Assembly: GCA_022825895.1 (NCBI GenBank)
Contig: JAJDVX010000004.1
Span: 1-64,000 of the forward strand
From: Chloroflexota bacterium
GTDB lineage: Bacteria; Chloroflexota; UBA11872
Reading direction: 5' to 3'
Length of the DNA: 64,000 nucleotides
In this document: positions 1 through 64,000 of the stretch, one piece after another
Numbering within the stretch: position 1 is the first letter of the stretch
Layout: each line of letters opens with the position of its first letter
Position numbers and translations under genes: made by a program
Notes under the pieces: generated by a model
The model's database searches: none
Told to the model about the DNA's origin: nothing
The model's input: the letters and a program-made list of their open reading frames with translations, nothing else

Positions 1-258
1 GGCACCTGTTCGGGCTCTGCGCCAGCGTCTGGGCCGGGACGACCCTGCTCACTTACGGTCTCCAACGACCAAGGAGTGATCGGTCTGTCCCGGCCCTTGC
101 TGTGACCTTGGCCAATCCAAGGTTCGAGAGAACGTACAAGAGGTGAGGGAGGAAGGTTGGGATTCCCCATTCGGCAGGCTCAGGGCAGGATCTCAAGGGA
201 CCTCGGAAGGAGAAGAGGAAGTCGAGATCCCTCGGGGGACCTCGGGATGACAGAGGGT

Positions 259-306
259 GGTTCGACACGGGTCTCCGAAAGACTCCGACCCGGCTCACCA
301 CGAACG
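259..306. repeat. 48-bp dispersed repeat D, copy 1
   Basis: This begins GGTTCGACACG and ends CACCACGAACG. A second 48-bp copy with the same ends and a diverged middle lies at 505-552. The ends are partly complementary (GTTCG and CGAAC), so each copy can fold back on itself. The two copies lie about 250 bp apart upstream of the first sulfatase. Confidence 0.55.
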
Positions 307-504
307 GGTAAGGGGTGGGACTTGCCCGGAAGAGGCCGGTTGGAGACGCGGCCGCTGCGCAAGATGAGGTATCGAGCGCCTGGCGTGGTGGGGGATAGGT
401 GTGGCCTGGGTGCGCTGGGCGTAGTTGGTTGCTGCTGGGTCCCGGCCGGGGACGCCGGGATCGTGGAGGGGAGTCGCTCGGCGGGTTGGGTGCTGGGGCT
501 TTGT

Positions 505-552
505 GGTTCGACACGAACCTCCGATGGACTCCGGCTCGGTTCACCACGAACG
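505..552. repeat. 48-bp dispersed repeat D, copy 2
   Basis: Second copy of the element at 259-306, with the same length and ends and several substitutions between them. It lies just upstream of palindromic repeat C (573-606). Confidence 0.55.
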
Positions 553-572
553 TGTAGGGACAGTGGGTGCGC

Positions 573-606
573 GGAAGACGGGCGGGTCACAGACCCGCCC
601 CTACGA
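573..606. repeat. palindromic repeat C, copy 1
   Basis: Perfect 9-bp arms GGGCGGGTC (580-588) and GACCCGCCC (592-600) surround a 3-nt loop ACA, with GGAAGAC before and CTACGA after. Copies lie at 2286-2319 and 4214-4250. The arms are invariant while the loop varies (ACA, GGG, ACA), so the hairpin is what is conserved. It may be a REP/MITE-like element or an intergenic terminator. Confidence 0.7.
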
Positions 607-681
607 AAGAGGGACCGGATGGGGGTATAGGGTTTGTGGTGGGGGGATTGGTGAGGGTTGGATGGGGAAGGAGTAGGGGTG

Positions 682-2019
682 ATGGGTGAGGGGCGGCCGA
701 ATGTTTTGCTGGTGGTGACGGATCAGCAGCGGGGGGATGCGCTGGGGTTGGATGGGCATGCGGTGCTGGAGACGCCGGCGATGGATTGGATTGGGGCTTC
801 GGGGACGCATTTCCGGCGGGGGTACACGGAGTATCCGTCGTGCGCTCCGGCGCGCCGGGTGCTGATGTCGGGGCGGGCGCCATCGGCGAACGAGATGGTG
901 GGGAGGACCGCGCATTCGGAATGGGATCCGCCGGCGACGGTGGCGGGCGAGTTGCGCGACGCGGGCTATGAAACACACATGAGCGGCAAGCTGGACCTGC
1001 AACCGACGCGGCGGCGCTTTGGGTTTGAGGCGATGGACGTGGCGAACAGCTCGCGCACCCTGGACAACGATTACCTGACGTGGCTGCGGGGCGAGGCGCC
1101 GCCGCACCGCTGGGCGATGGCCCATGGGGCGCCCTCGAACGGATGGATCGGACGTCCGACGCATTTGCCGGAGGAGAAGACGCAGACGTTCTGGACGGTG
1201 TCGCGAGCAATCGACTTCCTTGAGAGGCGCGATCCGACGGCGCCGTTCTTCCTGAATGTCTCCTTCATGGATCCGCATCCGCCGTTTACGCCGCCGGCGT
1301 TCTTTTTCGACAGGTACGAGCGGATGGATCTCCCGGAACCGGTGGTTGGGGACTGGGTGCCGGAGTTCCCGGGGCCGCGGCGCGGGATGGATCCGGAGCT
1401 TTCCGAGCACACGGAGCGATGGAGCCGTCGACTGCACCTGGACCCGGCGCCGATGCACCACTGCCGGGCGGGCTATTACGGGCTGGTGAATCACGTGGAC
1501 ATGCAGCTGAACCGGTTGTTCCAGTACATGCGGGATAAGGGCCTGCTGTATGACACGTTCATCATGTTTGTGTCGGATCACGGGGAGATGCTGGGCGATC
1601 ACCATTTGTTCGCCAAGACGTGGCCGTACGAGGCCTCGGTGCGGGTTCCGTTCCTGGCGCGGGCGCCGCGGTCGATGGGATTCCCCAGCCAGGTGGAGGT
1701 GGCGGCGCCAGTGGGGCTGCAGGACGTGATGCCGACGCTGCTGGATGCGGCGGGCTGTGAGATTCCGGAGTCGGCGACGGGTCGGAGCGTGCTGCCGTGG
1801 ATGCGCGGGGAAACGCCGGCGTGGCGCGACGTGCTGCACGGGGAGCACGCGGGGCAGTACCGGGAGGCGGACGGGAACCACTGGATTGTGAACGAGCGGC
1901 ATAAGTACATCTGGTTCAGCCAGACGGGCGAGGAGCATTTGTTTGACGTGGTGGAGGATCCGAATGAGGAGCGGGATCTGGCACCGAACACCGATCTTGG
2001 GCCTGGCGGGGGCGGTTAG
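682..2019 (+). CDS. sulfatase, C-terminally frameshifted, probably inactive
   Basis: Alkaline-phosphatase-superfamily sulfatase, expected to hydrolyse a sulfate ester on a glycan. The Cys of CAPAR (C54) is the residue matured to formylglycine in this family. A metal-site VTDQQ lies near residue 14, and SDHGEMLGDHH lies in the C-terminal half. ATG 682 is chosen over 658 because GGAG lies about 9 nt upstream and the protein then matches its paralog at 4326. Two lesions appear against that paralog. The GKLHL segment reads GKLDL, replacing an active-site-type His by Asp at residue 105. One base is also missing near 2000-2003, so the frame stops at 2019 and the last ~45 residues are displaced. No signal peptide is visible. 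Most likely a decaying duplicate. Confidence 0.85.
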   Translation: MGEGRPNVLLVVTDQQRGDALGLDGHAVLETPAMDWIGASGTHFRRGYTEYPSCAPARRVLMSGRAPSANEMVGRTAHSEWDPPATVAGELRDAGYETHMSGKLDLQPTRRRFGFEAMDVANSSRTLDNDYLTWLRGEAPPHRWAMAHGAPSNGWIGRPTHLPEEKTQTFWTVSRAIDFLERRDPTAPFFLNVSFMDPHPPFTPPAFFFDRYERMDLPEPVVGDWVPEFPGPRRGMDPELSEHTERWSRRLHLDPAPMHHCRAGYYGLVNHVDMQLNRLFQYMRDKGLLYDTFIMFVSDHGEMLGDHHLFAKTWPYEASVRVPFLARAPRSMGFPSQVEVAAPVGLQDVMPTLLDAAGCEIPESATGRSVLPWMRGETPAWRDVLHGEHAGQYREADGNHWIVNERHKYIWFSQTGEEHLFDVVEDPNEERDLAPNTDLGPGGGG

Positions 2020-2138
2020 CGGAGGAGTTGGCGGATCGGCCGGAGGGGTTTAGCGAGGGCGGCGCGCTGGTTGTTGGGCGGCCGCATGGGATGTTTGTTC
2101 CGGGCGGAAAGGGAGAGGGGAGAGGGAAGAGGAGTTAG
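2004..2138 (+). pseudogene. displaced C-terminal tail of the 682-2019 sulfatase
   Basis: In the frame shifted by one base from the upstream sulfatase, these codons encode the tail seen at the end of the paralog at 4326-5759: the segments RLAEEL, RPEGFSEGG and GRPHGMFVPG are shared. A TAG closes the frame at 2136-2138. Restoring one base near 2000-2003 would rejoin it to the main frame. Confidence 0.75.
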
Positions 2139-2353
2139 AGGGGAGGAAGACTGGGTCCCCCTTCGACAGGCTCAGGGCAGGCTCTTCGACAGGCTCAGGG
2201 CAGGCTCTCTGGAGACGGCGGGATGACGGGGTTGGGAAGGAGTGAGCTGAGAGCAGTGAGAATTGAGAGGCGGAGAGGAGACTAGGAAGACGGGCGGGTC
2301 GGGGACCCGCCCCTACGACAGACGGGATCAGGGCGGGATTCTGACTTGACGTG
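2139..2353. other. repeat-bearing gap between convergent sulfatases
   Basis: Two consecutive copies of CTTCGACAGGCTCAGGGCAG lie near 2160-2205, followed by palindromic repeat C copy 2 at 2286-2319. No gene is visible. The gap lies between two convergent genes, so the palindrome could end transcription from both sides. Confidence 0.55.
2286..2319. repeat. palindromic repeat C, copy 2
   Basis: Arms GGGCGGGTC (2292-2300) and GACCCGCCC (2304-2312) with loop GGG, flanked by GAAGAC and CTACGA as in the other two copies. Confidence 0.7.
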
Positions 2354-3838
2354 CTAGGTGGATACGGTTTCGTTGGCGAAGACCTCGGTTAGGGGGTCGT
2401 CGGTTTCGCGGAGCCAGTGGAGGATGCGGTGGGCGAGGTGGCGTTTGGTGGCCTGGTGGTCGGGGTGGTTGATGAGGTTGGTTAGTTCGTGGGGGTCGGT
2501 GGCGAGGTGGTAGAGCTCGGAGCGGTCGTTGAGGTAGAGGTTGAGTTTCCAGGTGTGGGTGCGGATGGATTTGATGGCCATGAGGCCGCGCTCGGCTTCG
2601 GAGCCCTGGCCGTAGAACTCGGCGAAGATGGCGTCGCGGGGCCCGGTCTGGCCCTGGGTGAGCACGGCGGATTGGTCGAGGCCGGCGCCGGGATCGACGG
2701 GGACGCCGGTGAGGGCGCCGAGGGTTGCCGCGAAGTCGACGGTGGAGAAGAGGTCGTGGTGGGTGCGGCCGCCCTGGATGTGGCCGGGCCAGTGGGCGAT
2801 GAAGGGGATGGCGTAGACGTCTTCGTACATGTAGGGGCCCTTGTGGGCCATGTGGTGGGAGCCCATCATTTCGCCGTGGTCGGAGAGGAAGATGACGAGG
2901 GTGTCGTCGGTGAGGCCGCGCTCGTCGAGGCCTTGCAATAGGCGGCCGACTTCGGTGTCGATGTGGGCGTTGAGGCCGTGGTAGTGGGCGATGTACTGGC
3001 GCCACTGGTGGTCGGTCATGTAGGAGGTCCAGCGGACGCTGGCGGAGTCGCGCTGGAGGGCGGGCTTGTCCGAGAGATCGTCGACCCAGGAGGGGACGAA
3101 TTGGATGTCGTCGGGCGAGACGAGGTCGGCGAACTCGGGGGGCGGGAGGACGGGGGGATGGGGGTCTTTGATGGAGCAGCAGAAGAGCCAGGGGCGGGTG
3201 TCGGCGCTGTCGAGGAACTCCAGGGTCTGACTGACGGCCCAGGCGGTGCGGGTTTGTTGGGTGGGGATCTGGGTGGCCATGGAGGGCTGACCACGATCGG
3301 TGCGGGCGGCGCGGGCCATGTTGGCGCGCTGATGCTCGTCGTGAAATAGCTGGTCCAGGCCGAGCTTTTCCAGGTACTGGACGTAGTAGTCGCGGCCGTC
3401 TTTCCAGTAGCGGTAGGTTCGCCAGAAGTCGGTGAAGCCGTGCTGGGGGGTTTCGTCGTTGCCCATGTGCCAGGGGCCGGTGTAGCCGAGGCGGTAGCCG
3501 GCGGCCTGGAAGGCCTGGCCGAGGGAGGGGACGGATTCGGGCAGGACGGGGCGGTTGGCGAGGGGGCCGACGGGGGTCTGCCAGGTAATCGGGGCATTGT
3601 TCATCATGAGCTGGTGCTGGTGGGGGTAGCGGCCGGTGAACATTGAGGCGCGGGCAGGGGCGCACTGGGGCTTGGGCACGTAGGCGTGGGCGAGCTTGAC
3701 GCCCTGGGTTGCCAGGCGATCGATGTTGGGCGTCTGCGCGAGGGGGTGGCCGTAGGCGCCGACGAAGTCGCGCTGGAGCTGGTCGCAGAGGACGATGAGG
3801 ACGTTGGGTCGGCGTGCGTTGGCCGGTGGGTGGCTCAC
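2354..3838 (-). CDS. sulfatase (formylglycine-dependent)
   Basis: Full-length 494-residue type I sulfatase. Near the N-terminus PNVLIVLCDQL supplies the metal-site Asp. The signature CAPARASMFTGR has its formylglycine Cys at residue 59. DPHPPVLPP and SDHGEMMGSHH follow in the usual order. No signal peptide is seen, so a cytoplasmic place is likely unless export is non-classical. The segment that normally reads G-K-W-H reads TGPWHMGN here, so the usual Lys is replaced by Pro. This may mark a subfamily with altered substrate handling. The gene lies inverted between the two near-identical sulfatases at 682 and 4326 and is clearly a different sequence subgroup. Likely substrates are sulfated sugars, but none can be named from sequence. 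Confidence 0.9.
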   Translation of the reverse strand: MSHPPANARRPNVLIVLCDQLQRDFVGAYGHPLAQTPNIDRLATQGVKLAHAYVPKPQCAPARASMFTGRYPHQHQLMMNNAPITWQTPVGPLANRPVLPESVPSLGQAFQAAGYRLGYTGPWHMGNDETPQHGFTDFWRTYRYWKDGRDYYVQYLEKLGLDQLFHDEHQRANMARAARTDRGQPSMATQIPTQQTRTAWAVSQTLEFLDSADTRPWLFCCSIKDPHPPVLPPPEFADLVSPDDIQFVPSWVDDLSDKPALQRDSASVRWTSYMTDHQWRQYIAHYHGLNAHIDTEVGRLLQGLDERGLTDDTLVIFLSDHGEMMGSHHMAHKGPYMYEDVYAIPFIAHWPGHIQGGRTHHDLFSTVDFAATLGALTGVPVDPGAGLDQSAVLTQGQTGPRDAIFAEFYGQGSEAERGLMAIKSIRTHTWKLNLYLNDRSELYHLATDPHELTNLINHPDHQATKRHLAHRILHWLRETDDPLTEVFANETVST

Positions 3839-4325
3839 GACATATTTCTCCCTAATGAGACCCTTGCGTAACCCATCGTTGGTTGCGCGAACGACCTCTC
3901 ACCCGAAGGCAAGGAGTGAGCGGAGAGAAGTGAGAAGTGAGATCGGACGGGCCCCTGAGGGTGGAATAGGGGTGGCTGCCCGGAAGACCCCTCATCTTCC
4001 TTCTGGCGCAGGCACCAGAAGTCGCCTCTCCCGTGGGAGAGGGGAAGGAACGGCGCCCGCTTGCAGGGATCGACATTGCACACCCGCTCCCCCCAGGTTA
4101 TGCGAGGGTCTCCCAAGAGTGGGTAGAGATTAGCGGGTGGCGGAGGAAGAGGACGACGGGCGGGATTGAAAGGCGGTCTGTACGAATGATGCGGGGGCGG
4201 CCAGTAGATCACGAGCGGAAGACGGGCGGGTCACAGACCCGCCCCTACGAACGAGGGGCCGGATGGGGGTATAGGGTTTGTGGTGGGGGATTGGCGAGGG
4301 TTTGGATGGGAGAGGAGTAGGAGTG
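3839..4325. other. gap between divergent sulfatases, repeats and duplicated leader
   Basis: Holds a fragment GAGACCCTTGCGTAA near 3856, a CCTCTCCC-GTGGGAGAGG palindrome near 4023-4044, and GGTCTCCCAAGAG near 4106, all pieces of the 5.8-6.9-kb mosaic. Palindromic repeat C copy 3 lies at 4214-4250. From about 4205 the sequence matches the leader upstream of the first sulfatase (from about 560), so the duplication includes the 5' region. Promoters for both flanking genes should lie here, but none is convincing. Confidence 0.55.
4214..4250. repeat. palindromic repeat C, copy 3
   Basis: Arms GGGCGGGTC (4224-4232) and GACCCGCCC (4236-4244), loop ACA. The flanks match copy 1, and the matching sequence continues downstream into the sulfatase gene, so copies 1 and 3 are part of one segmental duplication. 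Confidence 0.7.
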
Positions 4326-5759
4326 ATGGGTGAGGGACGGCCGAATGTCTTGTTGATTGTGACGGATCAGCAGCGGGGGGATGCGCTGGGGTTGGATGGG
4401 CATCCGGTGTTGGAGACGCCGGCGATGGATTGGATCGGGGCTTCGGGCACGCATTTCCGGCGGGGGTACACGGAATGTCCGTCGTGCGTTCCGGCGCGCC
4501 GGGTGCTTATGTCGGGGCAGGCGCCGTCGGCGAACGGGATGGTGGGGATGACCGGGCATCCGGAGTGGGATCCACCAGCGACGCTGGCGGGGGAGTTGCG
4601 TGACGCGGGCTACGAAACGCACCTGAGCGGGAAGCTGCACCTGCAACCGACGCGGCGTCGATTCGGCTTTGACGCGATGGACCTGGCGGAAAGCTCGCGC
4701 GGCCGCGACAACGATTACCTGACGTGGCTGCGGGGCGAGGCTCCGCCGCATCGCTGGGCGATGGCGAATGGGGCGCCCTCGAACGGATGGATCGGGCGTC
4801 CGACGCATCTGCCGGAGGAGAAGACGCTGGCGTTCTGGACGGTGTCGCGGGCGATCGATTTCCTGGAGACGCGCGATCCGACGGCACCGTTTTTCCTGAA
4901 TGTCTCGTTCATGGACCCGCATCCGCCGTTTACGCCGCCGTCGTTCTTCTTCGACCGTTACGACCGTATGGACCTGCCGGGACCGGTGGTTGGCGACTGG
5001 GTTCCGCCGTTTGAGGGGCCGCGGCGCGGGATGGATCCGGAGCTCTCAGAGGACATGGAGCGGTGGAGCCGGCGGCTGCACATTGATCCGGCGCCGATGC
5101 ATCACTGCCGGGCCGGGTACTACGGACTGGTGAATCACGTGGACATGCAGCTGAACCGGCTGTTCCAGTACATGCGCGACCGTGGCTTGCTGTACGACAC
5201 GTTCATCATGTTTGTGTCGGATCACGGGGAGATGCTGGGGGATCACCACCTGTTTGCGAAGACGTGGCCGTATGAGGCCTCGGTGCGCGTTCCGTTCCTG
5301 GCGCGGGCGCCGCAGTCGATGGGGTTGCCGCGGCAGGTTGAGGTGGCGGCGCCGGTGGGGCTGCAGGACGTAATGCCGACGCTGTTGGACGCGGCGGGCT
5401 GTGAGATTCCGGAGTCGGTAACGGGCCGGAGTGTGCTGCCGTGGATGCGCGGGGAGACACCCGAATGGCGGGACGTGCTGCATGGGGAGCACGCGGGGCA
5501 GTACCGGGAGGCGGACGGGAATCACTGGATTGTGAACGAGCGGTACAAGTACATCTGGTTCAGCCAGACGGGCGAGGAGCATTTGTTTGACGTGGTGGAT
5601 GATCCGAACGAGGAGCGGGATTTGGCTTCAGAAGCAAGTCTTGCGCCCTGGCGAATGCGGTTGGCGGAGGAGCTTGCGGAGCGGCCGGAGGGGTTTAGCG
5701 AGGGAGGCGGGCTGGTGGTTGGGCGGCCGCATGGGATGTTTGTGCCGGGGAGGGAGTGA
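4326..5759 (+). CDS. sulfatase (intact paralog)
   Basis: 477-residue sulfatase, the intact partner of the gene at 682. The formylglycine Cys is C54 in CVPAR. GKLHL near residue 103 keeps the Lys and His expected in the active site, and SDHGEMLGDHH supplies C-terminal metal ligands. The C-terminus ends GRPHGMFVPGRE, giving the full-length reference for the frameshifted copy. Start ATG 4326 has GGAG at 4314-4317; the longer frame from 4278 would add 16 residues made of repeated leader sequence. Almost all aligned residues are shared with the copy at 682, so the duplication is recent. No signal peptide. Probably acts on sulfated glycan fragments in the same pathway as the fucosidases and sialidase-like genes downstream. 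Confidence 0.9.
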   Translation: MGEGRPNVLLIVTDQQRGDALGLDGHPVLETPAMDWIGASGTHFRRGYTECPSCVPARRVLMSGQAPSANGMVGMTGHPEWDPPATLAGELRDAGYETHLSGKLHLQPTRRRFGFDAMDLAESSRGRDNDYLTWLRGEAPPHRWAMANGAPSNGWIGRPTHLPEEKTLAFWTVSRAIDFLETRDPTAPFFLNVSFMDPHPPFTPPSFFFDRYDRMDLPGPVVGDWVPPFEGPRRGMDPELSEDMERWSRRLHIDPAPMHHCRAGYYGLVNHVDMQLNRLFQYMRDRGLLYDTFIMFVSDHGEMLGDHHLFAKTWPYEASVRVPFLARAPQSMGLPRQVEVAAPVGLQDVMPTLLDAAGCEIPESVTGRSVLPWMRGETPEWRDVLHGEHAGQYREADGNHWIVNERYKYIWFSQTGEEHLFDVVDDPNEERDLASEASLAPWRMRLAEELAERPEGFSEGGGLVVGRPHGMFVPGRE

Positions 5760-5854
5760 GGAAGAGGAGAGGGGAGTGGGGGGCGGGTGGGCCGCTTCGA
5801 CAAGCTCAGGACAGGTTCAGCCTCTCCCATGAGACCTTTGCGAAACCTTGGCGT

Positions 5855-5908
5855 GGTTGCGCGGAAGACCCTCACCCCAACCCTCTCCCACGGGGAGAGG
5901 GAGAAAGA
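5855..5908 (+). repeat. repeat block A, copy 1
   Basis: Starts GGTTGCGCGGAAGACCCTC and ends with the palindrome CCCTCTCCC-ACG-GGGAGAGGG plus AAAGA. Other copies lie at 6121-6216, 6417-6512 and, inverted, 58231-58284. Confidence 0.7.
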
Positions 5909-5982
5909 ATGGCCGCACCTCGAAGGACGAGGGACTTTTTGCCAAGGTCTCCCAGGAGGGAGAGCTTGGCGTAACCCCGGCA

Positions 5983-6083
5983 TGGTTGCGCGGAAGACCC
6001 CTCACCGATTTCGGCCGAAGACGCCCGAATCCTTCGGCAAGCTCAGGACAGGTTCTGCCTCTCCCCTCGGAGAGGGTGAAGAA
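5983..6083 (+). repeat. repeat block B, copy 1
   Basis: A block A-like start (GGTTGCGCGGAAGACC) runs into CTCACCGATTTCGGCCGAAG, a TCCTTCGGCAAGCTCAGGA segment and a CTCTCCCCTCGGAGAG palindrome. Copies at 6611-6695 and, inverted, 58091-58190. Confidence 0.65.
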
Positions 6084-6120
6084 CCGCGGCCTCCAACGGT
6101 CTTAGTCGCTGGTGCGATGG

Positions 6121-6216
6121 GTGCGCGGAAGACCCTCACCCCAGCCCTCTCCCACGGGGAGAGGGAGGAAGAGGGGCCCCGCTTTCGAGGACGCGGGGCT
6201 GTTTTGCAAAGGTCTC
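6121..6216 (+). repeat. repeat block A, long copy 2
   Basis: About 95 bp that are nearly identical to 6417-6512. It includes the CCCTCTCCC/GGGAGAGGG palindrome, GGCCCCGCTTTCGAGG, a GCGGGGCTGTT segment and a terminal GCAAAGGTCTCC. Confidence 0.7.
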
Positions 6217-6416
6217 CACGGGGAGAGGGAGGAAGAGGGGCCGCAGCTTTGAGGACGCCGGGGGGTTACATGAGCCTCAGGAGAGGAAGAAGGGCGGGCG
6301 ATTCGGCGTGGGTTGCTGGTGACGTTGCGAGGTTGCTGGGGCCGGCAGCCACCCTCACCCCAACCCACTCCCACAAGGGAGAGGGAGGAAGAGGCGGCTC
6401 AGTGTGGGTTCGGCGG

Positions 6417-6512
6417 TTGCGCGGAAGACCCTCACCCCAACCCTCTCCCACGGGGAGAGGGAGGAAGAGGGGCCCCGCTTTCGAGGACGCGGGGCTGTTA
6501 TGCAAAGGTCTC
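6417..6512 (+). repeat. repeat block A, long copy 3
   Basis: Direct repeat of 6121-6216 with only a few base differences, ending in the same GCAAAGGTCTCC. A degenerate partial copy sits just upstream at about 6350-6394. Confidence 0.7.
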
Positions 6513-6610
6513 CTCAAGGGAGAGGGAGAACGAGCGGCTGCAATTTCGAGGAGCAGGGGGGTCGCAAAGGTCTCCACGGGGAGAGGGAGAAAGAGCCGCC
6601 CCAATACAGT

Positions 6611-6695
6611 TGCTCACCGATTTCGGCCGAGGACGGCCGAATCCTTCGGCAGGCTCAGGACAGGTTCTGCCTCTCCCCTTGGAGAGGGGAAGAAC
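6611..6695 (+). repeat. repeat block B, copy 2
   Basis: Starts TGCTCACCGATTTCGGCCGA and continues through the GGCTCAGGACAGGTTC segment to a CTCTCCCCTTGGAGAG palindrome. Matches 5983-6083 and the inverted copy at 58091-58190. Confidence 0.65.
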
Positions 6696-6909
6696 GGCGG
6701 CCGCTCGAGGAGATTGACACGGCACAGCCGCTCCTCGGGTTTTGCAAGGGTCTCAGGAGAGGGAGTACGAGCTGCCACTGCCTGGAAGACGAGGGACCGC
6801 TGTGCCTACGTCTCTGGAGAGGGGAACGAGCGGCGTCACCTCGAAGGGATTGACACCGTGCACCGGTCCATCGGATTACGCAAAGGTCTCTGATTGGGGC
6901 CGGCTTCCA

Positions 6910-8211
6910 TCAAGACGGGACCTTCATTCCCGCCAGCATTTCGTCGGTGATGAAACGGCCCAGGCCAAACATCTTGCGGTCCGAGTACCAGAGGGTGCGC
7001 TGGCCGTTGTGCTCGGTGAGGCTGGCGTACATGGAGAGCCACGGGCGGTAGAAGGGCGGAACGCCCACGCCGTTGGTGTCGAAGAGAAACTTCGGGTCAC
7101 TGAACCAGATGGGCTGGTGAGCTCCGGGACGGAATTCGCCCACCGCGATGAATTGCGGCCGACGGGCGCGGGTGTTGTCGGTTGGCCCGCCAGCCCCGTG
7201 TCCCCAGCCATCGTGGTTCTGGAGGAATTGCAGGTAGCGGCCATCCCGCAGGCGGTAGAGCGGCGTGGGGGACACCGGGTTTTGCATCGGCACGCCTCCG
7301 TCCTTGAAGCGCAGCATCTCGGTAGGCCGCCAGGAGTGCCCGTGGTCGTCGGACACCGTGTACCAGATCTGTCCGTTGCGGGTGCGCATGACCGCGAACA
7401 GGCGGTCGTCGGGCAGCAGTGCGACCGCCGGTTCCTGGCAGAACGACAAGTCCGTCGGGGCGTCGGGATCGGTTGTGATGGGCACTGCGATCAGCTCGTC
7501 GCTGTCGGGTAGCCAGGTAATTCGCACGTCCCGTGGTTCGGGCCCCTCGTCGATGTTGTCGAAGCGCATGAACTGGCAACGGCACTCGCTGTTAAAGATC
7601 TTGGCCGTGCCGTCCGGCTTACGGACGACGAGCGGTCGTCCGGCCGCGGCGGATGACCACTCGGTGTAGCCCACCAGCACGCGGTCGCGCGCGTCCCGGA
7701 TCGGTTTCTGCCATACCAGGGCGTTGGCGCCGATGCTCGGGTCGGGGTGGCTGAGGATGGTTCGCCGGTAGGGAATGTCGACATTGCCGGGCGCCCAGGT
7801 GCGGCCATCGTCGTCGGAGTAGCTGCAGCGCATGACGCTGGTTGTGTAGTCGGTCCCGACGGCCGTGGCCTTGTTGTAGAAGACGTAGATGCGGCCCGTG
7901 CGGCTGATCACGGGAAACCCGAAACACGCGACCTGGCCGTACGTTGGGCCCGGCGGGTCAAATGCGCCAGGGTTGGACCAGGTGCGGCCGCCGTCTTCGC
8001 TGCGCGCGTAGAGCACGGTCTGGTCGGAGGCGTCCGGCGCGGCGCCGTAGGTCCAGACGGCCAGCAGGTCGCCCCCCGGCGTCACGTCCACCAGCACGTG
8101 ATCGACAGCCTCGACAAACTGCGGCGGCTGCTTGGGCAGGAAGAGGACCAGGTCAGGGTCGGTGCGGCACCAATCGTCGCTGAAGCACTCGTAGTCGCCG
8201 GCGACCGGCAT
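6910..8211 (-). CDS. sialidase-like / BNR-repeat beta-propeller protein
   Basis: 433-residue protein with Asp-box (BNR) repeats typical of the six-bladed sialidase fold: SEDGGRTW, SDDDGRTW and SDDHGHSW. An exo-sialidase or related glycosidase role is likely, but the canonical FRIP arginine motif near the N-terminus is not obvious, so substrate specificity is open. There is no signal peptide; the first residues are MPVAGDYECFSDDW. It is transcribed alone, divergent from the MarR regulator across a ~350-bp gap, and its 3' side runs into the repeat mosaic. It is less similar to the two sialidase-like genes at 11120 and 13069 than those are to each other. Confident for the fold, moderate for the activity. 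Confidence 0.75.
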   Translation of the reverse strand: MPVAGDYECFSDDWCRTDPDLVLFLPKQPPQFVEAVDHVLVDVTPGGDLLAVWTYGAAPDASDQTVLYARSEDGGRTWSNPGAFDPPGPTYGQVACFGFPVISRTGRIYVFYNKATAVGTDYTTSVMRCSYSDDDGRTWAPGNVDIPYRRTILSHPDPSIGANALVWQKPIRDARDRVLVGYTEWSSAAAGRPLVVRKPDGTAKIFNSECRCQFMRFDNIDEGPEPRDVRITWLPDSDELIAVPITTDPDAPTDLSFCQEPAVALLPDDRLFAVMRTRNGQIWYTVSDDHGHSWRPTEMLRFKDGGVPMQNPVSPTPLYRLRDGRYLQFLQNHDGWGHGAGGPTDNTRARRPQFIAVGEFRPGAHQPIWFSDPKFLFDTNGVGVPPFYRPWLSMYASLTEHNGQRTLWYSDRKMFGLGRFITDEMLAGMKVPS

Positions 8212-8558
8212 GGGGCGCCTCGCTTGCCATCAGCCCAGACGCGCTCCGCCCAGGCAGCGGCAGCCTAGATCGTTGCCCGGGTTTCTAGCGAACCGCAGGG
8301 ACCGAATGCGGCACGTGGAACCTGCGGAGACCCAGGCAATCCGGATGCTCGCCGCGACTCCGGCCTCCTGCATCCCGCATTTCGGGTTGGCCTGGCCCCG
8401 ATCGCCCGGCGGGCCTGAGCGCCTCCGGCGCGCCTCGGCCATCAGGACGCGCCCAAAACCGATGCGTGAAATATCTGTGCGCTTGACAATGAGTGCTAAG
8501 GCAACTAACGTCTCTTGTTGAGTCGTATAGCGAACGGCAACGATGCTCGGAGCGTGTC
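8212..8558. other. divergent intergenic region, sialidase-like / marR
   Basis: No gene is seen in this ~350-bp gap. It should hold promoters for both flanking genes. A plausible one for the regulator is at 8483-8511. An imperfect inverted pair ACAATGAG (8487-8494) and CTCTTGTT (8512-8519) flanks that -10 box and might be an autoregulatory site, but it is weak. Confidence 0.45.
8483..8511 (+). promoter_or_regulatory. sigma70-like promoter upstream of marR
   Basis: TTGACA at 8483-8488, a 17-bp spacer and TAACGT at 8506-8511. The predicted start near 8518 leaves a ~40-nt leader to the GTG at 8559. The -35 box is perfect and the -10 box matches at the three most important positions. Confidence 0.5.
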
Positions 8559-9029
8559 GTGGCGAACGAGCAGAGGGAATCGGCTGGGTCGCTAGGCCTT
8601 GTGGTCAGCACTGTCGTCGCTGCTCACGCCAAGCTGGCGGGAGAGGTGCTGGCGCCCTTCGAGATCGCCCCGGTCCAGTGGTCCATCCTCCAAGAGTGCG
8701 CCCCCGCCTTAGGCACCACAGCCACGCAGTTGGCGCGCGTCGTTCCAATTGATTCCACGTCCATCAGCCGCAACGTCGAACGGCTGGTACGGCTCGGCCT
8801 GCTGCAACGGCAGCGGCTTGCGCGTGACCGGCGCGTCGTCCGTTTGACGCTCACAGACGACGGCCACGCCATACTCCCGGAAATCATGAAGCGGATGAAG
8901 GTCGTCGACGCCACGCTATTGGCCGGGGTCACGGCGCATGAATACGACTGCTTTCTTCGAACTGTGCGCAAGGTCGCGGCCAACGTGGCGCGCTCCGCCG
9001 AGCAAGCCGATCCCGACCACCCCGGGTAA
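8559..9029 (+). CDS. MarR-family transcriptional regulator
   Basis: 156-residue winged-helix regulator. The core reads WSILQEC, then a helix-turn-helix around TATQLARVVPIDSTSISRNV and a wing with DRRVVRLTLTDDG, the usual MarR signature, ending in a C-terminal dimerisation helix. GTG 8559 is preferred because GGAG lies at 8549-8552 (6-nt spacing). An in-frame ATG at 8493 would add 22 residues lying across the promoter. Members bind small ligands, often phenolics or drugs, and repress neighbouring genes; the divergent sialidase-like gene is the nearest candidate target. Ligand unknown. Confidence 0.85.
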   Translation: MANEQRESAGSLGLVVSTVVAAHAKLAGEVLAPFEIAPVQWSILQECAPALGTTATQLARVVPIDSTSISRNVERLVRLGLLQRQRLARDRRVVRLTLTDDGHAILPEIMKRMKVVDATLLAGVTAHEYDCFLRTVRKVAANVARSAEQADPDHPG

Positions 9030-9173
9030 GCCACGCCGAGTGTCCTGAGACGGTCCGGCTGATGATGCCCCTCTTGTTCGGAGTCCCTCGTACGTCAACC
9101 AACAGGGGCCGGATCGTGTTTGCGCCGCGTGGCAGCGCTTTCCGCTCCTGGCCCAGGTGAGGGGATCCCCAGG

Positions 9174-9268
9174 CGGAGGTGCATGGGAGTCGAACCCACC
9201 TGGAACGCTCACCAGCGCCCCACAACGGTTTTGAAGACCGCGAGGACCACCCGGCCCCGTCCACCTCC
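9174..9268 (-). tRNA. selC: tRNA-Sec (anticodon TCA)
   Basis: A 95-nt minus-strand tRNA. The acceptor arms GGAGGTG (5' end at 9268) and CACCTCC pair, followed by discriminator G at 9174. The anticodon loop CTTCAAA carries TCA (9232-9234 complement) on a GCGGT/ACCGT stem. The D stem CGGGG/CCTCG is long, the T loop is TTCGACT on GTGGG/CCCAT, and a very long variable arm GGGGCGCT/AGCGTTCC has eight pairs including G-U. A long extra arm, extended D stem and UCA anticodon together identify selenocysteine tRNA. The eighth acceptor position is a G-G mismatch, and CCA is not encoded. No selA, selB or selD gene and no clear selenoprotein is in the window. Confidence 0.92.
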
Positions 9269-9325
9269 GTGGTCACGCTAGCAGGTTTGGAAGGGTAGTT
9301 CGGGGCACCGGCGCCGCCGGCCAGT

Positions 9326-9354
9326 TTGATGGTGCCGCGTCGAGGCGATAGACT
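9326..9354 (+). promoter_or_regulatory. possible promoter for binding-protein gene
   Basis: TTGATG at 9326-9331, a 17-bp spacer, TAGACT at 9349-9354. This puts the transcript start near 9361, about 38 nt before the GTG at 9399. Each box matches consensus at four of six positions. Confidence 0.4.
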
Positions 9355-9398
9355 GCTGCGGCAACGAACTTTTTAAGTCTGAATTGTATGGGGGCGTA

Positions 9399-10979
9399 GT
9401 GTCACCAACGATCACGCGTCGACGTCTGCTTGCCGGATCTCTGGGTGTAGCCGGCGCCACCGTATTGGCGGCCTGTGGCGAGACCCAGGTGGTCGAGGTG
9501 GAGAAGATCGTTACCCAGGAAGTGATCAAGGAAGTCCCGGTCGAGAAGATTGTGACGCAGACGCAAATCAAGGAAGTCCAAGTCGACAGGATTGTGACGC
9601 AGACGCAGATCAAGGAAGTTGCCGTCGAGCGGGTCGTCACCAAGATCGTTGAAGTTGAGGCGGAGCCGCAGGCCCGCACGGTGAAGTTCAACTTCGAAAC
9701 GGACCATACGTCCGGCCCTCGAGGCAAGTCGACGCAGTGGGCGATCGATCGCTACAACCAGATCAAGCCAAACACGATCGTCAAGTTCATTGCGCAGCCC
9801 GACCAATTCAGCGAGAAGATCAATATCCAGGCGGTGGCGGGTACGCTTTCCGAGATCAGTCTGTTGGGCGACTCGACGTTTCAACAGTGGGTTGATGCCG
9901 GGACGTGGCTTCAGATCAACGATCTTCTAGCCAAGAACCCTGACTTCACGCCCGCCGAGTACCACTTCTCAGGCGAGGTGTATACGGACAACAAGGAGCC
10001 GCCTGGCCCGCTGCCCTACGACGACACAATGCGGGGGCCGCAGTACGGCATGCCCTACCAGGGCGCTGGAATCGCGGCATTCATCTACAACGTCGATCTC
10101 CTGAATGCGGCGGGCGTTCCGGAGCCCACCGATGGCTGGTCATACGACGACATGCTCGAGGGCGCCATGAAGGTCCGTGATCAGGAGACGGGCGTCTGGG
10201 GACTCAACTCCGGCATCCTTGGCATGCAGCACCAGTGTTGGGGGTTTAACGGGCTCCAGAAATACATCATGGGTCCGGATGGTCACCTGGTCTTGGGCAA
10301 CTTCCAAGGCGCCGGGCGGGAGTCCCTCCAAAGAGCCTATGACTACATTCACACCTACGATGTGCAGTTCAGATCGGAGCAGCGGCAGGAGATCGGCGGC
10401 GAATACGGCAACCCGTTTAACGCCGGGTTGCAGGGCTTCGACCACGGCAGAGGACGCAGCACGGGCTTCAACCTGACCCGAATTGGAGATCGCTTCCGAT
10501 GGGCGCAGGCCCCGAAACCGCGTGGGCCGCACCCAACCTCAACGGGCGACAACGAGTACGTGGATCAGCCGCATATCATAGCCTCCACGGCCACGATTAC
10601 GGGCGTCGAAGAGCAGGTGGTCGATTTCGCGGTCTTCATGGCGGGTCCCGAGGTCCAAGCGCGTAACGGCATCGACCGGGGCTTTTACCCGTGCCGGCGC
10701 GGCGTCCAAAACAATCCCGAGGCCGTCGCGCCCCCGCCGGAGCGCATGGAGGAAATGTACCTGATTTACGAAAAGTGCCTGATGCGGCCGGGCGGCATCT
10801 ACGTACCCGGATCGCCCTCAGGGCGCGGCGAAGTCGAAGGCATGTGGGTGCGACCCGTTCAGAGTCTGTTTGCCGGCGACATATCGGTCGACGAGGCGGT
10901 GGAGGTCGCCGAGAGAGACGTCAGCGTGCAGATGGCCAAGTACAAGGCGGATCTGGACGCCGGTCGCGTCAGTCGCTAG
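9399..10979 (+). CDS. ABC transporter substrate-binding lipoprotein, Tat-exported
   Basis: About 526 residues. The N-terminus has a twin-arginine motif (ITRRRLLAG) and a lipobox ending LAAC (C26), so the protein is folded before export and lipid-anchored. Residues ~30-90 form a repeated linker of E/K/V-I-V-T units (EKIVTQ, IKEV), common in Chloroflexota binding proteins. The rest is a family-1-like extracellular solute-binding domain opening VKFNFETDHTSGPRG. GTG 9399 is chosen because GGGGG lies at 9390-9394 and the start then matches the sibling protein at 17524. No permease is adjacent; it precedes two sialidase-like genes on the same strand, suggesting a glycan-derived sugar ligand. Confidence 0.85.
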   Translation: MSPTITRRRLLAGSLGVAGATVLAACGETQVVEVEKIVTQEVIKEVPVEKIVTQTQIKEVQVDRIVTQTQIKEVAVERVVTKIVEVEAEPQARTVKFNFETDHTSGPRGKSTQWAIDRYNQIKPNTIVKFIAQPDQFSEKINIQAVAGTLSEISLLGDSTFQQWVDAGTWLQINDLLAKNPDFTPAEYHFSGEVYTDNKEPPGPLPYDDTMRGPQYGMPYQGAGIAAFIYNVDLLNAAGVPEPTDGWSYDDMLEGAMKVRDQETGVWGLNSGILGMQHQCWGFNGLQKYIMGPDGHLVLGNFQGAGRESLQRAYDYIHTYDVQFRSEQRQEIGGEYGNPFNAGLQGFDHGRGRSTGFNLTRIGDRFRWAQAPKPRGPHPTSTGDNEYVDQPHIIASTATITGVEEQVVDFAVFMAGPEVQARNGIDRGFYPCRRGVQNNPEAVAPPPERMEEMYLIYEKCLMRPGGIYVPGSPSGRGEVEGMWVRPVQSLFAGDISVDEAVEVAERDVSVQMAKYKADLDAGRVSR

Positions 10980-10994
10980 CGCACGGCAGGCTGT

Positions 10995-11038
10995 CGTCGC
11001 GGTCCGGCCAATCTCCAGGATGCGCGGGGACCGCGACG
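10995..11038 (+). other. intercistronic stem-loop after binding-protein gene
   Basis: An 11-bp perfect stem CGTCGCGGTCC (10995-11005) with GGACCGCGACG (11028-11038) around a 22-nt loop, 16 nt after the stop codon. There is no T-run, so an mRNA-stabilising or partial attenuation role is more likely than full termination. Analogous stems follow the other two binding-protein genes (17458-17491, 26286-26326). Confidence 0.6.
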
Positions 11039-11119
11039 GCGGCCGTGGCGTTCGCCCGACGGGCGGACGGACGGCTGGAGCCACTGCATGATCGCCCTTC
11101 CGAGAAAGCGGGATGCCGG

Positions 11120-12493
11120 ATGACGGATCCATTCTTTGAGCAGGTGGATGTGTTCTTTCCCGGTCAGGGCGACACATTGACCCAAGCGCCGGCGTATCAC
11201 TGGGAGCGCAACGCAGCGCCGGCGGAGGTTTCCGCCAAGGAAGGCCTGTCCGAGCAGACCGAACGCCGGTCTGACGCTCTGCACACGTACGGCGTGACGG
11301 CCAACTTCTATACCAGCACCCGAGATCCCAATTCAGTGCTCGTGGCGGTGATTGGGACGGACCGTGCCGAACGAAGCAAGCTGGCGCGAGCGAAGATCAC
11401 GATGGACTTCACGAACCTTCAATACCACGACTTCGATGGATTCGGCGTCCATCTGCCAGGACTGATCGTCACGGCTGCCGGGAGTGTGGTCGCCGTCTGC
11501 CAACGGCGCCACGGGGGCATGGGTGACGGCGGCCACGAGAACGATGTCCTCATGTCGCGCAGCGAGGACGACGGCACGACGTGGTCGCGACAGCGGGTGA
11601 TCTATGCGGAGAAGGGTCAGTACACCTTCCTCGGCGCCATTGTCGAGGACCGAATCTCGAGCGCGCTCCTGGTTGTCGGATGGGACATGCCGGCGGGCGT
11701 TGTGGATGACCTCGGGTACTTCAGCACGTATGCCGAGAAGGGCGGCGGGTTTTGGATCGTCCAGAGTGACGATGATGGAGTGACATGGTCAGAGGCGCGG
11801 CGTGTCGACCCGAGGCCGAATCCGGATGGGTGGACCGGCTGGCCAAACAACAGCGTGCACGGGGTTCAGCTAGGCGCGGGGCCGCATTCCGGGCGGCTGG
11901 TGGTTCCGGGGTTTCTTTACAAGGAGGGCGAGCCTGGAGAGGTGCCGGGGGTGCGCGGCGGGTTGCTGTACAGCGACGACCACGGCGAGACCTGGACGGT
12001 CGGCGCCGAGCTCCCCGAGGGATCGGACGAGGTGTCGCTGGTGGAGACCGCGGGCGGCGAAATCTACGTCAGCTATCGGAGGAATACCTGCCGAAGGGAC
12101 GGACGCACGTTCGCCCGCAGCCGGGACGGCGGCACGAGCTTCTATGAACTGGGCGAGCATGAGGAACTCAGCGGCCGGCCTGTCCACGTTGGGCTGGCTC
12201 GTCATGCCTCGGCCGCTCGCAGCCATCCGGACGTCCTGCTCTTCTCACATCCCGTTGGAGTCAATCACCTTATCCCCGGCGGGGCGGACATGATGATCTA
12301 CGTCAGCCGGGACGACGGACGTACCTGGCCGATGTCGAAACTCATCGACCGGAGACCGTGTCGATACTCAGACCTGGCCGTAACCGCGGACGGCACCGTG
12401 CTATGCATTTACACGGTCGGCGAGGTGCGAGACAGCGAGAAGCTCACGGTCGCTCGCTTCAACCAGGAGTGGTTGTTTGCCTCGTCAGCTTGA
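11120..12493 (+). CDS. sialidase-like BNR-repeat protein
   Basis: 457-residue propeller protein with five Asp-boxes in order: SEDDGTTW, SDDDGVTW, SDDHGETW, SRDGGTSF and SRDDGRTW. The usual sialidase FRIP region reads GVHLPGLIV here, so the arginine is not conserved and sialic-acid cleavage is uncertain. No signal peptide. ATG 11120 is chosen because similarity to the paralog at 13069 starts here (shared FE.VDV..PG.G.TL). The frame is open further upstream, but that part overlaps the preceding gene in another frame. It forms a likely operon with the binding protein before it and the small lipoprotein and paralog after it. Confidence 0.78.
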   Translation: MTDPFFEQVDVFFPGQGDTLTQAPAYHWERNAAPAEVSAKEGLSEQTERRSDALHTYGVTANFYTSTRDPNSVLVAVIGTDRAERSKLARAKITMDFTNLQYHDFDGFGVHLPGLIVTAAGSVVAVCQRRHGGMGDGGHENDVLMSRSEDDGTTWSRQRVIYAEKGQYTFLGAIVEDRISSALLVVGWDMPAGVVDDLGYFSTYAEKGGGFWIVQSDDDGVTWSEARRVDPRPNPDGWTGWPNNSVHGVQLGAGPHSGRLVVPGFLYKEGEPGEVPGVRGGLLYSDDHGETWTVGAELPEGSDEVSLVETAGGEIYVSYRRNTCRRDGRTFARSRDGGTSFYELGEHEELSGRPVHVGLARHASAARSHPDVLLFSHPVGVNHLIPGGADMMIYVSRDDGRTWPMSKLIDRRPCRYSDLAVTADGTVLCIYTVGEVRDSEKLTVARFNQEWLFASSA

Positions 12494-12648
12494 GAGGCGC
12501 GCCGGCACGCCTGTCGTGAAGCTGGATGCCTCGCGGCATGCGTCGGTTTCGGCCTGCCCATGCACTCAAGGGCCGCGGTCACCTACGCGAGTCCGATGCC
12601 CCACTTATCAACCCGACGGCCGAAGGTGGCGTTGTGGAGGGTGACTTT

Positions 12649-12894
12649 ATGCGCTCGTCGAAGAAGTTGACTCGGTACGTTTCCGGCGCAGTGCTTGCGT
12701 TGTTGACGGCCATGGTGGTTGTGGGTTGCGAAGCAAGCGATGAATTCGAGTACATGAAGAGTGAGCGGCAGATGATGCGGCACGGTGACTATGGCCCTGG
12801 AATGAGCGATGCCGATCGACAGAAGCTCCAGGAGAGCTACGCGGCCAAGCAACTGTCTAAGGTGACGCCGACCAGCGGTGCCGCGGCGCCATAG
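12649..12894 (+). CDS. small lipoprotein, unknown function
   Basis: 81 residues with a lipoprotein signal peptide: a basic start MRSSKKLTR, a hydrophobic core and lipobox VVVGC, leaving a charged mature part (EASDEFEYMKSE, then MSDADRQKLQESYAAKQL). GGAGG at 12636-12640 with 8-nt spacing fixes ATG 12649; an upstream in-frame ATG at 12526 lacks such a site. No family is recognised. Its place between two sialidase-like paralogs on the same strand suggests it is co-transcribed and works at the membrane with the binding protein or the propeller enzymes. Confidence 0.75.
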   Translation: MRSSKKLTRYVSGAVLALLTAMVVVGCEASDEFEYMKSERQMMRHGDYGPGMSDADRQKLQESYAAKQLSKVTPTSGAAAP

Positions 12895-13068
12895 AGTCGG
12901 GCACGGTGGCGAGGCGCTGTGCCAACACCGGACGACCGGCCCCAGGTGCTGCTCGTGCCCATAGGGCATCTGTCAAGTGCATGCCCGTGCACCCCGGTCG
13001 CCGTGCGCATCAGCAAACGCCAGCCCTGCCAGGCTGCGTACATCCTGGTCTGATGAAGGAGCCGAACC

Positions 13069-14352
13069 ATGCCTGCTGAGTTGTTTGAGACGGTGGACGT
13101 ACTTCTGCCGGGCGTTGGCGAGACGCTCAATCAGGACGTGGCCGCCCATTGGCAGGCGAGCGAAAGCCTGACAGCGCAGATCTACCTGGGACAGCTCGGA
13201 CAGGAGGAGGTCATGCTCCACCTGTCGGGCCTGACGGCCGCTCAACGGCGCCTCCTGACCGAACGGCCCGTGATCGTCGATGCCGGCTGGGCCCATCACG
13301 TGATTGACGGATATGGGGTTCGCATACCCGGGATCCTCGTCACGCCTCGCGGCACGGTCATTGCGGTCTGCCAACAGCGGGTGGGCTCCCTGGCCGATGG
13401 CGGCCACGCGACGAATGTCCTGGTGACGCGCAGCGAGGACGGCGGCAGGAACTGGACGCGGCAGGAGGTGCTGTTTGCGGAAGCGGGCATCAACACCTTC
13501 CTTGGTCCGATCCTCGCTGACCGCGATACGAACGATGTGTTTGTGACCTTCTGGAAGCTGCCGCAGGCGGAGGGCAATGGCCTGGGCTACTTCGCTCCAT
13601 ATGCGGAAATGGGCGGCGGGTTCTGGATGGTGCGAAGTTCGGACGAGGGCCAGAGTTGGTCCGAGCCGTATTTCGTCCGCCCGGCGCCGAACGCGGAGGG
13701 TTGGGTCGCCTGGGTGAACAACTCGTCGCGCGGGGTGCAGCTGGCGCGAGGCCCGCGGGCCGGTCGGCACGTGATCGCGGGGTTTCTCTTCAAGGCCGGC
13801 GAGGAAGGGCAGGCCCCCGGCGTGCGCGGCGGCCTGGTGTACAGCGACGACCATGGCGAGACTTGGCACGCGGGCGCCGTTCTACCCGCGGGTTCGGACG
13901 AACTCATCCTGGAAGAGACGGAAGACCGCGGCATCTACGTGAATTACCGGAAGAATCGGCCCTACTACAACGGACTGCGCTGGTTTGCGCGCAGTTCGGA
14001 CAGCGGGGAAAGCTTCGACGCCCACGGGCAGCACGAGGAGCAGATCACGCCGTGCTGCCACGCCGGACTCGTTCGATACTCGAGCACGGACGACGGCGGC
14101 GAGAACGTGTTGCTGTTCAGCAATCCGAGGGGCCCCAGCCGCCGCAATCTGACGGTTCGGCTCAGCCGCGACGACGGCAGGACATGGCCGGTAGCTCGTA
14201 CGGTAACCAGCGATCTGGCCGGCTACTCGGACCTGGCGGTTCTGCCCGACAAGACGATTCTGTGTATCTGGGAAGGCGGCACGCAGCGCTACCACGAGAA
14301 GATCAGCGCGGCGCGCTTCAACCTGGACTGGGTGCTGGCAGGGGACGACTGA
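13069..14352 (+). CDS. sialidase family protein (FRIP-like motif present)
   Basis: 427-residue six-bladed propeller candidate. GVRIPGILVT at residues ~84-93 carries the RIP triad (R85) expected of exo-alpha-sialidases. Five Asp-boxes follow: SEDGGRNW, SSDEGQSW, SDDHGETW, SSDSGESF and SRDDGRTW. AAGGAG about 8 nt upstream supports ATG 13069. Paralogous to the gene at 11120, which has lost the RIP arginine; the pair may have divided roles. No signal peptide is visible, so substrates would be imported oligosaccharides. Related propellers cleave other glycosidic bonds, so sialic acid is the leading but not the only option. Confidence 0.8.
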   Translation: MPAELFETVDVLLPGVGETLNQDVAAHWQASESLTAQIYLGQLGQEEVMLHLSGLTAAQRRLLTERPVIVDAGWAHHVIDGYGVRIPGILVTPRGTVIAVCQQRVGSLADGGHATNVLVTRSEDGGRNWTRQEVLFAEAGINTFLGPILADRDTNDVFVTFWKLPQAEGNGLGYFAPYAEMGGGFWMVRSSDEGQSWSEPYFVRPAPNAEGWVAWVNNSSRGVQLARGPRAGRHVIAGFLFKAGEEGQAPGVRGGLVYSDDHGETWHAGAVLPAGSDELILEETEDRGIYVNYRKNRPYYNGLRWFARSSDSGESFDAHGQHEEQITPCCHAGLVRYSSTDDGGENVLLFSNPRGPSRRNLTVRLSRDDGRTWPVARTVTSDLAGYSDLAVLPDKTILCIWEGGTQRYHEKISAARFNLDWVLAGDD

Positions 14353-14394
14353 GCGGGTGCGTAGCGCCCCGAAATCAGCGCTAGGCCGGCATCG

Positions 14395-15888
14395 CTAGTG
14401 GGCTGGTGCTGAACCTACGTACGCCGCGTAAATCTTGACGTCCTCGGGTCGCGGGCAGTCGCGGCTGACCGGTCCGACGTCCACCTTCAGGCGCAGCGGC
14501 GTGTCAGTCGCCGGCAGCGAAGTGTGATTCGGCCAACGAACCGGCACGCGTAGACCTGACTCACGCAGTGTGGCCGCATCGTCGCCGGAGTAGCCGGGTA
14601 GCGGCCGGAACTGAAGGTCCACCACTTCTACCCGCGCCGATGCGAACTCACCCACGCCCGACACGTTCACGTGCACTGGCAGTCCATCCGTCTCGACTCT
14701 GAACGGACAGGTGATGAACTGCGCCCGCGTGCTCGCCGCGTATGGCTGCACGTAGCCCAGGCGGTCCCGCTCCCACTGCGCCAGCCGGACCTGGCCGTCG
14801 CCGCGCCAGACCGAGTACCAGTACAGCGTCTTGTCGCCCACGTTCTCCATGCCCTGCCCCTGCTGGAGTGCGGGCGCCGCTCCCAGGCGTGTGTCTCGCT
14901 CCTCGAAGGCCGGAACGAAGCGGAAGCCGGGGATCGGTTCGTGGAAGTGCAGGGCGTCGTGGCTGATGGCCAGGCCCAGGTCGATCGGGACGTAGCGCCG
15001 GTCGCTGAAGGGATATCCGTGCCACTGGCCATAGATGGCGAGGATCACGTTGCCCCACGAGTGCGTCCCCGCGCCCATGTGGATTTCCTCCCAGATGTTC
15101 TGCCGGTCTTCCAGGTCCGGCCCCTCCAGGCGAGGGGTGCGTGTAAGGCCGAGGGCGCTGCCCTCGGTCCAGTGCTCGAAGTCGTAGGAGGCGTAGGTCT
15201 CCATCTTGCGGCCGGGTCCCGGATGCCCAACGCTGTGGCCGTTCACGTAGTAGCAGCCGTTCCACCTGATCAGGCCCGAGTGCTCGAAGGCGACGCTGCC
15301 ACGCGGGTTGTCGGGGCTCAGCTTCCAGTGCAGGCCGTCCGGGCTGTAGGCCACTGACAAGCCGCCGCGCCGGCTGCCAGAGGGGCCGGTGCGATGAGTG
15401 AACGCGATCTTGAACCGGCGGTTGGGATCCGGATCCTCGGGGTCGTGAATGATCGGGGCCCACCCGAGGTCGATGTGCTGAGGGAAGTCCACCAGGTTGT
15501 TGGCCGTTGAGCCCCGGTATTCGACCAGTCCGAGTTCCGGCTTGGTCCAGTGGATGCCGTCGCGGCTGACCGCGTAGGAGAGACGGCCGTCGTAGCCCTG
15601 GTAGCCGCCGACCCACGTCGGGTTGCAGCCCACGCGTCCGATGTACCACATACGGAACTCGTCACCCACTCGGATGGTGCTGCCGTAGTAGTGGACCTGC
15701 TCGTCATGCGCGCCGGGCTTGCCGCTGGGCACCACGACGGTGGGGCCATCGCGCCAGCCGGGAGTTCGTTTGCCATGAATCAGGTGTAACTGGAAGTTCG
15801 TGCGGAAGGGGATGCAGACGTCGTCGAAGGCAAAGAAGGTGGCTTCCCGGACCTGCATCTCCGAAGGCCCGCCCTGCACGCGCAGCAT
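14395..15888 (-). CDS. five-bladed propeller glycosidase-like protein (copy 1)
   Basis: 497 residues. Repeated motifs such as SRDGIHWTKPELGL, YSPDGLHWKLSPDN and SHDALHFHEPIPG resemble the blades of GH32/GH43/GH130-type propellers, and the C-terminal ~110 residues look like a beta-sandwich (LPVHVNVSGVGEF, then LRLKVDVGPV). No catalytic residues can be assigned with confidence, so a hydrolase or phosphorylase role is inferred only from fold resemblance. It is a tandem duplicate of the next gene upstream on the same strand, with a ~50-bp gap. Probably co-transcribed from the binding-protein gene at 17524. No signal peptide. Confidence 0.75.
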   Translation of the reverse strand: MLRVQGGPSEMQVREATFFAFDDVCIPFRTNFQLHLIHGKRTPGWRDGPTVVVPSGKPGAHDEQVHYYGSTIRVGDEFRMWYIGRVGCNPTWVGGYQGYDGRLSYAVSRDGIHWTKPELGLVEYRGSTANNLVDFPQHIDLGWAPIIHDPEDPDPNRRFKIAFTHRTGPSGSRRGGLSVAYSPDGLHWKLSPDNPRGSVAFEHSGLIRWNGCYYVNGHSVGHPGPGRKMETYASYDFEHWTEGSALGLTRTPRLEGPDLEDRQNIWEEIHMGAGTHSWGNVILAIYGQWHGYPFSDRRYVPIDLGLAISHDALHFHEPIPGFRFVPAFEERDTRLGAAPALQQGQGMENVGDKTLYWYSVWRGDGQVRLAQWERDRLGYVQPYAASTRAQFITCPFRVETDGLPVHVNVSGVGEFASARVEVVDLQFRPLPGYSGDDAATLRESGLRVPVRWPNHTSLPATDTPLRLKVDVGPVSRDCPRPEDVKIYAAYVGSAPAH

Positions 15889-15940
15889 GGCTACAACCGC
15901 GAGGTCCGCTCAGCGCCGACGTGCGCCATATTGGGCTGCG

Positions 15941-17428
15941 TCACTCAGACCGTGAACCCACATACGCCGCGTAAAGCTTGACGTCTTCAGGCCGCGGGCA
16001 CTCGCGGCTGACCGGTCCAACTTCCACCTTTAGGCGCAGCGGCGTGTCGGTCTGGGGTAGTGCGTCGCGCCTGCCCCAGCGCACCGGTACAGACAGCCCG
16101 GACTCACGTAGCGTGGCCGCGTCGTCGCCGGAGAAGCCAGGCAGCGGTTGGAAGTGATGGTCCACCACTTCGACTCGCGCCGCGGCGAACTCACCAAGAC
16201 CGGACACGTTCAGGTGGACTGGTGACCCAGCCGTCGGGACACTGAACGGGCAGGTGATGAGTTGCGCCCGCGTGCCCGCCGCGTAGGGCTGCACGTAGCC
16301 CAGGCGGTCGCGTTCCCATTGCGCCAGGCGGACCTGGCCGTCGCCGCGCCAGACCGAGTACCAGTACAGCGTCTTATCGCCGACGTTCTCCATGCCCTGG
16401 CCCTGCTGCAGGGCAGGTCCCGCGCCCAGGCGCGTGTCGCGTTCCTCGCGTGAGGGAATGAAGCGAAATCCGGGAAGCGGCTCGTGGAAGTGGATCGCGT
16501 CGTGACTGATGGCGAGCCCCAGGTCGATCGTGACGTAGCGCCGGTCGCCGTAGGGGTAGCCGTGCCACTGGCCATAGATGGCGAGAATCACGTTGCCCCA
16601 GGAGTGCAGTCCCGCGCCGAGGTGGATTTCTTCCCAGTTGTTTTGCCGATCTTCCAAGTCCGGTCCTTCCAGCCGCGGCGTGCGCGTCATGCTCAGGGCG
16701 CTGCCTTCGGTCCAGTGCTCGAAGTCGTAGGAGGCGTAGGTCTCCATCTTGCGGCCGGGCCCCGGGTGGCCAACGCTGTGGCCGTTCGTGTAGTAGCAGC
16801 CGTTCCACTTGATCAGGCCCGAGTGCTCAAAGGCGACGCTGCCGCGCGGGTTGTCGGGGCTGGGCGTCCAATGCAGCCCGTCCGGGCTGTAGGCCACCGA
16901 CAAGCCGCCGCGGCGGTTGTCAGAGGGCCCGGTTCGGTGACTAAAGGTGATCTTGAACCGGCGGTTGGGGTCGGGGTCCTCAGGGTCGTGGATGACTGGC
17001 GCCATGAACATATCGATGTGCCGGGGGAAGTCCACGATGTTGTTGGCCTTGGAGCCCTGGTATTCGACCAGTCCGAGTTCCGGCTTCGTCCAGTGGATGC
17101 CGTCGCGGCTGTTCGCGTAGCACAGGCGCCCGTCGAAGCCCTCGTAGTTGGCCCAATTCGGATTACGGCCGACGCGTCCGATGTACCACATGTGGAACTC
17201 GTCGCCCACGCGGATGGTGCTGCCGTAGTAGTGGACGCCCTCGTCATGCGAGCCGGGCGGGCCCCTGGGGACAACCACGGTCGGCCCGTCGCGCCAGCCA
17301 GGGGTCCGCTTGCCGTGGATGAGGTGCAGTTGGAAGTTGGTCCGGAAGGGGATGCAGACGTCGTCGAAGGCGAAGAAAGTGGCTTCCTGGACCTGTATCT
17401 CCGAGGGTCCGCCGTGAACTCGCAGCAT
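15941..17428 (-). CDS. five-bladed propeller glycosidase-like protein (copy 2)
   Basis: 495 residues and very similar along its whole length to the 14395-15888 protein. The N-termini both run MLRV.GGPSE, and blade motifs such as SRDGIHWTKPELGL and YSPDGLHW are shared. The strongest differences are in loops (YQGYDGR versus YEGFDGR) and near the C-terminus. Retention of two full-length copies argues both are used, perhaps on different linkages. It is preceded on its strand by the solute-binding lipoprotein gene, with a stem-loop at 17458-17491 between them. Confidence 0.75.
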   Translation of the reverse strand: MLRVHGGPSEIQVQEATFFAFDDVCIPFRTNFQLHLIHGKRTPGWRDGPTVVVPRGPPGSHDEGVHYYGSTIRVGDEFHMWYIGRVGRNPNWANYEGFDGRLCYANSRDGIHWTKPELGLVEYQGSKANNIVDFPRHIDMFMAPVIHDPEDPDPNRRFKITFSHRTGPSDNRRGGLSVAYSPDGLHWTPSPDNPRGSVAFEHSGLIKWNGCYYTNGHSVGHPGPGRKMETYASYDFEHWTEGSALSMTRTPRLEGPDLEDRQNNWEEIHLGAGLHSWGNVILAIYGQWHGYPYGDRRYVTIDLGLAISHDAIHFHEPLPGFRFIPSREERDTRLGAGPALQQGQGMENVGDKTLYWYSVWRGDGQVRLAQWERDRLGYVQPYAAGTRAQLITCPFSVPTAGSPVHLNVSGLGEFAAARVEVVDHHFQPLPGFSGDDAATLRESGLSVPVRWGRRDALPQTDTPLRLKVEVGPVSRECPRPEDVKLYAAYVGSRSE

Positions 17429-17457
17429 GGCTACAGCCTCAACCCCCGTCTAGCGCG

Positions 17458-17491
17458 CACCGGCCAACCCCACGGTTGGGGCTGGCCGGTG
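17458..17491 (-). other. intercistronic stem-loop between binding protein and propeller gene
   Basis: CACCGGCC (17458-17465) pairs with GGCCGGTG (17484-17491), and the interior can pair as CCCC/GGGG or as CCAACC/GGTTGG. It lies just after the stop of the binding-protein gene and before the next gene on that strand. No T-run follows. Confidence 0.6.
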
Positions 17492-17523
17492 GCGTCCGAT
17501 TCGGCGCGTCGGTCCAGCGATCG

Positions 17524-19149
17524 CTACGGAGTGACCGGATTCGGCTGGCTCGCCGCCCAGCTCTTGAGCTCCAGGAAGCGGTCGTGGTTCTCTTCCATGT
17601 ACCGGTCGAGAATCCCCAACATTTCCTCGATGCCCTGTTCCACGGACACTTCGCCCAACATGACTTTGCTATTGCTGGCGTATCCGGACTGCTCCACCAT
17701 TTCCTGCCACGCCGGATGCATGCGCTGCTGGTAGGCGGGGTTGTCGCTTTCCAGATAGTGCAGTTGCTGCACGTGATTCTCGGGCGGTCCTGCCGCGTAT
17801 TCGGGCGACGACGCCACGTCCTTACGCCAGGTCACCGACCCTCGGTCAATCGCCACGCGCGATTGGGTCTTCGGTCCCGCCAGGTACAAGAGCCACTCGA
17901 CCACGGCTTCGGTGTTGCCGCGCAGGCTGGCCATCTGGGTGATCAAGTGCGGCTCGTCGCTGAACTTCTGTGGCTGCGGGCCGCGCGGTCCTTCCGGCAG
18001 AGGGATCAAGGCCCACGGGAAGCGATCTTTGATGCGGTTGATGGGTCCGCCCACGCCGCCGCCCCAGTGAAAGAACCCTGTCTTCCCGTTCGAGAACGGT
18101 TCGCCGGCATCGCCTCTGAGCTCCCGGTACCGTGCGCGCGTCGGCACGACACCCTCTTCGAGCACGAAGTCTCGGAGCATCTGCAACCCAACGTGCGCGC
18201 CGGAATCAAACACGGTCCAGCGCGTGGCGTCCTTGTTGTAGTACATCAGGTTCTCTTCGTCGGACAGCGCCCAGCCCCACGAGATTGCATTGCTACTCAC
18301 AAGCGTCCCGGAGTCCCATAGGCCAAAGGTCTCCGTCTCGGGGTCGGTGATGCGCCGCAAGGCATCCGGCAGCTCGGTCTGGATGCCCCAGCTGCCAGGC
18401 GTTGGAAACTCGACGCCCGCGCTCTCCATTAGCGCCAGATTGGCCGAAAGGACGTTCAAGTTGCCCTGATAGGGCATGCCGTGAAACGGTCCTCGCAGCC
18501 CATCACGGTGCGGGAAGGGGCGCTCGTTGACCAGGTTGACGCTGGATTCGTCGGGGCACCAATACCACTCGGTGGGATCGAAGCCGTCGTGCTTTTGCAG
18601 CACGTCGTCGATCACCGTGAAGGCGCCCTGCGCCAGAAACTGGGCCGCGAACCAGCCCGGCATCAGCACCGCCTCGGGCTGGGTGCCCGCGGCGATCATG
18701 ATGGCGATCATTTCCTGGTTCGCGTCCGGCGAGAGGACGAACTTCACGTCGATGTTGGGAAACTCGATGGCAAAGTTGTCCAGCGCCCAGCCCATGGCGG
18801 CGCCGCGCGGACCGGACGTGTGGTCGGTGTGAAAGACGAACTTCACCGGCGGGGCCTGCGGTGCGACCTCGACAATTTTCTCGACGATTTTTTCGACTTC
18901 CCTGGTGACGACCTTTTCGACAACCTTTTCAACCGGGACCTCGACAACCTGCTTGACCTCGACGATCTTTTCGACCGGGACTTCTTCGCGGACGACGTTT
19001 ACGACCTCCTGGGTCACGATTCTCTCGACCTGCTGCGTGACGATCTTTTCGACCGGGACTTCTTTGACTACGACCCGCTCGACGGGAACTTCCTTGGTCA
19101 CGACCTTCGTTTCAGCTTCGCCGCAGGCCGCAAGTGCGAGCGCGCTCAT
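17524..19149 (-). CDS. ABC transporter substrate-binding lipoprotein; start region frameshifted
   Basis: Binding protein of the same subfamily as the one at 9399: both contain TDHTSGPRG after the linker. The linker holds E/V-K-I-V units (VEKIVTQ, VEKVVEKVV). The intact frame begins at ATG 19149 inside the signal peptide (MSALALAACGE). In-frame codons upstream encode ANITRRRVLIGAAGA, a twin-arginine sequence, but ATG 19200 is followed at once by TGA. If one C were removed from the CC at 19192-19193, GTG 19198 would give MSNITRRR and a normal Tat lipoprotein signal. So either a one-base insertion has damaged the gene, the assembly has an error, or translation begins at 19149 without the Tat motif. 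Confidence 0.8.
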   Translation of the reverse strand: MSALALAACGEAETKVVTKEVPVERVVVKEVPVEKIVTQQVERIVTQEVVNVVREEVPVEKIVEVKQVVEVPVEKVVEKVVTREVEKIVEKIVEVAPQAPPVKFVFHTDHTSGPRGAAMGWALDNFAIEFPNIDVKFVLSPDANQEMIAIMIAAGTQPEAVLMPGWFAAQFLAQGAFTVIDDVLQKHDGFDPTEWYWCPDESSVNLVNERPFPHRDGLRGPFHGMPYQGNLNVLSANLALMESAGVEFPTPGSWGIQTELPDALRRITDPETETFGLWDSGTLVSSNAISWGWALSDEENLMYYNKDATRWTVFDSGAHVGLQMLRDFVLEEGVVPTRARYRELRGDAGEPFSNGKTGFFHWGGGVGGPINRIKDRFPWALIPLPEGPRGPQPQKFSDEPHLITQMASLRGNTEAVVEWLLYLAGPKTQSRVAIDRGSVTWRKDVASSPEYAAGPPENHVQQLHYLESDNPAYQQRMHPAWQEMVEQSGYASNSKVMLGEVSVEQGIEEMLGILDRYMEENHDRFLELKSWAASQPNPVTP

Positions 19150-19220
19150 AGCTCCGGCGGCGCCGATCAGGACTCGGCGTCGCGTGATGTTGGCTCACAT
19201 ATCGCCCCCCCGATCAGGCC

Positions 19221-19237
19221 AGAACCGGTCAGGTTCT
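19221..19237. promoter_or_regulatory. inverted repeat in leader of binding-protein gene
   Basis: AGAACC (19221-19226) and GGTTCT (19232-19237) flank a 5-bp centre; with one mismatch the arms extend outward to a GC/GC pair. It lies downstream of the predicted -10 box and about 20 bp before the start codon, a typical place for a repressor operator or a leader hairpin. Confidence 0.5.
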
Positions 19238-19262
19238 TGCTTGAATATCTCAATACCGAATA

Positions 19263-19291
19263 ATTAGGCCACGAATGCCATCGGTCGTCAA
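19263..19291 (-). promoter_or_regulatory. sigma70-like promoter for binding-protein gene
   Basis: On the minus strand TTGACG (19291-19286), a 17-bp spacer and CCTAAT (19268-19263). The predicted start near 19256 gives a leader of about 55 nt that contains the inverted repeat at 19221-19237. Confidence 0.5.
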
Positions 19292-19383
19292 GTGCGCAGA
19301 GATCGGAGTTTTGCGGGTCTCGGGGGAATCCAGCTGCGACGGGCTGGACCGGCTGCCAGAACGAGCGGCCGGGGATCAACCCG

Positions 19384-20421
19384 TCAGGGTCGCGGGAAGC
19401 GGACGCCGATCTTGATTGCGCGGTCGGGGGCGGCGAGGCCGTCGGTCAATGCCTGGGCCGCATCAGGGAAGTCAACGATGGGCGTGACGATGCCCTCGGA
19501 ACTGACCAACCGGCGCCGGAACAGGTCAATGGCCGCTGCGCGGGCGCGCTCTTCGTCCCACAGAGGGTGGGAGCGATCCGGGTTTCGCCACACGGCCTGG
19601 CTGCCGATGATGGTGGGGCGGTTAACGTGGAATTCCTCGTCCAGCTGTAGCGTCGAGGCGTCTTTTGGGCCGTAGGGCACATGGACGACGGTTCCACACT
19701 GGCGAATGGCGCGGATAGCTTCGTGCAAGGCAGCCGCGTTTCCCGAAGTCTCGATGGCCACGTCCACGCCGCGGTTGCCCGTCAAGCGCTTGATTCGCAG
19801 ACCCGCGTCCTCGGCCGTTGGATCCACGGCTACATCGGCCCCAAGCGCCAGGGCCGTGGCCCGGCGGCTCTCGACCGGGTCGACCGCGATCACCGTGGTG
19901 GCGCCGCCGCGGGCGGCGATCTGGACGGTCATCAGGCCGATAGCGCCCATGCCGAACACGGCCACGGCGTCGCCTATTCGCACATTTCCGTCGCGCACGG
20001 CCACCAGGGCCACGTGGGCCGGATCGGAGCACACGGCGTCGGTCTCGGAGAGGCCGTCGAGCGGGCGCCACGACTCTTCGGGCAGCTGATGTTCCTGGCA
20101 GATCGGTCCGTAGCCAAAGACCTGGTCACCCGTCGAGATGCGGGTGACGTCCGGTCCCAGGGCGGTCACGGAGCCGACCACCATGTTGCCCACGGCGCGC
20201 TCAGTCAGCGGGAGCGGTTCGACCCGCGGGAGGTAGAGACGCAACTCCTCGTCCCATTGTTTCCGGTGATGCGGGTTCCCGGTCAGAGAGTGCAACTCGG
20301 TCCCGTGCTTCGGCGCCGCGAATTCCACCCGCACCCGCACATCGCGCGGGCCAAGGTCCGACAATTCGAATTCCCGGTAACGAAACGTCTGGCCGTCAGT
20401 CGAAACGACTTCGAGGGGCAT
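19384..20421 (-). CDS. medium-chain dehydrogenase/reductase (alcohol dehydrogenase-like)
   Basis: 345-residue GroES-like plus Rossmann protein. The coenzyme motif is VFGMGAIGLMTVQ, followed by VIAVDPVESRR and the typical ALGADVAVDP. The N-terminal half lacks the GHE motif and four-cysteine loop of classical zinc dehydrogenases (it reads PKHGTELHSLTG), so it belongs to a divergent group annotated as zinc-binding dehydrogenases. Likely oxidises a hydroxyl of a sugar or polyol. It follows another dehydrogenase (20467) on the same strand with a 45-bp gap and precedes the binding-protein promoter. Confidence 0.8.
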   Translation of the reverse strand: MPLEVVSTDGQTFRYREFELSDLGPRDVRVRVEFAAPKHGTELHSLTGNPHHRKQWDEELRLYLPRVEPLPLTERAVGNMVVGSVTALGPDVTRISTGDQVFGYGPICQEHQLPEESWRPLDGLSETDAVCSDPAHVALVAVRDGNVRIGDAVAVFGMGAIGLMTVQIAARGGATTVIAVDPVESRRATALALGADVAVDPTAEDAGLRIKRLTGNRGVDVAIETSGNAAALHEAIRAIRQCGTVVHVPYGPKDASTLQLDEEFHVNRPTIIGSQAVWRNPDRSHPLWDEERARAAAIDLFRRRLVSSEGIVTPIVDFPDAAQALTDGLAAPDRAIKIGVRFPRP

Positions 20422-20466
20422 GTGGGCTCCTTTGGGCTAGCTTGCGCTGGCCTGGCGGATCGGCGG

Positions 20467-21567
20467 TCAGCCTTCCTGGTCGAAGGGGTCAATGACGGCT
20501 TTGATCACGCCATCGCTCGCCGAGGCGTCACGGATCAGGCGTAGCGCAGCGCCGGTGGATTTGAGCCCGAACCGGTGAGTGACCATGCGCTCGAGCGGGT
20601 AGCGGCCGGAGGCGGCGAGGGCGATGGCGGCCTGGACGGCAGCCTGCTCGTGACTGTTGACGCCGAGGGCGCGGACTTCCTTGCGCACCAGTTCGTTCCA
20701 GGGAAGCTTGACGCTGGCGGCGGCCGTGGAGCCGGCCATGACGAAGGCGCCCAGCGGGCGCACGACTTCGGCGGCAAGGGCGGGTGCATCGGCGCTGCCC
20801 GTCACGTCGATCACGATGTCGGCCAGGCGTCCCGCCGTGAGGTCGGCGATGGCATCCACGATCTGCTGGTTGAAGGTCAGCGTGTGATTTGCTCCGCAGT
20901 CTCGGGCGAACGCGAGGCGCGCCTTGTCGCCGGGCATCCCGACCACGAGGATCTCGGCGGCGCCCGCCGCGTGGGCGGCGATTACGGCGGCCAGGCCCTG
21001 CGGACCCGGGCCGAATACCGCCACGGTGTCACCGATTCCGGCGCCGCCGATGGTGTGGACCCAACGCAGGCCATTGGCCAGGACCGCTCCGATAACGACG
21101 CCGACTTCCGGGGAAATGGCGTCGCCGACCCGGTGGACGCGCGCCCGCGGCGGCAGGTAGAGATGCTGTCCGTAGGCGCCCCAAAGGTGGGGGGAAACAG
21201 AAGCCGAAATGCGACCGCCGTAGCCCTGGCCGGCTTCGCACATCTGGTAGCTGCCACGGAGACAGAGTTCGCACAGACCGCAACCGAAGCTGGCTTCCAC
21301 GATCACGCGGTCGCCGACGGCCACCCCCCAGCGTCTTGCGGCCTTCTGTCCGACCTCCTCGATTCGTCCGACAATCTCGTGGCCCAGGATGGCGGGAAGG
21401 TTGCGGCTCACGGCGGAGTTCCCACGCCAATGGAGCACGTCGCTGCCGCAGACGCCCGCCATTTCCAGTCGAAGCAACCCGTCGTCGTCGCCGATGGCGG
21501 GAAGCGGAAACTCGCGCAACTCGAACCGCTCCACGTCCACCAGCACCGCGCTGGTCGTGGTGGTCAC
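20467..21567 (-). CDS. zinc-dependent dehydrogenase (sorbitol/threonine dehydrogenase-like)
   Basis: 366 residues with a full zinc-MDR set: catalytic C40 in GVCGSD, GHE at 62-64, structural-zinc cysteines 96, 99, 102 and 110 (GCGLCELCLRGSYQMC) and a Rossmann motif VFGPGPQGLAAV. Expected to oxidise a polyol or sugar with NAD(P)+. GTG 21567 overlaps the stop of the upstream gene by four bases (GTGA), implying translational coupling; the frame is open further upstream only as the shadow of that gene. Substrate is not evident; the catabolic context suggests a sugar alcohol or uncommon hexose. Confidence 0.85.
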   Translation of the reverse strand: MTTTTSAVLVDVERFELREFPLPAIGDDDGLLRLEMAGVCGSDVLHWRGNSAVSRNLPAILGHEIVGRIEEVGQKAARRWGVAVGDRVIVEASFGCGLCELCLRGSYQMCEAGQGYGGRISASVSPHLWGAYGQHLYLPPRARVHRVGDAISPEVGVVIGAVLANGLRWVHTIGGAGIGDTVAVFGPGPQGLAAVIAAHAAGAAEILVVGMPGDKARLAFARDCGANHTLTFNQQIVDAIADLTAGRLADIVIDVTGSADAPALAAEVVRPLGAFVMAGSTAAASVKLPWNELVRKEVRALGVNSHEQAAVQAAIALAASGRYPLERMVTHRFGLKSTGAALRLIRDASASDGVIKAVIDPFDQEG

Positions 21568-22592
21568 GGTCGGCTTGCCAGGCAGCCGATGATCGTGTCG
21601 ACGTGTGCCACGAACTCGGCCGTGAGTTCCAGCGTGCGGCCTTCGGTGGCGGTCCGGTCGAACATCCAGGAGCCGTCGTCGGACTGGGTGTCGGCGAACC
21701 AATGGGCCAGCTTGACGGCCCAGGCGGCGTATGGCTTCTCGCCGGTGACCTGGTAGAGCAGCGCGGCGCCCCAGCCGCTCTTGCAGACCTGGGGAAACTC
21801 GAACTGGCGCGGGGTGCTCTGGATGGAGAACTGTTGGAAGTCGCGCGCCAGCGACAGGTAGGCGGGATTCGGATCGACCATGTACAGCCGGCAGAGGAAG
21901 GCGGCCGACAGCCCACCCACCGTCCAGCGCTGCGCCCGCGGTTCCTGCGACTCAACGACGTGCCAGAAGATGTCCCGCTCGTCGTACTCGGTGATCACGG
22001 CCTGCTGTCGGCGCGAGAAGGAGTAGTAGAGGCGATCGGGCATTTCCGTCTGCGCGTTCCAGACTCGTTCCAGGAACGCGTAAACCTGTCGGGCCACGTC
22101 CAGCCGGCCCAGGGCAATGGCGGCCAGTCCGCAGCCGCAGGTGTAAGGCAGGTCCATGACGTCGCCGAGGGATCCGTCCGGCTCGCGGTCATTGGCGAAG
22201 CCGCCGGACGACCGGTCCTGCATGGTGAGGATGAACTTCAGGCCGCGAGAACTGAGATCGAACTGCCGGGCCATGTGGGCGCCGTAGACCAGGGTGGCGT
22301 TGCGATAGGCATACGCGTCATAGAGCTTGCGGTGGCCCCGATCGAAGTCCCCGTCGGGCGTGAGCATGTGCTCGCGAATCCAGCCGCAGACCGCGAGCGC
22401 GGCCTGGGTGTGGCCGGACACCAGGAAGGTCCAGGGCAATCGGTAGAACCGAAACCCCTCAACGGAGGGTCCGACCGCTCCGTCGGGACCGATCCGCGCC
22501 AGCAGCCACTCCGCGCCACGCCGCTTCGTTTCGGTCAGGCGTTGGATGGCCGTATGTCGGTCAGCCGCATTCCCCGCGTGGGCCGTGTCCAA
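21564..22592 (-). CDS. alpha/alpha-toroid protein, unknown function
   Basis: 342 residues rich in paired helices with motifs WLLARIGPDGAV, LPYTCGCGLAAIALGRL and GWGAALLYQVTG, resembling the alpha/alpha-toroid fold of terpene cyclases, glycan lyases and GH88/105-type enzymes. No diagnostic catalytic motif is visible. Start uncertain: TTG 22592 or a nearby codon. It ends four bases into the following dehydrogenase, so the two are coupled. Because toroid folds include unsaturated-uronyl hydrolases and epimerases, a role in sugar processing is possible but unproven. Confidence 0.65.
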   Translation of the reverse strand: MDTAHAGNAADRHTAIQRLTETKRRGAEWLLARIGPDGAVGPSVEGFRFYRLPWTFLVSGHTQAALAVCGWIREHMLTPDGDFDRGHRKLYDAYAYRNATLVYGAHMARQFDLSSRGLKFILTMQDRSSGGFANDREPDGSLGDVMDLPYTCGCGLAAIALGRLDVARQVYAFLERVWNAQTEMPDRLYYSFSRRQQAVITEYDERDIFWHVVESQEPRAQRWTVGGLSAAFLCRLYMVDPNPAYLSLARDFQQFSIQSTPRQFEFPQVCKSGWGAALLYQVTGEKPYAAWAVKLAHWFADTQSDDGSWMFDRTATEGRTLELTAEFVAHVDTIIGCLASRP

Positions 22593-22655
22593 GTTGACCC
22601 GCCACCTTTCGCGGCATCCGGCGCCAGCCAGTAGGCCCGCAGCCGACGGCTTGCC

Positions 22656-23606
22656 TCAGGCGCGAACGCCCTCGTAGTACACCCAGCGTTTCGCGCTGAT
22701 GAACTGCACGATCGTGAAGAACAGGATGATCAGAAACAGGACCCACGCAATCGCCGAGGCGTAGCCCATGTTGAAGGCGGTGAATCCGATCTGATAGAGG
22801 TGCAGGAGCACGAATAGCGTGGCGTCGGCCGGGCCGCCTTCGGTGATGATCAGCGCGGCGGTGAATACCTGGAACGATCCAATGACACCGATCACCGAGG
22901 TCAAAAAGATCTGCGGGGTCATCAGCGGGATGGTGACGTTGCGAACCTTGCCCCACCAGCCCGCGCCGTCAATCTCGGCGGCCTCGTAGAGATGCTGGGG
23001 TATGCCCTGGAAGCCGGCCAGGAAGATGATCATGGTGGTTCCCACGGTCCAGAAGCTCATGATGATGAGCCCCGGCATCGCCCAGGTTGTGGATCCCAGC
23101 CAGTTGGGACCCCTGGCGCCGAATGGCGCCAGGAAGATGTTGATGAAGTTATTGAGCAGGCCATTCGGCTGCAAGACCCAGTACCAGAGCACCGCGGTTG
23201 CCACGCCCGTGGTAATTGACGGCAGATAGAAGCACGTCCGGTAGATGGCAATGCCGCGTACCTTGCGGTTGAGCAGCCCGGCGATGACGAACGAGATGAT
23301 CAGCACGCCGGGGACGTGAAACACCACGTAGTAGGTGGTGTTGTAGACGGCTTGCACGAAGCGTTGATCTTCAGCCGAGAGAAGCCGGACGTAATTCTCC
23401 AGGCCCAACCACTTCAGGTCGCCGATGAACCGCCACTGGGTGAGGCTGACGAAGAAGGAGAAGAAGAACGGCCCGGCAATGAAGATCGCGAAGCCGAACA
23501 GCCACGGCAAGACGAATAGGAATCCCTGGGTCTCGCGCCAGGTCCAGCCGAAGATCCGAGCGCGACGCCGGTGGCGTTGGACAGCAGGCTGATCCGCTTC
23601 GGCCAT
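22656..23606 (-). CDS. sugar ABC transporter permease, MalF/UgpA type
   Basis: 316-residue inner-membrane permease with about six hydrophobic segments. The EAA loop reads YEAAEIDGAGWWGKVRNVTIPLM, the site that docks the ABC ATPase. The N-terminus is basic (RRRARIFGW) before the first membrane segment. It is the second MalF-type permease in the window and has no MalG-type partner of its own next to it; the nearest is at 24390, separated by a hypothetical gene. Probably serves the carbohydrate system of this cluster with a shared ATPase encoded elsewhere. Confidence 0.88.
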   Translation of the reverse strand: MAEADQPAVQRHRRRARIFGWTWRETQGFLFVLPWLFGFAIFIAGPFFFSFFVSLTQWRFIGDLKWLGLENYVRLLSAEDQRFVQAVYNTTYYVVFHVPGVLIISFVIAGLLNRKVRGIAIYRTCFYLPSITTGVATAVLWYWVLQPNGLLNNFINIFLAPFGARGPNWLGSTTWAMPGLIIMSFWTVGTTMIIFLAGFQGIPQHLYEAAEIDGAGWWGKVRNVTIPLMTPQIFLTSVIGVIGSFQVFTAALIITEGGPADATLFVLLHLYQIGFTAFNMGYASAIAWVLFLIILFFTIVQFISAKRWVYYEGVRA

Positions 23607-23697
23607 ACCGTTTCTCGCTCAATCTGGAGTCGCCCGGTGTCGATCAGTTCGACGCCGAACTTGGCGCGTGAGCTTACCGCGCGGTCAGGATTCGCGG

Positions 23698-24303
23698 CTA
23701 GTAGCCCTCGGCGACCGTGGTGCGGATGTAGCGAATCGAATAGTGGACGTCGTCGGGGTAGCCATCCTCGGACCAGGCGGGGATTGCGCCCATGCCGGCG
23801 ACACGAACCCGGTGTGACGGCGGGATGTCGAACGCCGCGCAGCTCATGCCGGCAACCGGCAACGCGTGGTAGGAACCGCCCTGCTGCAGGAGGTCGGCGC
23901 GCAGGTGCATGCCCCACAGGTTGTCGACGCGAAAGCGGGCCGACACGGCGCGTTCGTTCTCGCCTTCGTGGCGAAAGCAGTCGACTGTGTCGCACTCAAC
24001 CAGGATGGATCCCGGCGGGGTGCAGGCGCTGCCGATAACGGCGACCTGAACCATTGGGTGGTCTTCCTCGATCACGATCCAGTCGGATGGGGTTTGGGTC
24101 GTGGCCGTGGAGCCATCCGTGGTCTTGATCGGAAAGAGTTCGATGCCGTGGCGCTCGCCGCCCACCCAGACGCGGTCAACGACGACGTTTGGGTAGTTGA
24201 AGGGGAACTCGTACTCGTAGGTCGTGAGATTGAGCGCCTTGCGCTCGCGCGGCGGGTCGTTCGGATAGCCCGTGATGCGCTTGTCGGCGGCCTCGGTAGC
24301 CAT
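23698..24303 (-). CDS. conserved hypothetical protein, 201 residues
   Basis: No family recognised. Soluble, with no signal peptide or membrane segment. It opens MATEAADKRITGYPND and is rich in beta-type stretches (TTYEYEFPFNYPNVVVDRVWVGG, GSILVECDTVDCF, SHRVRVAGMG), suggesting an all-beta domain. AGGAG 8 nt upstream supports ATG 24303. It sits inside the permease operon between a MalG-type and a MalF-type permease, which suggests a role in handling the transported sugar. Confidence 0.65.
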   Translation of the reverse strand: MATEAADKRITGYPNDPPRERKALNLTTYEYEFPFNYPNVVVDRVWVGGERHGIELFPIKTTDGSTATTQTPSDWIVIEEDHPMVQVAVIGSACTPPGSILVECDTVDCFRHEGENERAVSARFRVDNLWGMHLRADLLQQGGSYHALPVAGMSCAAFDIPPSHRVRVAGMGAIPAWSEDGYPDDVHYSIRYIRTTVAEGY

Positions 24304-24389
24304 GCGTCGCTCCTGTCTTCAGGCAGGCCGTCGCCCAACGACGGACGCTTGATCCGGCCTGCTGGCTGTGGTGTGAGAGTCCATTGGTC

Positions 24390-25322
24390 TTAGCGCCCGG
24401 CGATTCCGGTCAGCGCGACGCCACGAATGAAGTAGCGCTGAGCCGAGAAGAAGATGACGAGGACCGGAACAAGCATGACGACGGAGGCCGCCATCATGAG
24501 GTTCCAGCGGGTGAGTCCAGCCCCGCCGCCGGCTTCGGTGTAGAGAAAGAAGCGCAGATAGAGCGCCAGCGTGCGCCACTCCTCGCTGTTCAGGAAGATC
24601 AGGGGATTGAGAAAGTCATTCCAGTGATGGATGAAGGAGAAAATGGCCGAGGCGGCAAGGGCCGGCTTGGACAGCGGGAGCATGATGCGCCAGTAGATGC
24701 GGAAATAGGAGGCGCCGTCCACCAGGGCCGCTTCGTCCAATTCGCGCGGTAACTGGAGCATGAACTGCCGGATAAGAAAGACGAAGAATGCGCCGCCAAA
24801 CGCGCCGCCTCCGAACCACCACGGCACGATCAGTGGTAGCGGCGTATCAATCCAACCGAGAGTCTTGAAGAGGACAAAAGTAGGAACGAGAGTCACGATT
24901 CCAGGCAGCATCAACGTGGACAGCAAGATAATGAACAACACGCGCTTGCCAAAGAACTCAAGCCTGGCAAAGCCAAAGGCGACCAGTGACGAACTGATCA
25001 CCGTGCCGAGTGTGGCGAGGACGGCGATCATCAAGGTATTTCCGAAATAGCGGGCCAGGTTTGAGGTTTCGAAAGCGGTGATGTAGTTGCCAAAGACCAC
25101 GGGATTCGGAATCCACTGCGGCGGAAACAGGAACTCACGGCCAAACGCTTTCAATGACGTTGAGATCATCCACAACAACGGCAGCAGGGAAATTACGGCC
25201 ACCAGCAGGAGCGCCGAGTAACCGAAGGTCTGTCCCAGGGCCGTCCGTACGTAGGCGAAGAGGGTGCGCTGCGTGGTGCTGTCGTCGCTGGCCTGGAAGG
25301 AGATGCGAGCGAGCCGCTGCAT
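24390..25322 (-). CDS. carbohydrate ABC transporter permease, MalG type
   Basis: 310 residues with six hydrophobic segments. The EAA motif lies in LDEAALVDGASYFRIYWRIMLP, the MalG-family ATPase-coupling loop, and QYFIRGVALTGIAGR closes the protein as is usual for this class (compare RYFIRGVALTG). Its Shine-Dalgarno AAGGAG lies inside the last codons of the upstream permease gene, so the two are translationally coupled. It is the only MalG-type permease in the window and would pair with 25327 and possibly 22656. Confidence 0.9.
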   Translation of the reverse strand: MQRLARISFQASDDSTTQRTLFAYVRTALGQTFGYSALLLVAVISLLPLLWMISTSLKAFGREFLFPPQWIPNPVVFGNYITAFETSNLARYFGNTLMIAVLATLGTVISSSLVAFGFARLEFFGKRVLFIILLSTLMLPGIVTLVPTFVLFKTLGWIDTPLPLIVPWWFGGGAFGGAFFVFLIRQFMLQLPRELDEAALVDGASYFRIYWRIMLPLSKPALAASAIFSFIHHWNDFLNPLIFLNSEEWRTLALYLRFFLYTEAGGGAGLTRWNLMMAASVVMLVPVLVIFFSAQRYFIRGVALTGIAGR

Positions 25323-25326
25323 GGGT

Positions 25327-26265
25327 TCAGGCTCCTTCGCCTTCGTAGTAGACCCAGCGGCGGCTGACGGCGAATTGGATCAACGTGAAGAGCAGGATGA
25401 CGCCCAGGAGCACCCAGCCGAGGGTGGCGGCGTAGCCCATGCGGAAGTTCTCAAAGGCGTGCCGGTACATCCAGAGGACGTAGAAGAGCGTGGCGTGCTT
25501 CGGACCGCCGTTGGTCGCGATATAGGCGCTGGCGAAGACCTGGAACGAACCGATGATGCCGAGCACGAGGTTGAAGAAGATCACCGGGCTGATCATGGGA
25601 ACCGTGACGTGCCAGAACCGACGGAACTTGCCGGCGCCGTCGATGGAGGCGGCCTCGACCAGCGTTTCCGGGACGGCCTGAAGGCCGGCCAGGAAGATGA
25701 CCATCTGGCCGCCGACGTGCCAGAGGCTCATGATGATGAAGGCGGGCTTGGCCAGGTTGGGGTCGGTCAGCCAGCCGAGCTTGGGGATGCCGAACCAGCC
25801 GAGAATGGCGTTAAAGATGCCGAACTCCGGGTTGTACATGTAGACGAAGAGCACGACGAAGGCCACGGTGGGGGTGACCGTCGGCAGATACAGGGCCGTC
25901 CTGAATACGTTGATCCCGCGCAGTTTCTGGTTGAGCAGGAGCGCCATGATGAGCGCCAGCAGCAGCTGTATCGGTACGGCCAGCAGGGTGTAGAAGGCCG
26001 TATTGCCCAGCGCCGTCAGGAAGAGGTGATCCGACACCATGCGTTCGAAGTTGCTGAAGCCGACGAATTCGGGTGGTCCCAACAGGTCATACTTCGTAAA
26101 GCTCAGGAAGAGCGAGTAGATCATCGGGAAGGCTGTGAATAGGGCGAATCCCGCAATCCAGGGGCTGATGAATAAGTAGCCGATCAGGTGGCGGCGCCAG
26201 CGGATGGACCGCAGCCCGTTTTTGGCGGGCGGGGCGGGACGCAGCGGCGCCGCGCGGCTAGCCAC
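25327..26265 (-). CDS. sugar ABC transporter permease, MalF/UgpA type
   Basis: 312 residues. After a basic N-terminus come six membrane segments and the EAA loop VEAASIDGAGKFRRFWHVTVPM. The C-terminus ends RWVYYEGEGA, matching the other MalF-type permease (RWVYYEGVRA). Four bases separate its stop from the next permease gene. It is preceded on its strand by a binding-protein gene, with a strong hairpin at 26286-26326 between. Together 26362, 25327 and 24390 form a complete importer except for the ATPase. Confidence 0.9.
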   Translation of the reverse strand: MASRAAPLRPAPPAKNGLRSIRWRRHLIGYLFISPWIAGFALFTAFPMIYSLFLSFTKYDLLGPPEFVGFSNFERMVSDHLFLTALGNTAFYTLLAVPIQLLLALIMALLLNQKLRGINVFRTALYLPTVTPTVAFVVLFVYMYNPEFGIFNAILGWFGIPKLGWLTDPNLAKPAFIIMSLWHVGGQMVIFLAGLQAVPETLVEAASIDGAGKFRRFWHVTVPMISPVIFFNLVLGIIGSFQVFASAYIATNGGPKHATLFYVLWMYRHAFENFRMGYAATLGWVLLGVILLFTLIQFAVSRRWVYYEGEGA

Positions 26266-26285
26266 GCGGCCAGACGCCCGAGTGC

Positions 26286-26326
26286 GTGAAGCCCCGGCGC
26301 CCGCCAGGGCGGGCGCCGGGTTTCAC
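26286..26326 (-). other. strong intercistronic hairpin between binding protein and permeases
   Basis: A GC-rich stem of at least 12 pairs (CCCGGCGCCCGCC with GGCGGGCGCCGGG) is extended past a one-base bulge by GTGAA/TTCAC. It lies between the binding-protein stop (26362) and the first permease start (26265). Such stems commonly protect the upstream mRNA and raise binding-protein levels over permease levels. No T-run follows. Confidence 0.7.
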
Positions 26327-26361
26327 AGCCACGCTCAGTCCTGCCGGCTGCACGAGCGGCG

Positions 26362-27861
26362 TTAGAGCGGCTCGTTGAGCAGTTCGTCGATTCCGGGCGT
26401 GATCCGGTCCATGGCTTCCTGGACCGTCTCCTCTCCGAGAATCACGCCGTCCACCGCCGGTAGCACGAAGTCGCTGTTGATCTCACCGTAGCGGACGGGG
26501 TGGAAGAACACCCGGTCGTAGCGCTCGACGGCCGCGCGGTGGACCGCCGGGTCTTCCCATGGCGCCAGCGAATTGAGCCAGACGGCCAGGTCCTCGTGCG
26601 ACTTCCGCGTCGGCGCCGTGAATCCGACCTTGTACATCTCGACGACGCCTTCGGTCGTCATGTACTTCAGGAGATCCCAGGCCTCCTCGGGGTTGTCGCT
26701 GGCCCCGTGGATGCCGTAGGCGTTGGTGGCGTCGCGGTTGGTGTTGGTGCCGTTGGGCATCTTGTACGGGGGCACGATGCCCGCGTTGATGTCATCCGGG
26801 ACCTTGGTGGTGGTCCACTTGGCGCCCCAGTAGGTCCGCAGGTTGCCGCTGAGGAACATGCCCTCGGCGCCGCCCGGGAACGCCCGCGAAAAGTCGCGCG
26901 AGGGGACCAACTCGTCAGTGATCAGACGGGTTATGTACTCGAAGGCTTCCACCGAGCCCTGCTCGTTCAGGTGCGTGGCGGTGGCGTCCTCGTTCCAGAC
27001 GTTGCCGTCAAAGCCCCACACCCAGAGGTAGTAAATCTTGAGAGCTGCTGGAATCTCCCGGCCGCCCCACGTCTGGCTTTCACCCTCGCCGGCGACGCCG
27101 CGTTCCAGGATGTCGGTATGAACGTCGATCGTCCACTTGCCTTCCTTGTCCATTTCCCAGAGGTCGCCGATGCCGAGCTCCGCAAGCGCGTCCCGGTTGT
27201 AGATCAGCAGGATGGGGGCGTGCTGCATGGGGATGGCGTAGAACTTGCCGTCAAGGTACTGGTGCTGGAGCAGCAAGCCCTCGTAGAAATCGCCGAGCGG
27301 AAACTCGCCGTCGTTGTTCCAGAAGTCATCCAGCGGTTGTACGGCCTCACGGGCCGCAAGCACCGAGTTTGTCTCGGGGTGAACGTAGACGATGTCCATC
27401 GTCTCCCCGCCGGCCAGGGCGGTGAGGTACTTGGTGACGGCGTCCGGATGCGGCACGCCGTTGGCCTTGAGCGTGACGTGGGGGTTGCGGGACGTATAGT
27501 CCGACGAAATCTTGTCCCACGCCGGTTTGGTGTATTCGATCTGGTTATACCAGGCGACCAGGGTGACCGGCGGGCGCTGCGGCGCGACCTCGACAGTCAC
27601 GATCTTCTGGACTTCGACCGGAACTTCCTTGCGAACTTCGACCGCCACTTGCTGGGTAACAATCTTCTCGACTACTTTCGTAACCGGGACTTGCTGCGTT
27701 ACGACTTTCTCGACGATTTGAGTAATCACCCGGTCAACGGGGACCTCAACGATCTGCGTTTCGCCACAGGCCGCCAGCGCCAGGGCGGCTCCCGTTCCGA
27801 GTGCGCCGGCGCCTGCAAGCTTGAGCAGCGAGCGTCGGCTTACCTGTCTCTGTCGGTCCAT
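26362..27861 (-). CDS. ABC transporter substrate-binding lipoprotein, Tat-exported
   Basis: About 499 residues. The signal contains VSRRSLLKLAGAG and a lipobox ALAAC (C32), followed by a V/I-E-K-V-V-T linker (residues ~36-90) and a carbohydrate-binding family-1-like domain beginning VTLVAWYNQIEYTKPAWDK. ATG 27861 is chosen because GGGAGG lies 6-11 nt upstream; an in-frame ATG six codons earlier lacks this. It is the first gene of the run of minus-strand transport and catabolic genes. Its mature domain differs from the other two binding proteins, lacking TDHTSGPRG, so a different ligand is likely. Confidence 0.88.
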   Translation of the reverse strand: MDRQRQVSRRSLLKLAGAGALGTGAALALAACGETQIVEVPVDRVITQIVEKVVTQQVPVTKVVEKIVTQQVAVEVRKEVPVEVQKIVTVEVAPQRPPVTLVAWYNQIEYTKPAWDKISSDYTSRNPHVTLKANGVPHPDAVTKYLTALAGGETMDIVYVHPETNSVLAAREAVQPLDDFWNNDGEFPLGDFYEGLLLQHQYLDGKFYAIPMQHAPILLIYNRDALAELGIGDLWEMDKEGKWTIDVHTDILERGVAGEGESQTWGGREIPAALKIYYLWVWGFDGNVWNEDATATHLNEQGSVEAFEYITRLITDELVPSRDFSRAFPGGAEGMFLSGNLRTYWGAKWTTTKVPDDINAGIVPPYKMPNGTNTNRDATNAYGIHGASDNPEEAWDLLKYMTTEGVVEMYKVGFTAPTRKSHEDLAVWLNSLAPWEDPAVHRAAVERYDRVFFHPVRYGEINSDFVLPAVDGVILGEETVQEAMDRITPGIDELLNEPL

Positions 27862-27946
27862 TGCTTCCTCCCTGCGCAACCGAGCCGCACAAGACCGATG
27901 ATTCAGGAACTAATTGTCCCTACCTGAATCCTTCATCGGAGATGTT

Positions 27947-27975
27947 ATCTAACACTCCGTAATACTCGGTGTCAA
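27947..27975 (-). promoter_or_regulatory. sigma70-like promoter for the transport operon
   Basis: TTGACA (27975-27970 complement), a 17-bp spacer and TTAGAT (27952-27947), placing the start near 27940 with a ~80-nt leader to the binding-protein ATG. The -35 box is perfect; the -10 box is weak. Confidence 0.45.
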
Positions 27976-28084
27976 ACGGCACTGCTCGACTGGATGATTA
28001 GCTACGGAATCGCGCCGCCCGGGTCGGCCACACTAGGATTGGCGATTGAGCTTCGCGCCGGCCGCGGCACCGAAAGGCGAGAAC

Positions 28085-28456
28085 ATGCTCCTGCGTCTGC
28101 TGCGATACGCCGTCCTGGCGGCGACGGTGGCATCCGGACTCGTGCTGCTGGTGAGGCTTGAGAGCGTCAGCGGATTCACAGGCCTGGCCCCGGACACGGC
28201 ACGCGGAATTACGGAGATTCGCGCGGCCATGGGCGGCGTGTTCATCGCGCTGGGTCTGGCGCCGCTGTTTCTGAAGACGCCGGCCGAGCGTGTGCTCGGC
28301 CTGGTCTACCTGGCCATTGCCGCGGTGCGCGCACCGTTCATGTTCGCGGACGGGTCCGCGGGCGAGCAGTCCAACTGGATCAGCCTGGTGTTCGAGGTCG
28401 CGGCGGCTGCGATTCTGCTGGCCCGGCGATCCGGAGAGCCATCGCCCCGGACCTGA
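28085..28456 (+). CDS. DUF4345-like small membrane protein
   Basis: 123 residues with four hydrophobic segments: LLRYAVLAATVASGLVLLV, the region around GGVFIALGLAPLF, LGLVYLAIAAVRA and SLVFEVAAAAILLA. Composition and the ITEIRAAMGGVFIALG motif fit the DUF4345 family, whose role is unknown. ATG 28085 has AAAGGCGAG just upstream; an earlier in-frame ATG (28046) is less likely. It leads the five-gene cluster through 32328 and is divergent from the transport operon. Confidence 0.7.
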   Translation: MLLRLLRYAVLAATVASGLVLLVRLESVSGFTGLAPDTARGITEIRAAMGGVFIALGLAPLFLKTPAERVLGLVYLAIAAVRAPFMFADGSAGEQSNWISLVFEVAAAAILLARRSGEPSPRT

Positions 28457-28513
28457 GGCCGTGTTCCCCAGTCAACTGAAGCCAATCCGCTGGCCGACGC
28501 CGGGCAGCGACCG

Positions 28514-29305
28514 ATGACGGACCCGTGGCTGCTTGGCGGGGCAGCGGCGGTTATTGCCGCAAGCATGACGCTGGTATGGCTGCTGAGCCTGGCGCTGCGC
28601 AACGCCGGGATCGTGGATGTGTTCTGGGGGCTTGGCTTCGCAATCCTGGCCGGGTTGGGCGTATGGATTGGATCGGGCGATCCGGTCCGTAGCGCGCTGA
28701 CCCTGGTCCTGGTTGCGATCTGGGGGGTGCGCCTTGCGGCGCATATCGGCTGGCGCAACCGGGGTAAACCGGAGGACTTCCGCTACCAGGAGTTCCGCCG
28801 TAACGCCGGCCCGGCCTTCTGGTGGCGCAGCTATTTCACCGTTTTCCTGCTCCAGGGGAGCGTGATGTGGGTGGTGGCGCTGCCGCTGATGGCCGCGCTA
28901 TCCGCGCCGGAACCCCAGGCCTTCAGCGCGTGGGATGTGGCGACCGTGGTCCTGTGGGTCGTGGGATTTGCCTTTGAAGCCGGGGGCGATTTGCAGTTGG
29001 CGCGCTTCAAGGCCAACCCGGCCAATCGAGGCCGGGTGCTTGACAGCGGGTTCTGGGGGCTTACCCGTCACCCCAACTACTTCGGCGACGCGGTGATCTG
29101 GTGGGGGTTCGGCTGCCTGGGACTGGCCGTCGGGGCCTGGTGGGCTCTGGTCAGTCCCATTCTCATGACCTTCCTGCTGTGGCGCGTTTCGGGCGTGGCG
29201 ATGCTTGAGCGCAGCATGGTCGACACCAAGCCGGGCTACCGCGAATACGTGGAATCGACGCCGGCGTTCCTGCCGCGCATTCCGGGAATGCGCCGTCGTG
29301 GCTGA
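28514..29305 (+). CDS. DUF1295 membrane protein (steroid 5-alpha-reductase-like)
   Basis: 263-residue integral membrane protein. The C-terminal third carries the signature of isoprenylcysteine methyltransferase and 5-alpha-reductase folds: RGRVLDSGFWGLTRHPNYFGD, then WWGF, and a terminal MLERSMVDTKPGYREYVESTPAFLPR. Family members are thought to reduce or modify lipid substrates at the membrane. The stop at 29305 overlaps the next gene's GTG by 8 bp, so the two are coupled. In other bacteria DUF1295 genes sit beside Cfa-like methyltransferase genes, as here, so a fatty-acyl substrate is likely. Confidence 0.85.
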   Translation: MTDPWLLGGAAAVIAASMTLVWLLSLALRNAGIVDVFWGLGFAILAGLGVWIGSGDPVRSALTLVLVAIWGVRLAAHIGWRNRGKPEDFRYQEFRRNAGPAFWWRSYFTVFLLQGSVMWVVALPLMAALSAPEPQAFSAWDVATVVLWVVGFAFEAGGDLQLARFKANPANRGRVLDSGFWGLTRHPNYFGDAVIWWGFGCLGLAVGAWWALVSPILMTFLLWRVSGVAMLERSMVDTKPGYREYVESTPAFLPRIPGMRRRG

Positions 29306-30323
29306 CGACCAAGCCTGGTTCGAGCGGCTGGCGGCCCGCGGGCTGGCGCCGGACGGCCTGCTGCGACTGGGCGTGCGGTTGGCGCTGCGCCGGCGGCTGC
29401 GAATGCTGGAGCGGGGCGCCGCGCCAGAGCGGCTGCAGCGAAGTCGAGGCGGCCCGGTGGCCATCAAGACCGAGACCGCCAACCGGCAGCACTATGAGGT
29501 GCCCACGGAGTTTTTCCGCCTTGTCCTGGGCCCGCGGCTCAAGTACAGCAGCGCCTTCTGGCCTAACGGCGACTCCACGCTGGGCCAAGCTGAAGACGCG
29601 ATGCTGGAGTTGACGGCGCGGCGTGCCCAACTGGCGGACGGGCAGCGCGTGCTGGATTTGGGCAGCGGCTGGGGCGCGTTTTCGATCTGGGCGGCTGAGC
29701 GGTATCCGTCGGCCAGTTTCACCGCGTTGAGCAACTCGCGCACGCAACGCGAGTTCATTGCGACGAAGGCCGCCGAGCTTGGGCTGTCAAACCTGCAGGT
29801 CGTTGCCGGGAATGCGGCGGCGCTGGAGCTATCGGGCCGGTTCGACCGCATCGTCAGCATCGAGATGCTGGAGCACGTGCGCAACCACGAGCCGCTGCTG
29901 GCGACGTTGGTCGACGCGCTGGCGCCGGGCGGGAGGATTTTCGTGCACGTCTTCAGCCACCGACGGTACGCCTACACCTTTGAGCCGGAGGACGGCTGGA
30001 TGGCGCGCTGGTTTTTCAGCGGCGGCACCATGCCGAACCTGCGTCTGTTCGACGACGGTACGCCGGCGGTGCGTACCGTCGATCGCCAGGTCGTCAACGG
30101 TCGCCACTACGCGCGGACTCTCCGGGAGTGGTTGCGGAACCTGGACCGGCGCCGCAGCGCCGTGCGTGATCTGTTCCGCTCGGTCTACGGCGACGGTTCG
30201 GCCGACCTCTGGATCGCGCGCTGGCGGCTGTTCTTCATCGCCTGCGAGGAACTGTTTGCCTATCGCGGCGGACGCGAGTGGGTGGTCGCCCACCACCTGC
30301 TCGAGCCCGTAAGACGCGTTTAA
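29298..30323 (+). CDS. cyclopropane-fatty-acyl-phospholipid synthase-like methyltransferase
   Basis: 341-residue SAM-dependent enzyme. The SAM site is VLDLGSGWGAFSIWAA, preceded by the family-typical HYEVPTEFF and KYSSAFW and followed by SIEMLEHVRNHE. It would transfer a methyl or methylene group to an unsaturated acyl chain of a phospholipid. Shorter N-terminal region than classical Cfa, as in the sub-branch next to DUF1365 and FAD oxidoreductases. GTG 29298 is chosen because upstream codons belong to DUF1295. It could make branched, cyclopropane or furan-precursor lipids; the product cannot be told from sequence. Confidence 0.85.
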   Translation: MADDQAWFERLAARGLAPDGLLRLGVRLALRRRLRMLERGAAPERLQRSRGGPVAIKTETANRQHYEVPTEFFRLVLGPRLKYSSAFWPNGDSTLGQAEDAMLELTARRAQLADGQRVLDLGSGWGAFSIWAAERYPSASFTALSNSRTQREFIATKAAELGLSNLQVVAGNAAALELSGRFDRIVSIEMLEHVRNHEPLLATLVDALAPGGRIFVHVFSHRRYAYTFEPEDGWMARWFFSGGTMPNLRLFDDGTPAVRTVDRQVVNGRHYARTLREWLRNLDRRRSAVRDLFRSVYGDGSADLWIARWRLFFIACEELFAYRGGREWVVAHHLLEPVRRV

Positions 30324-30337
30324 GGGGAATCGTCGCC

Positions 30338-31579
30338 ATGCATGTCGCTGTCATTGGGGCCGGGGTCTCGGGACTGGTTGCGGCGCGCGAACTGTCGCCG
30401 CATCACCAGGTCACGATTTTCGAGGCCGGCAGCACACCCGGCGGTCACGCCCACACCGTGGACGTGGCCTGCGGCGCGCGCACGTATGCCGTGGACACCG
30501 GATTCGTGGTGTTCAACCACCGGACCTATCCGGAGCTGCGACGCATCCTCGGCGAGCTGCGAATCCCGACCCAGCCATCGGAGATGAGCTTCTCCGTGCG
30601 CTGCGACCGGAGTGGGGTCGAGTACAGCGGCGGGTCGCTGAATTCGGTGTTCGCGCAGCGCCGCAATCTCGTGCGTCCGGCATTCCTGCGCTTGCTGTTC
30701 GACTATCTGCGGTTCAATCGCCTGGCCACAGGCCTGCTCGGCCCCGGTGAACGGCGCACGTTGGGCGAATACCTGAACGACGAGGGTTTTTCACGCGTGT
30801 TTCGGGACCTGTACCTCGTGCCGATGGGATCCGCGGTCTGGTCGGCCGATCCAGCAACGTTCAGTCGCATTCCCGTTCGCACGCTCGCGCGCTTCTTCTA
30901 CAACCACGGGCTGCTGGGGATCTGGGGCAAGCCGCGCTGGCTTTCAATTGTCGGTGGCGCCCGGCGCTACGTGGAGGCGCTGATTCAGCCGTTTAGGGAC
31001 CGCATTCACGTGCGCGCACCGGTGGTCGGGGTGCGGAGGTCGATCGACCATGTGGCCGTCGCGGTTAAGGGGGCCGGCGAGGCGCGGTTCGACCACGTCG
31101 TCTTCGCGACGCACAGCGACCAGGCGCTGGGCGCGTTGCGGGATCCAAGTCCCCAGGAACGAGCGGTGCTGGGCGCTATCGACTACCAGCCGAACGACGT
31201 CGCGCTGCACACCGACACCAAAGTTCTTCCGCATCGACGTCGGGCCTGGGCTTCGTGGAACTACCGCATTCCGCCGGACCGGACGGACGGCGTGCCGGCT
31301 ACCTACATCATGAACCGCCTGCAGCGGCTGAACGCGCCGCAGACCTACTGCGTCACCTTGAATCAGACCGACTGCATTGACGACGAGACCGTCATTAAGC
31401 GGCTCAGGTATCACCATCCGGTCTTTAACCAGGCGGCTATCGACGCGCAGGACCGTTGGGGCGAGATCAACGGCGCGCGCCGCACCTGGTACGCGGGCGC
31501 GTACTGGCGCTACGGATTCCACGAGGACGGGGTGATCAGCGGGCTGCGCGCGGCGCGGGCGCTGCTGGCCAGCGCATGA
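30338..31579 (+). CDS. FAD-dependent oxidoreductase (flavin amine oxidase-like)
   Basis: 413 residues. The N-terminal FAD-binding motif [18 protein letters not shown] (GxGxxG) is followed by a ribose-binding Glu in [16 protein letters not shown]. The central part contains [14 protein letters not shown] and the C-terminus ends [24 protein letters not shown], a typical C-terminal FAD contact. AGGGGA upstream supports ATG 30338. It overlaps DUF1365 by four bases (ATGA). Homologues in comparable clusters are thought to desaturate or oxidise methylated fatty acyl chains. Confidence 0.87.
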
Positions 31580-32328
31580 GTGGCGCGAGCGCCCTCTACA
31601 CCGGCTATGTCACGCACCACCGTCGCCATCCGGCGACCCACGGCTTTCGATTCAATCTGTTCATGGTCTACGTGGACCTTGCCGAAGTGCCGCAGTTGTT
31701 CGACGGGCGAATGTTCTGGTCGGCTCGGCGTCCGGCGCTGGCCTGGTTTCGGCGCGGGGATCACTTTGGCACCCCCCACATGCCACTGGATGAAGCGGTG
31801 CGTTCGCTGGTCGAGTCGGTAACGGGCCGTCGACCCGAAGGGCCGATTCGCCTGCTGACCCATCTGCGCTATTTCGGCTACGTGATGAACCCCATCAGCG
31901 TGTATTACTGCTTGACACCTGACGAGTCCAGCGTGCAGGCGCTGGCGGCGGAGGTGACCAACACGCCCTGGGGCGAGCGGCACGTCTACGTGGTCGAGCC
32001 TGAGCCGATGGCCGGGAGCGAACGGCTCAGGGCCGATTTTGCCAAGGCGCTGCACGTGTCGCCGTTCATGCACATGGACCAGCACTATCAGCTGACGGCC
32101 ACGATTCCGGGCGAGCGACTGGACGTGCAGATCGAGGTGACGCGCGGCGGGTCGCCGCTGCTGGAGGCCAACCTGGCGCTGCGCCGGCGGGAATTGAACC
32201 CGACAAACCTGGCGCTGGCGCTTACGAGGTTTCCGTTGCTGACGGCACGCGTCACAGCGGCCATCTACTGGCATGCGCTGCGGCTGTGGCTGAAGCGCGT
32301 CCCGTTCGTGCCACATCCGGGGCACTGA
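31576..32328 (+). CDS. DUF1365 domain protein
   Basis: 250 residues with the DUF1365 pattern: [38 protein letters not shown] and [15 protein letters not shown]. Function unknown; it regularly accompanies the FAD oxidoreductase and Cfa-like methyltransferase. Starts at the ATGA overlap with the upstream stop. Last gene of the five-gene cluster; the alpha-L-fucosidase begins 67 bp later. Confidence 0.85.
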
Positions 32329-32395
32329 TTCCGGCAGATTCGGTGGGCGGCCCGTAAGCTGGCGCGTCCCAACCGTCTCGGGGTGACCCTTCCTC

Positions 32396-33829
32396 ATGAC
32401 CATGCGCTACGAACCCAACTGGCGCTCCCTGCGTCAACACCAGACGCCCCGCTGGTTCAGCGACGCAAAATTCGGCATCTATACCCATTGGGGCATCTAC
32501 TGCGTTCCCGCGTGGGGTCCCAACGCCACCTGGTACCCCTACCGCATGTATCGGGAGAACGAGCCGCACTACGCGCACCACGTGAAGACCTACGGGCATC
32601 CCGGCGAGTTCGGATACAAGGACTTCATTCCCGATTTCACCGGCGCAAAGTTCGACGCCGATGCCTGGGCCGACCTCTTCAAGCGCGCGGGGGCGCAGTT
32701 CGCAGGCCCGGTGGCGGAGCATCACGACGGCTTCGCGCTCTGGGACAGCGAGCACACGGAGTGGAACGCGGCACGGATGGGCCCCAAGCGTGACGTGGTG
32801 GGCGAGCTGGCGGAGGCCGTGCGGCGCCAGGGCATGCGCTACATGGTGGCCATGCACCACGCCGAGAACTGGTGGTTCTTTCCGCACTGGCGCACCGACT
32901 TCGATACGTCGGACCCGCGCTACGCCGGCCTGTACGGTGAGCCGCACAACCTGGACTTTGCGCCGCGGGACGTGGAGTGGGACGAGCAGGACAAGCCGAG
33001 CCGGGCCTTCCTGGACAGCTGGAAGGCCAAGCTGGTGGAGGTGGTGGACAAGTACGAGCCGGACTACATCTGGTTCGACTTTGGCCTGAAGGCCGTGCAC
33101 GAGCAGTACAAGCAGGACTTCCTGGCCTACTACTACAACAAGGAAGCCGAGTGGGGCCGCGGGGTGGTGGTGACCTACAAATGGGACAACCTGCCGCCGG
33201 GCGTAGGCGTGCTGGACATCGAGCTGGGCAAGATGCCAGATCAGGCGTACCACGAGTGGATTACCGACACCACGGTGGACGACGGCTCGGGCTGGGGCTA
33301 CCTGCGCGAGACCACCTACAAGTCGGCCACCGAACTGGTGCAATACCTGGTGGACAACGTCAGCAAGAACGGGCTGATGCTGCTGAACGTTGGCCCGAAG
33401 CCGGACGGGACGATTCCCGACGAGGCGGTGACGGCCCTGGAGGGCATCGGCGACTGGCTGCGTGTGAACGGCGAGGCGATCTACGGAACCACACCCTGGT
33501 GGACGTACGGCGAAGGCCCCACCCAGATGTCGGTTTCAGGCGCCTTCAGCGACACCAAGGAGAAGCTGGCCTACCAGGGCAGCGACATCCGGTTCACGGT
33601 GAAGGGCAACGTGCTCTATGCGATCTGCCTGAACTGGCCGGACGAGACCTTCACGATCGAGTCGCTGAAGAACCTGTATCCGGGCGAAATCCGGTCGGTT
33701 GAGCTATTGGGCGCGGAAGGCGAGTTGGCCTGGCGAATGACGGGCGATGGGCTGGAGATTCAGCGGCCGGAGCAAAGGCCGTGCGAGCACACCTACGCCT
33801 TCAAGATCACGCGGAATACGGGCTTGTAG
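32396..33829 (+). CDS. alpha-L-fucosidase, GH29
   Basis: 477 residues. Starts with the family's WFSDAKFGIYTHWGIY, contains AEHHDGFALWDSE (residues ~108-119), and the nucleophile Asp in PDYIWFDFGL (D228). VSKNGLMLLNVGPKPDGTIP and GEAIYGTTPWW are also typical. Expected to release terminal fucose with retention of configuration; the acid/base Glu is poorly conserved in GH29 and is not assigned. No signal peptide, so probably cytoplasmic and acting on imported oligosaccharides. A second GH29 enzyme of a different subgroup is at 40099. Confidence 0.93.
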   Translation: MTMRYEPNWRSLRQHQTPRWFSDAKFGIYTHWGIYCVPAWGPNATWYPYRMYRENEPHYAHHVKTYGHPGEFGYKDFIPDFTGAKFDADAWADLFKRAGAQFAGPVAEHHDGFALWDSEHTEWNAARMGPKRDVVGELAEAVRRQGMRYMVAMHHAENWWFFPHWRTDFDTSDPRYAGLYGEPHNLDFAPRDVEWDEQDKPSRAFLDSWKAKLVEVVDKYEPDYIWFDFGLKAVHEQYKQDFLAYYYNKEAEWGRGVVVTYKWDNLPPGVGVLDIELGKMPDQAYHEWITDTTVDDGSGWGYLRETTYKSATELVQYLVDNVSKNGLMLLNVGPKPDGTIPDEAVTALEGIGDWLRVNGEAIYGTTPWWTYGEGPTQMSVSGAFSDTKEKLAYQGSDIRFTVKGNVLYAICLNWPDETFTIESLKNLYPGEIRSVELLGAEGELAWRMTGDGLEIQRPEQRPCEHTYAFKITRNTGL

Positions 33830-33847
33830 GCGTCGCCAGGAGTCCCG

Positions 33848-34819
33848 CTACTCACGGTCTTGCAGCCAGCGCCAGGCCCAGCGGACTTGCTTGTCGCGGT
33901 GGGTTGAGGTGCTGGAGTGGTCGAGGAACGGGTAGACGTCGATCTCGCGCGTGTCGCAGGTCAGGCGGTTGTAGGCGCCAAACACGGTGGACGGCGGGCA
34001 GATGTCGTCCCACAGCCCGACGCTGACCAGTGCCGGGCAGTCAATGCGCGGCGCCAAATTGACAACGTCGAAGTAGCTCAGGGTGCGAAAGGTCTCGTCG
34101 TAACGGTCCGGAAAGGCGCGGCAGTAGGCGGGAATCTCGCCGTAGATGGTCTTTACGAGGCCCGGTGGGCCGGCGATCTGCACCGCGCGCGGGAAGTCGC
34201 AAAGGTACGGAACCTCCGGCATGGCCAGCGCCACGCTCGGTTCCAGCGCCGCCGTGGCCAGGGTCAGCCCGCCGCCCTGGCTGATGCCGGTGCAACCGAC
34301 GCGGTCGGCACGCACGCGCGGAAGCGACTGGACAAAACGGACGGCGCGTACGCAGTCCACGTAGACGCGGCGGTAGTAGTAGGTATCGGGCGACTGGATG
34401 CCCTGGGTCATCCAGCCAAGGGCGTGGCCGCGGGGATCGGCATCGGGATCGGTGCTGAAGCCGGTCTGGCCGCGCACGTCCACGGCGAACACGACGAACC
34501 CCTGAAGTGCCCAGGCCGCGGCGTCGAACACGGATCCGCGGTTGCCCGTGTAGCCGTGGAAGATCACCAGGCCGGGGAGCTCGACGTCGCCATCGGGGAT
34601 GAGAAGTGAGCCGGCCACGCGCCCCTGGCCGTAGCCGGCGATGGTCACTTCCTGGACGCTGAGGCCTTCGACCGGGTAGTCGACTGGCGTGGTCTCCTCG
34701 TCGTACGGGTGTTGCTGCTCCGCCAGCGTTTGGGCCCAGAACTCATCCAGGTCGTCTGGTGCGCTGGGCGGCGGGACGTAAGCGCGCAGTTCCTCAATCG
34801 GCCAGTCAATGCTTGGCAT
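33848..34819 (-). CDS. acetylxylan esterase, CE7 family
   Basis: 323-residue alpha/beta hydrolase with the CE7 trademarks: RGQ at 116-118 (VDVRGQTGFS), nucleophile S180 in GISQGGG and the acidic residue in GLWDDICPPST. The usual histidine would be in the C-terminal FLDHSS segment, where the common H-E pair is replaced by D-H. The enzyme deacetylates acetylated xylo-oligosaccharides and related compounds, typically in the cytoplasm. It points towards the fucosidase (18 bp between stops) and leads away from the DUF1801 gene. Confidence 0.88.
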   Translation of the reverse strand: MPSIDWPIEELRAYVPPPSAPDDLDEFWAQTLAEQQHPYDEETTPVDYPVEGLSVQEVTIAGYGQGRVAGSLLIPDGDVELPGLVIFHGYTGNRGSVFDAAAWALQGFVVFAVDVRGQTGFSTDPDADPRGHALGWMTQGIQSPDTYYYRRVYVDCVRAVRFVQSLPRVRADRVGCTGISQGGGLTLATAALEPSVALAMPEVPYLCDFPRAVQIAGPPGLVKTIYGEIPAYCRAFPDRYDETFRTLSYFDVVNLAPRIDCPALVSVGLWDDICPPSTVFGAYNRLTCDTREIDVYPFLDHSSTSTHRDKQVRWAWRWLQDRE

Positions 34820-34852
34820 CAGTCGTCGTCCCCTCCGTTGGGCATCCCGCGG

Positions 34853-35296
34853 CTATCCGTGCGCGGCTTCGTGTTGGGCGATCAGTTGCTCGGGCGTGAT
34901 TCGCGCGATGACTTCGCCGATCAGGTCCAGCGCCGCGGCCTCGGCCCTCGGAAAGCGGACGCAGGACTTGCCCATGTTGAGGCGTTTTCCTGATTGCTTG
35001 TAGGCGTCCACGAACCATTCCGTCAGCTCGGGGTCGGCGTAGAGGCCGTGCAGGTAGACCGAGATGTGGCGCTTCTGGGCGGCCAGCGCGGCAACGCCAA
35101 GGGCCTGCCCGTTGTAGGTGTTCGGGAAGTGCTCGAGCGGGATGGCGTAGCCGATCATCCCGTACTGCATGCACTCCTCGAACCCATCCGGCAGGTTGGC
35201 CAGGATGACCTCGCGAACCTGTTGAATGTCGTCCCGGCGGTTCTCGGGGAGTTCGGCCAGGTACTCCTCGACCGTGGCTGCTTTGCTGGAAACCAT
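34853..35296 (-). CDS. DUF1801 / YdhG-like protein
   Basis: 147 residues resembling DUF1801 proteins: EYLAELPENRRDDIQQVREVILANLPDGFEECMQYGMIGYAIPL, then KRHISVYLHGLYA and GKSCVRFPRAE. This family has an iron-chaperone-like (frataxin-like) fold with roles still unclear. It lies between the esterase and an SDR gene on the same strand with short gaps, so probably part of one transcript. Confidence 0.8.
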   Translation of the reverse strand: MVSSKAATVEEYLAELPENRRDDIQQVREVILANLPDGFEECMQYGMIGYAIPLEHFPNTYNGQALGVAALAAQKRHISVYLHGLYADPELTEWFVDAYKQSGKRLNMGKSCVRFPRAEAAALDLIGEVIARITPEQLIAQHEAAHG

Positions 35297-35314
35297 CTGT
35301 TGGGTCCTTCCGGG

Positions 35315-36076
35315 CTAGAGGCCGATGGCCATGCGGGTGGTGAGGGCGCCGTCGACGTAGAGGGTCTCGCCGTTGACGTAGGAGGCCTCGTCGGAGGCGA
35401 GGTAGACGACGGCGGCGGCGATCTCGGAGGGCTGGCCGACGCGGCCGGCGGGGATGGTGGTTCCAATCGTTGAGGGGTTGAGGTTCTGGTCGGCGTAGCG
35501 GTCGACCTGGATGGCGCCGGGGGCGATGACGTTGCAGGTGACGCCGTGGGGCGCCAAGGCAAGCGCCAGGGCTCGGGTGAAGCCGTTGATGCCGCCCTTG
35601 GTCCCGGCGTAGACGACGTTCTGGACGAGGTGCACGTAGCCGTGGACGGAGCTGATGTTGATGATGCGGCCCGATCCCCGCTCGACCATGTGTCGGCCGG
35701 CTTCCTGGCTGCCGGTGATCATGGCGATGAGGTTGATGTTGAAGATGTCCAGCCAGTTCTGGGTGTCGCCTTCGAGGAAGTCCTCGCTGAGCGTCCAACC
35801 GGCGTTGTTGACGAGGATGTCGAGTTGGCCGTAGCGGTCGATTGCGCCTGTGACGACGCCGCGGGCGGTGTCGGGGTCGCGGAAGTCGGCCTGGATGATT
35901 TCGATTTCGGCGCCGTTGGCCCGCAGTTCATCGCGTAGCTCCTGGGCCCCGGCGATGTTGGCGGAGGCGGAAACCATAAGCCGGCAGCCTTCCGCCGCCA
36001 GCCGCTTCGCGATGCCCTTGCCGATGCCGGTGCCGCCGCCGGTGACGACGGCGACGCGTCCGTGGAGGTTTGCCAT
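35315..36076 (-). CDS. short-chain dehydrogenase/reductase
   Basis: 253-residue classical SDR: coenzyme motif TGGGTGIGKGIAK (residues ~11-23), NNAG at ~90, the catalytic Ser in INISSVHG and YAGTKGG carrying the Tyr/Lys pair, followed by NVIAPGAI. Sequence is of the FabG/glucose-dehydrogenase type; substrate unknown but plausibly a sugar in this setting. Divergent from the isoaspartyl methyltransferase gene at 36228. Confidence 0.9.
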   Translation of the reverse strand: MANLHGRVAVVTGGGTGIGKGIAKRLAAEGCRLMVSASANIAGAQELRDELRANGAEIEIIQADFRDPDTARGVVTGAIDRYGQLDILVNNAGWTLSEDFLEGDTQNWLDIFNINLIAMITGSQEAGRHMVERGSGRIINISSVHGYVHLVQNVVYAGTKGGINGFTRALALALAPHGVTCNVIAPGAIQVDRYADQNLNPSTIGTTIPAGRVGQPSEIAAAVVYLASDEASYVNGETLYVDGALTTRMAIGL

Positions 36077-36227
36077 GGTTGTGCTCGCTTGAAGTGCCGC
36101 TGGTGAGTTGCGCGCATTCTGGCATTGAGCGGCTGGCTGCGGTCAGTCCGTGACTCGGTGTGACAAGCTTCCCGTAGTGACGGAGCGACCCAGGCCGATA
36201 CCGACTGGCCGGGAGATGGAGTGCCGG

Positions 36228-36989
36228 ATGATCCGAGCGGGCGTCCGTCTTCTCCGGTATACGGCTCTGTTTGTTGCGCTGCTCTTGGTGAGCTGCGGCG
36301 AATCGGCCAGCGGGCCGCCGGCAGCGGATGACCGTGATGACGGGGTCTATGCCGAGCGGCGTTCGAAGCTCATGGCTGAAATCCGGGCGTCGGATCGTGA
36401 GATTTCGGAGCCGGTGCTGGCGGCGGTGGAACGCGTGGATCGGCACCGGTTTGTGCGTCCGGAAAACGTGGACGAGGCGTATGAGAACCGGCCGCTACCG
36501 ATCGGCGAGGGGCAGACGATTTCGCAGCCGCTGATCGTGGCGATGATGACGGAGGCGTTGGGGATCTCGCCGGGCGACCGGGTGCTGGAGATCGGTACCG
36601 GATCGGGATACCAGGCGGCGGTGCTGGCGGAGATGGGGGCCGAGGTTTACAGCGTGGAGATCATCCCGGCGCTGGCGGAGTGGTCGGAGGAGAACCTGCG
36701 GGGCGCTGGCTATGAGGACATCAAGCAGCGCACGGACGACGGCTATTTCGGCTGGGAGGACGAGGCACCCTTCGACGGCATCATCGTGACGGCCGCGCCT
36801 GACCACGTGCCACAGCCCTTGATCCGGCAGCTCAAAGAGGGCGGGCGGATGATCGTGCCGGTGGGTCCGCCGGGGTTCTACCAGACGCTCTGGAAGATCG
36901 AGCAGACGTCTGACGGGGTGGTGGCCGAGAACCTGGGGCTGGTGCGGTTCGTTCCGCTTACCGGGGAAATGTCGGCCGAGGATCCCTAG
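36228..36989 (+). CDS. protein-L-isoaspartate O-methyltransferase-like lipoprotein
   Basis: 253 residues. PCMT-family signature GQTISQPLIVAMMTEAL and SAM motif VLEIGTGSGYQAAVLAEMG, ending LVRFVPLTGEM. It methylates isoaspartyl residues in damaged proteins in this family. The N-terminus is odd: MIRAGVRLLRYTALFVALLLVSCGES is a lipoprotein signal with lipobox Cys at 23, placing a SAM enzyme outside the cytoplasm. ATG 36228 has GGAG six bases upstream; ATG 36216 is an alternative. A cytoplasmic paralog lies at 39418. Its last 32 bp overlap the convergent membrane gene. Confidence 0.85.
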   Translation: MIRAGVRLLRYTALFVALLLVSCGESASGPPAADDRDDGVYAERRSKLMAEIRASDREISEPVLAAVERVDRHRFVRPENVDEAYENRPLPIGEGQTISQPLIVAMMTEALGISPGDRVLEIGTGSGYQAAVLAEMGAEVYSVEIIPALAEWSEENLRGAGYEDIKQRTDDGYFGWEDEAPFDGIIVTAAPDHVPQPLIRQLKEGGRMIVPVGPPGFYQTLWKIEQTSDGVVAENLGLVRFVPLTGEMSAEDP

Positions 36990-39339
36990 TGCGCCAGAGC
37001 GGCACGGCCACGGCGTAGGCCAGTGCCGCGCCCAACAGCGTCCAGGCAAAGCCGATGGACACGATCAGGATGGCGGCCACGAAGGCGGCGGCAACCGATG
37101 CCGTGCCATTGACGGCCCAGGCCCAGGAGATGGCGGCTCGGTCGTCGGCCAGGGCGCGAATGGCCGACGGCATAACGGCGCCGAGCGCCAGCGAGGGCGA
37201 GGCCGCCAGGACGCCAACGCCCACGCGCACGGACAGGGGCGCGCCCAGGGTCTCAGGCGCCGCTAGGAGCAGCCCGCCCAGAACGAAGACGCTCAGGGCG
37301 GCCATGCCGGCGGCCGAGTCCGGCGACGGGCGCCACCAGCGAGACGACAGGCTGCCGAGGCCGGCCCAGGCCAGCATGGCGGCGATACCCGTGGCGAAGG
37401 CAACGGTGGGGGCGTCGAGCACCAGGATGAGACGCTGCAACAGGGCGATTTGGGTTGCGGTGAAGGCGACGCCGGCGGCGGCGACGAAGGCGAGACGACG
37501 GAGGCCGACATGGCTTCCGCCGCGGCGACGACGCCCCATGAGCGGGGCGATCATGGTGAGCACGGCCGCTCCGGTGGCAGCCGCCGCCAGCGGGACAAGG
37601 ACCAGGAATCCGGCGCCGCCGAAGGGTTGCCAGGTGCGTCCGGTGGTGGACAGGACTTCGCGCCACTGGGTCCAGTCGAAGTAGTGGAAGAAGTAGGGGC
37701 GGTCGTCGGTGACGGGCGCCCAGGCTTCGGGGAGCGGTTCGCCTCGAATCACCGCCTGGAACGCTTGGTAGAGCGAGGTGTCGCGCAGGCGATTGAAACG
37801 GTTGGACTGGACCTGCTGGAGTTCCGCGTGAAATACCCAGTCGAACCCGTCGCGCGCGAGGCGGTCGGTGAGCGCCTCGCGCTCATCTGCGGTGAAGGCG
37901 GTCGGTGAGGCGACCATGGTGACGACTTCCAGCGAGCGCCAGGCCAGGACGTGTTCGGCTGGGTCGGAGACGCCTGACAGCCGGAGGGCATCGAGCAGGG
38001 ATGCCCACATGCGGACGGACTCGGAGGGAGTGGCTTGCAGCCAGCGGGTGACAACCAGGAGGCCAGTAGGCGCCAGGGCGCGCCAGCCGTCCGCGAGGGC
38101 GTCGCGGGTGAGGGCGTAGGTCTCGCGCAGGCCGAAGGTTCCGGCGGCGACGCCCTGGAAGGATTCGCGCAGGGGCCAGATCACGAGGTCGTAGCCGCCG
38201 GCCGATCGAAGGGCCGAGCGGACGCCCTGATCGAGGATGCGGACTCGGCTGTCGTTCAGCACGGTGGCGTCGGCGGTAGCTCGCCAGGCGTTGCGCAGCG
38301 CGGCGTCGGGCTGGACGAGATTGATTTCGTCGATGCCGGCTCGGAGCAGGACGGCGGCGTCGAACGCGCCGATTGGATCGAGCAGCAGGGCCGATGCGAC
38401 GGGCCGCAGGGTGACGGCGTGAGCGAGTGGGACGTGGTCGAGGGCTTCGGTTAGTGGGACGTCGAGGGCGGCCGCGTTGCCGCCGTCGATAGTCAGGCCA
38501 AGGCGGGGTCGGGGGACGGATCCCGTGTAGTTGAGGCTCAAGCCGGTGGCGGTGCGGAATCCGGCGTTCTGGAGGATGTCGACGCGCGAGTTTGCGGAGA
38601 GCGTGGTGTCGAGGCGGAGGGCGTCGGGACGTTGGAGCGACTGGGCGAGCTGTGAGTGGACGGAGACGCGCGGGCCGGCCGGGGCAATGAATAACGCTGT
38701 GCCGAACAGGGCGACTGCCAGGAGGCTGGCCCCGAAGGCGGGGAGCCGGGGAGCGGCGATCACCGGTGCGGCCATAGCCAGGGCGCCGGCTAGCAGGATC
38801 GTGGCGGCCGATCCAACCATGGCGAGGAGAGGTACGGCGAGGGCCGCGCCGGCGGCCGACCCGGCGAGGCTGGCGCCATAGGTCGTGCCTGCACCTGCCG
38901 GGCTGTGACGCAACGCGGCAACCACGGCGACCCCGGCGCAGGTGAACGGGACGGCGGCCACGATGAAGAAGAGTGCGAGCCATGCGAGTTGGCTGGCGTC
39001 CGCGCCGATGCGGTAGGTGTCCAGGGGGATGCGGTCGGCCGTGACGTAGGCGCCAAGGGCGGTGAGGGCGAAGAGCGCGCCGGCCGAGCCGATCGCCGCC
39101 TGCGGCGTGGCGCGAGCTATGCGCGCTGACGTTGCCGTGAGGGTCCCGGCCGCTCCGATGCCGAGGAGGGCCATGGCGATGGCGACGAAGGCGAAGTGGT
39201 GGCCTTGCGCAATCGCGTAGACACGGGTGAGGGCGATCTCGAATAGCAAGCTGGCTGCCGAGACGAGGACGAGACCGCCGACGAGCCTGTACCTCACCCA
39301 ACCTCGACCGTTGCGATGTGCCGCTCGGTAGATCGTCAC
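36958..39339 (-). CDS. polytopic membrane protein with degenerate spermidine-synthase-like domain
   Basis: 793 residues. About six membrane segments, then a soluble domain (residues ~230-560) resembling the spermidine-synthase fold, then about six more membrane segments. The region expected to hold the glycine-rich motif reads LLLDPIGAFDAAVLLRAG, and the Asp-rich site is weak (VTDDRPYFFHYF follows), so aminopropyl transfer is doubtful. GTG 39339 has GGAGG eight bases upstream. The start faces the second isoaspartyl methyltransferase, and its 3' end overlaps the first. Similar fusions are common in environmental genomes and have no firm role. Confidence 0.75.
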   Translation of the reverse strand: MTIYRAAHRNGRGWVRYRLVGGLVLVSAASLLFEIALTRVYAIAQGHHFAFVAIAMALLGIGAAGTLTATSARIARATPQAAIGSAGALFALTALGAYVTADRIPLDTYRIGADASQLAWLALFFIVAAVPFTCAGVAVVAALRHSPAGAGTTYGASLAGSAAGAALAVPLLAMVGSAATILLAGALAMAAPVIAAPRLPAFGASLLAVALFGTALFIAPAGPRVSVHSQLAQSLQRPDALRLDTTLSANSRVDILQNAGFRTATGLSLNYTGSVPRPRLGLTIDGGNAAALDVPLTEALDHVPLAHAVTLRPVASALLLDPIGAFDAAVLLRAGIDEINLVQPDAALRNAWRATADATVLNDSRVRILDQGVRSALRSAGGYDLVIWPLRESFQGVAAGTFGLRETYALTRDALADGWRALAPTGLLVVTRWLQATPSESVRMWASLLDALRLSGVSDPAEHVLAWRSLEVVTMVASPTAFTADEREALTDRLARDGFDWVFHAELQQVQSNRFNRLRDTSLYQAFQAVIRGEPLPEAWAPVTDDRPYFFHYFDWTQWREVLSTTGRTWQPFGGAGFLVLVPLAAAATGAAVLTMIAPLMGRRRRGGSHVGLRRLAFVAAAGVAFTATQIALLQRLILVLDAPTVAFATGIAAMLAWAGLGSLSSRWWRPSPDSAAGMAALSVFVLGGLLLAAPETLGAPLSVRVGVGVLAASPSLALGAVMPSAIRALADDRAAISWAWAVNGTASVAAAFVAAILIVSIGFAWTLLGAALAYAVAVPLWRTRDPRPTFPR

Positions 39340-39417
39340 ACGTTCCGCCTCCCGGGCCAGCGATCCGGCGACGTGGGTGTGACAAGCTGCGAAGCGCGGG
39401 TTCCCGACCGCTACGGA

Positions 39418-40077
39418 GTGCCGGTGTTCTGGAAGCGGCGTCGTGGGCGCGACAAGCTGATGGCCGAGATCCGGCAGACCGGCATCGTGAAGTCGGAACC
39501 GGTGCTGGAGGCCATCGAGCGGGTTGAGCGGCGTCATTTCGTTCGTCCCGATGACGCGAAAGTGGCTTACGACAACGCGCCGCTGTCGATCGGCCGGGGC
39601 CAGACCATCTCGCAACCGCTGGTGGTGGCGCTGATGTCGGAGGCGCTGGCCATCAGTCCAGGCGACCGGGTCCTGGAGATCGGGACGGGGTCGGGCTACC
39701 AGGCGGCGGTGTTGGCGGAGTTGGGCGCCAGGGTATTCAGCGTCGAGATCATTCCGCAGCTCAGTGCCCGGGCAGCGACGAATCTGCGGAGCGCCGGCTA
39801 TCGCGACGTCAAGTTACGCACCGCCGACGGATTCTTCGGCTGGGAAGAGCACGCGCCGTACGACGCAATCATTGTGACCGCGGCCGCCAACAAAATCCCG
39901 TGGCCGCTGATTCGGCAGCTACGGATCGGCGGCCGGCTGGTGGTGCCCGTGGGTTCGAATGCTTGGGATCAGACGCTGTGGGTGGTGGAGCGGACCGAGG
40001 AGGGCGAGACGTCAACCAACCTCGGCCCGGTGCGCTTCGTGCCGTTGACCGGCGACGGGCAATCAGCGGCAGGCTGA
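39418..40077 (+). CDS. pcm: protein-L-isoaspartate O-methyltransferase
   Basis: About 219 residues, without signal peptide. PCMT signature GRGQTISQPLVVALMSEAL and SAM motif VLEIGTGSGYQAAVLAELG; strong similarity to the lipoprotein version at 36228 from LMAEIR to the end. GTG 39418 or GTG 39424 (GGAG five bases upstream) are the best starts; longer frames run into the divergent gene's promoter region. It would repair isoaspartyl damage in cytoplasmic proteins. The 3' end is 21 bp from the convergent fucosidase. Confidence 0.88.
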   Translation: MPVFWKRRRGRDKLMAEIRQTGIVKSEPVLEAIERVERRHFVRPDDAKVAYDNAPLSIGRGQTISQPLVVALMSEALAISPGDRVLEIGTGSGYQAAVLAELGARVFSVEIIPQLSARAATNLRSAGYRDVKLRTADGFFGWEEHAPYDAIIVTAAANKIPWPLIRQLRIGGRLVVPVGSNAWDQTLWVVERTEEGETSTNLGPVRFVPLTGDGQSAAG

Positions 40078-40098
40078 ACGCTCAGCCCGGCCGAAGGA

Positions 40099-41307
40099 TC
40101 AGACCCCCGGATCGTCGCCAAAGCGATCGTGCTCCTGAGGCTCGCCGTCGAACTCCAGCGCGATGACCGTGTCGATGGGATCGGGAGCGTAGGCGGGCAG
40201 ACCGCGCAGCCAGGCGCGGTGACCGCGCTGCTCCACCGAGACTGGAGTGTCGGAACCCAATAGGCGCGCGCTGAGGATGCGTCCGCCGACGCCGCCCACG
40301 ACGATCTCTTCGCCCGGCCAGCGCCAGCAGTGCAGGTAGAGCGTGTTGCCGATCTTGGTATGCGTACGGCCCGCGCTGCTGATGCGCAGCCGGTCGGCGG
40401 TCGGCTCGCTGCCGTAGATCGACTCGCCGTACACGTCCAGCCAGCGGCCCATGGCGCGCAGCCGCTCCACGGACTCGAACGGAATGCGGCCATCGGGATC
40501 GGGCCCAACATTCAACAGGTAGTTGCCGCCGCCGTTGGCCGCGGTGACGAGGTAGTGAATGAGCTGCCGGGGGGACTTCCACTCGCGGTCGATCGTAGAG
40601 TAGCCCCAGGTCGTGTTCATGGTCATGCAGCTTTCCCAGAGCCGATCCGGGGAGGGCGTGACGTGTTGCTCGGGCGTGTCGAAGTCTTCCGGCTGCATGG
40701 AGCGGTTGTTGATGAGGATGTCGGGGTGGAGCCGCCGGACTTCAGCATTGAGCGGGGTTGAGTTCCAGTCCTCCGGCGTGTACGGCCAGCCGCCGTCGTA
40801 CCAGAGCACCGAGAGGTCGCCGTAGTCGGTGCACAGCTCCAGCACCTGCGCGTGTACGTAGTCCAGGAACTCCGCCCAGCCCTCGGGATCGCGGGCCTTG
40901 CCGCGGAAGTAGGCCGGGTAGCGCCAATCCAAAAGCGAGTAGTAGAAGCCGTAGCGCATGCCGCGCTTCTCGCAGGCGTTGACGAACTCGGCCAGCAGGT
41001 CGCGCCTGGCGGCGGTCCTGGGAGCCGTGAAGTCCGAGACCTGGGAGTCCCAGAGGCTGAAGCCCTCGTGGTGACGCGAGGTGAGGATCATGTAGCGCAT
41101 GCCGGCGTCCTGGGCCAGCGCCACCCATTCCTCGGGGTTGTAGTGCTGGGGATCGAACTGATCAGCCAGGACCTTGTATTCCTCGGGAGGAATGCTCTCC
41201 TGGTACATCGTCCACTCGTGGCGGGCCAGGAGGGAGTACAGGCCCCAATGGATGAACATGCCGAAGCGGGCGTCGTGCCACCAGGAAAGCGCGGCGGGGG
41301 TAGGCAT
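40099..41307 (-). CDS. alpha-L-fucosidase, GH29 (second subgroup)
   Basis: 402 residues. Starts MPTPAALSWWHDARFGMFIHWG, contains LTSRHHEGFSLWDSQ and the nucleophile Asp in SVLWYDGGW (D171), and later AANGGGNYLLNVGPDPDG. Lacks a signal peptide. ATG 41307 with GAGGA seven bases upstream is chosen; the open frame upstream has no similarity to the family. Differs in loops from the enzyme at 32396 and may prefer another fucosyl linkage. Confidence 0.92.
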   Translation of the reverse strand: MPTPAALSWWHDARFGMFIHWGLYSLLARHEWTMYQESIPPEEYKVLADQFDPQHYNPEEWVALAQDAGMRYMILTSRHHEGFSLWDSQVSDFTAPRTAARRDLLAEFVNACEKRGMRYGFYYSLLDWRYPAYFRGKARDPEGWAEFLDYVHAQVLELCTDYGDLSVLWYDGGWPYTPEDWNSTPLNAEVRRLHPDILINNRSMQPEDFDTPEQHVTPSPDRLWESCMTMNTTWGYSTIDREWKSPRQLIHYLVTAANGGGNYLLNVGPDPDGRIPFESVERLRAMGRWLDVYGESIYGSEPTADRLRISSAGRTHTKIGNTLYLHCWRWPGEEIVVGGVGGRILSARLLGSDTPVSVEQRGHRAWLRGLPAYAPDPIDTVIALEFDGEPQEHDRFGDDPGV

Positions 41308-41448
41308 CGGGGAGTCCTCGAATTGGGGAAGTGAATCCCCGCAGCATGCGACGGTTTGAGCAGGTTGGGCAATGACGGCACGGGACTTCGGCGTCGCTAA
41401 TGGCTTCGGTAATCTCGGAGACGACTGGCAACATCGTCCGCCTGACCA

Positions 41449-41709
41449 ATGTCTGACCGTCCATCGCGTCTGACGCGCCCACTCAATCCCATGCCGGCCG
41501 CGGTTGAGAGCGCGCTCGAAGAGACCGGCCTGATGGAGGCCTACCAGGCCCGCCCGCCGTATCAGCGGAACGACTACCTGGGCTGGATCGACCGAGCCAA
41601 GCGGCCCGAGACGAAGGCTCGCCGGCTGCAGCAGATGCTGGACGAACTGGAGCAGGGGGACGTGTATATGAAGATGGCCTGGAGGGCGGGTAGGGCTGGA
41701 AGCCGGTGA
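41449..41709 (+). CDS. YdeI/OmdA-associated small protein
   Basis: 86 residues. The central part YQRNDYLGWIDRAKRPETKARRLQQMLDEL matches the C-terminal module of YdeI/OmpD-associated proteins, here as a stand-alone protein. Function in the family is uncertain (linked to bacteriocin protection or envelope stress). No signal peptide. It precedes the higBA promoter and is not obviously co-transcribed with it. Confidence 0.75.
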   Translation: MSDRPSRLTRPLNPMPAAVESALEETGLMEAYQARPPYQRNDYLGWIDRAKRPETKARRLQQMLDELEQGDVYMKMAWRAGRAGSR

Positions 41710-41748
41710 CCGGTCGAGAACGCTGGGGGCTAAATCGCCACAGCCCAC

Positions 41749-41777
41749 TTGACACGTGTACCGGTACGCGATACAGT
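41749..41777 (+). promoter_or_regulatory. higBA promoter with operator palindrome in spacer
   Basis: TTGACA at 41749-41754, exactly 17 bp, TACAGT at 41772-41777. The spacer carries an almost perfect 16-bp palindrome at 41755-41770 whose core GTACCGGTAC (41758-41767) is fully symmetric. The predicted start falls at or next to GTG 41783, so the toxin mRNA would be leaderless. A repressor on the palindrome would block polymerase, as expected for HigA autoregulation. Confidence 0.75.
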
Positions 41778-41782
41778 CATGT

Positions 41783-42061
41783 GTGATTCGGACGCTTCTC
41801 AGTCGTGGGCTCAAGCGGCTGCATGACCGGGACGACTCCAGCAGGCTGCGAGCGGATCAGGTGGGGCGGATCAGGAACGCTTTGGCGGACCTCGACTCAG
41901 CGCGGTCACCGCGGGACCTGTCAATGCCGAGATACAGGTTGCACCAACTGAGGGGGAACCTGCGAGGGTTCTGGAGCATCAGAATCACAGGAAACTGGCG
42001 GATCGTATTTCGATTCGAAGGGGACGACGTATACGACGTCGACTTGGTCGACTACCACTGA
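41783..42061 (+). CDS. higB: HigB-type toxin (RelE superfamily)
   Basis: 92 residues, the usual length. The body reads RADQVGRIRNALADLDSARSPRDL, YRLHQLRGNLRGFWSIRITGNWRIVFRF and ends DDVYDVDLVDYH, matching HigB ribosome-dependent mRNA interferases. GTG 41783 gives the normal start VIRTLLSRGLKRL; ATG 41756 would lie between the promoter boxes. The toxin cleaves mRNA on the ribosome when freed from HigA. The antitoxin gene follows after 16 bp. Confidence 0.93.
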   Translation: MIRTLLSRGLKRLHDRDDSSRLRADQVGRIRNALADLDSARSPRDLSMPRYRLHQLRGNLRGFWSIRITGNWRIVFRFEGDDVYDVDLVDYH

Positions 42062-42077
42062 AGCGAACGGGTGAGCG

Positions 42078-42380
42078 ATGGCAATGAAGAATCCGCCACA
42101 CCCCGGTCGAAGCATCCAGGAGAACTGCCTGGAGCCGTTGGGTCTGAGCATTTCCGACGCGGCGAGGGGGCTGGGAGTGGCGAGACATACGCTCTCGCGC
42201 GTAGTGAACGGGCATGCGGCGATTTCGCCGGAGATGGCGATTCGCCTTGAGAAGGCCGGGTGGTCGAACGCCGAGTTCTGGCTGCGCCGCCAGACCGCCT
42301 ACGACCTGGCGCAAGCGCGCCGGCGGCAGGACCAGATCAGGGTGGAAGCTTCGTTGCTTGAGGCCCGGCCGGCGGGCTGA
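42078..42380 (+). CDS. higA: HigA-type antitoxin
   Basis: 100 residues with a helix-turn-helix ([34 protein letters not shown]) and the usual HigA start [17 protein letters not shown]. It neutralises the adjacent toxin and represses the operon, most likely at 41755-41770. ATG 42078 and ATG 42084 are both possible starts. Confidence 0.93.
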
Positions 42381-42574
42381 CCGTCGACGACCAGAGATCG
42401 TTTCCAGCGGCTGACCAGCCGTGCCGCAGCCAATCCGGGGCGCGCCGGTGCCGACGGTCAGCCGACTGCGGAGGGCCACCGTACCGCCCGCGGCCGCGCG
42501 ATCTTCGGAGTGAGGGAACGAATGGCGCCGTGCTTGCGTAATCTCTTCAAACGGAACACTGCTTCCCGAACCGG

Positions 42575-45500
42575 ATGATGCGCACCCGCCTGCCAGTGCA
42601 TGCTCAGTGGCGCAGCCTGCTGAGGGCGCTGGGCCCGTTGCTTGCGGCCGTGTGCCTTGGGCTGGTCGCGGCCTTGCAGCCCGCGGTGCATGCGCAGGGT
42701 CCCAGCCCCGGCCCCGCGCTGCTTCCGACGGAGGCGGCCGAGCCCCCGAAGCCGGACCAACGGTTCGTGACCGTGAGCAGCGGCAACTTTCACGCTTGTG
42801 GCCTACGGGCGAATGGCGACGTTCTGTGCTGGGGCGCCCGGCCGCCAGGCGAGACGGCCGAATTCGGTCCGGTTGACTTCGGCCAGGCGTCGCCGCCGGC
42901 TGGCGAACGCTTCGTGGCCATCAGCAGCGGCGGTTTTCACACGTGCGGCCTGCGGGACGATGGAACCGTCGTGTGCTGGGGCGCCGGTCTGGACGACCAG
43001 TCCGAAGGCCTGGGCCAGGTGGGGTTCGGCCAGACCTCACCGCCGGCTGGCGAGGCCTTTACCGCCATCAGCAGCGGGGGTGGGCATTCCTGCGGGCTGC
43101 GTGAGGATGGCTCGGTGGCCTGCTGGGGGAACGACGAGTCGGGGCAGGCCTCGCCGCCCGCCGACGAACGGTTCACGTCGATCACCAGCGGCGCCAATCA
43201 CTCCTGTGGCATTCGCGAAGACGGAACCGTCGTCTGCTGGGGACCGGAGCCGCGACCTGGTCCGTTCGGCGGCTGGGAAGCGCCTCCGGAAGCAGCGTTC
43301 GCGTCGATCGATGGGGCCCACGGTTATACGTGCGGCGTGCCGCTGGAAGGTTCGGCGATCTGCTGGGGGAGCTATTCGGAGATCCCCAACCTTGCGCGCT
43401 ATCCGCCGCCGGACCTCCGGCTTGTGGCCATCAGCGGTGGCGGCGGCCATGCCTGTGGGCTCAACAAGGACGGGACCCCGATCTGCTGGGGGGACCTGGC
43501 GGAAAGTCCGCCGCCGGGGCAGCGCTTCGCGTCGCTCAGCAGCGGGATCGGGCATACCTGCGGACTTCGCGCCGACGACGGTACGGTGGCCTGCTGGGGC
43601 GACGATTCGTATGGGCAGGCGTCCCCGCCCGAGGGCGCGCGGTACCTGGGTTCCGAGCCCATCCCGCCCGATCCCTACGACCCGGCGGCGCCGCTGGTGG
43701 CACTGAGCAGTGGTGGTCGACACGTCTGCGGCATCACCAGCGAAGGCTTGGCCTGGTGCGCAGGCAGTGACAATTTCGGTCAGGCATCGCCGCCGCCCGG
43801 CGTGAAGTTCGCCTCCATCAGCAGCGCGTCGTTTCACACCTGCGGCATCCGCCTGGATGGCGTGGCGGTGTGCTGGGGGGATGACGCGGATGGTGAGTCC
43901 TTGCCCCCTGCAGGCGAGCGGTTCGTCTCAATCAGCAGCGGCGCCGGCCGAACCTGCGCCCTACGCAAGGACGGGACGCCGGTCTGCTGGGGCCGCGAGA
44001 GCGCCGACGAAACGTCGGCGGTGGCGACTGAGCAGTTCAGCGCCATCAGTGCCGGCTGGGGCCACGCCTGCGCGCTGCGGGCGGACGGCACGGCCGTCTG
44101 CTGGGGGAGTAACTGGGGCGGTCAGGCCACGCCACCCGAGGCTCAGAGGTTCAGGGCCATCAGCACTGGCTGGGACCACACCTGCGCCTTGCGCGAGGAC
44201 GGCGCGGCCGTCTGCTGGGGCCGCAATCAGTATGGCCAAGCGTCCCCGCCGGAGCACGAGCGCTTTGTGGACATCAGCACGAACACCTACCACACCTGCG
44301 CGCTGAGAGAAGACGGCACGCCCGTGTGTTGGGGCGCAACCGATCCGTGGTCGGACAGCGGTCAGGCGTCCCCGCGTCCCGGGGAGCGGTTTGTGTCGGT
44401 GAGCAGCGGAGACAACTTCACCTGCGGCCTGCGGTCGGACGGCACCTACGGATGCTGGCGATTCGGTCCCGCAAAGCTCGGATTCGACCTCGACACCGTC
44501 GGCCGCGAGCGATTCTGGGCGGTAAGCGATCGTACGCTGACGGCCGTAAGCAGCGGCAACCGGCATACCTGTGCGATTGATACGGACGGCACGCTGCGGT
44601 GCTGGGGACTGAACGACTATGGACAGGCGGAGCCTCCGGCGGCGGGGACGTTTATTGCCGTCAGCAGCGGAGGACGACACACCTGCGGCCTGCGCGACGA
44701 TGGCAAGGCTGTCTGCTGGGGCGACGCGGCGGATGGCCGGACCGAGCCGCCGGCCGACGATCGATTCGTTGCGATCAGCAGTGGATGGGCCCACAGCTGT
44801 GCGCTGCGTGACGACGGCTCGGCCGCGTGCTGGGGCAGGGACCATAGCGGCCAGGCCTCGTCGCCAGTAGCCGAACGCTTCAGCGCAATCAGTAGCGGGC
44901 TCACGCACACGTGCGCGCTGCGCCAGGATGGATCGGCGGTGTGCTGGGGCCGGGATGACGACGGCCAGGCCTCGGCACCGGACGGCCGGCGGTTCATCGC
45001 CATCAGCAGTGGCTCGGACTACACGTGCGCTCTCCACGAGGACGGAAGCCCGTTCTGCTGGGGGGATCCGGATGACGAAACGGCGACCCCGCCGTATGTC
45101 GAGCGCTTCGTCGCGATCAGCAGTGGCCCGGATCATGCGTGCGGACTGCGCGCCGACGGCACGCCGGTCTGCTGGGGCGAACGGAATGCGGTCGCTCCGC
45201 CGGGCGAGCACTTCGACGCTATCAGCATCGGCGCCGTGCATACCTGCGCGCTGCGTACAGACGGACGCCCCGTCTGCTGGGGCAGCGGCTTCGTCACGCC
45301 GACCGAGTCGGCCGTGCGTTCACAGTTCGAGACGGTCAGTGTTCAGAGCTTCGTGGCTATCAGCAGCGGCTACGGGCACGTCTGCGCGCTGCGCGAGGAC
45401 GGGTCGGCTGTCTGCTGGGGCTCGAGCGGCGCCGGCCAGACCGCGGCGCCGCATGGCGAGACGTTTTCCTCGCTGTCCAGCGGAAGCTCTCACACGTGCG

Positions 45501-48500
45501 GATTGCGCTCCGATGGCGTGGCGGTCTGCTGGGGATATGACGAACAGGGTCAGGCAGCGTCTCCTGAGGACGATCGGTTTACGGCGCTCACCAGCGGTAG
45601 CTATCACACCTGCGGGCTTCGTACCGACGGCACCGCAATCTGTTGGGGGCGAGACGACAGCGGCGAGGCGTCGCCGCCCGAAGGCGTGCAGTTCATGGCA
45701 GTCAGCGCCGGCGAGCGCCATACCTGCGGCGTGCGAACCGACGGCGTGGCGGTCTGCTGGGGGGACGATGAGCACGGCAAGTCGACGCCAACGCAGGCCG
45801 AGCGATTCGTTGCCGTGAGCGGCGGCGAGGAGCACACCTGCGCGCTGCGCGCCGACGGGACGCCGGTCTGCTGGGGCATGGCCGGAAGCGTGTCGTCCCC
45901 GCCGCACGGCGTGGCGTTTACCGCACTCAGCAGCGGCCCACAGCACACGTGTGGATTGCTGGCGGACGGGACGCCGGTCTGCTGGGGCTCAAACGCCGGC
46001 GGTTATGAAACTCCTGGCGGGCGAGCCGTAGCGCCGCACGGCGAGAAACTCAGCGCGGTGAGCAGTGGCGGTGACTTTACGTGCGGCCTTCGCACGGACG
46101 GCACGCCGGTTTGCTGGGGCGGGCGCTTCGAAACCGGAGCGCCGCGCTATCCGCCTATCGCCGGCGGCCCGTTTGTTGCGATGAGCAGTGGGGAGTTGCA
46201 TACCTGTGCGCTGCGCGAAGACGGCTCGCCGCTCTGTTGGGGCGACGACACCCACGGTCAGGCGTCGCCGCCAGCGGACGAGCGCTTCGTGGCCGTGAGC
46301 AGCGGCGAGCACCACACCTGCGGGCTGCGCGAGGACGGTGGCGCCGTGTGCTGGGGATCGAATCGCGACGGGCGGTCAACGACGCCGGTCGACGAGCAGT
46401 TCGAGTCCCTGAGTAGCGGCTCAAGCCACAGCTGCGCTTTGAGGTTGGATGGATCGGTGGCGTGCTGGGGGCGCGACGACCAGGGGCAGGCCTCGCCGCC
46501 AGCAGCCGAGACGTTTGTGGCGATCGGCAGCGGCGGGGAGCATACCTGCGGTCTACGCGAGGACGGGTCCACGCTCTGCTGGGGCGCTGAAGACCGATCC
46601 AGCAGCTGGGGCAAGCTCTGGCCACCGGAGGACGAGCGCTTTGTCGCCCTCAGTGTTGGGCCGAACCATACCTGTGGGTTGAGGGCGGACGGCACGTTCT
46701 GGTGCAGCACGGACTTCAATCAGTGGTCCGGGGTGTTCGAGCACGAGCGTTTCGTTGCCATTAGCAGCGCCCGTGAACGCCTATGTGGCCTTCGGGACGA
46801 TGGCTCGGCCGTTTGCTTTGGTGACTTCCACACATTCCGTCCGGTAAGTCAGCAATTTGTGTCGCTCAGCAGCGGGGCTCGGCACACCTGTGGGCTGCGC
46901 GAGGACGGCGCCATCCTGTGTTGGGGTCAGAACGACCGGGGCCAGGCATCGCTCCAGGACCGGTACCCAACGTCATTGCGTGGCGAGCGGTTCACGGCCG
47001 TGACCGCCGGCAGCCGCGTCGCCTGCGCGCTTCGCCAGGACGGGACGCCGGTCTGCTGGGTGGCGCCCGATTCCAGGTGGTCGTCGCCACGCGACCTTCC
47101 GGAGACTCCAGACGAGCGGCTGAAGACAGTCAGCGCCGGGTCCGGTTACGTCTGTGGGCTTCGCGACGATGGCACCCCCGTGTGCTGGGGACAGGACTGG
47201 AACGGTCGAGCCGTGCCGCCGGAAGGCGAAGTGTTCGCGGCCATTAGCAGTGGCTCCGGGCACACCTGCGCGCTGCGTCCGGACGGCACGCCGGTGTGCT
47301 GGGGGAGCAACGACGACGGATCCGGTCGGCACGCCGGCGGGGCGTCGCCGCCGGCTGGCGAGCGCTTCGCGACCATCAGCGTGGGCGCCTTCCACACCTG
47401 CGCCCTGCGCGAGGACGGAACCCCCATGTGCTGGGGTAGCAACGAGGACGGGCGCGGCAACCCCGTTGGCCAGGCTGCACCGCCCAGCGGCGAGCGCTTC
47501 ACGACCCTCAGCAGTGGATCGCTCCACACGTGCGCTCTGCGCGCGGGCGGGACGGCCGTCTGCTGGGGTGAGAACCACGACGGCCGGTCGTCGCCGCCGA
47601 AGCACGAGTCGTTCGTCGCGATCGACAGCGGGGACGAACACACCTGCGGTGTCCGCGCCAACGGATCCGCCGTCTGCTGGGGGCAGAACTGGAACGGCCA
47701 GGCCGCGGCGCCGTCGGGCGAGACATTTGCGGCCCTCGGCAGTGGGCAGGACTTCAGCTGCGCCCTGCGCCAGGACGGAACGGCGACGTGCTGGGGCGAG
47801 GGGTACCCCCGCCCGCCTGAGGTGACACCGCCGTACACGCCGCCGGCACCGCCGCTGCCCAGCCCGCTGCCAGCGTTCGTGGCCGTCAGCTGCGGCAGTT
47901 TCCACACCTGTGCGCTCAGCCTGGATGGTCAGGCAATTTGCTGGGGCGGCCGGTCCGGCCTTCGGCCGGTGTGGCCGCCGGAGGGTGAGCGGTTTGTCGC
48001 GCTCACCAGCGGGTGGAGCCACACGTGCGGGCTACGCGACGACGGAACGGCCGTGTGCTGGGGTGTTGGCGTCGCCGTCAGCGAGCCGCCCCCTGCCGGC
48101 GAAACGTTCTCCGCGCTGAGCAGCGGCTCAAGCCACACCTGCGGCTTGCGTAGCGATGGGACGGCGGTCTGCTGGGGCTTCGACGAGGACGGTCGAACCT
48201 GGCCGCCGGCCGGCGAACGGTTCACGATGCTCAGCAGTGGCGGCGCTCACACCTGCGGCCTGCGCGAGGATGGGACGGCGGTCTGCTGGGGACGCGACGA
48301 CGAAGGCCAGGCCTCGCCGCCCGCCGACGAGCGGTTTACGGCAATTGCCAGCGGCAGCGATCACACGTGCGGGTTGCGTGCGGATGGGACCGTCCGCTGC
48401 TGGGGCGACAAATCAGCCCCTCACGCGACGCCGCCGGTGGGTGAGACCTTTGTGGCCATCAGCAGCGACGACTACCGCACCTGTGGGCTCCGTAGCGATG

Positions 48501-48670
48501 GGACCGTGGAGTGCTGGGGATCCTTCCGACCCGGCGAATCCACATCGCCCGACGACGTGCGGATCACCACCATCAGCATGGGTCGAGCACACACCTGTGG
48601 CCTGCGCGCGGACGGAACCGTGGCTTGCTGGGGGTCCGATGACGAGGGCCAGGTGTGGCCGTCGCGATGA
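42575..48670 (+). CDS. giant secreted RCC1-type protein, 49 repeats
   Basis: 2,031 residues. A basic start and hydrophobic core ending AVHAQG form a signal peptide. The rest is 49 tandem ~38-residue RCC1-like repeats with consensus F.AISSG..HTCGLR.DGT.VCWG...GQASPP. Nearly every repeat has a Cys in HTC and another in VCWG, about 11 residues apart. Longer inserts interrupt the register after repeats 7, 14, 21, 28, 35 and 42 (near 43630-43697, 44460-44535, 45285-45350, 46125-46170, 46925-46990 and 47805-47880; the last is Pro-rich), which predicts seven seven-bladed propellers in a row. No enzyme domain or anchor is visible; an extracellular binding or matrix role is likely. Blades 14, 33, 34 and 36 have degenerate VCWG. 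The next gene follows at once. Confidence 0.9.
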   Translation: MMRTRLPVHAQWRSLLRALGPLLAAVCLGLVAALQPAVHAQGPSPGPALLPTEAAEPPKPDQRFVTVSSGNFHACGLRANGDVLCWGARPPGETAEFGPVDFGQASPPAGERFVAISSGGFHTCGLRDDGTVVCWGAGLDDQSEGLGQVGFGQTSPPAGEAFTAISSGGGHSCGLREDGSVACWGNDESGQASPPADERFTSITSGANHSCGIREDGTVVCWGPEPRPGPFGGWEAPPEAAFASIDGAHGYTCGVPLEGSAICWGSYSEIPNLARYPPPDLRLVAISGGGGHACGLNKDGTPICWGDLAESPPPGQRFASLSSGIGHTCGLRADDGTVACWGDDSYGQASPPEGARYLGSEPIPPDPYDPAAPLVALSSGGRHVCGITSEGLAWCAGSDNFGQASPPPGVKFASISSASFHTCGIRLDGVAVCWGDDADGESLPPAGERFVSISSGAGRTCALRKDGTPVCWGRESADETSAVATEQFSAISAGWGHACALRADGTAVCWGSNWGGQATPPEAQRFRAISTGWDHTCALREDGAAVCWGRNQYGQASPPEHERFVDISTNTYHTCALREDGTPVCWGATDPWSDSGQASPRPGERFVSVSSGDNFTCGLRSDGTYGCWRFGPAKLGFDLDTVGRERFWAVSDRTLTAVSSGNRHTCAIDTDGTLRCWGLNDYGQAEPPAAGTFIAVSSGGRHTCGLRDDGKAVCWGDAADGRTEPPADDRFVAISSGWAHSCALRDDGSAACWGRDHSGQASSPVAERFSAISSGLTHTCALRQDGSAVCWGRDDDGQASAPDGRRFIAISSGSDYTCALHEDGSPFCWGDPDDETATPPYVERFVAISSGPDHACGLRADGTPVCWGERNAVAPPGEHFDAISIGAVHTCALRTDGRPVCWGSGFVTPTESAVRSQFETVSVQSFVAISSGYGHVCALREDGSAVCWGSSGAGQTAAPHGETFSSLSSGSSHTCGLRSDGVAVCWGYDEQGQAASPEDDRFTALTSGSYHTCGLRTDGTAICWGRDDSGEASPPEGVQFMAVSAGERHTCGVRTDGVAVCWGDDEHGKSTPTQAERFVAVSGGEEHTCALRADGTPVCWGMAGSVSSPPHGVAFTALSSGPQHTCGLLADGTPVCWGSNAGGYETPGGRAVAPHGEKLSAVSSGGDFTCGLRTDGTPVCWGGRFETGAPRYPPIAGGPFVAMSSGELHTCALREDGSPLCWGDDTHGQASPPADERFVAVSSGEHHTCGLREDGGAVCWGSNRDGRSTTPVDEQFESLSSGSSHSCALRLDGSVACWGRDDQGQASPPAAETFVAIGSGGEHTCGLREDGSTLCWGAEDRSSSWGKLWPPEDERFVALSVGPNHTCGLRADGTFWCSTDFNQWSGVFEHERFVAISSARERLCGLRDDGSAVCFGDFHTFRPVSQQFVSLSSGARHTCGLREDGAILCWGQNDRGQASLQDRYPTSLRGERFTAVTAGSRVACALRQDGTPVCWVAPDSRWSSPRDLPETPDERLKTVSAGSGYVCGLRDDGTPVCWGQDWNGRAVPPEGEVFAAISSGSGHTCALRPDGTPVCWGSNDDGSGRHAGGASPPAGERFATISVGAFHTCALREDGTPMCWGSNEDGRGNPVGQAAPPSGERFTTLSSGSLHTCALRAGGTAVCWGENHDGRSSPPKHESFVAIDSGDEHTCGVRANGSAVCWGQNWNGQAAAPSGETFAALGSGQDFSCALRQDGTATCWGEGYPRPPEVTPPYTPPAPPLPSPLPAFVAVSCGSFHTCALSLDGQAICWGGRSGLRPVWPPEGERFVALTSGWSHTCGLRDDGTAVCWGVGVAVSEPPPAGETFSALSSGSSHTCGLRSDGTAVCWGFDEDGRTWPPAGERFTMLSSGGAHTCGLREDGTAVCWGRDDEGQASPPADERFTAIASGSDHTCGLRADGTVRCWGDKSAPHATPPVGETFVAISSDDYRTCGLRSDGTVECWGSFRPGESTSPDDVRITTISMGRAHTCGLRADGTVACWGSDDEGQVWPSR

Positions 48671-48792
48671 GGCTGGTGAACGTGCCGACAGTCCGCCTAG
48701 ACGTCAACCGCTCTGCCGCTCTTGGGGCGGGCCAGCGACTTCTGTCGTCTTGTTCAGCTCCGGCGATTCGGCTGATTTCAGGCCTTCGTCGG

Positions 48793-51700
48793 ATGAGCGG
48801 CAAGTCGAGGCCATTGCCCGGACGGCTGCGACCTCTCACCGCAAGACGTAGGTCCCGGGCCCTGGCGCCGCCGTTGCGCTTCGTCGCGCTGGCCGCCGTG
48901 CTGGTTGCGCTCGGTGTGAGCCTCACGACCCGGCCGGCGCATGCGCACAGCCGCCTTCCGCCGTGCGAGGGTTGGGGTCCCCGCGGCGTTCACTCGACCA
49001 ATGCCCAGAACTCGGTGCAATGGACGCCGGGTGGCTCCGAACTGCTTTTCGTCCACAGCGACCAGCTCTACCAGGCGACGGCGGACGGGACGCGCGTGCA
49101 AGGGACGTTTGAGGTGCCGTACGAGGCCCACATCGAGATGCGGTCGTATCTCAAGGTCTACCTGACGCACGCCGACGTCTCCCCTTCCGGGACACAGGTG
49201 GCGTACTCCGTCTGCTGGGACTCCTTCACGTTCTGGGACAGCCCGCCAAGGGAACCGCCGGACGAGGAGTCCCGCGCGGTGCACGTTCCGATCGGAACGG
49301 AGTTCTTCGAGGTCGCTGTCTGGGATGCGACCACCGACGAGGTGGACTACCTGGCCGTTGGCAGCGTGCCCGTGTGGTCGCCCGACGGCACCCGCATTGC
49401 GTTTCTGTCCGATCACAATTACGCCGACACGTCCGCTGGCAGCCAGGCAAGCAACGAGGTCGATCCGGGGCTCTTCAGCATGGCCGCGGACGGCTCCGAC
49501 ATCCAACGCCTGGCGCCGGCGGACCCTGGGGACGTCGGCCTTCCGCCCCGCTGGTCGCCGGACGGACGGCTGCTGGCCTTTGTGCGTGGCGTGGGTTCGG
49601 CGGAGCAGGCGGTGTTCACGGTGGGCGCCGACGGATCGAATCTCAGGCAGATCTCCGCCGCGGCCAGCCTTCCCTCCTGGTCCCCCGACGGCGCGCGCCT
49701 GGCGCTGGCGTTGCCCGACGGGGACGAGGTGGCGCTGTACACCCTCGCGGCGGACGGCTCGGACCCGCGGCGGCTGACGACGATCGAGGGCTGGCAGAGC
49801 CAGGGCTGGAATGAAGAGTCGTACGCGGAGGATCCGTCGGTTGCCTGGATCGAGACGGTGGCCTGGTCGCCGGACGGATCGAAGATTCTCTATACGTGTG
49901 GATGGGCGTCGGTCTGCGTGGTCGACCTGGATGGAAATCCCGTCGGGTCATCGCCTGAGAACTTCGGGGAGCCACACGGACCGGTCTGGTCGCCCGACGG
50001 ATCGCGAATCGCGATTGGCATAGGCGCTGAAGTCGACCGCTATTCGCGCAGCGTGCCCGAGGTTCTCTACACGATGAGGCCCGACGGTTCCGACCTGCAG
50101 GTGCTTGTGACCCTGGGCGTCGGGCTGGTGGCCGAGAGCGTCAGAGAGGCCGACCTTGCAACGCGATACGCGGCCTGCACCGCCGGATACGTAGTCCCCG
50201 AACCCGGTGCGAATCCCGGCCTGGTGAGCGACTGCCAGACGCTGATGAATCTTCGTGACTGGCTGTTCGGCGCGGTGACCACGAACTGGAATGCCGGGAC
50301 GCCGATCGACGAGTGGGTGGGGCTGACCATCGAGGGCTCGCCGCGGCGGGTGACGGGACTGAGGGTGGGAAGCGGCAGCTACGGCGATGCGGTAACCGCG
50401 GGCATCATCCCGCCCGAGGTCGCCAACCTGCCCAGGCTGCGGACGCTCGAGCTTGCCGGCAACCAGATATCGGGGAACATTCCGCCGGCGCTCGGTCAAC
50501 TCGCCGAGTTGGAGACGCTGGACGTCGCCCACAATCAGCTTTCGGGAGGGATTCCAGCAGCGCTCGGCGATCTCGGCTCGCTGCGGAGCCTGAACCTGTC
50601 GGGAAACCGGCTCTACGGTGAAATTCCACCGGAAGTGGGCCGGCTGACGGGCCTTGAACTCCTGGATTTGGCCGGGAACGATCTGACCGGCGAGATTCCA
50701 GAGGAATTGGGCAACCTTTCCAGCCTGCAGAAGCTCAACCTTCGGGAAAACGAGTTCGACGGGAGGATTCCGGGAGAGTTGGGCCAACTTGCCGGCCTGG
50801 TGGAGCTGGACCTCGCGGAGAGTGGTGTCGCGGGCAGCATTCCGCCCGAAATCGGCGACCTGGCCGGGCTGGAGACGCTGGACCTCTCGAACAATGCGCT
50901 GACGGGTGACATTCCGCCCGAGCTTGGCGGGCTGCGAAACTTGACGGAGCTAAATCTCGCCGAGAACCAGCTGACGGGCCTCATCCCCTGGGAGCTGGGC
51001 TGGCTGACCAAGCTCACGGATCTGCAGTTCGGAGGCAACCAACTCACCGGACGTGTTCCGGTGGCCTTGGGGTCTATGTACCAATTGTGGTCGCTGGGAC
51101 TGTGGGGCAATCAACTCGAGGAGTGCCTGCCATTCCACCTGAACCGACGTGAGCCGCCGTACATCAGCCCGCGCGAGTGGGCGACCTGCGAGGCCGGTTC
51201 GTATGCCTTCAACATTCGAGACGACGCGTTGCCCGGGGCCAGTGTGGGCCGGGTGTACATCCCCGGCCGGCTGGCGGACACGGTCAGCTACGTGATCGCG
51301 GGCGGCAACGAGGCCGGGGCGTTTGCCATCGACTCGAGCAGCGGCCGCATCAGCGTTGCAGGCGAACTGGACGCTTCAGCGGTCGATGCCTATTCGCTGA
51401 CGGTCGCGGCGAGCGACGGACTCGACGACGTGGTGAGCGTGGAGATCCGGGTCAATCCAGCGCCCTCGCCGCCGACCTGCGCCAGTGGAATCGCCGTGCC
51501 AAATCCGGAGGAGAATCCCGGGCTGGTGAACGACTGCCGGATCCTGCTCCAGGCGCGGGAAGTTCTGGTCGGGCGGGGCTGGCTGAATTGGAGCGCCGAG
51601 GCCCCGATGGAGCAGTGGGAAGCGATCGAACTCGGCGGTACGCCGCGACGCGTCCTGGCGTTGGAGATTCGAGGGCCCCACGGCGGCAGGCGCATCCCGC

Positions 51701-52062
51701 CCGAGCTTGGAGGTCTGAGCGCTTTGCGGCGACTGGTGCTCTTCAACAACCGTTTGTGGGGCACCATTCCGAGCGAACTCGGGCAACTGCGCGAGTTGCG
51801 CGAGCTCGATCTGTCAAATAACGCATTCTCGGAAGCAATACCGCCGGAACTGGGTCGGCTTGCCAACCTGACCCACCTGAATCTCTTCGTCAATCGCCTA
51901 ACCGGACAGGTTCCAGCGGAACTCGGACAACTGACGAATCTGCGGGAATTGCACCTCGGCATGAACCACTACCTGATCCAGTGCCTGCCGAGCAGCCTGG
52001 CCGCCCGAGCGCGGCAGGGCGCCACGTTGCCGGACTGGCCGACGTGCGAGGCGGACGGCTAG
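48793..52062 (+). CDS. secreted TolB-propeller, leucine-rich-repeat, cadherin-like protein
   Basis: 1,089 residues from ATG 48793. After a signal sequence (ending TTRPAHAHS) come six WSPDG-type TolB/WD40-like blades. Then ten 24-residue leucine-rich repeats of the plant-type pattern IPPELG.L..L..LDL..N.L.G, a cadherin-like beta domain (~YAFNIRDDALPGASVG to VSVEIRVNPAP) and four more such repeats. Each repeat block starts with a similar capping module (C..G..VP.P..NPGLV.DC). An ATG at 48667 overlaps the RCC1 stop by four bases and stays in frame, so the start could be earlier; 48793 is preferred for signal-peptide geometry. Probably co-transcribed with the RCC1 gene and acting in adhesion or recognition. 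Confidence 0.82.
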   Translation: MSGKSRPLPGRLRPLTARRRSRALAPPLRFVALAAVLVALGVSLTTRPAHAHSRLPPCEGWGPRGVHSTNAQNSVQWTPGGSELLFVHSDQLYQATADGTRVQGTFEVPYEAHIEMRSYLKVYLTHADVSPSGTQVAYSVCWDSFTFWDSPPREPPDEESRAVHVPIGTEFFEVAVWDATTDEVDYLAVGSVPVWSPDGTRIAFLSDHNYADTSAGSQASNEVDPGLFSMAADGSDIQRLAPADPGDVGLPPRWSPDGRLLAFVRGVGSAEQAVFTVGADGSNLRQISAAASLPSWSPDGARLALALPDGDEVALYTLAADGSDPRRLTTIEGWQSQGWNEESYAEDPSVAWIETVAWSPDGSKILYTCGWASVCVVDLDGNPVGSSPENFGEPHGPVWSPDGSRIAIGIGAEVDRYSRSVPEVLYTMRPDGSDLQVLVTLGVGLVAESVREADLATRYAACTAGYVVPEPGANPGLVSDCQTLMNLRDWLFGAVTTNWNAGTPIDEWVGLTIEGSPRRVTGLRVGSGSYGDAVTAGIIPPEVANLPRLRTLELAGNQISGNIPPALGQLAELETLDVAHNQLSGGIPAALGDLGSLRSLNLSGNRLYGEIPPEVGRLTGLELLDLAGNDLTGEIPEELGNLSSLQKLNLRENEFDGRIPGELGQLAGLVELDLAESGVAGSIPPEIGDLAGLETLDLSNNALTGDIPPELGGLRNLTELNLAENQLTGLIPWELGWLTKLTDLQFGGNQLTGRVPVALGSMYQLWSLGLWGNQLEECLPFHLNRREPPYISPREWATCEAGSYAFNIRDDALPGASVGRVYIPGRLADTVSYVIAGGNEAGAFAIDSSSGRISVAGELDASAVDAYSLTVAASDGLDDVVSVEIRVNPAPSPPTCASGIAVPNPEENPGLVNDCRILLQAREVLVGRGWLNWSAEAPMEQWEAIELGGTPRRVLALEIRGPHGGRRIPPELGGLSALRRLVLFNNRLWGTIPSELGQLRELRELDLSNNAFSEAIPPELGRLANLTHLNLFVNRLTGQVPAELGQLTNLRELHLGMNHYLIQCLPSSLAARARQGATLPDWPTCEADG

Positions 52063-52065
52063 CGG

Positions 52066-52812
52066 TCAGACCATGAGTTCGCCGCCGGTGATGTCGAGGG
52101 CGGCGCCGGTGATGTAGGCGGCGCGGTCGGAGGCGAGGAAGCAGACGAGTTCGGCGACCTCGGAAGGCGCACCCATGCGGTTCAAGGGAATCGACGGGAT
52201 GTATTCCTGGATGCGTTCCTCGGACCAGGCGACGCGAAGCATGTCGGTGTCGATCATGCCGGGGCAGACGGCGTTGACGGTGATGTCGTAGGCGGCCAGT
52301 TCCTTGGCGGCCGCGCGGGTGAGGCCGAGCACGGCGGCCTTTGAGGTGGTGTAGGAGGCGCCGCCCACGGTGCTGACGTTCTTGCCGGCGGTGGACGAGA
52401 AGTTGACGATGCGACCGTAGCTGTTGGCCTGCATGGCCGGGATGACGGCCTGGGTGCAGAAGAAGACGCCGTTGACGTTGACATCCAGGACCCGGCGCCA
52501 CTCGGACTCCTGGATGGACTCGAAGGCCGTAGGCGAGACGATGCCGGCGTTGTTGACGAGGATGTCCAGGCGACCGAAATGCTCGGTGACCGCGGCAATC
52601 ATGGACTCGACGGATGTGCGGTCTGCCACGTTGGCCGGAAACGCCGCGGCGTTGGATCCAAGTTCGGATGCGACGGCTTCGATTTGCTCGGCATTGACGT
52701 CGTTGACGGCAACCAGCGCGCCGCCGGCCAGCAGGCGCTCGGCGGTGGCGCGGCCCATGCCGCGGGCGGCTCCGGTTACCAATGCGACGCGGCCCTGGAA
52801 CTCAGCGGTCAT
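52066..52812 (-). CDS. short-chain dehydrogenase/reductase
   Basis: 248 residues. TGAARGMGRATAERL binds the coenzyme, NNAG is present, and YTTSKAA carries the Tyr/Lys pair after the Ser of VNFSSTAGK. Ends ALDITGGELMV as in 3-oxoacyl-ACP reductase or sugar dehydrogenase-type SDRs. ATG 52812 follows GAGGAG; a TTG at 52845 in frame is less likely. Convergent with the leucine-rich-repeat gene, with a 3-bp gap. Substrate unknown. Confidence 0.88.
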   Translation of the reverse strand: MTAEFQGRVALVTGAARGMGRATAERLLAGGALVAVNDVNAEQIEAVASELGSNAAAFPANVADRTSVESMIAAVTEHFGRLDILVNNAGIVSPTAFESIQESEWRRVLDVNVNGVFFCTQAVIPAMQANSYGRIVNFSSTAGKNVSTVGGASYTTSKAAVLGLTRAAAKELAAYDITVNAVCPGMIDTDMLRVAWSEERIQEYIPSIPLNRMGAPSEVAELVCFLASDRAAYITGAALDITGGELMV

Positions 52813-52875
52813 CTGGGCGATCTCCTCGGGTGACCCGTTCGGCAATTCCGAAACATCATCCTGCCAGCCATGCGG

Positions 52876-53035
52876 TCACGTGACCGCCACATCAAACCAC
52901 AGGCCCCAATGGTCGGAGCCGTACCGGTCGCCATCGCCATGCGCGGTTCCGAAGCGTCCCTCGGCGACGATCTTCAATGTCGAGCGGGCGGCCGAGCGAA
53001 TGAGCAGGTGGTCGATTCGGAGTCCGGCGTCAGGC
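52876..53035 (-). pseudogene. C-terminal remnant of an endonuclease/exonuclease/phosphatase-family gene
   Basis: The minus strand reads PDAGLRIDHLLIRSAARSTL and later GSDHWGLWFDVAVT before a stop at 52876-52878. AGLRIDHLL and the SDH motif are typical of the C-terminus of exonuclease III and related phosphoesterases. Only ~50 residues remain; upstream the frame runs into the unrelated gene at 53030, whose stop overlaps it. The catalytic N-terminal part is missing, so it is probably a relic. Confidence 0.5.
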
Positions 53036-53710
53036 CTTGATCGCGGACAGCCGGCCTTCGAACAGAAACCGATCGAACAGGTCGTCCAGATTCATGCTGG
53101 AGACGTCCTGGAGCACGTCGTCGGCCGCGCGGGTGCGCAAGCGGCCCTGGGTCAGCGGCAGGGCCTCCGATATCCCGTCCGCCGATAGCTTCTGCTGAAG
53201 ACTGACGAGCGCGGCCAATTCCAAAGCGCCAAGCGGCAGGAAGGTCAGGCCGGTGTGGTGGTAGCCGCCCTCGCCGTTGACCGCGCGCACGGCGTACTGG
53301 GTGACACGCCGCCGTTCCTCGTATTCCAGCTCGATTACGTCCACAACCCGGCCTTCGCCGGCGCCTTCGGCAACCACGAGCACGCAGTTGTTGGAACCCT
53401 GCGACGGCTGGAAGTCGGCGGTCGGCTGCAGCGGGTGCTCGGCTACGAGGATTTCAACCTCTTCAGTACGAGGAATGGCTCGCAGCAGACCATGCACCTC
53501 ACCGTGACCGGCGTCCCGGATCTGGACCTGCACGTCCGAAGCCTGGGGCACGGCATCGGAATCGGACGTAATGACTGTGATGGCGTCCGCACCGATTGCG
53601 TGCAGCTGCTCGATGGTGGCGTCCAGCGGCGCGTCGCCGCCGTCCGCTGCGGCCGCCCCGTCCGCCGTTTGTCCGTTGCCGACAAAGATCACGCCCCGCA
53701 GGTCAGCCAT
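53030..53710 (-). CDS. hypothetical protein with nucleotidyltransferase-like N-terminus
   Basis: 226 residues, no signal peptide. LRGVIFVGNG followed by APLDATIEQLHAIGADAITVITS resembles the start of sugar-phosphate nucleotidyltransferases, but the GGxGxR loop that binds NTP is not present, so activity is doubtful. The C-terminal half has no recognised motif. It could be a degenerate or repurposed transferase. Its 3' end abuts a nuclease-gene remnant. Confidence 0.5.
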   Translation of the reverse strand: MADLRGVIFVGNGQTADGAAAADGGDAPLDATIEQLHAIGADAITVITSDSDAVPQASDVQVQIRDAGHGEVHGLLRAIPRTEEVEILVAEHPLQPTADFQPSQGSNNCVLVVAEGAGEGRVVDVIELEYEERRRVTQYAVRAVNGEGGYHHTGLTFLPLGALELAALVSLQQKLSADGISEALPLTQGRLRTRAADDVLQDVSSMNLDDLFDRFLFEGRLSAIKA

Positions 53711-53814
53711 AGCACCGCCGTAGATTTCCGCTCATGCGGCATACAGTACGGCATATCGGCGACGGCGCCAGAGAAACGACGCGCCCAGCCATCATGCGGG
53801 CGGCTCGCCGATGG

Positions 53815-54630
53815 TCAGCCGATGACTGAACCGGCGGGCAGCAGGTGGGCGAGGCGCGGTCGCAGGTTGTCGGGGGCCTCGTCATAAACCTCGCGGGGCA
53901 GGTCCTCAACGAATGAGTCGATCCCGTCGCCGACGATGACCTGGCGTTCCACGTGACCGCGGCGGGTCGGGTTGAGGTTCAACCACCACGGCGCGAAACG
54001 GACAACCACGGTCACGCGGTCCTGCTCGGTCGTGTTGGGTGAGACGGCGTGCCAGAGGCGGCTGTCCACGATAGCGACCGAGCCGGCCTTGCCCAGCAGG
54101 CGGGCCTCGTCGTCGCGCGGAGCCATCCAGTCGCCCAGCGGGCTGCCGGGACGCGGGTGATCCTGCTGGCGGTGGCTGCCGGGCACCACGTACGTCGCGC
54201 CGTTCTCGGGCGTGAAGTCCGTCAGCATCCAGAACGTGGTGAGGTGCATGGGCACGTCCGGATAAGGCGCGGGGATGTGGGCGAGGTTGCGCTGGTTGTA
54301 GGGAAAGTCCGCGTGCCAGATGTCGCGGTCGGTACCGGGCCCGGTGACGTAGCCGGTGACGTACGAGATGCGCCAATGGGGACCGAGCACGCCCTGGGTG
54401 ACCGTGTTCACTTGCTCGTCGCCCAGGTGCGGCAGCAGGGCCTGGTCGAAGCGCAGCAGGTTGGAGACGCCGTAGCGCGGAGCGGGGGAGCGCGAGTGCT
54501 CGATGATGGACGCCGACACCTTCTCGCGAACGTCGCTGAGGTCCGGCTCCGAGATGATGTCGGGAATCACGCACCAGCCGCGCGTCCGCAGGTCGTCCAC
54601 ATGTGAGTCAAGCCCGTTCGATGCGTTCAT
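53815..54630 (-). CDS. phytanoyl-CoA dioxygenase (PhyH) family protein
   Basis: 271-residue Fe(II)/2-oxoglutarate oxygenase. Iron ligands H106 and D108 (WHADF) and H194 (LWHAVSP); R205 after it can bind 2-oxoglutarate. GGAGATCAGA before ATG 54630 supports the start. The family hydroxylates diverse small molecules, including branched acyl groups and natural products; no substrate can be assigned. It lies 3' of the two tiny lipoprotein genes on the same strand. Confidence 0.85.
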   Translation of the reverse strand: MNASNGLDSHVDDLRTRGWCVIPDIISEPDLSDVREKVSASIIEHSRSPAPRYGVSNLLRFDQALLPHLGDEQVNTVTQGVLGPHWRISYVTGYVTGPGTDRDIWHADFPYNQRNLAHIPAPYPDVPMHLTTFWMLTDFTPENGATYVVPGSHRQQDHPRPGSPLGDWMAPRDDEARLLGKAGSVAIVDSRLWHAVSPNTTEQDRVTVVVRFAPWWLNLNPTRRGHVERQVIVGDGIDSFVEDLPREVYDEAPDNLRPRLAHLLPAGSVIG

Positions 54631-54802
54631 TCTGATCTCCGCCGGCGGGCGTATCGGCCCGGCCGTTCGTGCCTTCGCCTGCTCCGGGCAGGCAACGACT
54701 GCGATTTACGGAATGCTAGCAATGCCAACCGTGGCGGAGTCAGACTCATCGACGGAAAGGGGCGAGGCGGCCAGGAGCGCCTCGCCGCTCACCCCATCGG
54801 AG

Positions 54803-54988
54803 TCAGCAGCCGTCGTTGCCGCAGTGGGCCTTGGGGTCCTTGTAGGGGAAGGGGTCGTCGCGGGTGCCCGCGGTACTCCCGGAGTCGCCGCAGGCCGCGC
54901 TTAGGCCGACGGCCATGACCGCGAACGCGCCGAGCAGGGCTCCGCCAAACCGTCGTCGGGTGAGCGTCCGCCGGAATCTCTTGTCCAC
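54803..54988 (-). CDS. 61-residue Tat lipoprotein, paralog A
   Basis: Starts at GTG 54988 with GGAGA at 54996-55000. The sequence begins MDKRFRRTLTRRRFGGALL (twin-arginine) and reaches a lipobox SAAC, leaving a ~28-residue mature peptide that ends DDPFPYKDPKAHCGNDGC. The neighbouring gene at 55085 ends DDPFPYADPNARCGNVSC, so the motif DDPFPY.DP.A.CGN..C is shared, including two cysteines four residues apart. The codons for DDPFPY differ between copies at nearly every third base, so selection acts on the peptide. No known family; possible metal, redox or modified-peptide role. Confidence 0.72.
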   Translation of the reverse strand: MDKRFRRTLTRRRFGGALLGAFAVMAVGLSAACGDSGSTAGTRDDPFPYKDPKAHCGNDGC

Positions 54989-55021
54989 TGCGCCGTCTCC
55001 TGGTCGTTTTGGGTCGCGGCC

Positions 55022-55050
55022 ATTAGAGCGGATGCGGGCCGTATCCGCAA
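55022..55050 (-). promoter_or_regulatory. promoter of Tat lipoprotein A
   Basis: Minus strand TTGCGG (55050-55045), a 17-bp spacer, TCTAAT (55027-55022). The same arrangement precedes paralog B (55306-55334), so the promoter is conserved with the gene. The leader would be about 27 nt. Confidence 0.6.
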
Positions 55051-55084
55051 ATGGGCCAACGGCCGGTGGCGCAAGGGCGCGGTG

Positions 55085-55273
55085 CTAGCAACTCACGTTG
55101 CCGCAGCGGGCATTGGGATCCGCATACGGAAAAGGATCGTCGCGCGATCCCGCGCCGTCATCGGCACCGCCCCCGCAGGCCGGTGCGAGCCCGACGGCCG
55201 CAACCGCAAGCCCGGCCAGCAGGGCTCCGCCGAACCGTCGCCGGGTGAGAGGCCGTCGCGGTCGTTTTTCCAC
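55085..55273 (-). CDS. 62-residue Tat lipoprotein, paralog B
   Basis: GTG 55273 follows GGGAGA (55281-55286). MEKRPRRPLTRRRFGGALLAG carries the twin-arginine motif, a lipobox APAC follows, and the mature tail contains two acidic residues and ends DPNARCGNVSC. Same architecture and Shine-Dalgarno context (GGAGACGG.GCAGTGGA) as paralog A. The tail motif is conserved despite synonymous divergence. Adjacent to paralog A with a ~96-bp gap that contains its own promoter. Confidence 0.72.
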   Translation of the reverse strand: MEKRPRRPLTRRRFGGALLAGLAVAAVGLAPACGGGADDGAGSRDDPFPYADPNARCGNVSC

Positions 55274-55305
55274 TGCACCGTCTCCCGATGCTTCGAGCCG
55301 TGAAC

Positions 55306-55334
55306 ATTAGAACGACTGTGCTCGGATTAGGCAA
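55306..55334 (-). promoter_or_regulatory. promoter of Tat lipoprotein B
   Basis: Minus strand TTGCCT (55334-55329), a 17-bp spacer, TCTAAT (55311-55306). The -10 box TCTAAT is identical to that of paralog A. Confidence 0.6.
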
Positions 55335-55400
55335 ACGGTGGCCGGACATTCGCCGACGCCGCGATCAGGCTGGACGTCGCGTTCCGCCGTTAGCCGGGTC

Positions 55401-56381
55401 TCACCACTGGAACACCGTACCCATCAGCTGCGACGAATCGTCGCGCAGCGAGGCGTAGATGGGAGGCGCTCCGGCGGCCGGAACGACGTCCTGGATCAGC
55501 GGTTCGATACGCACCAGTCCCCCTCCGACCAGGCGGCAGAGATTCTGCAGGTCGTCGCGGTCGAAGTGGCTGTTCTGCTTGATCGTGATCTCCTGGCCCT
55601 GCCCGGTCCTGAAGGTGTAGTTCACCTCCCAGCGGCCGGCGACCAGGATCACGCGGCCCTGCAGGCGGACGCACGTGATCAGCTTGTCCTCCATGCCGGG
55701 CATGCCCGCGAAGTCGATGACGGCGTCGAAGGCGCCCTCGCCGATGTGCCGGTCCCAGCCGTCGCCGGATACGTCTACCACCGACTCGGCCGCGCCAATG
55801 GTCCGTGCCAGCTCCAGCCGCGGTCCGGCCACGTCGCCGATGGTGACGCGGGCGCCCATCACCGCTGCAATCTGCGCCGCCATCTGCCCGATGCACCCGG
55901 CCCCGCCGACGATCAGCAAGCGCTCGCCTAGGCGCAACTCGGCGTTGCGGCAACTGCGCATCGCCACGCCGCCCATGCCGAACAGGGCGGCATGAACCGG
56001 GTCGATGTCAGGCGGCAATTTGAGAACCAGGTCGTCCTCGGCGATGGTGACGAACTCCACGTGGCCAGCGGGGCTGCGCTGCGTGCCGCTGTGCGCGCCG
56101 ATGAACACCAGGTCGCCGAGGCTCAGATCCGAGACGTCGGGTCCCAGGGCGATTACCTCGCCGACGCTCTGATAGCCCTCGTTGGAGGGCAGCTCGTGGT
56201 CGGGGCGGGAATAGTTGCCGCCGAGCATGTTGTTGCGCTCGGTGCCGTTGGTGATTCCGCTGTAGATGGTGCGGGTCTTGATCTCGTTGGCCCGGAGCGG
56301 ATCGGTGTACTCGGGCCAGTCATGGACCAGCCGCTTGCCCCGCCGTCCGTCGTCCTCCAAAACGGTTACCAGCGCTCGCAT
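55401..56381 (-). CDS. medium-chain dehydrogenase/reductase
   Basis: 326 residues with GroES-like and Rossmann domains: ITNGTERNN, a GDLVFIGAHSGTQ segment and coenzyme motif LLIVGGAGCIGQMAAQIA. Lacks the four-cysteine structural zinc loop. Related to the enzyme at 19384 (both have an N...GTE segment instead of the zinc Cys). Substrate unknown. ThuA and PEP-hydrolase-like genes on the same strand suggest sugar or acyl degradation. Confidence 0.8.
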   Translation of the reverse strand: MRALVTVLEDDGRRGKRLVHDWPEYTDPLRANEIKTRTIYSGITNGTERNNMLGGNYSRPDHELPSNEGYQSVGEVIALGPDVSDLSLGDLVFIGAHSGTQRSPAGHVEFVTIAEDDLVLKLPPDIDPVHAALFGMGGVAMRSCRNAELRLGERLLIVGGAGCIGQMAAQIAAVMGARVTIGDVAGPRLELARTIGAAESVVDVSGDGWDRHIGEGAFDAVIDFAGMPGMEDKLITCVRLQGRVILVAGRWEVNYTFRTGQGQEITIKQNSHFDRDDLQNLCRLVGGGLVRIEPLIQDVVPAAGAPPIYASLRDDSSQLMGTVFQW

Positions 56382-56403
56382 GGCAGTCCCTCCTCAGCCT
56401 CGG

Positions 56404-57054
56404 CTAGAGCTTTCCGGCGGCCCAACGGATGCCGCGGTGCAGCACGGTGCGGAAGCCGGGGTCGGCGTAGGCGGCGTTGTCGTGGCCGGACTGGAAGCAG
56501 AACACGCGGGACTTCCCGAACCGACGCGTCCAGGCCAGGGTCCGCATGCTGAGCGCGTGGTCCGTGGTTAGCAAGATCCGGCTGTCTTTGTCTGCGCTGG
56601 ACATCGTGTACGTCTCGTCCGGCAGTTCCCAGTCGGCCAGGCCCTCGGTAATGGGGTGCGAAGGATCGGCCACGTGAACGGGGACGAGTTGGTCCATGTG
56701 GTAGCCGAACGTCCGCTCTTCGATGCCGCAGAGTTCGGACCAGCGCGGCCATTTGGGAAAGGCCAGGATGGCGTGGTGCAGGACCACGATGCCCTGCGAG
56801 GTCTCGCCGAGCGACTCGAGCGCCGCGGCCGTCCGCTCGTCGGGGGCCGGGCGGTGGAAGTTGTAGAAGACAAGCACGTCGTAGGCGTCGCGCACGCCAC
56901 CCAGGTCGGCCACGAAGTTGTCCAGATCCTGCGGATACGCGTCGACATCCGGCATGCTCCGGAACGCCGCCTGGAAGCCGGGCACGTCGAACCGGTGCTC
57001 GCCGGTGATGACCGCGGCCGTGATGCTGCCGTCGTGCCTGGGGAGACCTGCCAT
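56404..57054 (-). CDS. ThuA-domain protein
   Basis: 216 residues with a class-I amidotransferase-like fold: AAVITGEHRFD, YDVLVFYNFHRPAPDER, GIVVLHHAILAF and WTRRFGKSRVFCFQSGHDN. ThuA proteins work in oxidation or degradation of disaccharides such as trehalose. The fold's catalytic Cys is not present in this subfamily, so the chemistry is unclear. 23 bp separate it from the dehydrogenase gene 55401. Confidence 0.8.
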   Translation of the reverse strand: MAGLPRHDGSITAAVITGEHRFDVPGFQAAFRSMPDVDAYPQDLDNFVADLGGVRDAYDVLVFYNFHRPAPDERTAAALESLGETSQGIVVLHHAILAFPKWPRWSELCGIEERTFGYHMDQLVPVHVADPSHPITEGLADWELPDETYTMSSADKDSRILLTTDHALSMRTLAWTRRFGKSRVFCFQSGHDNAAYADPGFRTVLHRGIRWAAGKL

Positions 57055-57120
57055 CCCGATGCTCCGCGTCTAGCTACCGCGAAACGCTTGCAGCGATCCG
57101 TTGGAAACGGCTGCCGGCAT

Positions 57121-57951
57121 TTAGCCCTTCGCCGCCTTCAGCGCCTCCACCTGCTCGCGGATGCCGACCTCCGTCGGCAGGCGCTCGATGCTGGATGCGC
57201 CAAAGAACCCGGCCACGCCTTCCGTGTTCGCCAGCACATGGCGTACGTCGCTGGGATCGGCAATCGGTCCGCCGTGACACAGCACCACCGCATCCGGCTT
57301 CTCGGCCACGGCGGCGTCGTGAATGGCCTGCACGCTCGCCACCGCGTCGTCCAGCGTCAGCGCCGTCGTGGCGCCTATCGAGCCCTTCGTCGTCAGCCCC
57401 ATGTGCGGCACCAGCACGTCCGCGCCGGCCCGGCTCATCGCCACCGCCTGGTCCGGGTCGAACACGTAGGGGCACGTCAGCATGTCCAGCTCGTGCGCCT
57501 GGCGAATCAGGTCCACCTCCAGGCCAAAGCCCATGTTCGTCTCTTCAAGACCCTGGCGGAAGATGCCGTCGATCAGGCCCACCGTCGGGAAGTTCTGCAC
57601 GCCGTCGAAGCCCATGGCCTTCAGCTGCTTCAGGAACGTCGGCATCAGCCGGAATGGATCGGTCCCGCACACCCCCGCCAGCACCGGCGTGTCCTGCACC
57701 ACCGGCAGCACTTCCGACGCCATGTCCACCACGATTGCGTTGGCGTCGCCAAAGGGCATCATCCCGGACAACGACCCGCGGCCCGCCATCCGGAAGCGGC
57801 CCGAGTTGTAGATGATGATCAGGTCCGCGCCGCCCTGCTCGGCGAACTTGGCGGTAATACCGGTACCGGCGCCGCAACCGATGATCGGCTCGCCCGCGTC
57901 CAGCGTGGCCCGCAGGCGCCGCAGCGCCTCAGCCCGTGGGATATACGGCAT
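57121..57951 (-). CDS. PEP-hydrolase-like TIM-barrel protein
   Basis: 276 residues of the phosphoenolpyruvate-hydrolase-like TIM barrel family (PF09370 type): [44 protein letters not shown] and [12 protein letters not shown]. In many genomes this family lies beside or is fused to the Tm-1-like ATP-binding protein, which here lies upstream at 58339. Function in vivo is undefined; the name reflects weak activity in homologues. Confidence 0.85.
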
Positions 57952-58090
57952 GCGCGCAGTCCTTTCGTTCGTGTGCGGCGCTGCAGGGAGACCCTTGCGT
58001 AGCGCCCCCGGTCATCGAATCCGCGCTCGTTCGTACTCCCACTCCTGGGAGACCTTGGCAAAACGCCCCTCGCCCTCCAAGGTGCATCGG

Positions 58091-58190
58091 CTCTTCACCC
58101 TCTCCGAGGGGAGAGGCAGAACCTGTCCTGAGCCAGCCGAAGGATTCGGCCGTCTTCGGCCGAAATCGGTGAGGGGTCTTCCGCGCAACC
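58091..58190 (-). repeat. repeat block B, inverted copy
   Basis: Reads on the minus strand from GGTTGCGCGGAAGACC and CACCGATTTCGGCCGA to a palindrome CTCTCCCCTCGGAGAG; matches 5983-6083 and 6611-6695. Confidence 0.7.
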
Positions 58191-58230
58191 ACCCTTGGGT
58201 TATACAAATTCCTCTCGAGAGAGGGACGGC

Positions 58231-58284
58231 TCTTTCTCCCTCTCCCCGTGGGAGAGGGTTGGGGTGAGGGTCTTCCGCGCAACC
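58231..58284 (-). repeat. repeat block A, inverted copy
   Basis: On the minus strand GGTTGCGCGGAAGACCCTC, then the CCCTCTCCCACGGGGAGAGG palindrome and AAAGA, matching 5855-5908. Confidence 0.7.
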
Positions 58285-58338
58285 CGCCACGGATTGCCCA
58301 GATGTCTCTGCTGAGCGTCCCAGCGTGAGTGCGCATCC

Positions 58339-59544
58339 TCACCCCAGGTACTCCAGCAGCTTGTCCGTCATCGCGTCGGCAAAGGCCTCGTCATTCACGT
58401 TGAGATCCAGTTCATAAACCGGAATGTCCTCGCGCACCTGCCGCTTGATGGCGTCAAACAGCGCCTGGTCCGCCTCCGGCCAGTGGAACTCCTCGCCGGG
58501 CGCGCCCAGCAACGACAGTCCCTTCAACGGCAGGAAAATCGCCGCGGGCGCCGACGACCCATTCGCCTTCTCCGCCAGGATGCGGCCCAGTTCCGCGTTC
58601 TCCTCCGGGTCCGTCCGCATCAGGCTCACGTTGGGATTCCAGTAATGGAAGCGCCGGCCCTCGAACCTGTCCGGAATCGTCGCCGGCGCCTGGAAATTCA
58701 CCATGTCCAGGCAGCCCGGCGCGATCACCTGCGGGACCCCCTGCGCCGCCGCCGCGTCCATCCGCGTGGGACCCGCCGCCATCACGCCGCCCACCAGTTC
58801 GTCCGCCCATTCCGTGGTCGTCACGTCCAGCACGCCGCTCGCAAACCCTCCCGCAATCACATCTTCCATCGTGCGCCCGCCCGTGCCCGTGGCGTGAAAC
58901 ACCAGCACCTCGTAACCCAGCGCGTCCAGCCGCGCGCGGCAGCGCTCCACCGCCGGCGTCGTGTTGCCGAACATCGAGGCCGCGATCAGCGGCTTGTCCT
59001 CGATCTCCGGGACGGCTGTTGCCACCATGCCCGTCACCGCGCCCACCGCGTTCGCGTAAATGCGCGCGCTGATCCGGTTCACCCCCGCCACGTCCACGAT
59101 CGAGGGAACCATCACCACGTCCTTGGTATCCACGTAGCCGCTCGTGTCGCCCGAGGCCACCGTACTCACCATCACCTTCGGCACGCCCACCGGCAACGCC
59201 CGCATCGCCGCCGTGCCCACCGCCGTCCCGGCGCTGCCGCCCATGCTCAGCACCCCGTCGATCCGGCCCTCCGCGTGCAGCCCCCGCACGATCGCCGCCC
59301 CGCCGGCGGCCATCACGCCAATCGCCGTGCCCCGGTCGCCCTGCGCCCGCAACTCCGCCAGGCTGGTGCCACCGGCTTCCGCGACTTCGGCGGCCGAAAT
59401 GTCCGGCTCGAATCCGGGATCGCCGATCACCCCACTATCGATCACCAGCGCCCGGTGACCGCGACGCTCGATCTCGCCCCGCACGAAGGCGAACTCGTCG
59501 CCCTTCGTATCCAGCGCGCCAATCACGGCAATCATTCTCGACAT
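58339..59544 (-). CDS. Tm-1-like ATP-binding domain protein (UPF0261)
   Basis: 401 residues. IAVIGALDTKGDEFAFVRGEIERRGH opens the protein, then LSMGGSAGTAVGTAAM, GTGGRTMEDVIAGG and a C-terminal LFDAIKRQVREDIPVYELDLNVNDEAFAD, as in this family (named after the tomato Tm-1 ATP-binding domain). Partner of the TIM-barrel protein at 57121. ATP- or nucleotide-linked, but its substrate is unknown. Confidence 0.87.
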   Translation of the reverse strand: MSRMIAVIGALDTKGDEFAFVRGEIERRGHRALVIDSGVIGDPGFEPDISAAEVAEAGGTSLAELRAQGDRGTAIGVMAAGGAAIVRGLHAEGRIDGVLSMGGSAGTAVGTAAMRALPVGVPKVMVSTVASGDTSGYVDTKDVVMVPSIVDVAGVNRISARIYANAVGAVTGMVATAVPEIEDKPLIAASMFGNTTPAVERCRARLDALGYEVLVFHATGTGGRTMEDVIAGGFASGVLDVTTTEWADELVGGVMAAGPTRMDAAAAQGVPQVIAPGCLDMVNFQAPATIPDRFEGRRFHYWNPNVSLMRTDPEENAELGRILAEKANGSSAPAAIFLPLKGLSLLGAPGEEFHWPEADQALFDAIKRQVREDIPVYELDLNVNDEAFADAMTDKLLEYLG

Positions 59545-59622
59545 CCCGTCAACTCCTCCGCGCCCATCCGCGGCGCGCCACCCGCCGGATACCCCGCTAC
59601 CTTAGCCCGCCGACCTGAAATC

Positions 59623-60240
59623 TCACGACTTTGGCGCCAAATCGTCCACGACGAGCCGCGCGGCATTTAGTGCCAGGGCGGTTAACACGTCGTGCCGCAC
59701 GGTCCAGTCCGGCGGCAGAGCGCCAAACAGGGCATAGGTGCCCGGACCGACCGGCTGCACGACTAGCCCCTGACCAACCGCGACTGTCTCGACTGGATGC
59801 CAGGCGTCGCCGTTAAGCCGGTACATGCCGGCGGATGCGGCCCCTGGCTGGCTGAACGTCAGTCGAGCTGTCGGCGAGAGGCCAATGTCCCGGCCACCGG
59901 CGTCGCGCGCCGTGACCGTGATCGCCGGCGAAATGCGCACCAGGTTCGGCCCGGCGCCGGGCAGCGCCGCGTACGTGGGCTGGGCCAGCAGCGTCAGGTC
60001 CGCGCCGTCCGCCAGGGCGCGCCCGTCCTCGACCAGGGCTGCGCTGGAAAGCCGCAGCGTCAGACGCGAGGCATCCGGCGGCCCGGCGGTTTTCCGTGCT
60101 GGCGGCGTCTCGGTCTCGCGCAGCCGCACGTCCGGAGCCGTCTGCGCCCTCGCCGGCGGAGGCGCCGATGGCCAGAGCGCCGCAGCCACCAGGAGCACGA
60201 CGAGCGCGGCGGCCATGCCGGCCGTAAGCCAGCGGTTCAC
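59623..60240 (-). CDS. secreted hypothetical protein
   Basis: 205 residues. A signal peptide (MNRWLTAGMAAALVVLLVAAALWPS) is followed by a beta-rich mature part with SRLTLRLSSAALVEDGRALADGA, LTLLAQPTYAALPGAGPNLVRISPAITVT, resembling immunoglobulin-like or post-SH3-type repeats; no family named. GTG 60240 overlaps the upstream stop by four bases (GTGA), so it is coupled to the membrane protein gene. Confidence 0.7.
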   Translation of the reverse strand: MNRWLTAGMAAALVVLLVAAALWPSAPPPARAQTAPDVRLRETETPPARKTAGPPDASRLTLRLSSAALVEDGRALADGADLTLLAQPTYAALPGAGPNLVRISPAITVTARDAGGRDIGLSPTARLTFSQPGAASAGMYRLNGDAWHPVETVAVGQGLVVQPVGPGTYALFGALPPDWTVRHDVLTALALNAARLVVDDLAPKS

Positions 60241-61778
60241 GGCTCGTTAAGCGTCCGCACCGTGGCCAGTACCTCGGCCGACCTGTTGCCGCTCACCTCA
60301 ATGTCCACGGCCCAGAGCGGCCGGCTTGACGGCCAGGCGCCGGCGGTCAGCAGCTGGTCTGGCGGTGCCGCCGTCGACAGGCCGGAGCGCCGACCAAGCG
60401 ACTCCCGGTACCAGGCGAATTGCCACAGTCTCAGGTCGACGATCGTTACGTCGGACTTTCCGTCCGGCGCATAACGCTCGTACCACAGCGGAAACGTCGC
60501 ACGGTCGTCCTGGGTAAGGATCACGGTGTTGGCATCGGCCTGCGCCAGCGCCGCGTGTGCGAAGGCCTGGGTGTGCGTGGCGTCGCGCATGGAGACTTCC
60601 GGGGCAAGCTCTGTGCCGCGAATGACGGCCGTGGCGATGAGCAGCGCCGGTAGGACTGCCGCAACAAGACGACCGATGCTCGTCCTGGCGGCGGTGGCCA
60701 GTCGTGCGACCTGGTCCACGCCTACTAAGGACCAGACTGCAGCCACGGCCAGCACCGGCAGGATGAGCACTTCATCGTCGCGGGAGTTGTAGAGGGCGCC
60801 CACGGCCAATGCGCTGAGCGCGATCCATCCCGTCGCCAGCGCGGCCCATGCGTGCCTTCGCGTCAGCGACGCGCCGCCAGCTGCCAGCAGCGGCAGCAGG
60901 ACCCACGTTAGCTGGCGCGCGGGTTGGCCCAGCAGCCAGGCCGCCTTGGCCGCGGTAGTGCCCACGTCGCTGCCGCCCACGCGCGGGCGGTAGATCTCGC
61001 CGCTGACGACCGACCAGAACCGCTCGAGGTTCGATGGGTCGCCCCAGTTGATCGGTGGGTCCAGCGATGCTGCGAACGGCAGGTAGGCAAAGACTGAGCA
61101 GCCCGCGACAAGACCGAGCGCCGCCACTGCCGCCGGCCGACGGCCCAGACGGGAGCCCCAACGCCCCCGAAGTAGGATCGCCATCAGCGCCGGAGCACCT
61201 AGGGCCACCGTGATGTGGGCGCCCGTGCCAAGTCCAAGCAACATCCCGGACGCGAACGCCCACCACCTCGCCGCACTGTCGCCGAGTGCGTTGGTTCGCG
61301 CGCGAACCGCCGCGTAAACCGCACTCCACAGCAGTAGGCTCGCCAGCGCGTAGACCTCGGTGACGATGGCGTTCGACCAGACCAGCGGCGCCAGGCCGTA
61401 GAGGGTCAGCACTGCTGCCGCGGAGGCCGCCTCGGGCAGCGAAATGGGCAGTCCCGATCGCGGCCGCAGCCGGGCCGCCAGCAGCCCGAGCGGAATCAGC
61501 GATCCGGCCGCCGCGAATGCGGTGAGAACATTCAACCGAAACGCCAGGTCGCCGAGTGGGATTGGCCGCACCGCCAATCCAAGCAACATCAGGGTCGGAT
61601 AGCCGGTGGGGTGGGGGACGCCGCCCACGGCCACCGCGGCGGCGAAGTCTCCGCTGTCGATGCCAGCACCGGACCACACAACTCCTGGAGCGAGCGTCAG
61701 CAGATAGGCCGCCAGCACGCCCGCCGAGGCGCTCAGTCCCACGGCGGCGCCGGCGATGCGGTTGGGTATTCGCCACAT
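60237..61778 (-). CDS. DUF2723 membrane protein (glycosyltransferase-C-like)
   Basis: 513 residues with about ten hydrophobic segments. DUF2723 hallmarks: SGAGIDSGDFAAAVAVGGVPHPTGYP near the N-terminus, NAIVTEVYALASL and PPINWGDPSNLERFWSVVSGE. The family is thought to be GT-C-type mannosyl/glycosyl transferases using lipid-linked donors. The DSGD segment could supply the catalytic Asp. Located between a secreted glycosidase and a small secreted protein in one operon. Confidence 0.83.
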   Translation of the reverse strand: MWRIPNRIAGAAVGLSASAGVLAAYLLTLAPGVVWSGAGIDSGDFAAAVAVGGVPHPTGYPTLMLLGLAVRPIPLGDLAFRLNVLTAFAAAGSLIPLGLLAARLRPRSGLPISLPEAASAAAVLTLYGLAPLVWSNAIVTEVYALASLLLWSAVYAAVRARTNALGDSAARWWAFASGMLLGLGTGAHITVALGAPALMAILLRGRWGSRLGRRPAAVAALGLVAGCSVFAYLPFAASLDPPINWGDPSNLERFWSVVSGEIYRPRVGGSDVGTTAAKAAWLLGQPARQLTWVLLPLLAAGGASLTRRHAWAALATGWIALSALAVGALYNSRDDEVLILPVLAVAAVWSLVGVDQVARLATAARTSIGRLVAAVLPALLIATAVIRGTELAPEVSMRDATHTQAFAHAALAQADANTVILTQDDRATFPLWYERYAPDGKSDVTIVDLRLWQFAWYRESLGRRSGLSTAAPPDQLLTAGAWPSSRPLWAVDIEVSGNRSAEVLATVRTLNEP

Positions 61779-61785
61779 CCCGCGG

Positions 61786-63573
61786 CTACGTCATTGCCCG
61801 TCGGCGAAAGACACGCCCCAGGCGCGTCAGGTCCGACCGGGCGTCAGGCGATTCAAGCAGCGAAATTCCGGCAAACGTCGTGAAGATCGGGTCTGGGATC
61901 CCGTGGTCGGCGAAGACGAACCAGCGTTCAATGCCCAGCTGATGGCCTCGGGACTCCAGCCAGTCCAACGCGTCGCCGAGGAATGTCTCGATGAGATCCG
62001 TGCGGAAGCGGCCGGCCGGAGCGATGAGGACTTCGCCGTCCGCTGTCTCTTCGACACGCCAGTCGTCGTAGCCCCAGATGATTGCGAACTCGGTCAGCCA
62101 GATGGGGCGGTCGCGGTGCGCTGGAATCTTGTCCAGGTAGGCCCGCAGACCTTCCAGTTGCGCTTGCATCACCGATGCGTCCGTCATGGGCGGGTCGATC
62201 CAATCGATCTCATAGGCGTGGATGCCCCAGACGTCGATCGGCGGCTCCGTGCCGCGCAACTCCCGGTAGGCCGCTCGGAACGCGTCAATCCACTCGCGCC
62301 CGGTCAGGTCCTCGCCCGCGCAGCCCCGGCAGCGAAAGTCGAAATTCAGCGTGTTGGGCGCCACGATGCGGGCCGACGGATCACCTTCTCTGATGGCCGT
62401 GACGACGCGGTCGAAGAACGCCGCATAGGCCCTTGGCGTCAGGTCGTCCTGGAGCCCCGTGTTGGGCTCGTTGCCAATCGCCCAGGCCGCCCCCGGATGT
62501 CGCGCCGCCTGTGCGCCAAGCTCGGCGCGTGAGGGTTCGTTGGCCGGTCGAACGACAGCCACCTTCTCAGTCCCCGGCGGAGAGTCTTCCAGGCTGGCGG
62601 TGTAGTCCAGGTAGCTGCGGGCGCCGGTGCGCGCCAGCACGTTGTGAACGCTGTCGGCGACGTGCTGATGCAGCGCAATGACGCCGTAGCGCCGGTCGCC
62701 CGCGGGCGGCCAGGGCGCTGACTCAGTCCAGGGACGGAAAGCATGCGTCAGGTCGGTACCGGGGATCGCGACAGGGCGTCGTATGTCCAGCGGCAGCCCC
62801 GGTGCGTACTGGCGCAAGAGCGGGTTGGCGGAGGCCGCCGCGGCCAGGCTGGCGCTCAGCCGCTCGCCGCTAATCAGCGACTTGAGGTGGTCGCCTAACA
62901 ACAGGCCGCCAGTCGCGCCGGATGCCGCATCAAAGTGCATCACGCCCCGCTGGAAGCGTTGATACACGAAGCTCGCGTTTGCCGGATCGGGTTCAGGCCG
63001 GCTCAGGGGCAGTCCCCAGACTTCCAGCGCCGCAAGTTCCCGTAAGTGCGCCGGAATCCCGGGCGGCGCGGCTGCCAGGTACTCGTGCAGGAAGCCCACG
63101 CGCTCGTGCTGCCAACGATTGGGCACGTGCTCGCGAATGAACGCTCGCACGGCACTCGCGTATCCCGCTGAACCGACCTGCGGGGCCGACGAGGCGAGAC
63201 TATGGTCGACTGCCGGAATCGTCAGCCCGCCGAAGCGCCGATAGTCCAGGTAGGGCGCTTGCAGGATGTTCAAACCTCGCGGAGACCCGTTCGGGCCGAT
63301 CTGGATGCCCTGCCGCTGGAAGAGTTGCACCTCAAACTCATAGAGCGTGAACACATTGCTGATGGGGAAGCCAAAGGTCTCCACGCCGCCGCGAGACTCG
63401 AAATAGGCTCGGATCTCTGGGTTCCACACGCCGAAGCCCGATTCCTTGAAGAACAGCGGGGCGCGCCCGTCCGCGCTGATTGAACCGGCCGTTGTCGCTG
63501 CCAGCAGCGCAGCCAAGGCCAAGCTGGATGCCCACGCCGACAGACGCCGTCCCCAATCGCCGCGGCCCGGCAT
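61786..63573 (-). CDS. secreted glycosidase-like protein with LGFP-like N-terminus
   Basis: 595 residues. A signal sequence (around LALAALLAATTAGSISADG) is followed by a FESRGGVETFGFPISN-type repeat (LGFP-like, residues ~55-75). Then comes a clan-A-like TIM barrel from ~290: acid/base E369 in AIGNEPN and nucleophile E495 in WLTEFAI. Related to glycosyl-hydrolase catalytic-core proteins of the GH128-like kind. The substrate is not obvious; cell-wall or exopolysaccharide is likely because of the DUF2723 partner. Start 63573 is 20 bp after the upstream stop. Confidence 0.75.
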   Translation of the reverse strand: MPGRGDWGRRLSAWASSLALAALLAATTAGSISADGRAPLFFKESGFGVWNPEIRAYFESRGGVETFGFPISNVFTLYEFEVQLFQRQGIQIGPNGSPRGLNILQAPYLDYRRFGGLTIPAVDHSLASSAPQVGSAGYASAVRAFIREHVPNRWQHERVGFLHEYLAAAPPGIPAHLRELAALEVWGLPLSRPEPDPANASFVYQRFQRGVMHFDAASGATGGLLLGDHLKSLISGERLSASLAAAASANPLLRQYAPGLPLDIRRPVAIPGTDLTHAFRPWTESAPWPPAGDRRYGVIALHQHVADSVHNVLARTGARSYLDYTASLEDSPPGTEKVAVVRPANEPSRAELGAQAARHPGAAWAIGNEPNTGLQDDLTPRAYAAFFDRVVTAIREGDPSARIVAPNTLNFDFRCRGCAGEDLTGREWIDAFRAAYRELRGTEPPIDVWGIHAYEIDWIDPPMTDASVMQAQLEGLRAYLDKIPAHRDRPIWLTEFAIIWGYDDWRVEETADGEVLIAPAGRFRTDLIETFLGDALDWLESRGHQLGIERWFVFADHGIPDPIFTTFAGISLLESPDARSDLTRLGRVFRRRAMT

Positions 63574-63593
63574 GGCGGCCGGTCGCCTGCCGC

Positions 63594-64000
63594 CTATCGT
63601 GATTCGGAACCGGCCTGGCGGTTGGCCACCAGCATGGCGATGAACTCACGGCCTATCGGGCGAATGGTCACTTCACTGGTGGCGTTGTTCAGGCGGAGTT
63701 TGAGGTGCTGGAAGTGCTGGTCGGTGAAGCCGGGAGGACCGGGCAGCGCCTCCGTAATCGGATAGCCCAGAACACTGGCGCCCCCCAGGGCCTGAAACGT
63801 GTTCAGCATCGCCCCGCTCAGGTTGTGCCCGGTTTGTGGGAAGTACCGGCCCGCGCCGGTAGCCCGCGCGGGGGGATCGGGCCCCACGTACTGCCCGTTC
63901 TCGCCGCGAACCCAGGATGGGGCGAGCAGCGGTTGAATCTCGTATCCGGAACCGGCCAGCCGGGCGTGGTATCCCAGCACGCCGTTCGCGCAGATCTGGA
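63594..64000 (-). CDS. secreted LGFP-like protein, C-terminal part (truncated by window)
   Basis: The frame stays open to the window edge: CANGVLGYHARLAGSGYEIQPLL leads into ALGGASVLGYPITEALPGPPG, which is an LGFP-like module as in the next gene, and ends at TAG 63594. An apparent GTG start at 63980 is internal. It is the first visible gene of the operon running down to 59623. Function: surface or wall binding by family resemblance only. Confidence 0.7.
   Translation of the reverse strand, partial: QICANGVLGYHARLAGSGYEIQPLLAPSWVRGENGQYVGPDPPARATGAGRYFPQTGHNLSGAMLNTFQALGGASVLGYPITEALPGPPGFTDQHFQHLKLRLNNATSEVTIRPIGREFIAMLVANRQAGSESR

Follow-up and report, generated by a model that had tools for sequence, protein, structure and literature searches.

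The stretch of DNA analysed here, which we call the window, is 64,000 nucleotides long and comes from a Chloroflexota bacterium whose lineage is probably found in marine sponges. It carries a large gene, in a single open frame, for a protein composed of RCC1-type repeats; the parts of this gene and its neighbor are listed in Table 1. The first-pass annotation had counted 49 repeats, and the number is exactly 49, both by a repeat count and by a repeat HMM built from them. They were arranged at that time in blocks of roughly 800-930 bp, which agrees well with the 813-930 bp measured here (310, 281, 271, 274, 273, 295 and 271 aa for blocks 1 to 7). The last block boundary is Pro-rich, as was also pointed out then, and the first (about residues 350-373) is likewise Pro-rich.

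Two Pfam models exceed their gathering cut-offs in the array protein: RCC1_2 (PF13540; 1026.2 bits vs 22, 37 stretches) and WD40_RLD, an RCC1-like domain (PF25390; 678.3 bits vs 150, 11 stretches). RCC1 itself (PF00415) is just under its cut-off (21.3 bits vs 21.7). The Pfam scan of the chain found no domain besides the RCC1-type ones and, in particular, no kinase domain. We predict that the protein is secreted. The putative signal peptide ends in A-V-H-A, no lipobox is seen in the N-terminus, and a crude hydrophobic scan past residue 45 reaches at most 13/20, which gives no later membrane helix.

The downstream ORF encodes a PD40/TolB-like propeller, leucine-rich repeats and a cadherin-like domain, and its N-terminus looks like that of a secreted protein. 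In all five of the named loci from the same genus that extend far enough (L091-L094 and L097), it adjoins the array, and so, it is a possible operon partner of the array. Profile searches for VKOR, DsbA, DsbB and Thioredoxin_4 gave zero matches in the window's genome, where DsbD_TM is the sole disulfide-related match, and VKOR has no match in the 13 genus genomes searched.

Table 1. Features of the RCC1-type array locus (positions in the window)
Feature	Position	Strand	Remarks
Array ORF	42575-48670	+	single open frame, 2031 aa, 49 RCC1-type repeats
Predicted Sec signal peptide	42575-42694	+	residues 1-40; read by eye
Block 1	42743-43672	+	repeats 1-7, residues 57-366; AF2 mean pLDDT 60.9
Block 2	43673-44515	+	repeats 8-14, residues 367-647; AF2 mean pLDDT 69.2
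Block 3	44516-45328	+	repeats 15-21, residues 648-918; AF2 mean pLDDT 68.7
Block 4	45329-46150	+	repeats 22-28, residues 919-1192; AF2 mean pLDDT 74.2 (model 1)
Block 5	46151-46969	+	repeats 29-35, residues 1193-1465; AF2 mean pLDDT 65.5
Block 6	46970-47854	+	repeats 36-42, residues 1466-1760; AF2 mean pLDDT 70.3
Block 7	47855-48667	+	repeats 43-49, residues 1761-2031; AF2 mean pLDDT 75.4 (top of seven)
Pro-rich linker, blocks 6/7	47798-47872	+	residues 1742-1766; read from sequence
Downstream ORF	48655-52062	+	mechanical start overlaps array end by 16 bases

Units of seven in the window and in other RCC1 arrays

The interval between repeats is exactly 38 aa in 24 of 48 cases and at least 41 aa in 16. 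The long intervals include all six that follow a multiple of seven (repeats 7, 14, 21, 28, 35 and 42) and ten others, after repeats 1, 2, 4, 5, 13, 27, 32, 36, 38 and 39. The earlier statement that the register is broken only at multiples of seven is therefore incorrect. Inserts away from the boundaries had been named as evidence against propellers, and the result is divided, as the six boundaries do carry inserts and ten more lie inside blocks; we read the latter as loops inside a propeller. Despite these extra inserts, the period-seven signal in the spacing exceeds chance. The mean interval is 47.7 aa at multiples of seven vs 39.2 aa at other positions (permutation p 5e-5, or 1/20000, for period 7 at the stated phase), and period 7 is the best among periods 3-12 at all phases (scan-corrected p 0.0086). 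The 10 residues before each repeat, a lead-in test that is only partly independent of the spacing test, also select period 7 with the same phase (z -3.97, the next best period being -1.8). The mean lead-in score is -2.5 for block-first repeats vs 8-17 for the other six positions, and the signal has a p of 2e-5 for the six internal boundaries.

Seven close sequences were aligned with the window's array, two of which (L090 and L095) are cut by contig ends; six of the seven are placed in the window's genus by a match of their contigs and L095 by identity only. The full-length orthologues from the same genus have 49 repeats in 5/5 cases, spaced identically or almost so, and they are 77-94% identical to the window's array in the best segment (69% in the C-terminal part of L093). 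Among the four full-length orthologues from the sister genus, three have 42 repeats and one has 50. The exceptions to multiples of seven include the close relative L052, in which one additional repeat is inserted between the second and third blocks. Blocks 1-4 of the window pair in order with blocks 1-4 of a 42-repeat relative (56, 58, 56 and 52%), and blocks 5-7 could not be paired with blocks of that relative.

The repeats of the window are divergent from each other, with an identity of about 48% across 34 residues. Similarity is only marginally higher between repeats from different blocks that share a blade position (0.499 vs 0.482, p 0.0002; 0.534 vs 0.526 without the terminal blades), and so, there is little sign of recent copying of whole seven-blade units.

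A pattern of sevens is also displayed by other arrays. We examined 136 complete RCC1 arrays, 114 without large gaps and 22 gapped, some of the latter being undercounted. The repeat count is a multiple of seven in 102 of the 114, with 12 exceptions, and the modal count is a multiple of seven in 43 of 52 clusters. The counts are 7 (41 ORFs), 14 (47), 21 (4), 35 (1), 42 (3) and 49 (6, including the window). Thus, the homologues with multiples of seven that the first-pass annotation had proposed to look for do exist, the 42- and 49-repeat orthologues among them. Within the 136 arrays, some gapped ones being undercounted, no array outside the orthologue group of the window has 42 repeats or more. 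The spacing of 54 other arrays with at least 14 repeats, picked because their counts are multiples of seven, shows an excess of 2.30 aa at multiples of seven vs 0.04-0.96 at other phases (p 0.0016). In a different array with 35 repeats (L099), the spacing is 46 aa precisely behind repeats 7, 14, 21 and 28, and the two longest inserts of a 3680-aa protein (L062) follow 7 and 21 repeats, the 21 being a hand count. Some patterns are more complicated: L067 reads by hand as 8+7+7+7 and L098 contains two adjoining genes with 30 repeats each. In related genomes, RCC1-type repeats are also joined to catalytic domains, namely a trypsin-like domain (L084) and a glucose/sorbosone dehydrogenase (L071).

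Structure models and the composition of a blade

AlphaFold2 was run on residues 50-1200 (model 1) and 1068-2031 (model 2), the second of which began on purpose in the middle of a block (repeats 26-28) as a register test. Packing is poor in both (pTM 0.37 and 0.39), and three strands per repeat are present throughout (28/28 and 24/24). The longest stretches with pLDDT below 50 lie at the six block boundaries, and there are also long ones after repeats 1 and 2; the portion of block 4 inside model 2 has a mean pLDDT of 62.4. Most of the 50 Foldseek matches listed for model 1 have an rmsd of at least 18 A, and the best among those listed have 5.1-7.2 A with TM 0.54-0.59. The top-ranked match of model 2 has an rmsd of 19.9; that model also contains one BLIP-II-like propeller (TM 0.76, rmsd 2.7). 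By sequence, the best match among solved structures is the ACR4/CR4 ectodomain, and BLIP-II is also close.

A cysteine pair, C-X9/10-C (10 or 11 apart), is present in 49/49 repeats and takes up 98 of the 100 cysteines. A tryptophan follows it in 45/49 repeats. Together with W-G, D-G and G, the pair forms a nearly fixed framework of the blade: over eight close sequences, pN is 0.000 in both Cys columns, and the core has a mean pN of 0.081 vs a pS of 0.329. Variation from blade to blade is found in the residue pair that precedes the H-T-C motif and in the loop after C-W-G. Positions matching the BLIP-II contacts, taken from a passage of PMC10817188 and an alignment to BLIP-II, have a between-blade entropy of 2.91 bits vs 1.34 elsewhere (one-sided p 2e-4), where the contact set was named after part of the entropies was already known and loops would be expected to vary in any case. 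The variable pair gives no support for positive selection, since pN/pS is 0.50 and 0.52 there (offsets -4 and -3), against about 0.25 for the whole core and a top value among all offsets of 0.69 at -10.

A predicted chain of seven propellers

The chain would be a secreted, soluble one with seven consecutive RCC1/BLIP-II-type beta-propellers, each of seven three-stranded blades. That reading was proposed in the first-pass annotation, and it has gained support from the phase tests, the orthologues, L099, L062 and the 102 of 114 arrays. The comparative evidence, all of it computational, strongly favors seven seven-bladed units; closure of all seven rings is what we infer from it, and we consider the seven rings very probable. 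One disulfide per blade, 49 in all, likely staples neighboring strands, judging from the cysteine pattern. By comparison with BLIP-II, two variable stretches per blade would line a ligand-binding face, and therefore seven binding faces, each different, would follow one another along the chain. The protein would then be an extracellular multivalent binder, an adhesin or scaffold directed towards the animal host or matrix partners, possibly acting together with the LRR/cadherin-like protein encoded downstream. The chances that it binds in this multivalent manner are about even, and a role in sponge association is suggested tentatively. As a whole, the best explanation is a secreted multivalent binder, stapled by disulfides and with a different face on each of its seven propellers, and we hold it with some confidence. 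Against it stand the low pTM of both models and the poor superposition of most Foldseek matches, the 12 arrays that depart from multiples of seven, the zero matches to the disulfide oxidase profiles and the lack of any sign of positive selection at the variable pair.

An open continuous superhelix, or rings with mixed blade numbers, would make the multiple of seven a coincidence of copy number. AlphaFold2 did not yield seven clean rings, ten inserts lie within blocks, and the orthologue with an extra repeat, L067 and the L098 gene pair could all be accommodated in this way. However, if the counts were free, about one in seven arrays would be expected to have a multiple of seven rather than 102 of 114, and the positions of the long inserts in L099 and L062, the spacing phase in the 54 other arrays, the period-seven lead-in signal and the BLIP-II-like propeller inside one model argue against it, so that it is quite improbable. 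Wrong joining of repeats during assembly, a common problem with long tandem arrays in metagenomes, is extremely improbable here, given the full-length 49-repeat ORFs in five further genomes of the genus and the divergence of the repeats.

Two other explanations accept the propellers and differ in what they do. The array might be a stalk, that is, a rigid disulfide-stapled rod that acts as a spacer in the extracellular matrix and binds no ligand of its own. Its great length and regularity and the lack of any other Pfam domain would fit a stalk, and the repeats fused to catalytic domains in L084 and L071 may be accessories; on the other hand, the chain has neither an anchor nor a partner domain, and variability concentrated at BLIP-II-type ligand positions would be needless in a mere stalk. 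We consider it unlikely, if worth keeping in mind. Because BLIP-II is one of the nearest solved structures in both sequence and fold, each propeller might instead cap a different secreted enzyme as an inhibitor; there is no evidence for target enzymes, however, and the Cys pairing resembles that of plant CR4 ectodomains and not that of BLIP-II, which makes an inhibitor improbable.

If the multivalent binder with seven propellers is correct, the window's array and its orthologues are the longest RCC1-type propeller arrays among those examined. Seven repeats are also suggested as the usual unit of bacterial RCC1 arrays, which would be a simple annotation rule for large repeat proteins. As each blade keeps a fixed framework and varies in two patches, ligand binding could be tested with single expressed propellers. 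It is conceivable, if somewhat unlikely, that this is a natural seven-headed binder with independent BLIP-II-like faces, by which sponge-associated Chloroflexota hold host or matrix ligands and whose lineage gains and loses whole seven-blade propellers. For sponge symbionts, PMC8163846 tallies ankyrin, leucine-rich, tetratricopeptide, HEAT and WD40 repeats as eukaryote-like; RCC1 is absent from that tally and the word is not in the main text.

Relationship to known propeller proteins

By sequence and fold, the window's protein is in the same superfamily as RCC1, UVR8 and the RCC1-like domains of HERC2. These proteins are eukaryotic and intracellular and have a single propeller each, except for HERC2 with a few. 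We would not expect a Ran-related function here, and nucleotide exchange on Ran would be unlikely because the window's protein is bacterial and predicted to be secreted.

The best sequence matches among solved structures are the CRINKLY4 ectodomains (ACR4, 7a0j; Physcomitrella CR4, 7a0k). According to PMC4617170, the core of the crinkly repeat is C(X~10)CWG and its blades are predicted to contain a disulfide; this type of Cys pair is common to the CR4 repeats and those of the window's array (X9 or X10). However, CRINKLY4 receptor kinases have one seven-repeat propeller plus TNFR-like, membrane and kinase parts (PMC4617170), whereas the window's array is made up of seven blocks without further Pfam domains; lacking a kinase domain, it is not a member of the CR4 family. 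BLIP-II (1jtd, 3qhy, 3qi0), a propeller that bacteria secrete and whose seven blades are three-stranded (PMC6121496, PMC10817188), resembles the window's protein by the fold match in model 2. It differs in being a single propeller that inhibits beta-lactamase, and in its alignments no Cys stands where the window's repeats have their pair. The relationship is one of sequence and fold only.

In titles and the starts of abstracts in the open-licence literature, we found no description of bacterial RCC1 arrays this long. Many blades per chain are known from WRAP, which has 14 blades in two seven-bladed propellers (PMC9218822), and from a NACHT ATPase of Penicillium camemberti with 47 blades, the highest in the survey set of highly repetitive propellers in section 3.2 of that paper; if our reading is right, 49 blades would exceed it. 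The blades of these two proteins are near-identical, recent amplifications, whereas the blades of the window are divergent and their block boundaries are conserved among orthologues. The bacterial RCC1_2 proteins (e.g., L099, L068 and L089) share the repeat family and mostly have multiples of seven repeats, but with 7, 14, 21 or 35 they are shorter than the window's array.

Repeat number and spacing of the array protein

The array protein (2031 residues) contains exactly 49 RCC1-like repeats by motif scan and 49 again with an HMM built from its own repeats, and so, the count in the first-pass annotation holds. Pfam RCC1_2 matches it at 1026 bits and WD40_RLD (RCC1-like domain) at 678 bits, RCC1 (PF00415) falls narrowly below its cut-off, and a Pfam search of the chain returned no domain of any other kind. 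Residues 1-40 look like a putative Sec signal peptide, and the C-terminal end lies 12 residues past the last Cys-Trp pair.

The annotation had also claimed a seven-by-seven arrangement in which only every seventh repeat is followed by a break in the register. Long intervals are indeed present at all six multiples of seven, but the word "only" has to be dropped, because 16 of the 48 intervals are at least 41 residues long, i.e., these six and ten others. Period 7 is the outstanding periodicity of the spacing, with p = 5e-5 as a stated hypothesis and p = 0.0086 after a scan of periods 3-12 in all phases. The ten lead-in residues depart from the norm where a block begins (mean score -2.5 at these first repeats versus 8-17 elsewhere), with the same period and phase, although this test is only partly independent of the spacing test because the inserts displace the motif. 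The seven-by-seven arrangement stands.

Coordinates of the array, its neighbors and arrays at loci in other genomes
Feature	Position	Strand	Description
Array protein	42575-48670	+	49 repeats
LRR gene	48655-52062	+	large secreted-type protein; PD40/TolB-like propeller, leucine-rich repeats, cadherin-like domain (Pfam)
alpha-L-fucosidase	40099-41814	-	Pfam Alpha_L_fucos; precedes array, other strand
alpha-L-fucosidase	32396-33829	+	Pfam Alpha_L_fucos; second such gene near array
L052	6034-12390		second genus of family
L099	1718-6115		Promineifilum
L099	6195-9284		adjacent gene
L098	9077-13486		neighboring pair
L098	13546-17643		neighboring pair
L084	4814-7333	+	trypsin-like domain
L071	8409-10877	-	glucose/sorbosone dehydrogenase domain

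Repeat numbers in related arrays

Comparison loci were picked without regard to repeat number, from RCC1_2 matches in 41 genomes (the best listed, from which 40 stretches were taken) and from a scan of genome contigs (148 confirmed stretches, of which the 80 best were kept); sampling the best matches therefore favors arrays resembling the query. Five more genomes of the same genus (L050, L051, L054, L055 and L056) have full-length orthologues with 49 repeats at identical or almost identical spacing; L060/L090 and L095 are incomplete at contig ends, and L065 also runs to a contig end. Three loci of the second genus (L057, L058 and L059) have 42 repeats each and L052 has 50; by hand reading, a single odd and degenerate repeat separates block 2 from block 3 of an otherwise seven-by-seven array in L052.

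Over all loci there are 136 complete ORFs with at least five repeats; 114 have no interval exceeding 1.6 times the median, and the remaining 22 have a large gap, so that their counts may be too low. The repeat number is a multiple of seven in 102 of the 114, in 106 of the 136 when the gapped arrays are included, and, as the modal count, in 43 of 52 clusters (single-linkage, 50% identity). The 12 exceptions among the 114 have 50, 30, 30, 15, 13, 13, 12, 11, 6, 6, 6 and 5 repeats, the array of 12 (L119) being shortened by a masked stretch. The neighboring L098 genes have 30 repeats each and depart from the multiple-of-seven rule in the same way, long spacings following repeats 15 and 17 in both.

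Extra residues gather after multiples of seven in 54 other arrays of at least 14 repeats (p = 0.0016), which were selected as multiples of seven. The first L099 gene has 35 repeats, with 46-residue spacings after 7, 14, 21 and 28 only and a single 42-residue spacing near the end. L062 (minus strand) encodes 3680 residues with repeats of about 50 residues, 34 by HMM and 35 by hand; its inserts of about 180 and 250 residues come after repeats 7 and 21, the latter position counted by hand. The gene adjacent to the 35-repeat array has 21 RCC1 repeats, likewise with 46-residue spacings after every seventh. In L084 and L071, a seven-repeat RCC1 unit shares one chain with the domain listed in the table.

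Predicted fold, variable positions and genomic setting

AlphaFold2 gave a mean pLDDT of 67.4 and a pTM of 0.37 for residues 50-1200 (model 1, 10 sequences) and 69.2 and 0.39 for residues 1068-2031 (model 2, 9 sequences). All of the repeats have three strands (28 of 28 and 24 of 24). Among the 50 Foldseek matches listed for model 1, chiefly RCC1-superfamily propellers, most have an rmsd of at least 18 A, and the best have 5.1-7.2 A with TM 0.54-0.59. Model 2 matches BLIP-II, a secreted bacterial seven-bladed propeller, over 251 columns (TM 0.76, rmsd 2.7) and ACR4 (TM 0.77, rmsd 4.6); its top-ranked match has an rmsd of 19.9. The strand counts and these matches predict the repeat fold and one or more BLIP-II-like propellers; the models fall short of the seven closed rings that had been anticipated. 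A good AlphaFold model was not obtained for a 47-blade propeller protein either (PMC9218822, section 3.2).

PMC10817188 lists the BLIP-II residues that touch beta-lactamases. Placed by sequence alignment and a precursor offset of 40, inferred by residue matching, the placeable contacts map either to offsets -4/-3 within the repeat, where S-S-G is followed by H, or to the loop that W-G leads into, from +13 up to about +17; Tyr19 has an apparently truncated number, Asn304 is outside the alignment, and Trp53, at about +16/+17, belongs to an irregular loop, +17 being left out of the tested set. Between-blade entropy is 2.91 bits at the six tested offsets versus 1.34 elsewhere (one-sided p = 2e-4; 26 repeats with 38-residue spacing), the entropies at -4, -3 and +13 having been seen before the contact set was chosen. 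This variability fits a binding surface that differs between propellers. However, loops that vary would be expected with or without binding, and the pN/pS of about 0.5 at -4 and -3 does not exceed 1. With these caveats weighed, the match to the BLIP-II contacts leads us to propose, with moderate confidence, that the array protein may be a secreted multivalent binder.

The genome is 3.54 Mb with 62 RCC1_2 matches, and the named orthologues of the array protein are from Chloroflexi/Chloroflexota MAGs. Some of them carry the label COS or RHO, which, judging from the names, would correspond to sponge species (Coscinoderma, Rhopaloeides) in PMC8163846; the sponge link covers these two labels, out of a set that also includes jk18x, p16x and CO36386. 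The same paper reports that GH29 fucosidases are enriched in sponge-associated lineages. The LRR gene overlaps the stop codon of the array (the mechanical ORFs share 16 bases) and is downstream of it in all five named same-genus loci with enough sequence (L091-L094 and L097). It has no match at the sister-genus loci L096 and L100, and L057 has an LRR segment, 36% identical, about 5 kb upstream of its array. A host-associated role of the array protein would be plausible.

Paired cysteines and the plant CR4 ectodomains

A single pair of cysteines, spaced 10 or 11 residues apart, occurs in every repeat, and such pairs account for 98 of the 100 cysteines; the other two are residue 27 (signal peptide) and residue 1773 (repeat 43). 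Both Cys columns are invariant over eight sequences (the window, six of the same genus and L095; two of the eight incomplete), and the repeat core is under purifying selection (mean pN 0.081, pS 0.329). VKOR, DsbA, DsbB and Thioredoxin_4 have no match in the window's genome (94% complete), and the control searches found them in 3, 8, 6 and 9 of 14 genomes, respectively; VKOR is present in 3 of the 21 genomes searched and in none of the 13 of the genus. These absences weigh against the predicted disulfides of 98 paired cysteines in an apparently secreted protein. A DsbD_TM match is present.

In conclusion, the array protein is a real and conserved member of a known superfamily, and an unusually long one; the more useful results, in our view, are the 7n tendency of RCC1 arrays in bacteria and the predicted cysteine staples of crinkly-like type. 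Alignments indicate that the Cys pairing is common to the array protein and to the plant CR4 ectodomains, its closest solved relatives, for which PMC4617170 describes a C(X~10)CWG repeat core and predicts disulfides.
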